Source of the DNA: Bactericera cockerelli
Taxonomy: Eukaryota > Arthropoda > Insecta > Hemiptera > Triozidae
Assembly: GCA_024516035.1 (NCBI GenBank)
Contig: CM044957.1
Location: 48,025,001-48,089,000 of the forward strand
Direction of reading: 5' to 3'
DNA: 64,000 nt
Under the pieces are notes generated by a model that did not search any database, was not told where the DNA came from, and saw only the letters and a program-made list of their open reading frames with translations. The position numbers and the translations under genes were made by a program. This document shows, piece by piece, positions 1-64,000 of the stretch; position 1 is the first letter of the stretch, and the number at the start of each line of letters is the position of its first letter.

Positions 1-2
1 AT

Positions 3-323
3 GATGTCATTAAGGCCATTGAACTAATTAATAAAATTAGAAAAGAGGTCCCAAATATTTTGCACAAAGCGCAAAATAAGGAAAAGATTAGGTATGACAG
101 AAATCATAAACATGTAGAATTTTACCCCGGACAGTTGGTTCTCGTTGAGTTTCCCAATATACATGATAGGAATAACTCGAAATTCAATAGTAAAATCAAA
201 GGACCGTGGAAGATTTTAAGGAAAATTTCAGATGTGAATTATGTAATAAGATTAGAGCGTAATGGAAAAATGATCGATGACGTAGTACATATTGCTAGAA
301 TAAAACCATTCCATAGTCGTTAA
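3..323 (+). CDS. Ty3/gypsy-type retrotransposon integrase C-terminus (partial)
   Basis: The frame is open from base 3 to a TAA at 321-323, about 106 codons, and has no start because the element begins left of the window. It contains a tryptophan-bearing GPWKILRK segment followed by NYVIRL, a short gap, and VHIARIKPFH. This is the usual end of Ty3/gypsy integrases, the small C-terminal DNA-binding domain ending in a V-H-x-x-R-(L/I)-K-P-(F/Y)-H motif. No envelope-like frame follows. The call rests on this motif only, and clade is not assignable. Confidence 0.8.
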   Translation, partial: DVIKAIELINKIRKEVPNILHKAQNKEKIRYDRNHKHVEFYPGQLVLVEFPNIHDRNNSKFNSKIKGPWKILRKISDVNYVIRLERNGKMIDDVVHIARIKPFHSR

Positions 324-3100
324 TTTGAACAAAGATAATTTTATTTTATTCATGTAGAAGTTTTAGAAGTAAGGTACTAGAGTTTATAATCAGTTGGTAG
401 ATTTTAAGATGTTGTACTTTTAGTCTTAAGATATATGTATATATACGTCACTAGTTTGCAAAATGAATAATAGGTTACTAAAGCAAACTCGAAATTTGAT
501 ACAAAGTAGATACACATACGATTCTTGCACAAACGGGGCTGATAATTTTATTATTTGTTGACATTAGAATTTTACTTAGCAGGAAAAAAAAAAAAAAAAA
601 AAAAAAAAAATTGGTTTTGTTTACAGTAGAATGCATTGTCCTCAGACGAGAGCTGTCGCTATCCATTTCTTGTAATCCTATATCTTATACTCTTCATTTC
701 CTTAGTCCTATTATGTTTCCGTGTATGAATGAATGACTGCAAGATAAAAAAATATTATATTTTACATGTTTTTTGAGTTTAATTTGTTATTAAATTGAGA
801 ATTGAAATGAAAAGTGAGTCAGTTCAATAGAAGATGAATATACAAACTATACAAAATTTAAAGCAGTATTAAAGAGAAGATGAGATTTCTTACAAGAAGG
901 AATGATTAAAGGCTTCCAGCCAGAATTACACAAATCAAGAAGAAGTTAATATTTACATGCAGAATGTAAAGAAGTCTATCAGAAATACCACATTTGCAAG
1001 ACAATCAAACGGAGATTATCAGTTAGAGCGGAAAAAATTTCATGCCGGAAGAGTGCGGAATACAATAAATATAAATTACACTGAAGATGCAGTCTACATA
1101 TGGATCAGCAAATACTTATAGCAGCAGAAAACTGTATGAATTGTAACCAGTTGACATTGTTTGTTCCCATGAAATAAAAAAATGTTTTGTCTATTTGAAA
1201 TTTTCAATTACCTATGTATGTTTGTATCTTTGTATTCAAAAATAATCATGTATAGCTAATAAATGTGTTGCTGTATTAAACAATGTACTAACGAATAATT
1301 TCTTTTACAGTTGGCCAACTAAATAATTTATTTTATGGAAAGATGAAAATGGAACATATCTACTCGCGACATTCATAGTTAGAGACCTAGTTTTTGTTGA
1401 CTGCAGCTTCAAAAACTTAGGTATCTGACTCAAGCACGATCAAACATACAAACATAATAATAAAAATAGAAAGTAGTAATTAACACTTTTCAAAAATGAT
1501 CCATTCTCATTTCGCCTCATGTACTGTTTATAATTATTGATTGTTCTTTATGTTGATTATTATGCATTATTCATTTACCTTTATGTAACTATTTATCATT
1601 GTTTATTCTTATTGATTGAAAGTTTAGGCTACATTTAATTTTATGCCATTTGAGTAATATATTTTGTGTTTTATTACCAACTATTTTCCAGATGTCCTTT
1701 GAGAGCTCGACTGTTATTACAGTAAACTTGTCAGTACAAACAGTACCTAACTTAAGAGAGACTAAGCAGAACTCAAGAACTCAATTGACACTTCATATAC
1801 GACGAAATAAGACTGCCAAACATTGTATGTAAATAATGATGATTATCTTATTTAAGAAAATCATGCGTGATATGCTTCTGTGCAGTAACAATATTGATGA
1901 AGTAGAATGTTATGTAAAGTGTGTGTATACTAGTGGTGTTATTGACTCGAATGCGAGTGCAATAATTTTGGGCATCTGAGGGATGTGCCAGAACCTGAGG
2001 GCAGGTTCATTTTTTGAAGGGGTGGTAGATTTGTCACCGGAGCGACCTAGATATGAAAAAACAATGTGTTTGCAATTTTTGTAAACATGGGTCCTCCTGG
2101 CATGACAACGATAAAACCTCGAGGCAGTCGAAGTGAGTGAGTTCTAGCGAGTGGTTGAGTTCCTGCCGGTGAGTCCAATTTCCATCTACCTTATTATTTT
2201 CGATAGGCTCTCAGAGGACAACTCTATATTACAGTGTTACAACCTTCATTAAATAAATAATATATTTAAGGTACAAGAATTATTTAATTCTTTTTATTTA
2301 TCACTCATTTCTTTTCTTAAACACTAAGGCGCTTGTTGGAACTTTGTTAATGGTTCGAACTCTATATTTATAGAACCGCATCATTGGCAAGGATTCCGCT
2401 AACTTGTGTTCTTAGACGTTCCACCCCAAAAAGAGATTAGGACTGCCGGGGTCGGTAACAAGCTACAAGGCGGTATAAAGCAATGGCTTATTACCCTCAG
2501 AGTCTTATTATTATGTGGTCACAAACTCAAATCAAAGAGGAAAAATTCATGCATTGGGTGGGATTCGTACCAACGGATCCCTACGCTACATGGATTACCA
2601 GACTAGTGTTAACCACTTGACTACCAATGCACTTCAGATTTTTGGATAGAAAACACACTAGTTAATTTTGTGCTGACTAAATTTTACTGAGTATCATGAA
2701 ATTTTAACGGAAGGCATTTTTCCACAAAGTCATATTTTTGTATCGTGTAGTCAGTTTTGTTACTTCGAGACATTTTACAGTGAAACGAGCCAGAGGGAGG
2801 ACGTTTATAATTTACTTTTCAAGAAACAAAAATCAAAATTAAGTGATCACTCTGTATACATGATGAAAACTGGTATACATGGTATCAAGATTTAGAAAAA
2901 AAATTGGTCGAAAAAAAACCACCCTGAATGTAATATTTTGGTTTAAAAAAGTACTCAGGAATCATTTAGAAGTAAAATTATCAAATAAAATTCAGGTCGA
3001 TCCATTTAAAAATCGAAAGTTGACACCTCAATTTCTGACTTTTGAACCACCCTGTATAAAAAAAAATTCATAACTGAAACCACATAATTAGCACATGTAC
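324..3100. other. AT-rich non-coding stretch, 3' flank of the retrotransposon
   Basis: No host exon is recognisable on either strand. A run of about 29 A lies at 583-611. Positions 1980-2200 and 2330-2480 are less AT-rich and could belong to the long terminal repeat of the Ty3-like element, but a second LTR is not in the window. The missing last rictor exon was looked for here and not found. Positions 2870-3175 have the character of a decayed fold-back element (CACCCTGTATA-like ends). Confidence 0.4.
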
Positions 3101-3177
3101 CCTAGATTTTTTTATTTTTCAAAAACTCTTTCAGGGGCCGAGTAATTTGAGGTGTCCAAGTTACACCCTGTATATAC

Positions 3178-3385
3178 TGGTAGTCAAGTGGTTAAAGCGC
3201 TAGTCTGGTAATCCAGGTAGCGTAGGAATCCATTGGTTCGAATCTCACCCAGTGCATGAATTTTTCCTCATTAATTTGAGTTTGTGACTACATTACAATA
3301 AGACTCTGAGGATTAGGTGCTAGAAAATGCTTTGAGCATTATCCTCGTCTGGTGGTTACCTTCCACTAAAGAGAATTATTATTAT
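3178..3385 (+). mobile_element. tRNA-derived SINE, family A
   Basis: Head with A box (GGTAGTCAAGTGGTTAA) and B box (GGTTCGAATC), then TGCATGAATTTTTCCTCATT, GTGGTAGAAAATGCTTTGAG-like body and TATTATTATT tail. Other copies: 2484-2630 (-), 10742-10955 (-), 14371-14525 (+), 20097-20317 (-), 22772-22905 (+), 23711-23930 (+), 59760-59910 (+, partial), 63490-63612 (-), and partial bodies near 7580-7700 and 34815-34930. Confidence 0.88.
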
Positions 3386-3761
3386 TTTATTATGGACGTT
3401 AACTGGACAGATGTTAGTTTGTATTATTATTATTGATTTTTTTTAGAGTGTTATAATAAAATAGCCAGGCACGCGCCGGTATGGCAGCATAAAATCCTGC
3501 TAGAATTTTAAAATGTTAAGCATCAAAATTTCAAGTCAAAATTCTAGGAAGACATGACATCCAAAGAAGGCGTTTCAAGGACAAGCTCAATAAGGAGATG
3601 AGTGGAGAAAAACTGATTTTTTTAAAATAAAAGGCAAAAATGTTTTCGAAATAATGTAATGTAATGTAAAAAGCCTTTATTTGTACAATTAAATTTACAC
3701 ACTTTACACAATTAAAATAGCAAAAATTATTATTATAATAATAATATAATATAATACTTAC

Positions 3762-3888
3762 GTAAGAAGTCCTTGCTTGCAGGTTCTGAACAGGATAGGG
3801 TTGGCCATGAGCTCCGCCAGCCTGAGCAGTTCCTTCCTGACACTAGATCTGCTCTGGCTGCTTGAGTCCATGAGAGCCTTGGCGAAAC
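3762..3888 (-). CDS. rictor: rictor exon 28 (last one visible)
   Basis: 127 nt, phase 1 in, 2 out; acceptor CCTCCAG, donor GTAAGT. It encodes SVRKELLRLAELMANPILFR, then TCKQGLLT, matching L-R-K-E-V-L-R-L-x-x-x-L and the G-L-L-T motif of the Rictor C-terminal domain. The following domain is not in the window. Confidence 0.95.
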
Positions 3889-6800
3889 CTGGAGGAAGAA
3901 GATTTGTAGGATAATTATTATTATAATTGTCTGTCCCCTGGTACCTGTCTGTCCTGGTAGCTCAGTGGTAAAGGCGGCACTCTGTGAATCCACAGGTTCC
4001 AGAGGTCGTGGGTTCGAAACCCAGCCGGGACATGACAAGTTATCCTCCCATTTGGGATTTTTACCACATAATAATATGTCTTGAGCTTACTGCTGTAATA
4101 ATGGGACTTTATTAATAGGCCTTATCGGACAGTATAAATAAGGCGATATTATTATTATTTTAAAAAAATCAAGCAAGTTTTATTTACAATAAGAATATAC
4201 ATATCTCCCTTGCCTTTATCCCATGTTAGCTTATGTGTTGCTATTGGGGTCGGTATTGTTCAAACTCATGGTTGAGGTTGGTAGGATGGAGCACATTTTT
4301 TTTAATGGCTGGATGCCCTTCCTAACGCCAAAAATATATATTTACAATAATAATATATACACAGAATATTTACAATATGAAGTAGTCACCGTGGCAGAGT
4401 GAGTTAGCGCGCTAGGCATTGCACGCACGGTGACTTGGGTTCGATCCCTAGCGGGGCAGGAATTTTTCTGCTCTGTACTTGAATGTTCGGGGTCCACTCA
4501 TACCTCGTGAGGAGAAATGAGTAGTTACTTGTATGAGTAACGACCAATGGCGGCATTACCAGAGTAAAAAGAAATTAATGTAAGAGAATAATTCGAAATG
4601 TGAAGGAGGCTCTTAGTAATGCTGCGCTACTAACAAAAATTGTAAAGAGGTCTTGTGCTTCACCACAAATAAAATCATAAATACATATTTACAAAGTGAA
4701 ATTATTGAAATAAAACTAGTTCAAGGGTAGGACTAATGCCTACGGCATTCTCTTCCGATAAATTCCTATAAATCATATTGTGTATAAATAAAACGATAAT
4801 AAAAATATCGTCTTATTTCTACTGCCCGACAAGGACTTTTTGAGCAGAGAAGTGTGGGACTCAGATTACCTGACTAGGGCGTTAACCTGATGGGTCCTTC
4901 ATAATTATATGTCAAGACCATCTGTCAAATAAAATAAAATAAACCACTTGACTACCATGGTCATCACAACCAACTCGGCAAATCCAATGTCAACTATCAC
5001 TATCCAATGTTTTTTTTTCACTTGTAAATTACAGTAAATAATAAATAAAGCTTTATTTGGAATGAATTAGATACAAAATTACAATTAAAAAATAAATTAA
5101 CAATAATTAATAGTATTCCAATTCAGCGTGTTGCTGAGGTTTCACAGTAACTCACCAAAAGCAGTCGCATTGTCATGACTCGCCATGCTCTCGCCACTGC
5201 CAGGGGTGATCTCACTCAGGGCGGGAGTCTTGTGCTGAGGCCAGGGCACCAGGACGGGACTGTCCCCCTCCCCTCCCGCGCCTCCCCCGTAGCTGCTCTC
5301 CGTCTCTGAAACAGGCAAATAATTCATCAGTTAAACGCGAATGGATTTTTTTTTATTAGGATATTTATATTTTATTTTTATAAAATAAAATAAAATAGTT
5401 TACTAGACAAAAAAAAAAATTTAGACCTTATACCTACATTAAGTTTAATAATATTTGTAAAAATGGAACCTTTTATTTTTTTCCGTTATATTGTAAAAAT
5501 AAAATAAAAATATAAAAAAAAATTAATTTAGGAGCATTTTAACAAAATGAATGGGTTGGGTTGTTTTAGCCCAATGCAAACAAAAACAAAATGACAGAAC
5601 ATGGAAAGTTAAACAAAACGATTTAAAAATGTTCATCTATTTTTATTAATCCCTGTTTAACGTCCCCTGGCCAGACACAGGAACTGACCTGATCGGCTGC
5701 TGACTCACCTGATCGAGTGCTGACTCACCTGCTCGGGTGCTGACTCACCTGATCGAGTGCTGACTCACCTGCTCATGTGCTGACTCACCTGATCGGGTGC
5801 GGTGTATGGAGCTGGACGAGATCTTCCTGTTCCTCAGGACCTGGGATCTGTTGGGCGCATGCTTCACCACGCACAGGAGACAGCAGCTGCGGTCATGCTT
5901 GAAGCTGGGCCGCTGGGCCTCCTCTAGCTCGTTGTCGCTGTCGCCCGCCTCCTGGTCTGACGTGGCCTCCGTGGGCGCATCTGCAAGAAACATAATAATA
6001 ATAATTTTGTGTTAATCACTTTTGCGATATCACAACTACCTACTCAAACTCGCTCTACTAGAATCTACGATGAAGCCAGTACTTGAACCACCGACCTCCA
6101 GGTTACAAGTACGCCGCCTTATCGATCAAGCTACTGAGGTCGGAATAATAATAATAATAATATCGCCTTATTTATACTGCCCGATTAGGACTATCATCAA
6201 GTCCCATTATTCCAGCAGGAAGCCCCAGACGTATTATTATGTGGTAAAAATCCCAAATGGAGGATAACTTGTGCCCCCTTTACCACTGAGCTACCGGGAC
6301 AAACATGAGTTGAGCGCACGATTAGCTCGGAGTTAAGATGCTCTCGCCCATCAGAGGGGAGTTTATTTTAAATCAACAAGATGATAACATTTATAAGTAA
6401 AAAAAATCTTTCATCTGGACAGCATCTGGTAGTGAGCCAAGGATGCTGACCGCATTGCCCCTCTGTATGTATGTTGAGTTTATTAAACAAATTTAAGCAA
6501 GTTTTATTTACAATATAGTATACGAGTATGTATGTATAATTGTATATATTGTATATAAAGTACACTGACAAAAACAAAGTTGAAATTATTATGTAAAAAA
6601 AGGAATGAAACGAAATGAAAAAAGGATGCGAAACACTCAACTTTAAAACCTGAGGATTCACGCAACTTGCAAGCAAAATATGTGTGAGACATGGTCGTTA
6701 TCAGTCTCATAATTTTATGATGTAATTTACGTAACAAATTCTAAATATTCTAGTTTGTTTTTTTAAAAAAAAACATCTGGCTTGGTGCTACAAGATTCTA

Positions 6801-9800
6801 GCTTGGTTTCCGATCTAATCTACAATTCTATAAAAAAAATTTTTTTTTTACAAAAACGAACACAATACTTCCGATTTCTAACATTAGAAATATATCGGAA
6901 GTAATCGAGATTATCGAAGCGCATAGCAGTGCGCCAGGCCAAGTTCCAGCAAGCACGGCAGTGTATCTTTACAGGAACCGATTCACCCGTTTTTTCACAA
7001 CCTCATAACAAAAATTGTCCTAATATCATTAATAAGACATTGATTTTTTTTTTTATCTTTACGCTTAATTGAAGTGATTCGGTTCCATTGATCATAGAGA
7101 TATGAAATTTGGAACAAAGATTGTTCTAATATCATTAAAAAGACATTGAATTTTTTTTATCTTTACACTTACATGGATGAAACACATGTGATTTCTGTTG
7201 AGAGTGAATGGAGTCCAGGGGAGGGAACATCTGGGTCAGATGCAGTGGAAGACAAATGCCTTGATAACAGGGACCAGTGAACAGGTCGTCCGGCTCACTC
7301 TCGCCAACTGAAATTTAAAACATGTTTAAAATATAAAGGTGTTGTAATGTTCTTGTTGTTGTAGCCAGCTTGGCTACAGCTGGAGAGGTGAGTGATGGTC
7401 TCCAGCCAACTTTATTTCAAAGTTGGCTCGTCCTGAACCACATATTTCTATGTGCGATCAACCATCATTAGGACTTGGACTTTTCTTTATAATCCATTAA
7501 ACCCTTAGAAAACTACAAGCTAGCCTGGCTTGTAGGGGTTGGCTAGTACGTTCTCTGTTTATAGTCCTCTAGAGAGACCTAAGGTGTTATAATAATACTC
7601 TTTAGTGGAATGTGACCACCGAGGATGTTCAAAGCATTTTCTACCACCTCACCCTCAGTCTTATTATTATGTGGCAAATGAGGGATAATCCAAGCACTGG
7701 GTTAGATCCGATCCACAGATCATGCACAGAATTCACTGTATTGTTTATATTACAAATCTGGCGCCCGAAGTGATCTATAGAGTTTAACTATAGGATCAAA
7801 GATTTGATCTGACAGTCTTGTCAGATATACTCCCCGCCTTGTTGGCTGGGAGTATAGTGCTCCTATTTCAACCCAAAATTAAAGAACTAGATAAAACAAA
7901 CAATCCTTTGTACCCAGGAGCAGATGTGAAAACAAGTCTTAGCGATGAGTGTGATACACCCAGTAACTTATTACAGGTAGGTCGACCCTTTGGCCCCACT
8001 ATGCAGGACCTGCTGCTCAGGTAGGCTGCATGCAGTAGTCATGACTCTACTGCATGCAGCCATGACTTTAGTTTACACTCGGTAACTTACATGTAGATCT
8101 ACCCTTTGGCTCTACTATGCAGGACCTGCTGCTCAGGTAGGCTGCATGCAGTAGTCATGACTCTACTGCATGCAGCCATGACTTTAGTTTACACTCGGTA
8201 ACTTACATGTAGGTCGACCCTTTGGCCCCACTATGCAGGACCTACTGCTCAGGTAGGCGGCATGCAGTAGCCATGACTCTACTGCATGCAGCCATGACTT
8301 TAGTTTACACCCAGTAACTTACATGTGGGTCGACCCTTTGGCCCTACTATGCAGGACCTGCTGCTCAGGTAGGCTGCATGCAGGAGAGGACAAGAGGATT
8401 GGGATTCCTCTTCTTTGTTGGGCTGGATATCAGGTAGTTCGGTCACTTCAAACTGGCAGGGACTGAAGAGAAGAATATAAGAAGATTAACACAAAGGAAT
8501 TAATTAAGGGAATATGATTAATAAGGGATTAAGAAAACTTTAATAATAATCTAATGGAAGGTAATGGAGGCTTGTTAGGGTTGACTAGTCTGCTCTCTGT
8601 TTGTTATTAAATATTAAAATAATTATTGATAATGACATGTATACAGTACAAAGATACATATATGTCATACCATAGCGTGTAGAAATAAGTAGGGTGGAAA
8701 CCACCCCCCGCCGCGCGCCGGCCTGCATCATGGCATCCTCAGTGCTAGTATCGCAAAGGAGTCTCTTCTCCTCGTCCCTCACAAAATGTCTTCCCTTATC
8801 AAATGTAAACATAAATATATCAAATGTAAACATAAACATAAATAGACCGCAAGATATATTCTACTCCTTTGCGAATGGTGTCGCGCTATGTGGCGTTTCC
8901 ATGCAACTGGGGTTCGGGTTCGTTTCCTCACTTCTTAATTTTACACGCTTTGGTCATTCTGTCATACGATAAAAAATTAATGTAGTACAGATAATGCTAA
9001 CAAAGGAATGGAAAAAATTGGAAACAAACAAACCGAAATAAATAAATTAATATACACACACTCAAGGGCGGGATTATTGCCCATGGCAATCTCTTAAAAT
9101 GCTCAACTCTTCTAACCACAGGATCAATAATGACTTAGCGGATGTATGTCCTAAATGCAACTTAGGACCACATGACACCATACATCTCTTCAACTGTGCA
9201 GCCAATACAACTGACTTGTCTCCCACTGATCTATGGGCACGCCCCAAGGAGGTAGCTCAATCCCTACAACTACCAGTCTCGGAGGTGTTGGGAAATCATT
9301 AGCTGAAAGCCCCTGTCGCTACAACAACAACATGGCAATCTCTTCCACCCAACCCTTTGTGTGTACTCACGCGGGCTGGTGCATGTACTTGGCGGAGAGC
9401 TTGGGCCGGAGGAGGGGGGACATGCGGGTGCTCTCAGAGAAGCTGATGAGGTCCAAGGAGAGGGAGGGGGAGGGGTGGGGGTGGGGCCGGAGACTCCGCA
9501 GGGAGAGGAAGGTGGAGTGGCCCAGCGAGTACTGGCTCATGAGACGGGTGCGGAGACTGAAGCTGTCTGCAAGGTGAGAGGAACACAGGTGTTGTTTATA
9601 ATATAATACAAGGAGTACTGGCTCATGAGACGCGTGCGGAGACTGAAGCTGTCTGCAAGGTGAGAGGAACACAACAGGTGTTATTTTTCATAAGGTTCAT
9701 AGAAATTCAAACAAAAAAATAAAATCAAAGTGATTTTTATTATTAATTTACATACGATACATTTATCGTATAAATGTTTATATTATTAATATTATTAATT

Positions 9801-12800
9801 TACATAGGATACATTGTTTTATTTAGAATCAATATTCAGTTTACAAAGCAACACTTTCCCTAAGCAGCCTAAGCTAATACAAAAAATGTGGGCTTCTAAG
9901 GAAAAAGTTCTAGTAAAATTTAGTACGCAGGTTCATAACAGGGTTTTAAAAAAATCATTCCTTAAAATTACCAATATACTATTAAAATTTACAACGGAAT
10001 AGATTATACATTTTTATAGGCTGAACATTGCTTTTCACTGCATGGTCTTATCACAACGGAGATTTCACGTTTTACCCCCGTCTGGAAACTTCTACTCACA
10101 TTTACCTACACTAGCCTAAGTGGGGCCGGGAATAGCCAGCATGGCGAGGATTCGCAAACTTGCTTCACTAAATCTTTGTTGAACTTGGAACTCGAATTAC
10201 CGACCTCCGGGTTACGAGTCCGCCACCTTGTCGATCAAGCTACTGAGGTCGGTATCTTTTTTTTTCTCTCAATGGTTTATTGATGTTTCTCAATTCAAAA
10301 TAATTGTGATACACAACAAGTCAAGAACTGTTTTCAACACAATTGTTAAACACAAGTCTTTGGGGAGTAATAATAATAATAATATCGTCTTATTTATACT
10401 GCCCGATTAGGACTATTAAGCCCCATTATTCCAGCAGTAAGCCCAAGACGCATTATTATGTGGTAAAAATCCCAAATGGGAAGATAACTTGTCATGTCCC
10501 GGCTGGGTTTCACAGAGTGCTGCCTTTACCACTGAGCTACCGGGACTGACAGACAGAGTACCTCATTAAACGTTCAACTTACTTCGATGTTTGGATGTAA
10601 TATTACTGCTGTCAGCTGGTTTAGGATGCACAGACTTCATGGTGGCTATTGATCCTATGCTGGGAATCGGACTCAGCGTTTGATGAATTTTCTCTCTGTA
10701 AGGGGAAAAAATAATGTTGCGTATCTATCCACCTGATATAATTAATAATAACATTCTTTAGTGGAAGGTAACCACCAGGCGAGGTTAATGCTCAAATCAT
10801 TTTCTACCACCTAAACATCAGAGTCTTATTATTATGTTGTCACAAACTCAATCTAATGAGGAAAAACAAATGCACTGGGTGGGATTCGAACCAACGGATC
10901 ACTACGCTACCTGAATTACCAGACTAGCGCGTTAACCACTTGACTACCAATGCACATGATATCAACAATAATCCTCACGGAAAAAGATCATACCAGGGCC
11001 TCAATCCAGAAAACACTCTCCCTCTCAAATTTCACAAAATCTACCTTCTACCACCACCTAACCCTCAGAGTCTTATTATTAAGGGTCACAAACTCAAATT
11101 AATGAGGAAAAATTCGTAATCTTCACGAAAGTGTAAATACATTTCTTTGATACATTTATAGACATCAAGTTAATTGTTTCTCTGAGAACTATTAATTTGT
11201 GATGAGACTTGATTACATACCCAATAGCATATTTAGGTACGTGGCTGGAATCACAGGAACTTACACCGCTCGTGCTGCTATCTGTACAACAGCTGTCAGA
11301 TCTACTTTTCTTACACACATCACTCATCCTGTGGAAAACACAAAATTAACAATGTAATCAGTTCTATTTGATGCCAGCGCCGATGCCGCATTGAAGGCAC
11401 CAGTTCTCGTAGGACCACCGAAGTTAAGCAACGTCCAGTGAGATGAAGACTTCAGCATTCAGTGATATCACTGTACAATACAATACGTGATTGCCATTGA
11501 AAAGTAAATAATTAATTAAAAATGATGATGATAATGACCTCTTTGACACCCTTGAGAGTAGGGGCTTTCCTTGTAAGCCAAGGAATTGTTGTAAGCCAAG
11601 GAATTGTAATTAAAAATAAATAAAAATAAACGGAATAAATAATTCTTAAAACTACGATTTCAACACGCCAACTGCCACTCGCCTCATATCGGACTGTTCA
11701 TCCGTCACATGACTCTGCCCGTCCGCGGTGATGTCCCAGGAATCACTGACAGTCTCCGCCTTGCTCTCGCTGTAGGAGCGGAAGTGTTGAACATGAACCA
11801 CACTCGACTCGTGAGGCAGTGTTGCGGACCGCCTCTCTGATGAGGTCCTCTCTCGGTTTCGGAACCAGTGGAGCTGGGTATCCACGGTTGGTCGTTCTGG
11901 GGGAATAAAAAAAAGTTATCATATTGTGTTAACACTTTCACTTTCGTGACATTAAATCAAATAGAATCGTTGGCGTTAGGAAAGCCATCCTGACGTAAAA
12001 TGTGCCACAACCAACCAACCTCAACAATTATTATTATTATGAAACTCTTTATTAAAAGACCATATCGTCGGTTGGAAGATAAAACTGACCATCTGCATTT
12101 GGTCATTGAAATCTCCACCAGTCTTTAAGGTAAAAATTGTTTTTTCGCTTTTTCCCGCGCATATGTTTGAATACTACCGAACTTTTGATTTTTTGCCAAG
12201 GAAATTTGAGAAAATAATGATCATCTGTCACTTGGTCAGTTTTACCTTCTAGCCGACGATATATACAAACAAATAATGATAAAAATTAATATACAAAATT
12301 GACAATATCAATATAAACAGGAAAAAAATAAACAAAATATATACATATTATGTCCTAACTAAAGGGCGGGGTTCTTGCCTATGGCAATCTCTTCCACCCA
12401 ACAATAATGTTGAACAATGCCGACCTCAAGCCGGTTTGGGAAGAATTCCGGTCTCTTTCATCTTTCTCTTTATATCCATCTTTGACTATACAAGGGGCCA
12501 ACTCACCCGGGGCCAAGCAGGTTTGGGAAAAAATCCGGTCTCTTTCTTTTTTCTCTTTATATCCATCTTTGACTATACAAGGAAACTCACCCGGGGCCAA
12601 GTCGCCCATGAAGAAGAGGGGTGTCACGTGATCACTGGACTCGGAGCTCTGAGCCTCAGGGGAGGGAGAGGGAGGGGTGTCCAGAGGAAACTCGGCGGGC
12701 GCCAGGGGGGGCCACAGCTCATGGCGGTTCTGACGCACCGACATCCAACCTGAAAATTTGAATGTAGATTAGAAACCTCTATAAAACTCGGTCGTCAAAA

Positions 12801-15800
12801 TTTACTTCGTTCTTTTAATCCAACACTCTACAAGAGTGTTTTTTTTAAGTACTGTCTACAGTCTACACACACCAAATTGAAAACCATTTAGGCATGCAAT
12901 AACTGACAAAGGGGTTTTGTGGTAGATATTAAATTCTACAGAAATAATGGTGGCTTTTCTATTTTTTCATTGTATAGAATCATAGCTAATGCGATGGGGG
13001 ATTTGAAATTCAGTTTTGGTGGTTCAAAAGGAATGGCAGGGTTCGGTCTTAATCTATGGTTTGGGATTTTGAATTTAATTTCTCCTAGAAGGTATGGGCT
13101 TTGAATTTTGTTCGTTAAAATATTGGCTAGAAACGTGATTTGTGCTGCTCTGAATCGTTGTTCAATGGATTCTATTGGTTAATTTTCCTGTTCCTGAAAA
13201 CATTGTGAACTTTTTAACAACGTTCACTGGAGCTAAAAAAAGGTCACTTTGATCTATTAACACATGTGTGCGGAAATTAACTTTAACAGAATTAGGACCA
13301 CCCAAAGTTGTGGTGCCAAGAGATCGGAAAAAAATCATGCGATTTACTTTTTAAAAAATTATGTATAGTTTGCGATTGTTGATGTGCTTTTTTGGTATGA
13401 ATATGCAGCTACGAAATGAAATTTCGTGGCTACGAAATAAAAATTACTTCCGATTTGTAATATTAGAAATTTATAGGAAGTAAAAAGGCTGTGTGGAATC
13501 ACAAAAAAAGGATGTGAATCACTCATCACAACAAAAAAGATCCCGGGGTGAAGTTAATGCCTCAGGCACTCTCTGCCACCCAACTCAATACTAATGTCAC
13601 TCGTATGGTAGAATATATGCATTAAGGTACCCTTTGTATTTTGATAACTTGTAAAACTATTTATAAGTATAATAGCGAACATTAGTATTGTTGTTTTCAA
13701 TTGTAATTCTTGTAAACAATGTTATGTTCAACACATAGACGACCGGCATGTTTTTAGTAAGTTCTCCTGTGGGACCGGCGATCTTTAGGCTATTCACAGG
13801 CGTAGTATGTGCGTGTACCACCGGTGGTACACCCGGTCCATTCCGTACAGACACGCGTGTACCACTGTACCACCGGTGGTACACCCGGTCGTCCAAGTGT
13901 TAAAAAAAAACTCACCCAGTGTCTGCAGCTGGGCCACCCCGGGCCGGGTGGTCGCCAGCAGGCACAGCGCGTAGAAAGCGGTGGCCCGCACCGAGTAGGC
14001 GGGACAGGACTCGGCGAGCCGCACCATGGGCCGCAGGACGGCCTGGCTGTGCAGGAGGCGGAGGCCGGCCGGGGCCGTGCCCAGGGAGGCCGCGGCCCAC
14101 AGCGAGGCCTTCAGCTCCAGCGTCTGCTCTTCGGACGAGCATTGGCCTCGGATGATTGTCTGAAAAAACAAGAGTTTGAAATTTAACCGTACACTGGTAG
14201 TGTTTTTTTTAAGCTTTATTAGGAGGACAAAGTGTATGACAAATGGTAACAGTATAAAATTAAGAAAAAAAACAAACAAATGACAAAATAAATAAGTTAA
14301 AAAGAAAATAACAATAATGTCCTACCTAAAGGGCGGGGTTATTGCCTGTGGCCTCTTCCACCCAACTCTTAGTGGTTAACGCGCTAGTCTGGTAATCCAG
14401 GTAGCGTAGGGATCCGTTAGTTCGAATCCCACCCAGTGCATGAATTTTTCCTCATTAATTTGATTTTGTGACCACATAATAATAAGACTCTGACGGTTAG
14501 GTGGTAGAAAATGCTTTGAGTAGCTTGTTCCGCCACTGGTCGCTGCTAACATTAAAGCAGCTACTCTTTCTTCCTCACGAGGAAAGAGTGGACCCCGAAC
14601 ACCCAATTACAGAGCAGAAAAAATCCTGCCCCGCTGGGGATCGAACCCAGGTCACCGTGCGTCTAATGCACGGTGCCTAGCACGCTAACTCACTCGGCAA
14701 CGTTGACCACTTTATATGTGTATATAAAAAATGTAAATAAAGCCTGATCTGTTTATAAATATGATCGTATTTTGTCCTTACTTGGAACAAGGTGTACAGG
14801 TGTGGGTGCGCCTCAAGCAGGGCAAAGCCAGGCTCATGCCGGGCCAGCATGGCATAGAGATGGGGCAGCACATAGGCGGGGCCCACGGAGGGGCGGGCGT
14901 TGCTCAGGCGGCGGGTGTAGTGCCCGTCCTCTGTCCGCCGGTGTAGGGTGAGAGAGTCTAGGATCTCCGCCTCCATCAGTTGAACGTATCTGCGAAATAA
15001 AAATGGGAATGCTTAAGCATGAATCATAATAATTTGTAATTTTGTAAATATTTGGCATCTTTATTTTTAAATAATACATAGACAGCATACAAGTAGACAC
15101 ATAGAAATATAGACAGTATGGGTTCCAAGTTCTAACTTATGAAAATAATATACGATAAAAGATTGAACAAAATAATATAAATGAAGATTAGGACCTATTT
15201 ATTATTGTGTGCCTATAATGTAGCCAATGATGGAATTGCCTTCTACTCACACTAAGAGATTAGAATCTCTTGTTTTGTGAGTAATAATAATAATAATATC
15301 GCCTTTTTTATACTGCCCGATAAGGACTATTAAAGTCCCATTATTCCAGCAGTCATTTTTTGGGACATAAAGTCCCAAGACATAATTATTATTATGTGGT
15401 AAAAATCCCAAATGGAAGGATAACTTGTCATGTCCCGACTGGGTTTCGAACCCACGACCTCTGGAACTTCTGGATTCACAGAGTGCCGCCTTTACCACTG
15501 AGCTACCGGGACAGAGAATCATAAAACGCGATTTCTTTTTCTTTCTTTTTTGAACCACCGACCTCCAGGTTACAAGTCCGCGGCCTTATCTCTTAGAAGC
15601 CCTTCAAAGCTTAGGAGAAGTACCTATGTATAAATGTTTCTTTATAAAGAAAATAAATAAATAAACTATTATTATTATTACATTATCGATCAATCTACTG
15701 AGATCGGTTTATCTTGTTTTATTATTCGGTCTTTAAACCTGATTTGAGAAGAAAAAAATACACCAGGACAGAGTAAAAGATAATGTTACATATCGCCTTT

Positions 15801-18800
15801 TTTTATACTGCCCGATTTTGTGCTAACTTTTACAAATTTTGAGCGTACTGCTGGAATAATAGGACTCATTAGTTCTAATCGGGCTGTATAAATACGGCGA
15901 TATTATTATTAGTTGTTATTATATTTTTGGCAGTGGACCAAAAATAAGTTCATACAGCGACTTTTTATTTTGGAATTTGTGTACAAATTAAAAACAAGGT
16001 ACAACACAATTATTTTAAATAGAAGTTAATAAAGAACAAAAAATGGGAACAAAAGTCAAGAACCTAGTCCTGCTTGTCCAGGGAACATGAATCTGGATAT
16101 CGTAAACCAAGAAATAATCTTCTCACACATACTAGACAACTAGGAGTCTGAGCAAGTCAAACTGGTCACAATAGATCTGATAGAGGTCGTTGTGAGAATT
16201 GGGGCACTTCTTTTGGGACCCCAACCAGTTTATAATAATAATTATAATAAAGAAGAGGTGAAAGGGTGATATGATTCTCACCTGTAGTTGAAGTTATTGG
16301 CCCAACTTTCCAGCTGATTAGCCACCAGGTTGAGATCGTTGAGATACGCGAAGCCAACGGGAGAGGAGAGGAACCGAATAAGAAGTAGGAGACCCTTGTC
16401 TCCTAGGAAGAGCACTGAGGGGCGCAGCGCTATCACAGCTTCCAAGTAACTCTGAAAGCAAACGAAAACATATCTCATATGAGAATCCCAGCTCATGTAG
16501 ATCTAGCGTCACGTGATTAATTTGGAGCTCTGTGAATAGTGGAAATTGAGCAGTCGAGTCTCGACCCGGCCATAAATGATGTTTAGAGAAAATGATGAAA
16601 GTTAAATTAGACGGGACACAAAACTATATAATATGCGAAAATCACTCACGAGTGACCAGACTTTTTTTACGGGTTGATGAAAAAGTATCTTTCCTATGTA
16701 TAAAAATTAAATCTTTTTTATACATTAATATTACTCAAAAATGATTTTCTGGTTTAAGCTACAAGGTTTTGGAGATTTTACATGATTCCAACACAATTTC
16801 TCAACGATCAATAATATTGACTTTGGGAAAACGACCGAACCATAGTTAAAACACGACGTGACAACGCACATTTTATGATTTCAGAAATATCTGAAGGAAA
16901 GGGTCACGAATAAACCGCGAACATCAGAGGAGCTCAAAAACAATTTTCGCAACACTCTTCGAAACTATAGTCAGGGTATAAAGAGCCAAACTAAAGAGCT
17001 TGTTTTGTTTACCTGATTCTCGCACGCCTCGTCCAGACTATTAAGAGCTTTTTTTTAAATCAATATACATACAGTTTACAAAGCAACACTTTCCCTAAGC
17101 TAGTACAAAAAAATGTGGGCTTCTACAGTTTTTTTGTTTTTGACTAGTTTTGTTTACCTGATTCTCGCACGCCTCGTCCAGACTATTAAGAGCTAGACTA
17201 AAGAACTTTTTTTTTAATCAATATACATACAGTTGTTTACAAAGCAACACTTTCCCTAAGCTACTACAAAACATGTGGGCTTCGAAAGTTTTTTGTTGTT
17301 TGTTTTTGACACGTTTCGTTTACCTGATTCTCGCACGCCTTGTCCAGACTATAGCCAGGGTCTTAAGAGCCTGACAGTAGAGCTCATTTTGTTTACCTGA
17401 TTCTCACACGCTTCGTCCAGACTATTAAGAGCCAGACTAAAGAGCTTGTTTCGTTTACCTGATTCTCGCACGCCTCGTCCAGACTCGCCAGCGCGTACAT
17501 GGACACCTGTTTCTTCTCGTCGCGTAGCTGATTGACGAGGCTCTCAATCACCCAGTTCAGGTAGTCGGGCTGGGCCTCCAGCCTCGTCCTGAGGAGAATG
17601 CTCAGGAACTGAGTGGCGTACAGTCGGGACGACACTTGCTCGCAGGTGAGTATGTTGGTGAGAATCGACCTGAGATGATGAAAAACATAGAGAAGTATTA
17701 ATTAGAACAGCACATCAACTTGTCATTTCATATTATTATTTAATACTTTATTACATCTTTTCTTAGAAGCTTTTATCATTAGTTTAGGAAAAGAACCTTT
17801 GTGAAAATCCAATATTGTTAATAAATAAATAAAATGTTTAAAATGAAAAAAAAAAAATGAAAAATGAAATTAATACAAACAGATAATTACAAAATAATAT
17901 ACAAAGTTGGAAACAATATAAGAAAGAACAGAAAAAATGGAGGGAAAAAATATAAACACATGTCTCAACTAAAGGGCGGGTTTTTTTTTATTTTACCTGA
18001 CGATATGGTTTGACATCAATTGATGGATTTGAACTCGTCATAACAAGAAAAAAAGGTGTACATCAGTAATATTAATGATAAATAGAAAAGATGTGCATTA
18101 CAGATGAAGACCTTTGGTCGCGCCTGTTAGATACACTCGGAAGTACAACTAATTAGTTTTAATTTTTCAAATAAAATTAATTTTTCAGAACACTCACGAC
18201 AGCACCCCAGAACATTTTCCCACCTGTTAGATACACTCGGAAGTACACCTGATTAGTGTTTCAGAACCCTCACGGCAGCACCTCAGAACATTTTCCCACC
18301 TGCTAGATACACTCGGAAGTACACCTGATTAGTGTTTCAGAACCCTCACGACAGCACCTCAGAACATTTTCCCACCTGCTAGATACACTCGGAAGTACAC
18401 CTGATTAGTGTTTCAGAACCCTCACGGCAGCACCCCAGAACATTTTCCCACCTGTTAGATACACTCGGAAGTACACCTGATTAGTGTTTCAGAACACTCA
18501 CGACAGCACCTCAGAACATTTTCCCACCTGCTAGATACACTCGGAAGTACACCTGATTAGTGTTTCAGAACACTCACGACAGCACCTCAGAACATTTTCC
18601 CACCTGTTAGATACACTCGGAAGTACACCTGATTAGTGTTTCAGAACCCTCACGGCAGCACCCCAGAACATTTTCCCACCTGTTAGATACACTCGGAAGT
18701 ACACCTGATTAGTGTTTCAGAACCCTCACGGCAGCACCCCAGAACATTTTCCCACCTGTTAGATACACTCGGAAGTACACCTGATTAGTGTTTCAGAACC

Positions 18801-21800
18801 CTCACGGCAGCACCCCAGAACATTTTCCCACCTGTTAGATACACTCGGAAGTACACCTGATTAGTGTTTCAGAACACTCACGACAGCACCTCAGAACATT
18901 TTCCCACCTGCTAGATACACTCGGAAGTACACCTGATTAGTGTTTCAGAACACTCACGACAGCACCTCAGAACATTTTCCCACCTGCTAGATACACCCGG
19001 AAGTACACCTGATTAGTGTTTCAGAACACTCACGACAGCACCTCAGAACATTTTCCCACCTGCTAGATACACCCGGAAGTACACCTGATTAGTGTTTCAG
19101 AACACTCACGACAGCACCTCAGAACATTTTCCCACCTGCTAGATACACCCGGAAGTACACCTGATTAGTGTTTCAGAACACTCACGACAGCACCTCAGAA
19201 CATTTTCCCACCTGCTAGATACACTCGGAAGTACACCTGATTAGTGTTTCAGAACACTCACGACAGCACCTCAGAACATTTTCCCACCTGCTAGATACAC
19301 TCGGAAGTACACCTGATTAGTGTTTCAGAACACTCACGACAGCACCTCAGAACATTTATTTTTATCGGCAGCGATTGTATACGTAGCTTTTTTTTTTATT
19401 ATTATACAGTAAACGGATTAAATAAGATCCTTTTCTAACTATTACATTTCAATTGATTCCCTAGCTAATAAAATTCTCATAATTGTATCGTATTTTAATA
19501 TCTAATAATTATGTCTAGTAAAATCTAAATCTACTGCAAAATATCTTAAACTAATGCTATACACATAAGGAGCAAGTCAAACTAATGCTAAAGATAAGGC
19601 ATACTTGACATGAGGAAAAAGTTTATCTTTTTGATAAAAAAGAAATCAACTCTGCTTTACAGGTAAAAATATAATATAGACTAGATCTAAGAGGAACTTA
19701 ATGAATGCTTGAAAATATATATGTATAAAAAAAATATATAGTAGACTAGAAAAATAAAAAATTAAGAAAGATATCTATGAGGAAACGTCAGTAAAACTAT
19801 GATTGTTATAGAATAATCTTATTTCTTACCTGGTTGCAACTGAGGTTGAGTAATCCAAACAGGACACGATGAGCTTCACATAGCAGTCGTGCTTGCTGTT
19901 CAGAGCCACTCGGTTGAGTACGTCGAGCACCTGAAGAAAAAAAATATATACATATAATATAAATATTTCATTCTGTAGACTTAAGCAACCACATGTCTTC
20001 CTTAAATGAAATAATTCTTACTAGCTCTGCATCATTTGAATTTCCTCTTCTTCTTTTAATTTATGTTAAAAATATTAGATATGTGTCTAGATTCAATAAT
20101 AATAATAATAACACTCTTTAGTGGTAGGTAACCACCAGGCGAAGTTAATGCTCAAAGCATTTTCTACCACCTAACCCTCACGAGTCTTATTATTATGTGG
20201 TCAAAAAATCAAATGAATGAGGAAAAATTCATACACTGGGTGGGATTCGAACCAACGGATCCCTGCACTACCTGGATCACCAGACTAGCGCGTTTATCAC
20301 TTGACTACCAGTGCACATGACTACCAGATTTAAGAACTTTGTATACATGTACCTAAAGCATATTATATAGAAATATTTTTTTTCATTTTTTTTTACTTTC
20401 AAAAGATTTTTCTTTATTAAACAAATACGTTTCATCTTCTTAAATAAATTTATTTATAAGGAGATAACTTGTTAGTCAAATAAAAATTAAAAATATGGCA
20501 AGTTTAAGGGACCCATAATGCAAAGCATGTGTTGGGCCCCTTTCGATTATATTTATAATGTTATTATAAAGCCTGGCTATAAAGTCTACAGTCTGGCTGG
20601 GGGACTATAAACAGGGAGTAGACCAATATTGGCTTGGTTCTGGGGGCCCTTGTCAATTATCAGCCTCCTTGTAAAGACAGTGGTAGAAGTGCTGAGTCAT
20701 TCCTCCACTGTCTGGCTACCATCGTTCACGATCACGCCACCTTATGATGATAATGTTTTTTAAAAACTGTCTTTTTAGTTGATAAAATAAAATACAAATT
20801 TAAGGGACCCATAATGCCAAGCATGTGTTGGGCCCCTTTTTATTATATTTATAATGTTATTTAAAAACTGTCCTTTTACTTAAGTTATTACATTTGTGTT
20901 AATCACTTTCGTGATATCACAACTACTCAAACTCGCTTTACTAAATGTACGCTGAAACCGGGACTTGAACCACCGACCTCCAGGTTACAAGTCCGTTGCC
21001 TTATCGATCAAGCTACTGAGGTCGGATTTGTCCTTTTAGTTAATTAAATAAAATACAAATTACCTGGCTGGACTCCAGGTGCTTCAGCCCCTTGGCTCGG
21101 CTGGACAGCACGCCCAGGAAGAGAAAGTAGTGCTGGCACAGGGTGTTGCTCACATTCTTGGGACTCAGCAGTGTGTCGTGTGCAGACTCCGCGGTGACGA
21201 TGGCTTCTATCTGGTCGTGGAGGTCAGCCAGGAACTCCTCCAGTAACCTGGAGGCTTCGGCCTGGGGGGAGAGGAGACCAAGGGCGGAATAGTTAGGTTG
21301 CGGGATAATTAAAGGCGATATTATTTCAATTATCAATAAAAAGTTATTAAAAAAGATATCATACTTGTGTTAATCACATTCTACTCAAAATCGCTTTACC
21401 AAATCCACGCTGAAACGGGGACTTGAACCACTGACCTCTAGGTTACAAGTCCGCCGCCTTATCCATCAAGCTAGTGAGGTCGGTTTTCAGTCGATATAAT
21501 ACAAGGTGGGGCAAAAGTCTGGAAACCCCTGAATAACTTTTGAATGGCTTCTTCGGTAAAGGTAAAAATTTGATGGTAAACCGGGGTAGTAAGACCTTCT
21601 TTTATAGTGGGGCCGATTTTTGTTACCGGCCCCCATGTCGGGGCCACGGGGGCCAACTTCATATTTTTAAATACGAACCCCTACCTTCCGATACATTTTT
21701 GGAAAGGTCTTTAAATAAGAAATACTTTGGTGCAAATTTTATTTTTTTAATATTAACTGTTTGCAAATGGCATCCAACTTTGTGTATGCAGTAAAGTCTG

Positions 21801-22154
21801 GCAAACCCTGAATATCTTTTGAAAGGGCTTAGACCTAATCGGGCAGTATAAATAAGGTGATATTATTTATTATTTTGGATGATAAATCACAGCAACTGAG
21901 TTGATTGTTGCTAGGCAACAGAAAGTAAACGATCTTTACAAAATTAATGTTGCTAAATTTTTCCTGACGCAAAAACAACCAAATTTGATTATGTTTTGTC
22001 ACTCTTTCTTCTAAATGACCCATTTTAAACTTATATTTTAAATTTTGCGTCGAATCGAATGACGCATGGACTAAAAAATGGGGTCCATTATGTGCAAAAA
22101 TGTAATATCACTTAGTATAAGTGAGTTTTGAAATACATTTCTAATTTTTAATAT

Positions 22155-22189
<35 letters not shown>

Positions 22190-25100
22190 TAACGTCTAAC
22201 ATCTAAGTGACTTGAGAGGGAATTTTGTAAAAGTTTTTTAGTCAATAAAAAGTTATCATATTTGTGTTAATCACTTTCTACTCAAACTCGCAATACCAAA
22301 TTCACGCTGAAACGGGGACTTTTGAACCAACGACTACGTTGAATCCGGGACTTGAACCACCGACCTCCAGGTTACAAGTCTGCCGCCTTATCGATCAAGC
22401 TACTGAGGTCGGTTTTCAGTCGATATATCATAATGGTAAAACTCACGTGATCACAATCAAGTAGGAACTTCAGCAAATCAATGGCAGCCAGAGAGAAAAT
22501 ATTCGATGATAAATCACAGCGACTGAGTTGATTGTTGCTAGGCAACAGAAAGTAAACAATCTTCTTCACGAACAACTTGTGAGAGCTTTCTTGTAGACGA
22601 ACGAGGGGTTGAGCTCTTGTCTGGAACAGAAGAATATTTAATAATAATAATATAATCTTGGTAAACGGGCTTGTATTAGCGGAAAGAATCCTGTTTACTA
22701 ATTACAACAGTAAATACAACAGAAGAATATGTTATGGTTCAATGCAAATAAGCTGGTGTGTGATCATCGTGCATTGGTAGTCAAGTGGTTAAGGTGCTAG
22801 TCTGGTAATCCAGGTAGCATTGAGATCCGTTTGTTCAAATCCCACCTAATGCATGGATTTTTCCTGATTTATTTGACTTTGTAACCACATAATAATAATA
22901 AACATTTAAAAAATTAATGTCTTTTAATTAAATCATTTCTTGATTTAACCTTTTTCTGCTCTTACAAATTTCTAAAGTTCACAATCCAACCTAGAAAGGC
23001 GACCTTGAGGTCACCATCGATTTCCCTCTAGTTGTAAGGAAGATTTGGTCAGAACATTTTTTCTGTTCCGAGTAACTGGTTCGTTTAATGAGACAGCCTG
23101 TAAACATTTCTCTTATAAATATCCAGGTTCGCTGTACTAATAATAATAATAATAATTCCGTGTCTGTGAGATAGGTAATGATACCTAAATCACGGTGGTG
23201 AGAGGATTATATGGACGCCCAGATCCAATGTCTAAGCTCCTTTCATGTCCATTGATTCTATTTGGTTTTAACGTCCTGACTAGAGGTTGACAGGACGGGA
23301 GTTTTACCCTCCATTCGGTGGGAATCGTACCAGCTACCCACATTAAACCTCACCCAGCCGGGGTAGGACCGGAATTGCCAGCCTCACATGTTCGGAGGGA
23401 ACAGAATTTTTTTGTGCGAAAAGTCTGCTCCAACCGGGAATCGAACTCAGGATCTCTGGACTACGGGCAGTAGTCACAACCGTTACGCCACGGAGGCTGG
23501 CCGCCTGTACTAGTATACTTACCTTGAAGACGGCTCTGATGGCCTCCCAGTTCCAAGCGAAAGCATCCTTCACCGTCAGCACTCCCGAGTCCTTCATGGC
23601 TTCCTCGCTTTCCTTGCAAAGAATCTGCACGGTAGAGAACAAGAATATTTCCAATTATTTTTTGACTTGACATTTAAGAAATGGATGACCTATCATTCCC
23701 TACCGACCTACCATGCACTGGTAGTGAAGTGGTTAACGCGCTAGTCTGGTAATCCAGTTAGCGTAGGGATCCGTTGGTTCGAATCCCAGCCAGTGCATGA
23801 ATTTTTCCTCATTAATTTGAGTTCATGACCACTAAATAATAAGACTCTGAGGGTTAGGTGGTAGAAAATGCTTTGAGCATTAACCTCGCCTGGTGGTTAC
23901 CTTCCACTAAAAGTGTTATTATTATTATTCCCTAATAAAAATATACAGCCATACATCATCATCATCATAGGGTGGCGTCATAGTGAACGATGGTAGCCAG
24001 ACAGTGAAGGAATGACTCAGCACTTCTACCACTGTCTTTACAAGGAGGCTAATAATTGACAAGGATCCCAAGAACCAAGCCAATGCTGGTCTACTCCCTG
24101 TTTTATAGTCCCCCAGCCAGACTGCTAGTCTACTGCCTGATTATAGTCCCCCCGCCAAAATGCTGGTCTACTCTCTGTTTATAGTCCCCCAGACAGACTG
24201 CTGGTCTACTCCCTGATTATAGTCCCCCCTACAGCCAAATATACAGCCATTAGAGAACGAACCATCGACCCGTTACGACGGAATGAAAGCGGTTTGATTG
24301 ATTGATTGAGAGAGAACGAAAAAAAATCTTTATGATAAAAATCTATATGAAACCGGTTTGATTTGTTGATTAATAGAGAACGAAAATAAAAATCTATATG
24401 AAACCGGTTTGATTAGTTGATTGAGAGAGAACAAAAAAAAATCTTTATTATTAAACATTTTGGATCAAGTTTTATTAACAAATGACATAGAATATATACA
24501 TACATAGATATTAAAATTAAGAAAACAAAACTTGATAGTGCATCTACACTCACCTGAGTTATCTTGTGCTTGGGCACATGCTTCCCCTTGGCTCGGCAGA
24601 TGAGCTCCACTCACCTGAGATATCTTTTGCTTGGGCACATGCTTCCCCTTGGCTCGGCAGATGAGGTCCACTCACCTGAGTTATCTTGTGCTTGGGCACA
24701 TGCTTCCCCTTGGCTCGGCAGATGAGGTCCACTCACCTGACTTATCTTGTGTTTGGGCACATGCTTGGCTCGGCAGATGAGGTCCACTCACCTGAGTTAT
24801 CTTGTGCTTGGGCACATGCTTCCCCTTGGCTCGGCAGATGAGCTCCACTCACCTGAGTTATCTTTTGCTTGGGCACATGCTTCCCCTTGGCTCGGCAGAT
24901 GAGGTCCACTCACCTGAGTTATCTTGTGCTTGGGCACATGCTTCCCCTTGGCTCGGCAGATGAGGTCCACTCACCTGAGTTATCTTGTGTTTGGGCACAT
25001 GCTTGGCTCGGCAGATGAGGTCCACTCACCTGAGTTATCTTGTGCTTGGGCACATGCTTCCCCTTGGCTCGGCAGATGAGGTCCACTCACCTGAGCTATC

Positions 25101-28100
25101 TTGTGCTTGGGCACATGCTTCCCCTTGGCTCGGCAGATGAGGTCCACTCACCTGAGTTATCTTGTGCTTGGGCACATGCTTCCCCTTGGCTCGGCAGATG
25201 AGGTCCACTCACCTGAGCTATCTTGTGCTTGGGCACATGCTTCCCCTTGGCTCGGCAGATGAGGTCCACTCACCTGAGTTATCTTGTGCTTGGGCACATG
25301 CTTCCCCTTGGCTCGGCAGATGAGGTCCACTCACCTGAGTTATCTTGTGCTTGGGCACATGCTTCCCCTTGGCTCGGCAGATGAGGTCCACTCACCTGAG
25401 TTATCTTGTGCTTGGGCACATGCTTCCCCTTGGCTCGGCAGATGAGGTCCACTCACCTGAGTTATCTTGTGCTTGGGCACATGCTTCCCCTTGGCTCGGC
25501 AGATGAGGTCCACTCACCTGAGTTATCTTGTGTTTGGGCACATGCTTGGCTCGGCAGATGAGGTCCACTCACCTGAGTTATCTTGTGCTTGGGCACATGC
25601 TTCCCCTTGGCTCGGCAGATGAGGTCCACTCACCTGAGCTATCTTGTGCTTGGGCACATGCTTCCCCTTGGCTCGGCAGATGAGGTCCGCCTCCAGGGGG
25701 GGGGTGCCGGCCTCCGCGTGCCTCAGGACCAGATCCAGGAACACGGAGGCGGGGGCAGGCCTCCGCCGGAACATCTTGTTCAGCTGGGACAGGGCCGTCA
25801 CTGCGGAGAGAGCGCGCTGCTGACTCAGGATCTGAGGGTTATAAATGAAGGGGTTTTTAGGACAAAATTTGCTAGCTGGGACAGGGCTGTCACTGCGGAC
25901 AGAGCGCGCTGCTGACTCAGGATCTGAGGGTTATAAATGAAGGGGTTTTTAGGGCAAAATTTGCTAGCTGGGACAGGGCTGTCACTGCGGAGAGAGCGCG
26001 TTGCTGATTCAAGATCTGAGGGTTATAAATGAAGGGTTTTTTTATGGCAAAATTTGCTAGCTGGGACAGGGCCGTCACTGCGCAGAGAGCGCGTTGCTGA
26101 CTCAGGATCTGAGGGTTATAAATGAAGGGGTTTTTTTTAGGGCAAAATTTGCTAGCTGGGACAGGGCCGTCACTGCGCAGAGAGCGCGTTGCTGACTCAG
26201 GATCTGAGGGTTATAAATGAAGGGGTTTTTAGGACAAAATTTGCTAGCTGGGACAGGGCTGTCAGTGCGGAGAGAGCGCGCTGCTGGCTCAGGATCTGAG
26301 GGTTATAAATGAAGGGGTTTTTTTTTAGGGCAAAATTTGCTTGGTCAAACACATGGTGAATTTTTTTTTAGAGCAGGGGTTCTCAAACTGTGGTCCTCGC
26401 GAGGGTTTCAAGTGGTCCGCGAGAGGTGGTCCCTAAAGAAGAAAAAAAAAAATAACACGTTCGAAGTCGTTGATTTGGAAGTATTTTGGTCCAAGAAGGG
26501 TTTAGCCTACCAAACCATCCGGAAATACCAAACCATTAATTGAGAGCACCAATTTTTGAATCTGCATTTAAATTTATTTTTGAAATGAAATGAGCTAAGA
26601 ACCAATCAGAGAAGACCAACACACATACAGCTGATTACCGAAAGTTCATTTCTGTTGATTTCTGAAATGACCTTGTTATATTTTCTTTATCTTCAACCAA
26701 TCAAATGCCCCAAACATGTAAATATGTTTCAACTAATGGTGTTGGTGTTGTACTTACACAGAAATCTGCTTCCACATTGTGAGAGTTGAGAATTTGATCG
26801 ACGTCCTGTTTGACATTCTCCTGTGAGTTATAGTTTTCCAACAATTCCATCACACTTTGCACAACATGGGCCTTAAAAAAGACAAATCACACATTTCTAA
26901 TTACCAGGTGGCTGTTGAACGCGCACACTTATACGGAGCGTACCGATCGCAAGTCCTACTAATAAAAAGAAAAATAAAAAAGAAAAAGAGTGAAAAATAA
27001 AAATAAGTCAAAATAAATGAGCAGAAAGCTAAAATACACAAAAGAAAGAATACAAACAGAAGATAATGAAAGAGAGAGAGAGAGAGACAGAGAGAGAAAG
27101 AAAAAGATATAGTATGTATGAAACCTAGTTCTATTCTCAATACAAGAGCTTCCTTATGGAAGATCTTAGTGAGAATAGAATAGACTTTTGATGTTATAAA
27201 TTACCATACCCATACATTTTTTTTGTTCAATTGATTATTATGACTAAATATAATTGTCTATTATTATATTAGCATTAAGGAAAAATTGTACAAACCTGAA
27301 AAAATAAATAAAGTCAAAATTACATAATTACAACAAAAAAAAAATTACAAAATGCTACTCCTTATTCGCCAGCGTCGATGGCGCGTTGAATGCACCGGTT
27401 CTCGTAGGATCATCGAAGTTAAGCAACTTCGATGATCCATCGAGGTGAAGACTTCGTGATGCTGGTGGCATTTCCCGGCCCAACCCAGACTGGGTGAGGT
27501 TAATGTGGTTAGCAGGTTTGTGAGTTTCCTGCAAACTGAGTTTTACACCCCCGTCGTGATATGACCATGCATTTGAAAGCGACGTGAAACCCAAATTCCC
27601 AAATTTATATTGAGAAAAATGTTGTCAAATGTATGATTTTTATCCGTGGTGAAGCACAAGCCCTCTTCACACTTGTTGTGGGTAGCTTCACACTTCGAAT
27701 TATTCTATTACATTAATTTTTTTTTACTCTGGTAATGCCGCCACTGGTCGTTACTCATACAAGTAACCACTCATTTTTCCTCACGAGGTATGAGTGGACC
27801 TCGAACATCCAAGTATAGAGCAGAAAAATTCCTGCCCCGCTGGGAATCGAACCCAGGTCACCATGAGTACATTGCCTAGCGCGCTAACTCACTCGGCCAC
27901 GGAGTTGTCAATGTTTCTGGGGACGATCAGATCAGAATAAGTAAATCAGAATAAGTAAATGCTTCGATGTGGTCACTACCAGAAAGTTTGTGAACGCGTT
28001 CTTCTTTGAGGCTGAAATCCTAGTTTAAACTTTTACAAAATCCTTTGTTCTAGCACATTTACAACATAAAACGAACCTACATACAAATTTTCAGCCACTG

Positions 28101-31100
28101 AAAATTTACTGGTACGGAGAAACAAACAGTGATAAATTATAGGCTTATTTCCCTGTGGCTAGTGCCCGAATTAGAATAATGAAAAAAATCCTTCTTAGTG
28201 TACCTTAAAGAGATAAAAGGCACCCACATGTCCCACATACCAAATTTCAGCTTCCTAGGACAAACCAGTACGGAGAAACAGAGATGAGTGAGTGACTTTC
28301 GCACTTTTAAGTGCAGATAGATTGCTATCCAGTAAAACTTGGACGACCTCTGGGCCTCCTTGGTTAAGAGCATTGGATTCTGACTTTGCGGGTTCGAATC
28401 CCGGACAGAGCGAAATGTTCTGACCGAGTTTTTCCGTTTCCGGAATGGCATGGGTGTAGAGGTAAAGTGCCCTGAAGTAATACAAAAGTGGTTCCGGGGC
28501 ACAACTACTTTTTTTTAAACCTCTCGTAGTGGTTACCTTCCACTAAAGAATATTATTATTATTATTATTATGATTCTGCTGCCTTGAAATGTTTCTGCTG
28601 CAATGTCGCCTTGAATACAGGTGGTTGCTGCAGTGAACTTTGAGTGAAGCAAGTGGTGTTGATTAAGAGGGAAATTAACTTAGCTGGTTTACTTATTAGG
28701 ACTATTTACCTTGCTCGTAGGGCAGCTTGGAGTAGCAGATAGAAGTGACTCAGAGGCAGGGGGAGAAGGGGCTCGGGTGGACACAAGTGCTGGCCGCCCT
28801 CTCACAGCGTAGGACACGAGGTTGGGAACCGCTGGCGAGAAGTTCACACACTCGGGAGGCAACTGCTTGTGCGCGAGGTACATGATCTCTCCCAGCAGTA
28901 TCGTAGCGGACACAGATATCAATGTGTCCTCCGATATGATCACGTAGATAAGTGCATTCAGTATGTCCGCCTCGAGCAAGCAGTAGAGCACAAGGGAAAG
29001 GTGGACTTCGGATATGTTGACCCTGCATTTGGAATTATTGAATAACAGTAAATTTTATTTTGTTCACATTCTATTCAAGTAAAGTCACACAAAGATTTTG
29101 ACTTTGGCAATCCAGAGAGAACACTTGCTGCGTTACCTCTCTGGATTGCTAGAGACAATCTTTGTGTGAGAAAAATGCCCGCTCTCATGTCTCCTGTCAC
29201 TCGGGCTAAAACGTCACCAACTCTCCTGAAAAACTGTTTTGGAATTATTTGTTATTAGGTTCATATTAGAAATCCAAAGTAATGTTAGGTATATGTAAGT
29301 ATACAGTATGTCTCAGAAGTCCTGGCAATGGCCTCATAACTTTGGAATGGGTACGAATTTTTGGATTCTGTTTGTTTCTAAGGATAGGAAGTGCCCTATG
29401 GCCGATTCACTGGTGATGTCAAAATCCAGGTTCGAACCCCGAAAGTGGCACTTTTTTGATAAAAATGGCCATTTCTTGAGAAATTTAAATGAGAAGGTAT
29501 TTTTTTAATTTCATATTATTAATTAACAGGTAAAAATACTGCATTCCTCAAAATATAAATTTTCTATCACTATCAGTGTCGGAGCTATGGTGGTTTCAAA
29601 CTTAAAAATCTGGTTTTTTGACAGACCCTGTAGCTTTGTTACCGCGGGACTCAACACAGTCCTCAATGATTTAAAATGACGAAAAAAGTGTCTTGGAAGT
29701 ACTGAAATGGATAAAACTCCGATATATCACCTCCATCAGTGCCGAGTGATAACAATGGATTGGATATCATGACTATTTCATGACAATTCAATTTTTATTA
29801 GTTGCATTGTCTTGAAGTGAAAAAGGGTTCGATAACAACTTTAGTTTGTGAACAATTGTTAGAATGACGACAACAACAACAAATAGATATTGATTAGTTG
29901 AGTAAAATGTGTAGGTACCTACCTAGTACATTATTTTTTTCAAACTTCAACTCTTAGTTAAGTGAAGAGAAACAGATTTATTTATGTTTTAAATAGATAT
30001 CTAATTATACACATTCATATTAGTTACCTACCTGTTTATTTCCTAATAACCTATGTATCATAGATTTGAGTCAACCTGATTCAGGACCATATGCAGGTTC
30101 AAAATTAGTTCACTCCTGAACCGAGGTAGGTACCTACTTAAATATTTATTTGATTTAAAAGTTTACTCTCTTCGATCCTCATGGCATTGCAATGAGTTTC
30201 TTCTCCAATGTGTCCCTTTCTAGATTCAGTAATGAGACTGCGGAATCCCCGGGTTCGATTCTCGGTGGGAAATATTATAACTCGACTATGTGGTTGGGTG
30301 TGTAGGCGGTTCACTCAACCTCATCAAGACAAATGAGTAAATGCTTTAATTGAGAATATCAATCAGTGGTGGCATTACAAGTTAAATGAAATTGAGGGAT
30401 ACTTACTTATACTAGACTTGTAATGCTGTGATACCCACTAAAGTTGCGATTTGGTGAAGGTTGTGTGTTTGTATGGTGGATAATTGAAGCCTACGTAAAT
30501 AATAGGTAAAATGTGATCTTACAAGTATTATTGACTTTAAACACTTTGCTCTCCGGCACTGATGGAGGTGATATATTGGAGTTTTATCCATTTCAGTACT
30601 TTCAAGACACTTTTTTCGTCATTTTAAATCATTGAGGACTGTATTGAGTCCCGCGGTACCAAAGCTACAGGGTGTCTCAAAAAACCAGATTTTTAAGTTT
30701 GAAACCACCATAGCTCCGCCACTAATAGTGATATAAAATTTATTTTTTGAGGAATGCAGTATTATTACCTGTTAATTAATAATATGAAATTAAAAAAACA
30801 CCTTCTCATTTAAATTTCTCAAGAAATGGCCATTTTTATCAAAAAAGTGCCACTTCCGGGGTTCGAACCTGGATTTTGACATCACCAGTGAATCGGCCAT
30901 ATGGCACTTCCTATCCTTATAAACAAACAGAATCCAAAAATTCGTACCCATTCAAAAGTTATGAGGCCATTGCCAGGACTTCTGAGACATACTGTATATA
31001 AAACTAGGATTCTTTAAATTCTTGAATTTTTCACTCACCGACTTAAGTTTCGCCTAACTCGTAGACCTTAAGAAAACAAAAGTAGACCTCCTATATAAAG

Positions 31101-34100
31101 GTAATAAGTTCCGAGAAATCATGTGCCAGGAACAGAGATATACATCCATCGATCTATAGAAACAAATATGAATTTAAATACTATAATAGACACATACAGG
31201 AGAACCAAAGGCACGAGCATACCTATTCCAAAAAATGTCACTTGTAATCCAGAGAGGTAATTGCTCAAGTATTCTGAGTACTTTGCCCTCTCGATTGCAA
31301 ATGGCAGAGATATACTATCTGTAATAAATAAATAACAATATATGTTCATCTAATAAAATTTAGGCTCTGGGGACAGTAAAACATGTTAAAAAATAAAATA
31401 AAAAATAGACACATTGCCATATCTGGTCATTAAGAAACACACAGAACCCATATCTTCACAGCAACATTAAAACCAACCAGTCAGTAATCGTGATCAAGCC
31501 TACGAGTTAGGCGAAACTTAAGTCGGTGAGTGAAAAATTTAAAGAATCCTAGTTTTATATAAAACTAGCCGTTTGCCCGTGCTTTGCAACGGGACTAAAT
31601 TTCTAATTTACTAAGGCATGGCCATACTGCTGGACAGCAATGCCTTTTTGAACTTTTTATAATTTTTCTGGACAAAGCGATAATGATTTTGGGGGGGGGG
31701 TCAATTCTGAGACATTTTTCGCTATCTCTTACCGTTTTGGCTAAACAACTCCGGACAAACAAACAAACATAAGTAGGTAGGTAGTCCTTTTTTCTGTTTT
31801 ATTATTAAACATGTTGGATCAAGTTTTATTTACAATAAAGTAGGTACATAGAATATTTACATAGAATTGAAAGAAAACAAAACTTGATCAAGGGCGGTGC
31901 TAATGCCAACGGCATTCTTTTCCTTTATTATTATTAAACATGTTGGATCAAGTTTTATTTACAATAATAAAACTTGTATACAATTTTATATATAGAGATT
32001 ACATATATCTAACCTGCATTTGGAGATGTGAGGCAGAATGCACTTGGCCTCCTTGGCGACGAATCCTTCGGCGAGCTTGAACTCGTCCTGGAAGCGCGCC
32101 GGGTCCACAGCCTCCAGAATCACGCTGAACTCGTCCGACCACTCCGGCGTGGGCATGCCGACCAACTCATGCAGCGCCTCCAGCACCGCCTTCCTCACGG
32201 TCAGGTTGTTCAAGTAGAGCGTCGCCACGAGTGACCTGAGTGTGAGCGGGTCCTGCGGGCAGGGATGTCGATATGATATCGATATGTTGAAATATCGATA
32301 TTTTGAAATATCGATATTTTGGATCCGATATTATCGATATTTGGTATCGATACTGAGGTTCCGATAATATCGGGGAAAAAAAAATATCGTTATCGAATAC
32401 CCACCCTTCCTCACGTTCAGGTTGTTCAAGTAGAGCGTCGCCACGAGTGACCTGAGTGTGAGCGGGTCCTGCGGGCAGGGATGTCGATATTTTGAAATAT
32501 CGATATTTTGGATCCGATATTATCGATATTTGGTATCGATATTATCGATATTTGGTATCGATACTGAGGTTCCGATAATATCGGGGAAAAAAAATATCGT
32601 TATCGAATACCCACACCAAATGGATAAAATTTGCTTGTTTTGTAAGTTAAAATCATTTAATACTATAAACCGACCTCAGTAGCTAACCGACCTCAGTAGC
32701 TTGATCGATAAGTCGGTGATCTTGTAACCTGGAGGTCGGTGGTTCAAGTCCCGGTTTCAGCGTAAATTTAGTAAAGCGAGTTTGAGTAGTTGTGATATCA
32801 CGAAAGTGATTAACACAAATATGATAACTACTGATGAGTTCCAATAAGAACAAAACACGTGTGTCTTAAGTTGCTTTGTATAGTTCGTATTGATTTTCTG
32901 AAATATTGTAAAGTATGATTTATAGGTAATTGCATTAACACAATGCACTTAAGACTAAGTCACTGCCTTAATAGAGGTAATAGCGTGACACCTACACCTA
33001 AACTAAACTTATATCCCCATCTGTTCTAATGAAATTATGAAATATGTAAATAAAAATATCGATGTTCGATATATCGGAATATCGATATTTTCGTTTCGAT
33101 AATTATCGGATATCGATACTTTGCTTCCGATAATATCGATATCAAAAATATCGATATGGTGATTCGATATTGGCATCCCTACCTGCGGGTGACAGAAGTG
33201 AAGCATGCCAGGCCAGGACCTCAGGAGAGACAGCAGGGCGACGTGGAACCAGGGACGTTCACTGCTGGACGTCAGACACGGGAGCTCTGTGAAGCTAGCC
33301 GCTATGAACTGCAGGTCCACACAGGCCTTGGCTCTGGTGTGCGGGAGGTTCAGCAGATGCAGCAGAGCCCCCAGTATGCTCTCAGACATGCGGCCTGGCC
33401 GCACCACTGCCAGGCTGTGCATGAGAGCCCGCACACCTCCACACTTGAGGAACACGTCCTGGTTGAGAATGCACAACTCTGTGATCACCGCGATGAAGGC
33501 ACACGCCATGCGGTCGTTACACTTGTCTTCATCCTCGTCTTCCCGGCGATCCTTGGACTGTTTGTCCTCCTCTATCTCAGCGGGGGTCTTGCTGGACAGA
33601 GCGACACATATCAAGGAGCGGGCAATGGCTACGGGGAACAGGTGAGGCGCTACGATGAGGATGGAGCGCGTCAGACGTAGAGCTTGCACTCGCTCACTGT
33701 CGTTGCGTACGAGAATCAGATCCAAACTCCTGAAATTTGCAACAAAGCACAATAGTAAGTTATTAAAAGGTGAAATAGTATAATCTTTTATGAATGTTTA
33801 CCTTATTTCAAAAAGAAAAAAATATCACAAAAATTGAAATTTTGTATGAAATACTTTCCTTATTATAGATAAGGGAAGTAAAAAAACTCAACCTAGGCTG
33901 CTGAATACTCTCAAAAAGAGAATGGCACCACCCTTGATCAACAAACTTCATTTTATGTTCTTGTATTTGTATTTAATTCATATTAAATATTTTCACGTAT
34001 TTAGTTTGATTGAATTTGTTTTTGTTTTAATAATAATAATAAAGTCAATCTCCCAAAAATCCTCTTGGTGACATAAAATGTGGTTATGACACTACGCTTG

Positions 34101-37100
34101 TAAAATAAACAATCTAGCGGATTCTAGTGTATGGATCTGTTGTCAGATCCCATCCTTTTTTCTCATTTATTTGAGTTTGTGACCACATAATAATGAGACT
34201 GTCAGGTTCATCATCATAGGGTGGCGTCATCGTGAACGATGGTAGCCAGACAGTGGAGGAATGACTCAGCACTTCTACCACTGACTTTACTAGGAGGCTA
34301 AAATTGACAGGGGCCCCCAGAACCAAGCCAATGCTGGTCTACTCCCTGTTGATAGTCCCCCAGTCAGACAGTACAGATAAGGGAAGTAAATCTCACTGAA
34401 ACAACCTAGGCTGCTGAATACTTTCAAAAAGAGAATGTCCTAGGCATTATCACTACCCTTGATCAACAAACTGTGTTCTTGTATGTTTTTATGTTCTTGT
34501 ATATTTTTCTTCTTCTTGTATTTGTATTTAAGGGGGGGGGGGGGAACAAATAATATATTTTATTAATGTACTGCTTTTTTTAAAGATGGGTGTTTCACAG
34601 CCGTTTTTATATAGTAGCCATAAACAGGAGATACTGTAGACGCTTGTGGTCTGTGTTGTAGCCTACCCATCCCGTAGTATGCCTCGTCTCTGATGGGTAG
34701 GCTCTGGGTGGCATAAAATGTGGTTATGACATTACGCTTGTAAAATAAACAATCTAGCGGTCTGGTGGATTCTAGTGTATGGATCTGTTGTCAGATCCCA
34801 TCCTTTTTCTCTCATTTATTTGAGTTTGTGACCTCATAATAATGAGACTCTCATGTAAGGTGGTAGAAAATGCTTTGAGCATTAACCTCGCCTGGTAGTT
34901 ACCTTCCACTAAAGAGTGTTATTATTATTATTTGAGATTTAACTTTGCCTGATGGTTACCTTCCATGAAAGAGTATTATTATTACTCATTTTAAGGAAGG
35001 TTCAACACTTGGAGGTAATGTAATTAAAAATGGAGAGGACACAATTCACAAACCTTGCAATAAGTGCTGGATATTGCAGTTTATTGATGACAGCCACGTG
35101 CTGTTCAGACTTGATCATGTAGCGCAAGGCCCTGAGTCCTGCCGCTCTGACTAGTGACGAGTCATTCAGGAGAGTTATCCTTATACTGTAAGAGTACATA
35201 CATTATTAAATATGTGTCTCGAAAAAAATAGCACATTCAAATGAATCATTCTACCCAAAATTGTATTCAAAGAAGAAAAAGCTTATCCCACAAAAAACTA
35301 CTGTTGAAAAAAGGTCCAAGTTCCAAAACTCCTATCCAAAAACTTTTAGCCAATGAATGCAGTGATATCTTGTTTGCTGCCAAGTTATCATGATACTAAA
35401 CCTTTTGTTTATTATTAAATCCCGTTTTCTGAGTTCCTCATTTTGTATTGCATCTTTATTGTATCCAAAATTGAATCCTAAGGAGCAAGACTTGATGTTA
35501 ATCTATGATCAAGCATTAAATTCAACTGTTCTCAAATTATTTTTTGTGTGCAGTTACTAGTGATTAATGTGGTACCTGGGACTTAAAAAGAATCTAAAAC
35601 CTTGGGCTGTCTGTACACCCTGTATCTGTTGTAAGAGTAGACTAACAAACCCTCATCAGCCTAGCTAGCTGACAAGAGTCTAAGGGTTTGAATAGGCTTA
35701 TACAGAAAAAAGCAGAACACGACCCAATGAGTTCACAAATTGGGTGAGCATTTTCTTTTTCCCCCTAACACTTATCATTCTAGGTGTGAACAAAATAACA
35801 TTCTGGAAGATTTCACAAATAATTACTTTTTATTATTGAATAATTATGAAGTTTTACATGCAAATTCATCCTGTGGGTGTCAATTCTTATGAATTTGCAA
35901 TATCTCAAAGTTAACACCTGAGTCCCCCTAACTGGTGATAAAAATGCTGCCAATGGTACCTCCTCCACCTATTACTTGTATGATAAAGTTCTCTTGAATT
36001 TGGGGGATTTTTCTTTTTGCAACAATGGCATTGGGTTAGATTTATAATATAAGATGAGATCAGTCAGGCTGTGTCTGGCTACTTCAATACTTACCAAATA
36101 AAAATGTCTTCTATACAATAAGAAACTTTACTGAAGAAATCTTTATCATATTGGATCAGAAGTTTGACAAAAGCATTCAGATATGCCAAATGTTTCTCTT
36201 CTGATATGTCTTGTTTCTGACAGACATTCTTTAGTATATCATAAGTGATTAAATTTATATCTGTAACAAAAGAGAACAAAGATTTTATTTAATGAGTCTA
36301 TATTTTGAAACCAGGACTCAATATTATTATGGACATCAAAACATTAGCTGATTTCTGCATATTAATATACATTTCACCTCTTTCAAAGCTAATCATGTAC
36401 ACAGGGTTTCTTCTTTCTAGTTGTTCCATAAGGATCTTTGACACATGGCTGGCATATCCTCCCTGTATGATATGGAAATAAAGTAATTTAATTTTCACCA
36501 AGGAATCCAATGGTATGATTTTCAGCACAATCAGATGCCGTTAAAACAAAGGAAAACAAACGCGAAAAACCTTAAAAAGGCATTTAAAGTTGCCAAATTG
36601 GGTAAACAGCATATATGTTGTGACAGCAGATTTACAATGTCATATCTACCTAGTTGGATTTTTCATAATACACATCCTTATGGTGCTTTTTTTCTACCAA
36701 GGACTTCATCATGTTCTGGCTTTTGTACACCTTTATCATTCATAGTTAGGTCCCTTTGAAATTTTGTTCAGAACTTACAAAACATGATTTACAAATTTCC
36801 ACTTCTATTTCTTCTTCTTTCACTTTGCCTTTTCCCAAACCTACTTGGGGTTGGCATTTACAAATTTCCACTGTTTAACATAAAATCTAACAGGTTTCTG
36901 GGCTTGGGAAAAAAACCATGGAAATCCTTGCTATGAACTCTTTTGACAGAGCCAATAAAGAATAGGTACAAGTGATCCATTAAATAAATGCATTTTTGCC
37001 AGAGATCAGACAACATCAGTTTTGCAAGAGGACATATTTCAATAACTGAAATGGTATTAAATGGAATATGAGGTATTGGATATTATAATATTTATTTTTT

Positions 37101-38654
37101 GGTGATTTTTAGTATTATCTTTACAAAAAATCATGAAAATGGTTGGGTTAGTTTTGAAGACATCAGTGTTAAGAAAACTTATGAACTAAATTTCACTCTT
37201 ACATGTGAATTACATTCGGAAGAGAATGCCGTAGGCATTAGCACAAGCCTTGATCAAGGTTTGTTTATTAATTTCAACTTTGTTTTTGTAAATGTATATA
37301 CTTACCTTATTGTAAATATAACTTGATAAAATTTGTTTGGTAATAATTACACACAAAGTGAAAGACAACCTGCCATTTCATGATCTTGAAAGATGTCAGA
37401 CACTTACCTTTGGTAAAATCAAACTGGACAGAATCTTCATCATTTTCTTGATTTTGTCGATCTGAAATCATAAAAAGTTGAATACGTATTCAAATTTTAT
37501 GCAGTAAGATAGTTACAATTTCTTATAAAAAGTTAAAAATTTCTTCAGTAATTTACAGTTTAGATGGCAAGCATTGTACTGTGATTTTAAAAAAAAAAGA
37601 TAAGGTATATTTTACTTCCTTAAGTGTAAGGGAGACTGATTTAGCTGGCAAAATGAAAAATATACACAAAAGTTCTAAAGGTTCAATTTTAGTGTGTTTC
37701 TGAAAACCTTCAATGTCAATTATGTTAGAAAACGGTAACAATGATCAAAGATTTTTTGGCCCCCCCTAAACATGGTACAATTACAATACTAAAAAAATGA
37801 AATTGAGATATTTTTCACATTTTCCAGAACTGAATCAGTCCCCTTTATAAATTAGAAAAGAAAATATACCTCATCTTAGCCAAAAAAAAAAAAAAAAAAA
37901 AAAAACAATATTAAGCTTGCTCTCTGAAGTTACTCATAAAACTAGCTAGAACTTGAACTTTTGACTTTTCTTTTCATACTTTAAACAGCTGAAATAGCCT
38001 CTCAAACAGATTAAAAGGTATATCTTCTTTTAAAAACATAATTAAGCTTACCATTTAAACTGCATATTTACACCATAGGTCAAGGATATAGAAAGAACAC
38101 AGAAGGGTGAAACACTATACCCTGCTGGCAAGTCCCAAATATCCTGCAAAACTAGAGATTTATGAAGTGATTCTAAAAAGATTTTCCTTATAAAAAATAA
38201 GAACTTAGGGTGGAATTAATAGACGTTTTTGTAATACCTCTGTGGCACTAAGTCACAGATTGCGTACTGTGTAAGATAGGGAAAACCGATGCTTAGCAAT
38301 GACTTGTGATATAGAATTTGTCTATTAATTTTGCCCTAAAAGTTGTGACAAGAGAATGCTTTCAGTTAGCAAGTATAAGGGGTAGAAATGCACACATAAT
38401 CAAACATCCTGCTGATTTGTTCAACATTGTGAAAACGCAAAACTTGAGAGCTTGGAGGGCTTAGTGCAGTGGTGTTAGGTGATGGTGTTCCAACTTGTGG
38501 TATGGTGAAACAGTCCATCTGAAGAGTTTTCCTCAGTTTCAAAACATTGGCTATTATCCAAGCAAAATTAGGAACATAATTAATTTAACTTACATCGATA
38601 CCTAGCGTTCCTCAGGCTTCGTCGACCTTTCATTAAATAATTGGAAAATGCCAT
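3762..38654 (-). CDS. rictor: rictor (rapamycin-insensitive companion of mTOR), whole locus
   Basis: Rictor is the large HEAT/ARM-repeat scaffold that defines mTOR complex 2, which phosphorylates AGC kinases such as Akt in the cytosol and at membranes. I placed 28 coding exons by matching conserved Rictor segments and requiring splice sites and phase to agree. They sum to 4769 nt (1589 codons plus 2 nt), against about 1708 residues in human. Landmarks in order: basic start MAFSNYLMKGRRSLRN; AAGLRALRYMI (exon 5); ERVQALRLTR (6); VDPARFQDEFKLAEGFV (7); GDKGLLLLIRFLSSP (16); LKASLWAAASLG (18); a serine-rich region (19-25); CCLLC (26); VRKELLRLAELMANP (28). Exon 28 ends at a GTAAGT donor in phase 2, so at least one more exon, with the C-terminal tail, lies left of the recognisable region. 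Introns are packed with transposons; several exon edges are tandemly amplified. Confidence 0.96.
3950..4155 (+). mobile_element. tRNA-derived SINE, family B
   Basis: Head GGTAGCTCAGTGGTAAAGGC with B box GGGTTCGAAACCC, body ATGACAAGTTATCCTCCCAT, tail GTATAAATAAGGCGATATTA then TTA repeats. Other copies: 6148-6302 (-), 10369-10548 (-), 15284-15514 (-), 39457-39667 (-), 15780-15915 (+, tail). Confidence 0.88.
4384..4690 (+). mobile_element. tRNA-derived SINE, family C
   Basis: Head GTGGCAGAGTGAGTTAGCGC with GGTTCGATCCC and a GGGGCAGGAATTTTTCTGCT body, then CCTCGTGAGGAGAAATGAGT. Other copies: 14530-14705 (-), 27640-27905 (-); a decayed body near 42000-42160. Confidence 0.86.
5156..5305 (-). CDS. 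rictor: rictor exon 27
   Basis: 150 nt, phase 1 in and out; acceptor GTTTCAG, donor GTGAGT. It encodes a glycine-rich stretch (ETESSYGGGAGGEGD), then PALSEITPGSGESMASHDNA, the variable linker before the C-terminal domain. Confidence 0.87.
5683..5803 (-). repeat. Exon 26 donor array, 6 copies of 20 bp
   Basis: Six head-to-tail 20-bp units of type CTGACTCACCTGATCGAGTG. Each holds the last exon bases and, in five of them, an intact GTGAGT donor; the outermost reads GTCAGT. Only the 5'-most joins the coding sequence. Confidence 0.93.
5789..5980 (-). CDS. rictor: rictor exon 26
   Basis: 192 nt, phase 1 in and out; acceptor CTTGCAG, donor GTGAGT. It encodes DRSCCLLCVVKHAPNRSQVL, equal to the cysteine motif N-C-L-Y-C-V of Rictor, preceded by an acidic linker. 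Confidence 0.92.
7173..7307 (-). CDS. rictor: rictor exon 25
   Basis: 135 nt, phase 1 in and out with the canonical acceptor AATTTCAG; donor GTAAGT. It encodes GESEPDDLFTGPCYQGICLP, then LHLTQMFPPLDSIHSQQKSH, equivalent to the Y-I-G-L-A-L-P-V-D-I-N-D-I-F motif. Confidence 0.88.
7955..8395 (-). repeat. Four tandem copies of the micro-exon, exact 116-bp period
   Basis: Copies of the 35-nt exon lie at 7975-8009, 8091-8125, 8207-8241 and 8323-8357, each with an acceptor and a donor. Three donors are GTAAGT; the 7975 copy has GTAATA. Copies 1, 3 and 4 encode SCIVGPKGRPT and the second encodes SCIVEPKGRST. Joining two copies in series gives a TAG in the second, so only one can be used per transcript. 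Spacer DNA contains the palindrome CTGCATGCAG. Confidence 0.85.
8323..8357 (-). CDS. rictor: rictor exon 24, 35-nt micro-exon (copy 4 of a tandem array)
   Basis: Exons 23 (phase 2 out) and 25 (phase 1 in) cannot be joined directly: the result meets a stop within four codons. A 35-nt exon between acceptor GAGCAGCAG and donor GTAAGT supplies the missing phase and reads SCIVGPKGRPT. I chose the 5'-most of four copies because only it has a pyrimidine-rich tract upstream. A 51-nt version using the acceptor TGCATGCAG would not keep frame with the normal exon 25 acceptor. Confidence 0.65.
9095..9335 (+). mobile_element. 3' end of a Jockey/I-type LINE, 5'-truncated
   Basis: An open frame ends at 9302 with CPKCNLGPHDTIHLFNC followed by LSPTDLWARP. 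This is the cysteine/histidine motif and D-L-W segment that close the second ORF of many insect non-LTR elements. It is followed by a CAACAACAAC tail, as in I-like elements. No RT domain remains. Confidence 0.75.
9371..9566 (-). CDS. rictor: rictor exon 23
   Basis: 196 nt, phase 1 in, 2 out; acceptor CTTGCAG, donor GTGAGT. It encodes SFSLRTRLMSQYSLGHSTFL, a basic/serine patch equal to the S-F-E-S-R-L-x-x-S-R-F motif, then SESTRMSPLLRPKLSAKYMH. Confidence 0.9.
9520..9680 (-). repeat. Exon 23 acceptor duplicated, 2 copies of about 86 bp
   Basis: About 45 bp of exon 23 5' end, the acceptor CTTGCAG and about 20 bp of intron are repeated upstream (acceptor at 9653-9655 as well as 9567-9569). The outer exon fragment has no donor. 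Confidence 0.88.
10583..10695 (-). CDS. rictor: rictor exon 22
   Basis: 113 nt, phase 2 in, 1 out; acceptor CTTACAG, donor GTAAGT. It encodes TLSPIPSIGSIATMKSVHPK, equal to the conserved P-S-I-A-T-I-K-S motif. Confidence 0.92.
11221..11328 (-). CDS. rictor: rictor exon 21
   Basis: 108 nt, phase 2 in and out; acceptor TCCACAG, donor GTATGT. It encodes KKSRSDSCCTDSSTSGVSSC and DSSHVPKYAIG, matching the Rictor motif S-F-N-T-D-T-T-T-S-G-I-S-S. Confidence 0.93.
11656..11896 (-). CDS. rictor: rictor exon 20
   Basis: 241 nt, phase 1 in, 2 out; acceptor CCCCAG. It encodes SERRSATLPHESSVVHVQHF and SYSESKAETVSDSWDITADG, a serine-rich linker. The only donor that keeps frame with exon 21 is GTAGTT, overlapping an in-frame TAG. 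Failure to splice there would truncate the protein. Confidence 0.82.
12425..12600 (-). repeat. Exon 19 donor duplicated, 2 copies of about 85 bp
   Basis: A unit with the last bases of exon 19 (GGCCCCGG), the GTGAGT donor and about 70 bp of intron occurs twice, ending at 12517 and 12600. The two differ by small indels. Confidence 0.88.
12591..12749 (-). CDS. rictor: rictor exon 19
   Basis: 159 nt, phase 1 in and out; acceptor TTTCAG, donor GTGAGT. It encodes WMSVRQNRHELWPPLAPAEF, equal to the family's R-H-S-R-K-H-L-W-P segment, then a proline/serine-rich tail. Confidence 0.93.
13726..13907. mobile_element. TTAA-type MITE with a repeated 20-bp palindrome
   Basis: Ends are inverted: ACACATAGACGACCGG at the left, and ACACTTGGACGACCGG read inward from the right. 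The right end abuts TTAA; the left has TTCA, a likely mutated TTAA. Inside, GTGTACCACCGGTGGTACAC (a perfect 20-bp palindrome) occurs near 13812 and its 18-bp core again near 13866. It lies within a few bases of the exon 18 donor. Confidence 0.75.
13916..14159 (-). CDS. rictor: rictor exon 18
   Basis: 244 nt, phase 0 in, 1 out; acceptor TTTTCAG, donor GTGAGT. It encodes ELKASLWAAASLGTAPAGLR, then VRLAESCPAYSVRATAFYAL and CLLATTRPGVAQL, the last conserved helical block of Rictor. Confidence 0.97.
14782..14989 (-). CDS. rictor: rictor exon 17
   Basis: 208 nt, phase 2 in, 0 out; acceptor TTCGCAG, donor GTAAGG. It encodes YVQLMEAEILDSLTLHRRTE, then VLPHLYAMLARHEPGFALLE; the P-H-L-Y segment equals P-I-H-L-Y-G in human. 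GC-rich third positions contrast with the flanking introns. Confidence 0.96.
16282..16451 (-). CDS. rictor: rictor exon 16
   Basis: 170 nt, phase 0 in, 2 out; acceptor TTTCAG, donor GTGAGA. It encodes VLFLGDKGLLLLIRFLSSPV, then GFAYLNDLNLVANQLESW, nearly identical in pattern to the conserved L-G-D-K-G-L-L-L-L-x-R-F-L-S block. Confidence 0.98.
17003..17480 (-). repeat. Exon 15 donor array, 5 copies
   Basis: The last coding bases of exon 15 plus its GTAAAC donor recur near 17008, 17151, 17323 and 17390, and at the true site 17453. Spacing is irregular (62-172 bp) because some units carry an inserted TA-rich repeat with AGCAACACTTTCCCTAAGC, also found near 9847. Confidence 0.9.
17459..17669 (-). 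CDS. rictor: rictor exon 15
   Basis: 211 nt, phase 2 in, 0 out; acceptor ATCTCAG, donor GTAAAC. It encodes SRLYATQFLSILLRTRLEAQ, WVIESLVNQLRDEKKQVSMY and ALASLDEACENQ; R-L-Y-A-T and L-D-E-A-C-E are strongly conserved. Confidence 0.97.
18120..19362. repeat. Intron 14 minisatellite, about 17 copies of 74 bp
   Basis: Head-to-tail units of about 74 bp, each with AGATACACTCGGAAGTACAC and CTCAGAACATTTTCCCACCT. Point variants (CGGCAGCACCCC against CGACAGCACCTC; TCGG against CCGG) occur in runs, as expected from block duplication. Each unit contains AG-GT pairs on the minus strand, but no Rictor segment is missing between exons 14 and 15, so I treat it as intronic. Confidence 0.93.
19830..19930 (-). 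CDS. rictor: rictor exon 14
   Basis: 101 nt, phase 0 in, 2 out; acceptor TCTTCAG, donor GTAAGA. It encodes VLDVLNRVALNSKHDCYVKL and IVSCLDYSTSVATR; the S-x-L-D-Y-S motif is conserved. Confidence 0.95.
21064..21261 (-). CDS. rictor: rictor exon 13
   Basis: 198 nt, phase 0; acceptor CCCCCAG, donor GTAATT. It encodes SRLLEEFLADLHDQIEAIVT, then SNTLCQHYFLFLGVLSSRAK; L-S-x-H-Y-F-L-F-x-G-x-L-S is strongly conserved in Rictor. Confidence 0.97.
21499..21836 (+). mobile_element. One arm of a fold-back element (GGTGGGGCAAAAGTCTGG family)
   Basis: About 335 bp closely match the left arm of the complete fold-back element at 53785-54646, including GCAAAAGTCTGGAAACCCCT and the ACCGGCCCCCATGTCGGGGC segment. 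The second arm is absent and the sequence runs directly into a SINE tail. Confidence 0.85.
21870..22030 (-). pseudogene. Partial duplicate of rictor exon 12
   Basis: About 75 bp near 21880-21955 repeat exon 12 (in translation IVYFLLPSNNQLS with substitutions), then diverge. It lies 0.5 kb downstream of the real exon, without flanking splice sites that keep frame, next to a half fold-back element and a B-family SINE tail. It is an exon fragment copied into intron 12. Confidence 0.75.
22447..22620 (-). CDS. rictor: rictor exon 12
   Basis: 174 nt, phase 0; acceptor GTTCCAG, donor GTGAGT. It encodes LFVKKIVYFLLPSNNQLSRC and LAAIDLLKFLLDCDH, equivalent to the F-V-R-R-L-L-Y-F-Y-K-P-S region. A second copy of about 75 bp of this exon lies at 21880-21955 in intron 12. 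Confidence 0.95.
23523..23624 (-). CDS. rictor: rictor exon 11
   Basis: 102 nt, phase 0 in and out; acceptor CGTGCAG, donor GTAAGT. It encodes ILCKESEEAMKDSGVLTVKD and AFAWNWEAIRAVFK; the W-N-W motif is a Rictor hallmark at this position. Confidence 0.96.
24547..25690 (-). repeat. Exon 10 donor array, 19 copies of 61 bp
   Basis: Each 61-bp unit holds the last 54 coding bases of exon 10, ending in CTCAG, followed by the donor GTGAGTG. I count 19 copies of the CTCACCTGA signature on the + strand. Three copies lack 6 bp (CCCCTT) and are 55 bp long. Two exact sub-variants (GAGTT/GAGCT) alternate through the right half, showing block-wise spread. Since 61 is not a multiple of 3, reading through a copy shifts the frame. 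Confidence 0.95.
25634..25831 (-). CDS. rictor: rictor exon 10
   Basis: 198 nt, phase 0 in and out. It encodes LSQQRALSAVTALSQLNKMF and RRRPAPASVFLDLVLRHAEA, matching the Rictor block R-x-x-A-x-x-A-L-x-x-L-x-x-F-x-x-x-x-R, and ends KGKHVPKHKIAQ. Acceptor CCCTCAG; donor GTGAGT. Both splice sites sit inside tandem arrays, so the outer boundaries are the copies that join the unique central part. Confidence 0.92.
25785..26340 (-). repeat. Exon 10 acceptor array, 6 copies of about 88 bp
   Basis: Each unit has about 50 nt of exon 10 5' coding sequence, the acceptor CCCTCAG and about 35 bp of intron. Copies are marked by GATCTGAGGGTTATAAATGA on the + strand near 25829, 25921, 26014, 26105, 26193 and 26292. 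The copy nearest the unique exon is the one in my model. The outer five have no donor nearby. Confidence 0.92.
26758..26871 (-). CDS. rictor: rictor exon 9
   Basis: 114 nt, phase 0 in and out; acceptor TTTTTTAAG, donor GTAAGT. It encodes VVQSVMELLENYNSQENVKQ and DVDQILNSHN. The sequence is weakly conserved; the exon is supported by splice sites, phase and position between two certain exons. Confidence 0.8.
27366..27600 (+). mobile_element. 5S-rRNA-derived SINE
   Basis: Starts GCCAGCGTCGATGGCGCGTT with TCGTAGGATCATCGAAGTTA, and has the full body to GAAAGCGACGTGAAACCC. The 5S part carries a local inversion-like change (AACTTCGATGATCC). Rictor intron 8. Confidence 0.85.
28710..29022 (-). CDS. 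rictor: rictor exon 8
   Basis: 313 nt, phase 2 in, 0 out; acceptor AATGCAG, donor GTAAAT. It encodes LEADILNALIYVIISEDTLI and SVSATILLGEIMYLAHKQLP; I-L-L-G-E is conserved in the family. The second half (APSPPASESLLSATPS) is low-complexity. Confidence 0.95.
29304..30994. mobile_element. Mariner-type fold-back element, about 450-bp inverted arms
   Basis: The ends read CAGTATGTCTCAGAAGTCCT and are inverted copies, each next to a TA (29302-29303; 30995-30996), the target duplication of Tc1/mariner elements. The arms (29304-about 29755 and about 30545-30994) match nearly base for base. The centre has no long ORF and a tRNA-like segment near 30235-30270. It sits in rictor intron 7. Confidence 0.85.
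30996..31567. mobile_element. Small inverted-repeat element in rictor intron 7
   Basis: About 31000-31065 and 31500-31562 are inverted copies of one another (shared ACTCACCGACTTAAGTTTCG). The element abuts the mariner-type fold-back element at a TA-rich junction, so one probably inserted at the edge of the other. No coding capacity. Confidence 0.65.
32014..32252 (-). CDS. rictor: rictor exon 7
   Basis: 239 nt, phase 0 in and 2 out, acceptor CCCGCAG, donor GTTAGA. It encodes LYLNNLTVRKAVLEALHELV, EWSDEFSVILEAVDPARFQD and KLAEGFVAKEAKCILPHISK, close to the conserved Rictor block ending F-V-A-A-E-A-K-T-I-L-P-H. Confidence 0.96.
32189..32614 (-). repeat. Tandem duplication across the exon 7 acceptor
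   Basis: The 216-bp unit 32189-32404 (64 bp of exon 7 5' end, the target duplication, and about 145 bp of the intron 6 element) is repeated at 32405-32614 (210 bp, a few differences). The inner copy carries its own acceptor and exon fragment but no donor. It must postdate the transposon insertion because it contains the junction. Confidence 0.9.
32253..33182 (-). mobile_element. rictor intron 6 = hAT-like element plus 8-bp TSD (introner-like)
   Basis: The element occupies 32260-33181 (922 bp), flanked on the + strand by the 8-bp direct repeat CCTGCGGG at 32252-32259 and 33182-33189. Its ends are inverted repeats: CAGGGATGTCGATAT on the left, and TAGGGATGCCAATATCGA read inward from the right. 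An 8-bp TSD with (C/T)AGGG ends is typical of hAT transposons. The intron (930 bp) equals element plus one TSD copy, so removal restores the exon exactly. The interior is non-coding: arrays rich in ATCGATA, a nested E-family SINE (32690-32828), and a later tandem duplication. Confidence 0.9.
32690..32828 (+). mobile_element. tRNA-derived SINE, family E
   Basis: Head CCGACCTCAGTAGCTTGATC with GGTGGTTCAAGTCCCGG, tail GTTGTGATATCACGAAAGTG. Other copies: 6012-6146 (-), 10145-10252 (-), 20893-21026 (-), 21355-21483 (-), 22258-22413 (-), 43500-43628 (-), 49640-49748 (+), 61985-62095 (-). This copy is nested in the intron 6 hAT-like element. Confidence 0.88.
33183..33729 (-). CDS. rictor: rictor exon 6
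   Basis: 547 nt, the longest exon; phase 2 in, 0 out. It begins SLDLILVRNDSERVQALRLT and ends LLSLLRSWPGMLHFCHPQ. It carries ARM-type helices, a charged insert KQSKDRREDEDEDKCNDR, and LLHLLNLPHTRA. The donor GTAGGG is made of one base of a target-site duplication plus the tip of a transposon (see the intron 6 element). Confidence 0.95.
34208..34378 (+). repeat. Dispersed repeat H (no tRNA head seen)
   Basis: Carries GGGTGGCGTCATCGTGAACG, ACTCAGCACTTCTACCACTG and GGTCTACTCCCTG. Other copies: 20575-20750 (-), 23957-24235 (+, with a repeated GGTCTACTCCCTG end), and 63919-64000 (+), which runs off the window. Confidence 0.82.
35054..35185 (-). CDS. rictor: rictor exon 5
   Basis: 132 nt, phase 2 in and out, acceptor TTACAG, donor GTTTGT. 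It encodes NDSSLVRAAGLRALRYMIKS; AAGLRALRY is among the best conserved Rictor N-terminal motifs. Confidence 0.95.
36095..36260 (-). CDS. rictor: rictor exon 4
   Basis: 166 nt, acceptor TTACAG, donor GTAAGT, phase 1 in and 2 out. It encodes DILKNVCQKQDISEEKHLAY, then LNAFVKLLIQYDKDF, equivalent to the conserved H-L-N-N-F-T-K-L-L region. Intron 3, upstream of it, is the smallest in the gene (117 bp). Confidence 0.9.
36378..36458 (-). CDS. rictor: rictor exon 3
   Basis: 81 nt encoding YASHVSKILMEQLERRN and on to FERG, start of the N-terminal helical repeats. Donor GTGAAA. The frame requires the acceptor AG in GGGAG; the stronger-looking CAG four bases upstream would add 4 nt and bring a stop codon into frame. 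Either the GAG acceptor is used or this allele carries a small indel. Confidence 0.8.
37408..37461 (-). CDS. rictor: rictor exon 2
   Basis: 54 nt, acceptor ATTTCAG, donor GTAAGTG. It encodes the acidic ENDEDSVQFDFTK stretch, matching the acidic E-E-N-V-P-L-D-L segment known just after the N-terminus of Rictor. Phase 1 in, phase 1 out. Confidence 0.85.
38594..38654 (-). CDS. rictor: rictor exon 1 (start codon)
   Basis: ATG at 38654-38652; 61 nt, phase 1 out, donor GTAAGT. It encodes MAFSNYLMKGRRSLRNARYR, a short basic segment like the family's usual N-terminus (R-R-S-L-x-N). A second in-frame ATG is codon 8. Upstream untranslated exons cannot be judged. Confidence 0.88.
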
Positions 38655-41508
38655 TTCATTAAGGTGATAGACACTATAAAAAACAAAATATTACACATGA
38701 CACTCTAATCTAATCACTCAATAAATAGTTTGATTAGAATTCAGTAAATTCGCAAGTTTTTAGTTTCACTTTTCTTTCTGTTTTCTTCAAAATAAAAAGT
38801 TTATGGAAATAAATAGTGTATAGTAGACATGAATTAAAATAATCAACAGGGTTCAAAAAGCGACACAGGAATATTCCAGGGGTGTGAAGGAGAAGATCTA
38901 GTACTAGGGCAGAATGGCAGATTAGCTAGATTATTTCAACAATTATGACAAAAGCACCAACTTTGATGGATTGGGTACACAGGTAGACCGGATATGGGCA
39001 ATCGGCCAACTTAAAATTAAGCTTAAAAATTAAGAAATAAATAAAAAATATCTATTTATATTCATATTTCAGTGATTCATGATTATACACTTTTGGTATA
39101 ATACCTAGAGGTTTCCCGCTTTATGGCAGCAGTTTTTTCAAAAAATTGTCTTCTTTAAAATTCACACCTAGAAGTTCCGTCATTTTACTCATACATAAGG
39201 GGATTTATTTCCATGGGCGGATTACGGCGTAATCTTATCTTACGGCGAGATATTGAAAAAGCCATAACTTTCGAGGGATCTAGCACATTGTCTTTGATCT
39301 AGCCAGTGATGTTACGCGTACGACATTTTGTGCCGTACTTGTACGACTTTTTACTTAAACTGCAGAAGTGTCCCTGCCGTACGCCAAAAGTGCGACCGTT
39401 TGAAGAATCCATGAAATAGCGGGAAAAAACACTTAAGGACAAAATAATATAAGAATAATAATAATATCAAATTATTTATACTTCCCGATTAGGACTATTA
39501 AGTCTCTTTAGTCCAACGACGCAGTAAGCCCAAGACGCATTATTATGTGGTAAAAATCCCAAATGAGAGGAAATCTTGTCATGTCCGGCAGCTGGGTTTC
39601 GAACCCGCGACCTCTGGAACCTCTGGATTCACAGAGTGCCGCCTTTACCACTGAGCTAACGGGACAGACAAAATACTTACTCGTGATTGGTTCACATTGT
39701 ACATACGTGGCAATTTCGAAATTTTATACTAAACCACTAACTTGTATTTCCAATACCGCTTTACCGATTTTCTTCAATTTTGTTTTAATGGTAGGATACC
39801 ATTTTCACTACATCCTAGATTCTACAAAGAATTCTGTATTCTGTACCTTATTTTTTTACCTTAAAAAGTTAGTGGTCAGACCGACGCGACGCATGGTCTC
39901 CATCACCAAGAACCGTTAGTGCGAAGTTGGATTAAAATAAACCTTGAATGAGAATTGGCAGACAAAATAACGTAAGCCAGTAGTAATTTTAGAATGATTT
40001 TTTCATTTATAAATCGCCTGCGGTGCTAGGTCGTTTTCGCACATTAATCATTTGATAATAGAGCAGATAGTAATATCACTTTCTTGTGGAAAAAAGGACC
40101 CCGGGTGGGAATCGAACCCATTACCGAGCGCTTAGGGGGTAGGTGCTAACTAACAGGTTACTTGGGTGACTAATCTATTACGAGTTTTACTATAGCCGTA
40201 TATTTTTTCTAACCAAAGTGCATTCCAATGGGATAAAATGGACGAACTGGAAGAAAGACATTTTTCTTTTGGAATAAAACGAAAAGAGGAAAAACCTTCT
40301 TCCAGTTTGCAAACTGGAAGAAAATTTATCATGTTTACCTTTAATTTTTCATTTTTCCATTGTTTATCTTTAAAAGTACCGAAAAACATTTTTCTTTCAC
40401 GAATGGTAGGAAGCTAAACTTGGAAGAAAATGGAAATAATTGGAAAAACCAAACCTTGAATTTTTTTTTAAATCTAAAAGAAAAACTTGGCTTATGTCTG
40501 TCCTTCACAATTTGAAGTTATGCAAATTGCAACAATGTACTACAATTTCAAGATGCAGTGATGCCGGCTCCAGAAGGAGATAGGTACCTATATGGCGGAA
40601 GTTTTGAATTTGAAAAATCAAAATAAAAAAATATTAAAGTAGCATTTTAATAATTATCTTATTTTATTATTTAATAATTAATTTTAATCACTTAATTCAC
40701 CCAGGCTGGCTGAGGTTAATTTGGGTAGGAGGTTTGTGAGTTTCCTGCGAATGGAGGGTAACAAATCTGTCTCAAGATGACCAAGCTGTTGAAAGGGACG
40801 TAAAACCCAAGTTAATAATAATCTACTTTAATTTATAATAAATTCAAAAATAATATTAAGTATGAAAGAAATAGCTAAATTTAACAATAAACTAAAAAAT
40901 AAACTGAGCCAGCGTCCATGGCGCTTTGAATGCACTAGTTCTTGCAGGATCCTTTGCTTCTTTCTCCTTTTCCCGGGGCCACTTGAAGCCTGAGACTGGT
41001 TGCCTCTGGCGCATTCGTTTAAGTTTAGTTTAATTTTTAGTATATAATTAGTCATTTAAGATAAATGTGAAACACATACTTTGTATATATTTATTCACAA
41101 TAAACATTTGATTTGATTGATTTGATTTGATCACTTAAGTTAAGCAATGTACATGGAGATAGTTTGTGCTGCGGGCATTCTGGCCCAACCCAGGCTGGGT
41201 GAGGTTAATGTGGGTAGAAGTTTTGAATTTCCTGATAATATAGGGTAACACCTACGTCTTGAGATGACATTGCTGTTGAATTTCATGTAACACCAGTTGT
41301 GAAAGAGCCAATAACTTACACTGATGAGTTTAATGATGTGTTTTTTATTTATTAAAGAATTATAAAAAACAATTGGAAATTAATGATGCTGGCTGATATT
41401 AACCCTTGAACATCTTCAAATATATTCATCCCTCAGATTAACTAGTTTTAACTTATCAGCACTGGTGGTGGTTCCTTCAAGACAATACTTGATACAACAA
41501 TTATTGCA
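38655..41508. other. Divergent intergenic region between rictor and RCC1L
   Basis: 2.85 kb between the two start codons. It holds a B-family SINE (39457-39667, minus), 5S-SINE fragments (about 40690-40990 and 41150-41300) and a tRNA-like piece near 40085-40140. No promoter motif can be named with confidence; both promoters presumably lie here. Confidence 0.55.
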
Positions 41509-41626
41509 ATGAATGTTCATCAAAATTTATTATTTCATAAGTTTAATTCTATTCGGGAAACAAGATGTAAAATACTCAGTGTCTTCAACTACTTTTATTC
41601 AACTAATGTATCACAAATCATTAATG
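41509..41626 (+). CDS. RCC1L: RCC1L exon 1, mitochondrial presequence
   Basis: ATG at 41509; 118 nt to donor GTGAGT, phase 1 out. It encodes MNVHQNLLFHKFNSIRETRC and KILSVFNYFYSTNVSQIIN, with four basic residues and one acid before residue 21, typical of an import signal. Chosen because it is the only nearby ATG frame that reaches a donor in the right phase for exon 2. Confidence 0.8.
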
Positions 41627-44600
41627 GTGAGTTTTTTTATTAGCAGTAGTATACAGAGTGAATGAAAAGTCCCGGAACAGATTTTTATCATTTTAACTGC
41701 TCAAGATAGAGACTTGAATTTTTGTATGAAGTTCTAAGGCAAAATTGTACATTTTTTGGTGGAATTGAAATTTCTACAACATGTTACAAAAGTAGTGAAA
41801 CAGGCATCAACTTTCAATTTTTAAATGGCACCCCCTATTTTTATTTGATATTTGAAATCTTCATTAAATGCTACACAATTGACTCCTTACATGATACTTT
41901 GTTCAAACAGACCTTTGATTAAGCCTGCTTAAGATAACTGATTTTTCTCTCTGTTTGTATTCTTAAGCCAGCAGCACTGCACATCAAAATGTTGCACGCA
42001 GCGGGATCCTACATTTTGGATGTCCTGGGTCCACTTATACCTCCTCATGAGGAATAATGAGTTGATGTGAGCAGTAGCAGTGATGAGTGGTCACTGATAA
42101 AAGATCTGAAGTCCCATAACTCTGCACTACCTACTAAAGTTGTGATATAATAACACAAAGAACACACATTTATTCAGTTTATATCTCATTATATAAAACT
42201 CATTAAAATAATAATGAACAATAAGGATGTTGAATTTGTTGGAGTAACTATGACCAGATTTTTAATCCCAGCAGAGTCACTTTTTTCCAGCTCTGTTATT
42301 TGGATGCTATGGGCTCCCCTCATACATTGTGAGAAAAAATCAGTAGCTGCTTTGATGTGATCAGCAATAACAAGTGGTGAAATTATGGCCAAAAAAGATA
42401 TATCAAAGCCCACAGTTTATTTATGCTGAAGATCAGCCTGGACATTTAGAAAGGAAATGATAGTTCTGTCATGGGTACCATGTCCAAGTCCTTATCTATA
42501 GACGAGATATTTTACCTTTCAAATATAAGTGGTGTAATTATTAAAATGTTTTCTGATGAAATTTAAAAAAATACTTCTAGGATATAAAAGATATGAGGAT
42601 GAGGTGGCAGATATTAACACAATCTAGGGCATGATGATCATCACATCGCACTCAACTCCTCGACGAATAGTTAGCGCAGCAATTAAGCATTGGCCTCAGG
42701 ATATAAAAGATATAGAAAAGTCCTTTAATTCTGTGCTACCCACTAAACTTGTAATAAAACTAATAATGACTCAAAGAAAAACATCTGTTTAGCTCAGTGG
42801 TCAAGGCTTTGGTCTGGTTACGCAGTGGTTACAGGTTTGAAACACACCCAAAACATGTCCATTATTGTCCATACCCAAATTATCCTTAACTAGTACATAG
42901 TAGCTTCTAGTTATTGTTTTGTTTTATAAATTAAGAGAGAGAAACTTGTGAATTTTGAAGTGTTAATTCAGAGCAAAAGTCATTGCTTAGCATCGGTTCT
43001 TTATTTCTTAGTGTCACAGAGGTATTTCAAAAACATTAATAAATTTCGTGCTAAGTTATTTGCAAATTAAAAAGGGATTTCTTCTGAGTTTGTGAACTAT
43101 TCAACTAGTTGTTTTTTTTTTTTTTTTTTTTTTTTTCTTTACTTAATAAACTGAGTCATTTATCATGTAACATTATATTTTTGTTTTGTTTAAATATATT
43201 TTTTATCTTTATGCTGAATATATTTTTTTACTTTTCAGAAGAGATTCAATCAAATGTAGCCTCTCAAGGTAATAGTCGCTTATATATTTATGGAAATGCT
43301 GAGCATGGTGCTCTAGGATACACCACTCAAGTTGGAAACAAAAGACGTCGCCAAAATCTCAAACAATATTTTAAAACTCCTACTAGGCTACATTTTGGTC
43401 ATTTTCACAAGGCAAGTTATTTTTATTTTATTTTATATAGTTCAAACCACTCCTAGAGTTAGAAGCTCCAAACAAAAAAGTTAAGTTAAAAAGTTATTAT
43501 ATATACCTATGTTAATCACTATCATGATATCAATCACAAGTACAGAAACTTGCTTTACTAAAAAAAAATAACTTGGGACTTGAACCACCGACCACCAAAT
43601 TGCAAGTCGGCCGCCTTATCGATCAAGGTTCGATTCCTATCAGTGGAAATAGTTTTTTTTTAAACTAGTTTATGTTTTTAGATAAATATTCATTATTATC
43701 TTGTCACATTTTCTTGTTTTATATAAACCAATCCTAAGTCCAGAACCCCAAGTTCAAATTCTAGTATTGAATTCCTCGTTGAAAATTTACATAAGTTTTT
43801 TAAAAAAGAAAAAAGATGAGTGTTTCACAGCTTTTTTTATTTCGTAGCCATGAACAGGAGCTGCTGTAGACGCTTATGGTCTGTGTTGTAGCCTGCCCAT
43901 CTCGTAGTATGCCTCCCCTCTGATGGGCGAGAAGTGACACAATACTTCCCATTTAGGTGCTGGGTCAACACGAGCGCACCGGAAGGTATCCCTTAAAAAC
44001 AGCTGTAACCAAGTTTTGAATACAAATTTTTGTCGGCGCGAGGATTCGAACCCGGGACCTTCCGCGTGGCAAGCAAGAGCTTAACCACTGAGCTATTCGT
44101 GTGCTTAGTTAGGTAATAAGTTATCAGTTAAGTATATGTAAAAAAAATCTTTTGACATCAAAGTAATAACAAGTAAATTTTACTTTTCAGGTTTATGACA
44201 TAGCTTGTGGATATGGATTCACCTTGATAGCAACCAAAAGCAAAGATACAAACTTGAAAATCTTTGGCTGTGGATTGAACTCTGACTCTCAAATTGGTAA
44301 GATAAAAATAATAATCGAGAGACATGGAAAAGGCTGTCAAGAAATGTCGACCCCACTTGAATGGGAAAAGACGTAGAAAAAGAAGAAGAAGAATATTAAT
44401 GCCAGCCTCCGCGGCGGCGTAACAGTTGTGCCTACTGCCCGTAGTCCACAACTCCCGAGTTCGATTCCGGGTCGGGACAGACTTTTCGAAGAAATTTTTT
44501 TTCCCTCCATACACGCTGGCATTTCCGGCCCAACCCAGGCTGGGTGAGGTTAATGTGGGTAGCTGCTACGATTCGCAGCATATGTAGGGTGTTAGACTCA

Positions 44601-47600
44601 TTCCTGACTATCTATCTCAAATCAGGACATTAAAACCAAATAGAATCAATGTCCATATACCTAATCCTCTCACCACCGTGATGCGTATCTCACGGACACG
44701 GAATTATTAGTATATAATAATTTTAATAACTAAACATATTATTATTCAGGTTTTGTTTTAAGATGGGCGATTTGGGTTTCTGACATTTGTAAAATATTTT
44801 TTTTAGAATTGGTTATAAATAAAAATTGAAGTTTTTTTTCAAGTTATAATTGTTTATTATTATTATTTTTTTTTATTGTTTTATTTTAAAAAAATAAGTG
44901 TAAATAAATAAAAATACACAAATGAAAATCATTTCAGGCTACCACGATCCCACAAAGAGAGGAACCCCTCTGGAGCTGATTCTCTCTCTGGTGCGAGTTC
45001 CACTCCCGTTCAAGCACAAATCCACCCGGACCATCGCTCTGGCTGCAGGCCGGGCTCACACGACCGTTGTCACAGATCAGGAGGGCGTGTTCACATTCGG
45101 CAACAATGCGTACGGGCAATGTGGGCGGGGCATTGTGGAGGGGGAGGACTACCACAGGAAATGGTTCTGCCACAAGATAGAGGGCGTGGATGGCGAGGCA
45201 ATAGTAGATGCAGTGTGCGGACGAGATCATACGTGAGTAGAGAATGAGTGTCATTTTTTTTTTAAATGTAACATGATCTATAGTTTATTTAAAAGTATAT
45301 AAAACAATAAAACAATAATGAAATGGTATATCCATTTCATTATGATAGCTATGACTCATCACGACAAAATATGAGAACTAATCAGATTCCAGAATTTCTT
45401 ACAATGTTGCGGACCTAAAAATACCTATTTTCAGTACACTCTCTCACTCGTAACTAATAAAAGGAGCTCTACTATACAAAGGTCGGAAGGGTACGTTTGG
45501 TGCAGGTAATATTTAAAAGGTTTCAACCTATATTATTACCTGGCAGCCTCCGTGGCGTAATGGTTGTGACTACTGCCCGTAGTCCAGAGTTCCCGAGTTC
45601 AACTCCCGGCTGGGGCAGACTTTTCGAAAAAAATTCTGTTCCATCCAAACACGTGAGGCTGCCATTTCCGGCCCTACCCAGGCTGGGTGAGGTTAATGTG
45701 GGTAGCTGGTACGATTCCCAGCGAATGGAGGGTAAAACCCCCGTCCTAATCAAGGACGTTAAATCAAATAGAATCGTTGGCGTTAGGAAGGGCATCCAGC
45801 CATAAAAAAAGTGCTCCACCCTACCAACCTCAACCATGAGGTTGAACAATGCCGACCCCAAAAGCAACATAAGCTAATATGGGATAAAGGCAAGGGAGAT
45901 ATATAACCTATATTATTACCTAGATACTTGGTTATCGATCAGAAATATATGATTTTGAATGTTTGAATCTACATAATGTGTAGATACATATATTGTATCA
46001 ACCTTAAGGTTGAAAGAAAATGTACAAGGAAGTATTGTGCGATGCACCTTCCTGCACTTAAGATTCTTTACTTCTGTAGTCTTTGCAGTATTGGCAACCC
46101 TGCCTACGATTTTAATGAGTCATAGCTATCATATTGAAATGGATATAGTATATAGATTGTAGACTTCTACAAACTCAGCTGAGGGAAGAGCCAAAAGCAT
46201 ACTTGCTGCATTCCCCCTCTGCACCGCCAGGCTGAGACGCTGTTTAAAATGAGAGTGTCATTTTACTTTCCTTATTCTATTTTAAAGAAAGTAATGGAAT
46301 CACCTAATTTTTGAAAGTCAGTTTTCAGTACCAAAACACGTTTTAGGGTCCCTAGAGCCTAAGTATGTGTGTGTGCGTGCGTAAGTACACGTATCGCAGG
46401 GTAGCATGGCGTATGAACCTCCCCTCTCGCGCCGAATTAAGTTAAAAATGAGGGGGAAAATGCGGCGGCTTTTAGGTTTGTAGATCAAATATGAGGTTAT
46501 ACAATAATCTAATTTGGGAATTTCTCTGTCTCGAACAAGGGGTCAATAAGAACTAGACTCTTCAACTTTATTTTGAAATCATAACAATATTAAAACGATT
46601 AGGTATAGTATGATGCAATTTAAATGAGGTAGATAAACAAAAATTCAATGTAAAATATAAACATATTATTTTTAGGGGTTCCAGACTGTCATTGTGTTAG
46701 GTAACGTCTAACCTTTGGTAAATAATAACCTTTTATTTTTTTAAAAATAATTAAAAATGATTAAAAACTTAGATTATTATAATATTTACACTTTCTTATT
46801 TTATTTAGGTTAAAAAAATTTTAATTATAATTATTATAAATATTCACGTATAATTAAAAGCACTTTATTTCTTAGGGTTCAAAAATTATATTATTATATT
46901 AAAAATTATTAAAGAATTAGATTATTAGAATATAATTATAATATCCGTTGAAAATTAAAAAGCACGACATTTGAATAAATAATTAAATGAAAAATAATGA
47001 CAAAATCGTCAGTATGATGATAGTATTATTATGATGGTTATAAGAGTTGATGAAGAACTGGTTCTCTAAAACACCGAAGTACTTCTTAGCACACTATTCC
47101 TATTTTAAACTCGAGCCGCATTTCATAAAATCGTTTACTGCGCATCTCGAGTTCATACGCCATCCTACAATGCGATACCTGTACGTGCGAACAAGATATC
47201 TCAAAAACGGTCAAAGCTAGAAACTTGAAATTTGGTATGTAGACCTCATTTATGGAGATGACGCAACACAAAACTTATCAACGAAGTCGCCGCCAAACGA
47301 TAAACGATAAATTTATGAGAACAACTTTTTCTTGCAATGAAAAATAATAGCGGTTTATTTTGATTTTTTTTTCTTCTTCTTAACCCAACCCCAATTTAAG
47401 GTATTTTAAGGGGGACCCGCTTGGACTAACGTTTTTACTATTAAGTCTAAATTGGGGTTGTGACTTATCAAATCCAATGATTTCGAGGTGCTGATTACGA
47501 ATTTGACATGGATTTTTAACCAACTGTTACCATTGAGTCACCAGTGTTGGACTTTGGCTTAATTTTTAACTAAAATAATAGAAAGCCATTTTTCCTTGAC

Positions 47601-50600
47601 TCCAGGATGTTCCTCACCGAGACGGGCAGAGTTTTCTCCTGTGGCAGGGGTGCGGACGGCCAAACCGGATTAGGACACTTCGACAATCAGGACACGCCCA
47701 GTTTAGTTCGTGGCGACATTGAAGGAGAGAAAATTGTCAAAATTTCCTGCACTGTGGACAGCGTTCTAGCAATTAATGGTAAGATATTTATATTATCTAT
47801 GTCTCACTTACTTACTTGTCTTTATGCCATATTAGCTAATATTTCTATTGGGTTCAGCATTTTTCCACCTCATGTTTGAGGTTGGTATAAGTATAAGTAG
47901 TGCTTTATTTAGACTGTCAGCGCAAGACAGGTAGTCCCATTATGCCAACAGTTTAACAAAGCACCTCCTTATTTATTTGAGTATAGATATAATGTAGGGT
48001 TGGTAGGGTGGAGATTTTTTTTTTTTACGGCTACATACCCTTCCTAACACCCACGATACCATCTAGTTTTAACATACTGATCAGGACGGGGGTGTTAGTT
48101 TTATTTACTTAGATAGGAACAACTTTCTCTCGAGTTGAAGAATTCATATGGTGATCAACGTTCCAAAAGCTTCTTAATCCAAAAAATATCAATCGCCATT
48201 CAACGAGGAAATGCTGTGAGCATTATGGGCACTATTGCTGATGGCTTGCGTTTCGAAGAGCTGTTTTATATTTAAATACATTATAACTATATTTGGGTTT
48301 TTTTTCACGTGATATTCATTCTCTTCCAATCTTTCTTTGTATTTCGATTCTCAACAACTCTTATTTCCCCTCCCCCTCCTAGATAAAGGCGAAGTGTTTG
48401 GCTGGGGCAATTCCGAATGCGGTCAAATATCGGAGACAGAAATGCAAATCAACGAGCCCCGCTTCATACCCCACTGCAAGGGTTTGTCTCGTATAGTAGA
48501 TGTGGCATCCGGGTCCACGTCCTGTGCCATAGTGAATGGTATGTTTTTTTTTTTTTTTTTTTTTTTTTTAATTGGGGTTTAACGTCGCTTTCAACTGCCA
48601 TGGTCATATCACGACGGGGGTTTTACCCTCCATTCGCAGGAAACTCACAAACCTGCTACTCACATTGACCTCACCCAGCCTGAGTGGGGCCGGGAAAAGC
48701 CAGCGTCACGAGAATTAGAATTTGAATGGTCACCCATCCAAGTCTTAACCTCGCTGGATGTCGCTTAACTTCGGTGTTCTGAAGGGAACCGGTGTATTCA
48801 ACATGCCATCGACGCTGGCTATGGTATGTTTTATTTTATTTTATTTATTTAAAATTATGAATGATCTATGGGGAAAATAAAAAGGTAAGTAGAAATGAAA
48901 GGGAAAGTAAATAAGTTTATAAAAATAAATAAATAAATGTGTTTCTTTGTGTTATTATATCACAATTTAAAAAAATATTTTGTAGCCATGAAACAGCAGC
49001 TACTGTAGACGGGTGTGATCTGTGTTGTAGCTCGCCCATCCTGTAGTATGCCTCCCCTCTATTGACATGAAATTACACTTTCCATTGAAGTGCTGGGTCA
49101 ACACGAGCGCACCGGAAGGTATTCCTTACAAACAACTGTAAACAAAATTTGAGTACATTTTTGTTGTCAGCTTTTGAATTCGAACCTTTCGCAATCTTCC
49201 GCATGGCATGCAAGGCACTGATACCTATATCACAGTGGTGAGATGATTATATCAAAGCCCAGATCCAATGTCTAAGCTCCTTTCTTGTCCATAGATCCAA
49301 TGTCTATAGGCTCCGTTCATACAAGCGATCACCTTACCTCTGAGCTAATAAATTTACATACTTTTTTTAATTGAATAATAGGTATACCTAGTTATAGTTG
49401 AATTGTTTTTCTTTATACAATAGTATTTTTTTTAATAACTTTATTTATATATATTCCAGATGAAGGTCAAGTATACTCTTGGGGATACGGAATATTGGGC
49501 CGAGGGCCGAAAGTGTTGCGGTCCCTGAAGCCTGGGCCCATACCAAGCACCCTGTTCGGGCAGGATCAGTTCAATCCGGAATATCGGGTTGTGCGCCTCA
49601 CTGCAGGTAAGTTTCTAGCAGAGAAACAATTGTTTGACTTGTAACCTGGAGGTCAGTGGTTCGAGTCCCAGTTCCAGCGTTGATTTAGTAAAGCGAGTTT
49701 GACTAAGGAGTTGTGATGTCACGAAAGGGATTAACACAATTACGATAGCTTTTTGTACCTTCGATAAATTTGTAACATCAAATATCAGAAGTATTGTGCT
49801 CGTTTTTGTAAAATAAAATAATTTATTTGCTCCGATTTCAATTTTTTTTTTTTTTTTTCATACGTTTCTTTACGTTTCATAACCTCCTGAGCAAATTTGT
49901 TGCGGTCTGTCGGTCCGTCTGTCGGTATCTCTTTAACTTTTGAAACTTGCAGGAGTCTCGACGTTTGCCGCAGTCACCAACATGGGTCAGCTGTACATGT
50001 GGGGGAGGAACAGCTACGGGCAGCTGGGACAGGGCACTCTCACTGACCAACACTTTCCTCTCAAGGTAAGCTTCATTTCACAAGTCATATTTACACTTCA
50101 TAATAATAATGATCTTTATTTTTTATCTTTCGTATATACATTTTTTTTGTTCCCATGAAGTACTAGTGTACTTTTCGGGAACTTTATCTCAGCAATTTTC
50201 AATCTTCATCTTCTTTCTTCTTTGTTTCTTTTTTCTTTCTTCTATTTTTTTAAATATTTTTTTTTTAAGCAGTTTATTTTAAGATGTTATATATATATCT
50301 GTTTTTTATTTATAAATCATTATTTTCCAAGAAATATTCTCGAATATCTTTTTTCATTTTTCTTTCATTATTTAAATGTTTTAAGGTTGGTGGTAATTGA
50401 TTTAATAGATGTGGTATTTGGTAATTAAATGTACTTTTCCCATAGTTATTTCTAAATGCTGGTATTGTATATTGAATATTACGAATGTGATAAGGTGTTT
50501 CGTGAATATTTCTGTATGATTCATCATAGTAATTTTTAGATATCATGACATATTTATAAAGGTTTGGAAAATTAAGTATTTTATAATATTTCATTTTATC

Positions 50601-53600
50601 ATTTCTTTGCAGTTTTGATGTGAAAGGATAAAGTGTAGATTTAATGATTTTTTTGTGAGTTGTTTGAATTGATTTAATATTTTCTTGGGATGTATAACCA
50701 TAATTTTCAATGCCATATCTCAAGACAGATTCGCATAAACTTTTATATAGTATTACTTTGATAGGTATTGGAATTATTTTTTCTATATAGTGCATTTGGT
50801 AGGCTATGCTGTTTAATTTCTTTTTGATGTAATGAATATGCTCATTCCATTTCATATTTTTATGTAAAATTATACCAAGATATTTTGTTGTATTTTCTTG
50901 TTTTACAATGGTGCATGTACAATTGTTATCTATAAAATTGTCATCTATACATTGATTATTATGTATTTTAATAGTATTTGTAGACTGTATATTATATCTT
51001 TTCATCATGTAATTTTCAAATAGAATTGATACAGTTTTTTCTTTGTTAATAAAAATATCTTTCTTATTAAGCCATATCATTATTTTATTTAAATCTCCTT
51101 GTATTTTTTCATATGCTTCGTTGATATTTTCTGTTATTGTATATGTATATTAAAATATCGTCTGCATATTGTAAGATTTTAGACTGTATATTGATTTTAT
51201 TTATATCATTGATGTAAAGATTAAAAAGAGTTGGTGATAATACTCCACCTTGTATTATACCACAACTTATATTTTCTTCAGTGCTGTAAGTTTTACCTAT
51301 TTTAACCAATTGTTTCCTATTTTCAAAGAAATTTCTCAATAATGCGTTTGTATTGTCATCTATTCCTATATTATTAAGTATTTCAAGCATTTTCATATGG
51401 TTTATTGTATCGAACGCTTTCTTTAAGTCTATAGATAGGGTTAAACAGTATTTCCCATTACTTAATGCATGATTTATTTCATCTGAATATTTGTTTAATA
51501 AAGCTGTTGTACTTTTACGTTCTCGAAATCCATATTGATTTTCACTGATCAAGTTATTCTTTTCTATATATTTTGATATTTCGTTATGCATATGTTTTTC
51601 AAGAATTTTTTCGATTATAGATAGAACAGCTATTGGTCTATAATTTGCAAATTCATTTTTCTTTCCTTTCTTATAAATCGGAGTGATGGTTGAAATTTTC
51701 ATAATGTTTGGTATGCTTTTTTCTTCTATTATTTTATTTATGATGTATAATATTATATTCTTTAGTGATAAATAGTTTTCCTTTATATCTTCAGGTCTGA
51801 TTTTATCAAAGCCTGGTCCTTTATTAGGGTCTATGTTTTTAATAATTTTATCTAGTTCATTTATTTCAATATTTTTTAATTTAAAAGGTTCTCTTTCATT
51901 TAAGTTTTCATTATTATTATAATAGGTCAAGTCAGTTCTCATTAATTCTTTCTTATTTTTCAATTCAATAATATCATTTTTAAATCTCTTGTTGAATTCA
52001 TTTGATATATGGTTCAAATCTTGTGTCTGTGCTTTGAAGTTTTTTATTATTGTTGATTCTGTATTTCTATCAATTTTATTCCTTAATTTGTCTATTATTT
52101 TCCAAGTATTTTTAATATTGCCATGACATGCATTAAATTTATTAGTTATTTCTTTTCTTTTTGCTTGTGTTATTTTATTAACAATCTTGTTTTTGATTTG
52201 TTTATATTCAATCATTAATTCATTATTACTCGTGTCTCTTTTTAGTAATTTCCATTTATCATTTTTTAATTTTATCATATCTCTGATTTCTTTTGTAATC
52301 CAAGTATTACCAATGTATTTCTTTTTCAATTTAATTACTTTATTTGCTTTTTTATACATGTTTTGAAATATATTGATAAATTTGTTGTAGATATTTTCTA
52401 TATTCTCTTGGTTTTCAATTAAATTATCCCAATCATATTCTGATATAAATTTATTAATTTTTTCTTTGTCTATAATGTTTATTTCAATTTCTTTATTTCT
52501 ATCATTTTCGAAATTACTCTCTATTTTTGTAAATATGAAATAATGATCAGCGATTTTTTCAAAAATAATGCTAGATTGGAATTTGTTTTTAGATCTTATG
52601 TTGATGTGATCAATAGGGTGGAGCGATGTTTCTACTTTTTAATGGAATAGTGAAAAAAAGTTGTCTATTGGCGAGAAACTTCCAAATCTGTTATTAATTT
52701 TTTTCTAAAAAATCGGGAAGATGCGCCCCGAGCCCCGCCCACTTTTGCGAAAATGTCATTTATAGACACTTTTCACATGAATTTTCTAATTTCTTTAGTA
52801 ATACTTTTTGAAATGGAATAGTTGTAAATGTTTACTTAATAGAATGATCCATCATTATAAAAATAAAAAATAGTCAACTTTAAATGGTAAGTTTCGCCCC
52901 AAATTTGTCCAAATCCAACAAAATTTTCTAAAATCAGCAAAAAAGACACATATCTGCCGAATTTTCTAATTTTTCTGGGACATTTTTCCGGAACAGAATA
53001 GTGTTTAAATACAAAAACATACTATCCTCGTTTACTTAGATTAAAAAGTTTTATAAAATTTACACGTTAAGTACCGCCCCGAGCTGCACCAAGGCCGCCC
53101 TATATTCTAGTAATAAATAGCTCTCATGTACTGTGGTACACTCAAGTATACTATCCCCTGTTTCTTATGATGACTCATCATAGAAATAGAATCCTTTACA
53201 AACATGATGATTCATCTCCATCAATGCCACAAAAAGGTCTTAAATATTAGAAACAATGAAAACAAGATTTTGGTAGAAATCCGTGGGTTTTATGTCTACC
53301 ACAACTCAGTTGACAGAAAGCAGCGAGTGTTATCTGATAAACGATTTGTGCGATTTTTTTCGCTCTCGAAAAAATTAATATCAGTGTATTAAGATTCGAA
53401 AATGTTATCACGTTTAACAAGAAACAGTTCGTAGTACATTGACATTGACTACATTCAAATTAAAGGTGTATGGTCCAATGTGGTTTTCAATTAAAAATAG
53501 ATCATCTTGTTTCGATGGACCCAAACATTTGCTTGATCTTATTCAACGAAGAAAGTATCTTGGTGAAAGTGTAAAGAAAATAGTAGATCCTGTTATTCAG

Positions 53601-56600
53601 AGAAACGCCTTCTACGCGCATCCTGAAAACTTGCTGTTGATTATGCTGGCAGATAACAGCAAAGTTCAAAGGGAAATTGCATACAGAGTAATTAAAAATC
53701 ACGTGAAGAAAATAGGTTCCCTGATGTTAGAAAAGTCACTGTTCCTGAAAAGTCACTGTAGCAACATCCTACAGCAGTTTAATACAGGGTGGGGCAAAAG
53801 TCTGGAAACCCCTGAATAACTTTCGAATGGCTTCTTCGGTAAAATTAAATTTTTGTACGGTAAACCGGACTAATAAGACCTTCTCTAAGAGTGGGGTCGA
53901 TTTTTGTTACCGGCCCCCATGTCGGGGCCAGGGGGGCCAACTTCATTTTTTTAAATACGAACCCCCACCTTGCGATACATTTTTAAAAAGGTCTTTAAAT
54001 AAGAAATACATTGGTGCAAATTTTATTTTTTTAATATTAACTGTTTGCAAATGGCGTCTAACTGTGTGAAGCCAGTAAAGTCTGGAAACCCCTGAATATC
54101 TTTCGAAAAGGCTTTCTCAGTAAATTTAAAATTGTGTACGGTAATCCTTGGTAATTAGACCTTATTTTAGAATGGGAACGATTTTTTTTACCGGCCCCCA
54201 TGTCGGGCCCAGGGAGGCCAACTTCATTTTTTTAATACGAAACCCCACCTTGCGATACATTTTTGGAAAGGTCTAATTACCCCGACTTATTGTGCATAAC
54301 TTTAAATTTACTGAGAAAGCCCTTTCAAAAGATATTCAGGGGTTTCCAGACTTTACTGCATACACAAAGTTGGACGCCATTTGCAATCAGTTAATATTAA
54401 AAAAATAAAATTTGCACTATTGTATTTCTTATTTAAAGACCTTTCCAAAAGTGTATCGCAAGGTGGGGGTTCGTATTTAAAAAAATGAAGTTGGCCCCCC
54501 TGACCCCGACATGGGGGCCGGTAAGAAAAATCGACCCCACTCTAAAAGAAGGTCTTATTAGCCCGGTTTACCTTACAAAATTTCAATTTTACCGAAGAAG
54601 CCATTCGAAAGTTATTCAGGGGTTTCCAGACTTTTGCCCCACCCTGTATAGTGGCACGAAGTTCCTGTGACTGAGCCCCCTTTAATAAGAGACATCAGTA
54701 TCGAAGATCTGGCCAACATTGTTGAAAACAACAACATCAAAAACTTTATTCCAGATGTGCCCTGCCACACACAGTGCGTCGCAAGGTACATCAAACTTGT
54801 GACAAATGCATCAAGCACTGTGATTGGTTATGGAGCCAGAGATGGTTTGATTAATCAAATTGGATCCAGAAGAATGATTCCAGTGTTTCGTACAAAAAAG
54901 GACTTTGCCTGAATAATAAATAAAATTAGCAAATGTTTAGTTAGAAATGTCCGAATCGGTTTTGAAAAATTGAAGTTTTTTTTTTAAAAAAGAAAGGTTC
55001 TTTCCAATGTCAATGCGTAATTTGTAATCTTTCAAATTTACTTTGTATAACTTTATACCTCCTACCTTTATTAACTATTTATATTTCGTTTTAATTATAC
55101 ATAATACGAAGAAAAAGTTCCGTTCATCAATATATTGTTCTTATTCATTTTAATTACTTGGGTGTTTTACCCATGTAGCATATAAAAATATACTAATGAA
55201 TTCACCAACTTGGGGCGACACTAAGAATGTGATATATGAGTCAATTTTTGTTACAAGTGTACGAAAAGAGTATAAAGTAGTACTTCAGTAATATTGTGTC
55301 CTGTAAAAGTACCCTGGAAAAATTAAAAAAAATCTGTGTGTACCACAGTACATTAGCCCATCCTCATTAGAGAGCCTAGAGAGAGCTATTTATTACTAGA
55401 ATATTAGGCGGCCTTGGTGCAGCTCGGGGCGGTACTTAACGTGTAAATTTTATAAAACTTTTTAATCTAAGTAAACGAGGATAATAATAATATAATAATA
55501 ACTCTTTATTGACAAGAATAATATTGACAAAGGGCGTGATTATTGCCTGAGGCAATCTCTGCCATCAAACCCATATGTTTTTGTATTTAAACACTATTCT
55601 GTTCCGGAAAAATGTCCCAGAAAAATTAGAAAATTCGGCAGATATGTGTCTTTTTTGCTGATTTTAGAAAATTTTGTTGGATTTGGACAAATTTGGGGCG
55701 AAACTTACCATTTAAAGTTGACTATTTTTTATTTTTATAATGATGGATCATTCTATTAAGTAAACATTTACAACTATTCCATTTCAAAAAGTATTACTAA
55801 AGAAATTAGAAAATTCATGTGAAAAGTGTCTATAAATGACATTTTCGCAAAAGTGGGCGGGGCTCGGGGCGCATCTTCCCGATTTTTTAGAAAAAAATTA
55901 ATAACAGATTTGGAAGTTTCTCGCCAATAGACAACTTTTTTTCACTATTCCATTAAAAAATAAAAATAAAAGTGCGATTTCGCTCCACCCTAGTGATCAA
56001 TGCATGATTTTTTTAACACGTTATTTAATAGTTCTTCTCTTGTTGGTTTTGTTATTGTATTTAGTATACCATTACTAGTTAGTAGTTCTAAATATGTATT
56101 CACCTCATTATTGTCAGCAAGAGTATTAATATTGATGTCACCTATTATTATTAAATCTTTGTTTCTTAGGTCTTTATTTTTAATCCATTTTTTAAGTTCG
56201 TCTAAAAATTTCTTTGTATTTAAATTCGGTGGTCTGTATATAGCATTTAATATTATGTTCTTACTGTTTATTTCAATCTCAACATTTTCTGCAAATTCAA
56301 ATTTTATTGTTTGTATTTTTGTTATTTTTATGTTTTCTTTGGTGTATATTACTATTCCTCCTCCTTTCTTTTTTTCTCTGCAAAAGTATTCCATATTATA
56401 TCCAATTAGTTCAAAATATTTTATTTCATCTTCCTTGCAATTGGTTTCTGTTAAAATTATTATATCAATTTTTTTAAATATATTTTCCAAATATGTTTGT
56501 AAATTTAAAAAGGTATTTCTAGATAAACTTCTAATATTAATGTGTATTATCGTTAGTTCATTTTTATTGATATATTTTAGTTCTGAATGATTAAAATCTT

Positions 56601-58469
56601 TAAAATTATCAAAAACTTTTGTTTCATTATTAATATCTAAGATATCAAGATCTGTGAAATTCATTATTTAGTTGGTTATTTAAAATAAGATTAAAATGTT
56701 ATGAATATGATTGATGGTTTGAGGTTTACACTATTTTTTGTAAATCATCAAATGTATTGATGTTGATGATATTACTTGTTTCAGTTTTTCGTACAAATAT
56801 TTTACCATTTCTTGACCATATAAACTTGTATTCCTTGGATTTCTTCAGCTGGCGGGCTTCATACATTAATTGTTTCTTCGTTTTTGATAGATGTTCATTG
56901 ATGTAAATGGTTTTATTTGAACAGTTCATCCCAAGGTCATTTGTATTTAGATTACTTCCTCTAGATTTGGCTATTATATCTTCTTTCATTTGTCTGGTGA
57001 GAAATTGGACAATGATTGGCTCTGGATTCTTAGTAGATCTCGTTGGAACGCGATGAATTGCATCGATATCTTCTTTCTTTATATTAACATCAATTTTTTT
57101 ACTCAATTCTTGTATCATTTCTCTTAGATTTTCATCTTTCTGTACGGGAATTCCATCTACTTGTATATTTTTATTTCTTGAGTATTGTTCTATATCATCA
57201 ATTGAATTTTCCAAATGCTTAATCTTCAATTTTAAATTCTCATTTTCAGCTTCCAGTATATTTTGTTTCTCATTTATCTTCTTTATATCACATTCCATAT
57301 CATTTAACTTTTCTAATACGTCATCCAATTTGTTACTATTGAAGTTCATGCTTTTTCCAAATTCTTTCAATTCTTTCTTGATCTCTTTCTTGAAATCCGT
57401 GAACAAAGCCTTCATGACTTGATTCATGTCCTCCTCTTCTTCTCTTTCAGATTCAGAGTCTGAAAGGATAATTTTCTTTGATTTCGATCTAGTTACTTTT
57501 GCGTCTTCCTTCTTCGTACTTGCAGTCTTCTTGTTTGTCATAATGAAGTTTAAATAAAGCACAAATACAATAGGCAGTATCTTTTGGAAGAAAGTAGATA
57601 TCTTTACCATATACTCTTTATTTTAAACGGAAATATTTCTAATATTTCATGATACGCGAAACACTCTAGATAGACTTTATGTGCGCGTACACAGTAGGTG
57701 TCTCAAAAAATATATATATTTTCTCCTTCATTTCACAAGTCATATTTACACTTTATGATACACTAAACTCTCTTTAGCCAGCGTCGATGGCATGTTGAAT
57801 ACACCGGTTCCCTTCAGAACACCGAAGTTAAGCGACATCCAGCGAGGTTAAGACTTGGATGGGTGACCATTCAAATTCTAATTCTCGTGACGCTGGCTTT
57901 TCCCGGCCCCACTCAGGCTGGGTGAGGTCAATGTGAGTAGCAGGTTTGTGAGTTTCCTGCGAATGGAGGGTAAAACCCCCGTCGTGATATGACCATGGCA
58001 GTTGAAAGCGACGTTAAACCCCACTTAAAAAAAAAAAAAACTCTCTTAAACTTTTTTTTTTTTGGGTTTAACGTCGCTTACAACTGCATGGTCATATCAC
58101 GACGGGGTTGTTACCCTCCATTCGCAAAAAACCACAAACGTCCTACCCACATTATCTTCACCCAGCCTGGTTTGGATCGGAGTCCCAGCATCACGAAGTC
58201 TTCACCTTGCTAGATGTTGCTTAACTTAAAGGTAATCCCACGAGAACCGGTGCATTCAACGCGCCATCGACATTGGGCTTCTTAAAATTTAATTAAGTTT
58301 AATTTCTAGATTTTTTTAAACGAATATTTATTTAAAGAGAGGTCTGAGTCCTTGCTCTTACCTCTAGATTGGTTTTTTGTTGTTACAGGTAGCAGTAGGA
58401 GCAGATGTGCACAAAGTGTGCAGTGGAGTGGATCATACCTTGGTTCTGAGTAAACACTTTGTGAGCTGA
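41509..58469 (+). CDS. RCC1L: RCC1L (WBSCR16-like) mitochondrial RCC1-repeat protein, whole gene
   Basis: Nine coding exons (118, 173, 106, 295, 173, 156, 147, 113 and 81 nt) join in frame to 453 codons and a TGA, close to the 464 residues of human RCC1L. RCC1L is a seven-bladed propeller protein of the mitochondrial inner membrane, known to act in mitochondrial ribosome assembly and reported as an exchange factor for OPA1. The first 40 residues are rich in basic, Ser and aromatic residues with few acids, as in a mitochondrial presequence. Blade motifs are CGYGFTL, AAGRAHTTVVT, FGNNAYGQCGRG, CGRGADGQTGLGH, GWGNSECGQI, WGYGILGRGP, WGRNSYGQLGQG and CSGVDHTLVLSK. The order matches RCC1L and not RCC1 or RCBTB. 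Intron 8 is about 8.3 kb because of nested transposons. Confidence 0.96.
43239..43411 (+). CDS. RCC1L: RCC1L exon 2 (GC donor)
   Basis: 173 nt, phase 1 in, 0 out. It encodes LYIYGNAEHGALGYTTQVGN and TRLHFGHFHK, the first blade. The only frame-keeping donor is GCAAGT in the context AAG/GCAAGT, a non-canonical GC-AG intron. Confidence 0.93.
43815..44105 (-). mobile_element. tRNA-derived SINE, family G
   Basis: On the minus strand: AATAGCTCAGTGGTTAAGCT head with CCGGGTTCGAATCC, then a body with GAGCGCACCGGAAGG (plus strand). Other copies: 48985-49225 (-), 62100-62225 (-), body-only near 34575-34720 and 58610-58750. Confidence 0.83.
44191..44296 (+). CDS. RCC1L: RCC1L exon 3
   Basis: 106 nt, phase 0 in, 1 out; acceptor CTTTTCAG, donor GTAAGA. 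It encodes VYDIACGYGFTLIATKSKDT, then LKIFGCGLNSDSQI, as in A-C-G-Y-G-F-T-L of vertebrate RCC1L. Confidence 0.97.
44938..45232 (+). CDS. RCC1L: RCC1L exon 4
   Basis: 295 nt, phase 1 in, 2 out; acceptor ATTTCAG, donor GTGAGT. It encodes ALAAGRAHTTVVTDQEGVFT and FGNNAYGQCGRGIVEGEDYH; the N-x-Y-G-Q-C-G-R motif is diagnostic for RCC1L. Confidence 0.98.
45545..45895 (+). mobile_element. tRNA-derived SINE, family D
   Basis: Head GCCTCCGTGGCGTAATGGTT with GTAGTCCAGAG and a B-box-like GAGTTCAACTCCCGG, body CCCAGGCTGGGTGAGGTTAA. Other copies: 23150-23505 (-), 44403-44720 (+), 61138-61275 (-, partial). Its body shares CCCAGGCTGGGTGAGG with the 5S-derived SINE. Confidence 0.85.
47606..47778 (+). CDS. 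RCC1L: RCC1L exon 5
   Basis: 173 nt, phase 2 in, 1 out; acceptor CTCCAG, donor GTAAGA. It encodes ETGRVFSCGRGADGQTGLGH, equal to the V-Y-S-C-G-W-G-A-D-G-Q-T-G-L-G-H block of RCC1L. Confidence 0.98.
48383..48538 (+). CDS. RCC1L: RCC1L exon 6
   Basis: 156 nt, phase 1 in and out; acceptor CTCCTAG, donor GTATGT followed by a long T run. It encodes GEVFGWGNSECGQISETEMQ, then VDVASGSTSCAIVN. Confidence 0.96.
48571..48825 (-). mobile_element. 5S-rRNA-derived SINE
   Basis: Minus-strand copy directly after the T run that follows the RCC1L exon 6 donor; that T run is its A tail. The 5S part ends at GCCAGCGTCGATGGC (48812-48826). Confidence 0.85.
49460..49606 (+). CDS. RCC1L: RCC1L exon 7
   Basis: 147 nt, phase 1 in and out; acceptor ATTCCAG, donor GTAAGT. 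It encodes GQVYSWGYGILGRGPKVLRS and PSTLFGQDQFNPE, equal to W-G-Y-G-I-L-G-K-G-P and T-L-F-G-L-T-E-F-N-P-E. Confidence 0.97.
49953..50065 (+). CDS. RCC1L: RCC1L exon 8
   Basis: 113 nt, phase 1 in, 0 out; acceptor CTTGCAG, donor GTAAGC. It encodes FAAVTNMGQLYMWGRNSYGQ, then LGQGTLTDQHFPLK. The donor is only 6 bp from the target duplication of the LINE that fills the next intron. Confidence 0.97.
50310..52613 (-). CDS. LINE ORF2, reverse transcriptase part (one frameshift)
   Basis: Continues ORF2 beyond the nested transposon. RT blocks are present: ANYRPIAVLSIIEKILEKH, QYGFRERKSTTALL, LSIDLKKAFDTINH, GIIQGGVLSPTLFNLYIND and the catalytic QYADDILIY. About 10 codons after YADD a single-base frameshift in a TA-rich run ends the frame (stop at 51109). 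The remainder (thumb and C-terminal part, to 50310) continues in another frame. No RNase H motif seen. Confidence 0.9.
53439..54912 (+). pseudogene. Transposon-borne gene of an uncharacterised family, interrupted
   Basis: 5' part 53439-53784 encodes VYGPMWFSIKNRSSCFDGPK, a YLGESV segment, then VIQRNAFYAHPENLLLIMLA. 3' part about 54649-54912 encodes TEPPLIRDISIEDLANIVEN, DVPCHTQCVARYIKLVTNAS and DGLINQIGSRRMIPV, ending KKDFA and a stop. Between them sits the 862-bp fold-back element; the two frames are also out of register by one base, so the gene is dead here. From memory, the PCHTQ-x-V-x-R-x-x-K-L-V-T-x-A-S motif recurs in many unnamed arthropod proteins. I see no DDE triad and do not assign a function. 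A short upstream frame (53204-53392) may be an earlier part. Confidence 0.65.
53785..54646. mobile_element. Fold-back (palindromic) TA-type element, 862 bp
   Basis: TA at 53783-53784 and 54647-54648 is the target duplication, and both ends read CAGGGTGGGGCAAAAGTCTG. Almost the whole length is an inverted repeat of two roughly 420-bp arms, each also holding a second internal copy of the TCTGGAAACCCCTGAATA motif. It inserted into the gene of the host transposon. Ends and TA target fit the Tc1/mariner superfamily. Confidence 0.9.
55483..55580 (+). repeat. Short dispersed repeat I (AAAGGGCGGGGTTATTGCC family)
   Basis: About 100 bp with CTTTATTGACAAGAATAATA and GGGCGTGATTATTGCC, inserted in the right inverted repeat of the 3.4-kb transposon. 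Related pieces: 4728-4760, 9061-9095, 12360-12400, 14325-14365, 31795-31925, 62262-62310. Their shared core GCC-n-GGCAATCTCTTCC suggests a small stem. Confidence 0.7.
55993..56664 (-). CDS. LINE ORF2, apurinic endonuclease part
   Basis: Starts MNFTDLDILD at 56664. AP-endonuclease motifs are visible in order: IIHINIRSLSRN, DIIILTETNC, KGGGIVIYTKE, NAIYRPPN and LIIIGDININ. The frame runs into the nested transposon at its 8-bp target duplication and resumes at 52613 on the other side. Confidence 0.88.
56726..57541 (-). CDS. LINE ORF1 (coiled-coil, FP/RRM-like RNA-binding protein)
   Basis: 271 codons from the ATG at 57541; an upstream in-frame ATG at 57610 would add a hydrophobic leader and is less likely. 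It has a lysine-rich start, a serine/acidic stretch (ILSDSESEREEEED), a long coiled coil with LEAENENLKLKIKHLE, then RNKNIQVDGIPVQ, AIHRVPT and a C-terminal segment with IYINEHLSK and FIWSRNGKIFVRK. This order is known for ORF1 proteins of several insect LINE clades, whose C-terminal part resembles the baculovirus FP domain. It presumably binds the LINE RNA. Confidence 0.82.
   Translation of the reverse strand: MTNKKTASTKKEDAKVTRSKSKKIILSDSESEREEEEDMNQVMKALFTDFKKEIKKELKEFGKSMNFNSNKLDDVLEKLNDMECDIKKINEKQNILEAENENLKLKIKHLENSIDDIEQYSRNKNIQVDGIPVQKDENLREMIQELSKKIDVNIKKEDIDAIHRVPTRSTKNPEPIIVQFLTRQMKEDIIAKSRGSNLNTNDLGMNCSNKTIYINEHLSKTKKQLMYEARQLKKSKEYKFIWSRNGKIFVRKTETSNIININTFDDLQKIV
57776..58028 (+). 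mobile_element. 5S-rRNA-derived SINE (SINE3 type)
   Basis: The first 92 bp (GCCAGCGTCGATGGC, CACCGGTTCCC, ACCGAAGTTAAGCGAC, GGTTAAGACTTGGATGGGTG) follow animal 5S rRNA through the internal promoter. Then come a constant body with CCCAGGCTGGGTGAGG-like sequence and GTCGTGATATGACCATGGCA, and an A-rich tail. Other copies: 27366-27600 (+), 48571-48825 (-), 58055-58280 (-), 58750-58905 (-), 11370-11475 (+), 10035-10150 (-, body only). Confidence 0.88.
58055..58280 (-). mobile_element. 5S-rRNA-derived SINE, opposite to the copy at 57776
   Basis: Minus-strand copy facing the 57776 copy, tails together, giving a large inverted repeat in RCC1L intron 8, 110 bp before exon 9. Confidence 0.83.
58389..58469 (+). 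CDS. RCC1L: RCC1L exon 9 (stop codon)
   Basis: 81 nt including TGA at 58467-58469, phase 0 in, acceptor TTGTTACAG. It encodes VAVGADVHKVCSGVDHTLVL and SKHFVS, the closing blade (vertebrate V-A-C-G-V-D-H-M-V-T-L-A-K). No clear AATAAA follows within 150 bp. Confidence 0.96.
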   Translation, partial: VAVGADVHKVCSGVDHTLVLSKHFVS

Positions 58470-61300
58470 GAGTGTAGAACTGGCGTTCTGGAACTTCAAA
58501 CACAACAGTGAACTTATTGGTAAATGGTAATTTGAATGGACACTCATCCAAGTTCTAGTCTCGCTGGAAGTTGTTTAACTTTAGTGACTGGACGAGAACG
58601 AGGAAAGATGAGCCTTTTTTTACTTCGTATCCATGAAAGCTGCTACTGTGGACGCTGTTGGTTTGTGTTAAAGCTTGTCAATCACATAGTATGCCTCCCT
58701 TCTGATGGGCGAGAAGTGACACACTACGTATTTAGAAGTAACACAATACGCCATCCAACCTGAGTGGGGCCGGGAATAGCCAGCATCACGAGGGTTCTAA
58801 TTTGAATGGACACCCATCCAAGTTCTACCCTCGCCGGACGTTGCTTAACTTCAGTGACAGAACAAGAACTGGTGTATTCAACGTGACATCGACGCTTTCA
58901 TTAAGGAATTTGTACATTGATAATTAAAAAAAAAAAAAAAAAATACAACACTTTCCTTATTATAGGATAAGTGCCGACCTCCGTGGCTCAGTGGTTAAAA
59001 GCATTGGTTGCTGACCCGGAGGTTGCGGGTTCGAATCCCGGCTAGAACGGAAAATTCCAACCGAGTTTTTCCGTTTCCGGAATGGCATGGATGTAAAGGT
59101 AAAGTGCCCTGAAGTAATGCGAAAGCGGTTCCGGGGCACAACTATCTTAAGAAAGAAAAAAAAAGGATAAGGAAAGTAAAAACTTTAGGAGACCGGTTTA
59201 AAAACGGACAAAAGATGAAACAGAAAAATAGAAAATGAAATATTGCCTACATTTTATCGATGAATGCCGTTGATCACTAGTTTTGTACAAATGCTTTACT
59301 GTGATATCAATTTAAAAAATATTGAGAAAAAAATACATCATAATACACCCTTTCAAGAAAGACTCAATGAGACTCATTCTTCTTCTTCTTTTACTATGTC
59401 TTATTCCGCTCAAGCAGGGTCGACGTTGTTCAATGAGGTTGATTAGTTTGGCACATTTTTTATGGCTGGATGCCCTTCCTAACGCCAACGATTTTATTTG
59501 ATTTAACGTCCTGGATGAGGACGGGGTTAATATGGATGTGTCCCTAATCAGCATAGCTAGTTGACGCAGTAAAAAGATTTCAATGGGCTTATGCAGAAAA
59601 AAATCCATAAGTCCTCCATGATGTTTGGTCCTGCAAATAATTCACAAATATGTGGGTCGGGACGAGCTAGGCATAGCTGGATAATGCTCCGAAAATGCTT
59701 AAACTATTTGCAAAGAAACCATACTTTTAACCTATTATTATTTATTAACCCAGTTAGAGACTATGCCACCCAGTGTACGAATTTTTCCTCATTAATTTAA
59801 GTTTGTGACCACATAATAATAAGACTCTGAGGGTTAGGTGGTAGAAAATGCTATGAGCATTAACCTCGCCTGGTGGGTCCCTTTCACTAAAGAGTGTTAT
59901 TATTATTATATAATAATATACCCCCCCCCCTCGGTATTGGTTTTGCCGCTACAACAACAATATGTTTGTACTTTACTCTCGAGAGGTCGAGGTGAAGCAG
60001 CCAAACAAGCGCAACTAAAAAAGTGCCTCAAATAGAAAGACCTGCAATATCTTTATAATTTCATTCCCTTCGCCGTTGGGGTGAAATGTTAGTACACCTC
60101 CTCGTGGTTCACCCTGGGCAACGCATTGACATGCTGCTAAAGTACTGACAATTTTGGCGATCAGACATTCTCTGCCATCAGATTTCCTGATCAAGTTTAT
60201 TACATATGTGTTCTCACTTTGAGATGTGTGATTAAAGCCATACGATAAATAAATTTTAAAATCATTTTAATAAAGGGTGCTTTTGAAATATACTCTGAAA
60301 TACTTAAACCAGAAATGAAACACAAACTACGCAAAGGATGGTATTTTATGAACGTGTAATCTCTCGCACTAAGTACAATTAAAGTTAATAAATAAAATCA
60401 ATCATTCCTTGATCATAAGCATACTAGGCACTACAATGTACTGAGATTTTTACATTGGAGTTCTGTTTGGAGAAAATAAAAGGAAACATACAGTTCAAGA
60501 AATAATAAGTGAATGTTGAGTACGAGTATTTTATATTATAAAACAATTCGTGTGTGTGGATGTATCTCGCACACTCCAGAACCAAACGTCAAATTGAGAT
60601 AAAAAGACGGTCAAGAAAAGGTTCTGGTCGAGTCAAACCACTCATTCTTTTAAAAATTGAGATTCTCATTGAGCTATTTCACAAAATTAAATTTAAATAA
60701 AGAAACTTAAGAATACATAAGAGTTAGGTATTTCACCGTTAAAATTTTGTATACATTTTGTTATTGACTGTTGAAAATTCAAGTTCCCTTTGGAAACACG
60801 TTAAACGTTACAGGGGCCACCAGTGGTTATTTTTCGACTTTTTCAGTCATGCGCAAGTGGTTTATTTCCAAGATTCTCATTTTCAATGGAAATTTTTACA
60901 ATATAGAATGTAAACCCTTCTATAAGTAGGCGGTAAGCACAAAAAATTGAATGTCGCTGTACGCTGTAAATAATTTGAGATCATATTTTCCTATCCATAT
61001 TATCACCGTCACGTTTTGATGAACTATCTTTAATGGGACCTCGATTTTTACCTTTGCTGTAAACCTTTATTTACAGAGGAAAAATATTCTGTAACGCGAA
61101 GGATTTTTCTGTCTTTGTTATGCTCGACGACTTGGGACATAATTCCGTGTCCGTGAGATAGACACAGATATCACGGTGGTGAGAGGATTATATGGACTCC
61201 CAGATCCAAGGTCTAGGTTCCTTTCATGCCCGTTGATTCTATTTGGTTTTAGCGTCCTCATTGATAACAAATACGTTACACACAGAAATAAAACTCCTAC
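58470..61300. other. Intergenic region between RCC1L and arginine kinase
   Basis: Contains 5S-SINE pieces (58520-58600, 58750-58905), an F-family SINE (58976-59150), a partial A-family SINE (59760-59910) and a C run at 59929-59938. From about 59960 to 61130 I see no repeat family or ORF that I recognise. Confidence 0.6.
58976..59150 (+). mobile_element. tRNA-derived SINE, family F
   Basis: Head CCGACCTCCGTGGCTCAGTG with GGGTTCGAATCCCGGC, body TTTTTCCGTTTCCGGAATGG and GCGGTTCCGGGGCACAACTA. Other copies: 28345-28515 (+), 61845-61930 (-, body). Confidence 0.87.
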
Positions 61301-61304
61301 CATC

Positions 61305-61478
61305 GTGTCCATGTCAGACATGCGAACGAAAGTCGTGTCCATGTGAGTCATGTGCACGAAAGTCGTGTTCATGTGAACCAAACTCGTGTCCATGTGAGTC
61401 ATGTGCACGAAAGTCGTGTCCATGTGAGTCATGTGAACCAAACTCGTGTCCATGTGAGTCATGTGAACGAAAGTAAGA
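61305..61478 (-). repeat. 24-bp minisatellite just past the arginine kinase stop
   Basis: About seven 24-bp units built from CGTGTCCATGTGAGTCATGT and a variable CGAAAGT/CCAAACT end. It begins 100 bp beyond the stop codon, so it is probably in the 3' untranslated region or just outside it. Confidence 0.85.
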
Positions 61479-61578
61479 AAGAAGAAAACGACGACAGTAA
61501 TTAAATAAAAAAGTTAAAAAGCTTTGGTATTTTAATGTTCATGAGTGGCGGCTCTCGGTTTTTGTCAGAGGGGTCCAC

Positions 61579-61728
61579 TTAGGCGGCTTTCTCCAACTTG
61601 ATGAGCTCAGCAATGCCGTCGTTCATCTCCTTGACGGCATCGAACTCGGTGAGACCCATTCTTCTCTTGTTGGAAATGTCGTAGACCCCGCCCACAGACT
61701 CGGTGTGTTCTCCCGCGGTACCTCGCAC
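61579..61728 (-). CDS. ArgK: Arginine kinase, last exon
   Basis: 150 nt, 49 codons and TAA (61581-61579); acceptor CTTCACAG, phase 0. It encodes [20 protein letters not shown] and [20 protein letters not shown], ending [14 protein letters not shown] contains the glutamate that in structurally known arginine kinases contacts the arginine substrate, and [13 protein letters not shown] is invariant in arthropod enzymes. The enzyme reversibly moves phosphate from ATP to arginine as an energy buffer. Confidence 0.97.
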
Positions 61729-62417
61729 CTGTGAAGTGGAACACGCATGTTTTACGAAATAGTATTACCAAAATGCGCGATGCAGTTCGTCTTTTGAAGA
61801 TTTCCCCCTCTCCTAAAAAAATAAACTTAACTAAAAAATAAACTGGAACCGCTTTCGCATTACTTCAGGGCACTTTACCTGTACATCCATGTCATTCCTC
61901 AGAGGGAAAAACACGGTCAGGTGTGCACAAAAACACACAAGAATCATAATATTTTTTTAAAGAAGTTAATGCAATCCAAGATATCATATTTGTGTTAATC
62001 ACTTTCGTGATATCACAACTACTCAAATTTACGCCGAACCCGGGACTTGAACCACCGACCTCCAGGTTAAAACACCGCCGCCTTATTGATCAATATATGA
62101 CCACACCGGAAGGTATCCCTTACAAACAACTGCAACCAAATTTAGATAACAATTTCTTGTCGGCTCAGGACCTTCCGAACGGCAAGCGAGCGCTTAACCA
62201 CTGAGCTAATCGCGCGCTCTTGAAAGGCTTTGCAACTTTTTGAAACAAAATGTTGCGCTGAGGTTGGGTGGAAGAGATTGCCAAAGGCAATAACCCCGCC
62301 CTTTAGTTAGGACATACATTATGTATATATTTTTTTTCTCTCTTTCTTCTTCTTTCTCTTGAATTGTATATTAATTTGTAAGTATCTGTGTTGTATATAT
62401 GTCCAATTAATAAAGTG

Positions 62418-62655
62418 TTAAACACGTTGATCGCCAACGCTATAGAGTTACATTTCCTCAGGGGCCCAAATGACACTCCAATGTCAAGTGAATTCACCTG
62501 ACGGGCCGTAAGAGATAATCATGTCAGGTGAATTCACCTGACTAGATAATCATGCCGTACGAGATAATCATGTCAGGTGAATATGCCTGACGGGGCCACC
62601 TGGGAAAAGTTAGTGTCAGGTGAATTCACCTGACGGGGCGATCAACGTGTTATAT
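62418..62655. mobile_element. TTAA-like MITE with repeated 20-bp palindrome, arginine kinase intron
   Basis: Inverted ends ACACGTTGATCGCC (left) and GGCGATCAACGTGT (right). Inside, GTCAGGTGAATTCACCTGAC, a perfect 20-bp palindrome, occurs twice intact (near 62522 and 62615) plus two degenerate copies (near 62481 and 62570). TTAA-like bases adjoin the ends but the duplication is not clean. It ends 13 bp from the arginine kinase donor. Confidence 0.75.
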
Positions 62656-62668
62656 AATAACGTCTCAC

Positions 62669-62866
62669 CTGGAGGTTGTATCTGCCAGCGATCTCCTCCA
62701 GCTTGGAGAGGTCAGCCGCCAGCTTGGGCAGTTTGATGTGGACGGAGGCCCGCACTGTGGTTCCCAGGTTGGTGGGACAGAAGGTCAGGAACCCTAGCCG
62801 GTCATCGTGCGAGAAGGGGATTCTCTTCTCGATGTCGTTGACGGCCGAAACCAACCGTCTGTAGAC
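62669..62866 (-). CDS. ArgK: Arginine kinase, penultimate exon
   Basis: 198 nt, 66 codons, phase 0 in and out; acceptor CCCCAG, donor GTGAGA. It encodes [40 protein letters not shown] and [20 protein letters not shown]. The cysteine in TFCPTNLGT is the conserved reactive cysteine and the arginine in TVRASVHI is a phosphate-binding residue. The 5' exons lie right of the window. Confidence 0.98.
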
Positions 62867-62954
62867 CTGGGGAATTGTGGATGAGAGAAAGTGGACTTTT
62901 AGTTAATTTTTTTTTTGAAAAATCGGAATAAATATATTTTTATATTACATATTA

Positions 62955-63090
62955 CTAGCCAGGCACGCGCCGGTATGGCAGCATAAAGTCCTGCTAGAAT
63001 TTTAAAATTTTAAGCATCAAAATTTCAAGTCAAAATTCTAGGAAAACATGACACCCAAAGAAGACGTTTCAAGGACAAGCTGAATAAGTG
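62955..63090 (+). repeat. Dispersed repeat shared with 3460-3640
   Basis: AGCCAGGCACGCGCCGGTAT followed by about 110 bp occurs at both 3462-3640 and 62957-63120 with few differences, so it is a young repeat copied 59 kb apart. No ORF; type unknown. Confidence 0.8.
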
Positions 63091-63617
63091 GAGAAATACT
63101 GATTTTTTTAATAAAAGGCAAAAAATTTGCGAAATAATATAATAATATATTTTTATAAAAATCTGGCGTTTATTACATATTATCTCATTTTCAGGCAAAT
63201 ATTTTCAAGGTTATATGAAAACATAGCCCATTATCTCATTTCATTTGATATCTTCTCAATTGAAGACCCAACTATCAGCAGAAACTGTAAATACGTACAT
63301 TTGAATTTTCAAGGAGTTATAAATTTCTTGGCCTGGCTTATTCGCCTTATGGTCGAATTATAAAACAGGATTAGATTTAATCTAAGTAGACACTATCTCT
63401 TAACTCGGGCTATAGGTACTGAGCTGTGATTGGTTGAAAACTAACTTGAGGGCGTGTCAGGCTTTGCTTAACTTTAATCCTGTTTCATAATGTGAACCCT
63501 AGAGTCTTATTATTATGTGGTCATGGGGAAAATTGCATGCATTGGCTGGGATTGGAACCAACGGATCCCTACCCTACCTGAATCACCAAACCACGCTTTG
63601 ACCACTGCACCACCAAA

Positions 63618-63906
63618 TTAACACGTTCGTTACCGAACGGCCATATGTGGATGTTTTTGTGTTTTTCTGTGGGACCGAAACACACATGTGGCCGTTATCA
63701 AAATTTTAACGAGGGACCGGACATCCATATATGGCCTTTTTGAGGTAGGTTGTTAGTATTAGAACAGATATAGGATCGATTCTTGTACAAATACGATGCC
63801 AAATATGCAAAAAAAAATATTTTGGTACCCAGGATGCAACAGCGACTTTACCGCCTGGTCCCTACGTAAAACTTGAAAAAATTGGCTTGGTAACGAACGT
63901 GTTAAA
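63618..63906. mobile_element. TTAA-type MITE, about 280 bp
   Basis: Inverted ends CACGTTCGTTACC (left) and GGTAACGAACGTG (right), each next to TTAA, the piggyBac-type target duplication. The interior has GGCCATATGTGGATGT near the left and its near-perfect inverse ACATCCATATATGGCC to the right. Confidence 0.82.
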
Positions 63907-64000
63907 GGTAGGCTCCTCTTCATCATTATATGGTGGCGTCATCGTGAACGATGGTATCCAGACAGTTTAGGAATGACTCAGCACATCTACCATTGTCTTT

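Follow-up and report, generated by a model that had tools for sequence, protein, structure and literature searches.

An introner-like family of hAT-type MITEs in an insect, and its likely role in the origin of a rictor intron

The rictor gene on the minus strand of the window studied here (the whole 64,000-bp stretch of DNA that was analysed, G000:C3:48025001-48089000, from a 565-Mb genome) contains an intron that is built from transposable sequence, and this raises the question of how the intron came to be there and whether it stands alone. It occupies 32253-33182 on the minus strand (930 bp, GTAGGG...CCCGCAG, its splicing predicted) and, confirmed base for base, is the sum of an insert of 922 bp and one copy of an 8-bp target site duplication, CCCGCAGG. 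The insert (32260-33181), a hAT-type MITE in which a SINE is nested and part of the sequence is tandemly duplicated, has the tips CAGGGATG / CATCCCTA and is bounded by the 8-bp duplications. Read on the coding strand, the locus runs ...CACCCGCAGG|TAGGGATG.....CATCCCTG|CCCGCAGG|ACC..., with the first copy of the duplication (33182-33189, minus strand) supplying the G of the GT donor and the second (32252-32259, minus strand) supplying the AG acceptor. The duplication can hardly abut both tips by chance, since 28 of the 33 independent copies of the element considered below have an exact one. The upstream exon (33183-33729, minus strand; start placed by eye at AATTTCAG|GAG) is an open frame with a RICTOR_N match, and the protein continues in the open frame of the downstream exon (32014-32252, minus strand; end placed by eye at TGCAG|GTTAGA). 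The earlier note had given the intron, the insert and the duplication with coordinates that prove exact when the sequence is read base for base. Its further claim, that the intron is exactly one transposon, stands in so far as the intron is an element plus its duplication, but the element is not a simple single one, given the nested SINE and the tandem duplication.

Removal of the intron leaves a single open frame (LRSWPGMLHFCHPQDPLTLRSLVATLY), which matches the PDB Rictor chains (E 1.7e-33, query 11-265 of 266) and Pfam RICTOR_N (E 6.6e-44, residues 12-261) across the junction. This continuous frame upholds the claim that splicing, as predicted, would restore the rictor coding sequence as it was before the insertion. 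The exon pieces of the gene hit RICTOR_N in order (profile 29-73, 80-309 and 317-371), and a piece near 21 kb has a RICTOR_M match below cut-off. Read forward, the three frames of the intron itself contain 8, 17 and 12 stops, so an unspliced rictor RNA would be truncated. One might suppose instead that the element invaded an existing rictor intron whose original ends were later lost, but the duplications directly abut the element and hold both splice sites, leaving zero bases of any other intron sequence, and 18 further spliceable copies of the element also have their predicted splice sites in duplication and tip. We consider such an invasion very improbable.

Later events are layered on this intron. 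A unit of 216 bp at 32189-32404, comprising 64 bp of the true rictor exon end and the target duplication together with the tip and ~140 bp of the element, recurs in tandem within the intron at 32405-32614, where the second unit brings with it a 64-bp exon copy (32405-32468), the target duplication for a third time (32468-32475) and a tip at 32476; one mismatch separates the two units within their first 80 bp. Since exon sequence is found in this tandem duplication, it could be argued that the intron arose by tandem duplication of an AGG-bearing piece of exon and that the element arrived later. However, the point where exon, target duplication and element tip meet already lies within the duplicated unit; the element therefore came first, the duplication postdates the insertion, and an origin by tandem duplication is scarcely credible here. 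Rictor is also a case of an intron that acquired exon sequence. The exon copy has an intact acceptor copy and an AAC|GTGAGG donor, from which we predict a possible in-frame cassette exon of 54 nt, or 18 codons, at 32415-32468 on the minus strand.

The nested SINE, of tRNA type, lies at about 32668-32829 on the plus strand (body 32685-32829, whose start is repeated over 17 bp at 32668-32684). It has nine other partial copies within the window, and in the genome search the copies of the element elsewhere continue without it (query 418|574). A B-box-like motif, seen by eye, suggests its tRNA origin, and ARAGORN found no tRNA genes over 31500-34000. Against Rfam the element gave below-gathering matches only, one of them hammerhead-like (HH9, E 0.0068). 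The stretch in question, CTGATGAGTTCCAATAAGAACAAAAC, lies in the element core at 32830-32866 and recurs at the corresponding position of the reference copy, L002. It has AAAAC in place of the GAAAC that we take to be needed in a hammerhead core, and rather than a real ribozyme it is probably a chance or decayed resemblance.

Is the rictor insert, then, one of a family? A DNA search with the rictor intron returned at least 119 matching pieces, from the best 40 of 3409 first-look candidate places, and a 15-base tip pattern was matched exactly 91 times against once for a reversed control, or 236 times against 87 when up to one mismatch was allowed. We examined 89 loci, which cover part of the 91 or 236 pattern matches: 39 came from the first search in addition to L001, 30 from the pattern search, and 20 were fetched by place. 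Two of these had no element, 58 had tips and 8-bp duplications with at most two mismatches, and the remaining 29 (of 87 element-bearing loci) had no duplication, some of them being second views or half elements. After near-identical flanks were collapsed, 33 independent copies remained, with rictor included as L070. L024 was missed in this set and its duplicate L034 counted, while L029, L030 and L035, with unclear duplications, and L026, with mutated tips and a clear duplication CCCGCAGG, lie outside it. Element length ranges from 297 to 1701 bp and is 514-586 bp in 17 of the 33 copies. With L026 included, 31 of 34 copies are 95.7-98.6% identical to their nearest other copy; for the copy in rictor the figure is 97.3%.

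Members of the hAT superfamily have short inverted tips that start YARNG, and the tips of this family, TAGGG and CAGGG, have that form. The target duplications likewise have the 8-bp length of hAT elements, being exact in 28 of the 33 accepted copies, with one mismatch in 3 and with two between the paired duplications of L016 and L094. Together, duplications and tips suggest that a hAT transposase would have been the mover of the family. Two long tip pairs, of 4502 bp on C1 and 4308 bp on C2, were weighed as an autonomous partner and set aside: by eye, no hAT transposase was seen among their ORFs, neither pair had matching duplications, and one of the two carries a retrotransposon reverse transcriptase ORF.

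A number of element sites occur in duplicate: L005/L011 (C2, 1.73 and 2.02 Mb), L012/L039 (C2, 16.83/16.43 Mb), L013/L020 (C2, 46.37/46.59 Mb), L027/L028 (C4, 19.53/18.87 Mb) and L014/L015 (C9, 31.03/31.25 Mb), the last with a third copy, L022, on C8. Paired sites share a contig, lie 0.2-0.7 Mb from each other and have flanks that are 95-99% identical, with L024/L034 at 91%. To judge from their sequences, these pairs look like uncollapsed haplotype copies or recent segmental duplications.

The central question is whether other copies could be removed as cleanly as the one in rictor. We called a copy spliceable when some cut in its duplication, on either strand, gives GT...AG and the exact pre-insertion sequence; the chance level is ~10% (654 of 6575 flank 8-mers), or 9.2% in the window. 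Nineteen of the 33 independent copies are spliceable without loss or gain (binomial 2e-11), and they are confined to GC-rich surroundings: 19 of 21 copies with a flank GC of at least 0.50 are spliceable, against 0 of 12 below (Fisher 2.6e-7), where GC, measured over 300 bp, is a stand-in for coding and the threshold was picked after the data were seen. The same contrast without rictor is 18 of 20 against 0 of 12 (Fisher 4e-7), and a threshold-free Mann-Whitney comparison of spliceability with flank GC gives 6.6e-6. These values supersede a first pass on the 40 top-scored copies (22 independent by hand count), in which the contrast was 11 of 12 against 2 of 10. The rictor mode of splicing, NNNNNAGG, with the tip giving the T of GT, accounts for 15 of the 19. 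Three others (L013, L014 and L079) have AG|GT within the duplication, and in L009 the duplication starts GGT and the acceptor A comes from the element; the modes of L013, L014 and L009, with cuts inside the duplication or at its start, are the weaker ones. The check that the earlier note had proposed, namely how often other copies of the element coincide with introns that have CAGG-type duplications, thus comes out in its favor as far as predicted introns are concerned. The note had also treated a T or C at the tip as a decisive base change, and this is not supported: both tips start with T in 16 of the 20 copies read, and the C tip in rictor is irrelevant to its donor because it sits at the acceptor end.

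Spliceability is lacking in two of the GC-rich copies, L086 and L005. The first is simply a miss; in L005 the duplication, GTGAGTTC, opens with a native-looking donor, GTGAGT, so that element may lie in an existing intron. L021, L030 and L032 resemble L005 in lying either right at a native-looking donor or no more than a few bases from one, with L030 a few bases past one, after an ORF that reads by eye like DNA ligase, and L032 at an apparent exon end. An insertion preference for exon-intron borders is possible.

If the spliceable copies are indeed introns, the sequence on either side of them should read as protein. ORFs were taken across the empty sites on the spliceable strand, with frames chosen by eye, and in 8 of the 19 spliceable copies a known protein is continuous across the site: rictor, GMC oxidoreductase, cyclin E (a cyclin E1 match of 1e-29 in which a gap of two residues falls on the junction), Nup155 (2e-17), Ig I-set, DUF4779, MADF and M1 aminopeptidase, where the Pfam match adjoins the junction and the PDB match spans it. 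Pfam matches at empty sites include RICTOR_N, GMC_oxred_N, Cyclin_N, I-set, DUF4779 and MADF. The other 11 copies are without a recognised protein; no match above cut-off was obtained with the ORFs of L025, L016, L088, L077, L082, L032, L094, L013, L014 and L069, nor with a wrong-frame ORF of L024, and L026, outside the 33, gave weak Ig matches below cut-off. As a control, the longest ORF on the opposite strand was taken at 17 loci, and none of the 17 reached a Pfam cut-off, in a comparison that is not quite like for like, control frames having been picked by length and test frames by eye. The opposite-strand ORF of L079 has a weak coiled-coil match (E 0.0096); L079 is probably a chance member of the spliceable set, because it is likely to be coded on that opposite strand.

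Elements in eight unrelated genes thus reach predicted splice boundaries while retaining nearest-copy identities of 95.7-98.0%, and the signs of transposition, 8-bp duplications and TAGGGATG/CATCCCTA-type tips, recur in 33 independent copies; these are two of the features by which introners are recognised. Judged by its sequences, this is an introner-like family in this insect, and rictor is one member of it.

A more mundane explanation is that the transposon simply prefers AGG-like or GC-rich targets, that the splice-ready look is a by-product, and that the copies disrupt genes, being recent, harmful or on a non-functional haplotype. It would fit with the AGG found at a duplication end in 15 of the 21 GC-rich copies, with the positions of L005, L030 and L032 at or beside native-looking donors, and with the duplicate site pairs, whose flanks are 91-99% alike and could be uncollapsed haplotypes. 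But AGG stands at neither end of the duplication in any of the 12 GC-poor copies, and so the element has no general preference for AGG targets. Such a preference would also predict AGG on both strands, whereas it is on the coding strand in all six copies with a homology-fixed strand and a non-palindromic NNNNNAGG duplication (rictor, L017, L018, L023, L034 and L081), an outcome with a chance of 1 in 64. Disruption of the genes is at odds with the frames that are open on both sides at homology-fixed sites. We regard target preference with gene disruption as an unlikely account of the family, and favor the formation of introns by insertion.

Intron formation does not appear to be the property of particular elements. 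The intron strand has the reference orientation of the element in 6 copies, the opposite orientation in 12 and both in 2 (L026 included), and both orientations work because the tips are inverted repeats. On a tree of 28 copies, in which just one inner branch out of 25 has good support, the intron label changes 9 times, against a mean of 9.0 for shuffled labels; a count as low was reached in 324 of 500 shuffles. Copies with and without the intron label intermingle on this tree, and therefore no special intron-making subfamily is seen.

The general pathway can now be proposed. Consider a non-autonomous hAT-type MITE, typically of 514-586 bp, with TAGGGATG/CATCCCTA tips and an 8-bp duplication, that would land at many places in the genome. 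Where it lands in an exon and the duplication, read in the coding direction, has the form NNNNNAGG, a GT donor (AG|GTAGGG) would form from the final G of the upstream copy and the T of the tip, and the pyrimidine-rich end of the element, together with the AG of the downstream copy, would create an acceptor (CATCCCTA-NNNNNAG|G). The spliceosome would then remove the element and one duplication, and the mRNA would be unchanged. Non-spliceable exonic insertions would be lost through selection, and it is for this reason, we infer, that almost every exonic copy still present is an intron. The intron in rictor would have arisen in this way, and the SINE and the 216-bp tandem duplication would have arrived afterwards, in either order. 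The claim of a transposon-made rictor intron is supported by the anatomy of the locus, the protein homology that spans the empty site and the pattern seen genome-wide, and we think it highly probable that MITE insertion with duplication-derived splice sites made this intron and others, through the splicing and the selective filter postulated here. The broader reading is that a young and ordinary hAT MITE family of this insect made about 18 new introns in 33 copies, eight of them in recognised genes, with the tip T and an AGG-ended duplication completing the splice sites and selection discarding the rest; this we consider likely, if less firmly so.

As the earlier note had proposed, the mechanism is the one described for introners, and on its sequence features the family is an introner-like one in an unexpected host, of an already known kind of system. 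The maize Ds intron credited to Giroux et al. 1994 is said to be a hAT element insertion that became an intron, likewise by a hAT insertion but reportedly as a single case, in contrast to the genome-wide family here. The available text of a survey of introners in 3,325 genomes (Gozashti et al. 2022, PMC9860276) places them, among animals and land plants, in two groups only, both animals, calls introner lineages aquatic except for the ascomycetes and one other, and gives median lengths of 30-654 nt for the families. Like the introners described in that text (PMC9860276), the present family consists of many near-identical elements that insert in exons, with a GC-rich genic bias, target duplications and inverted tips (found in some of the surveyed families), splice sites, predicted ones in this family, of which the duplication supplies one or both, and an mRNA length that would usually stay unchanged; unlike them, it has an insect host, an 8-bp duplication and copies that also lie outside coding-like sequence.

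Transposon-insertion introns are tabulated for Oryza, Drosophila, Oikopleura and Zea in the accessible part of a review that also cites maize Ds (PMC3443670); single insect cases therefore exist, and the Drosophila, rice, Oikopleura and maize cases resemble ours in that a transposon became an intron via duplicated splice-like target sites. The model in that part of the review needs AGGT in the duplication (PMC3443670), whereas AGG is enough in this family because the element tip supplies the T. Being short and non-autonomous, with inverted tips, the elements are also like insect hAT MITEs such as Mar in Drosophila, in whose title and opening of the abstract (PMC3517528) intron formation, the distinguishing trait of this family, does not figure. 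Among the introner papers listed, a set with few subscription papers and none of the later surveys, no insect introner family appears in the titles or the starts of the abstracts; in the portions of text at hand, the mention of introners in a Phlebotomus paper is a cited title, and a gammarid/rotifer paper terms one rotifer intron introner-like.

The origin of introns is a long-standing question, and clear, recent and repeated animal cases are scarce. If our reading is correct, introners would not depend on a special element or on life in water. In this context, an early-stage family with near-identical spliceable and non-spliceable copies could be used to test which insertions become introns, how efficiently they are spliced initially, and whether selection or target choice is responsible.

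Other features of the window can be noted briefly. Long AT-rich ORFs lie on the minus strand at 50310-52638 and 55990-57622, one of them with a YADDILIY reverse transcriptase motif, and the YADDILIY-bearing ORF is presumably a non-LTR-type retrotransposon. ORFs on the plus strand at 44904-49644 resemble RCC1-type repeats (GRGADGQTGLGHF, GWGNSECGQISE) by eye. An arginine kinase gene (61600-62902 and L041) has its C-terminal exons in the window and the remainder just past the right edge; when compared with PDB chains, one of its exons matches a taurocyamine kinase best and arginine kinases next, and the fuller protein reads as arthropod-like, probably insect or hemipteran.
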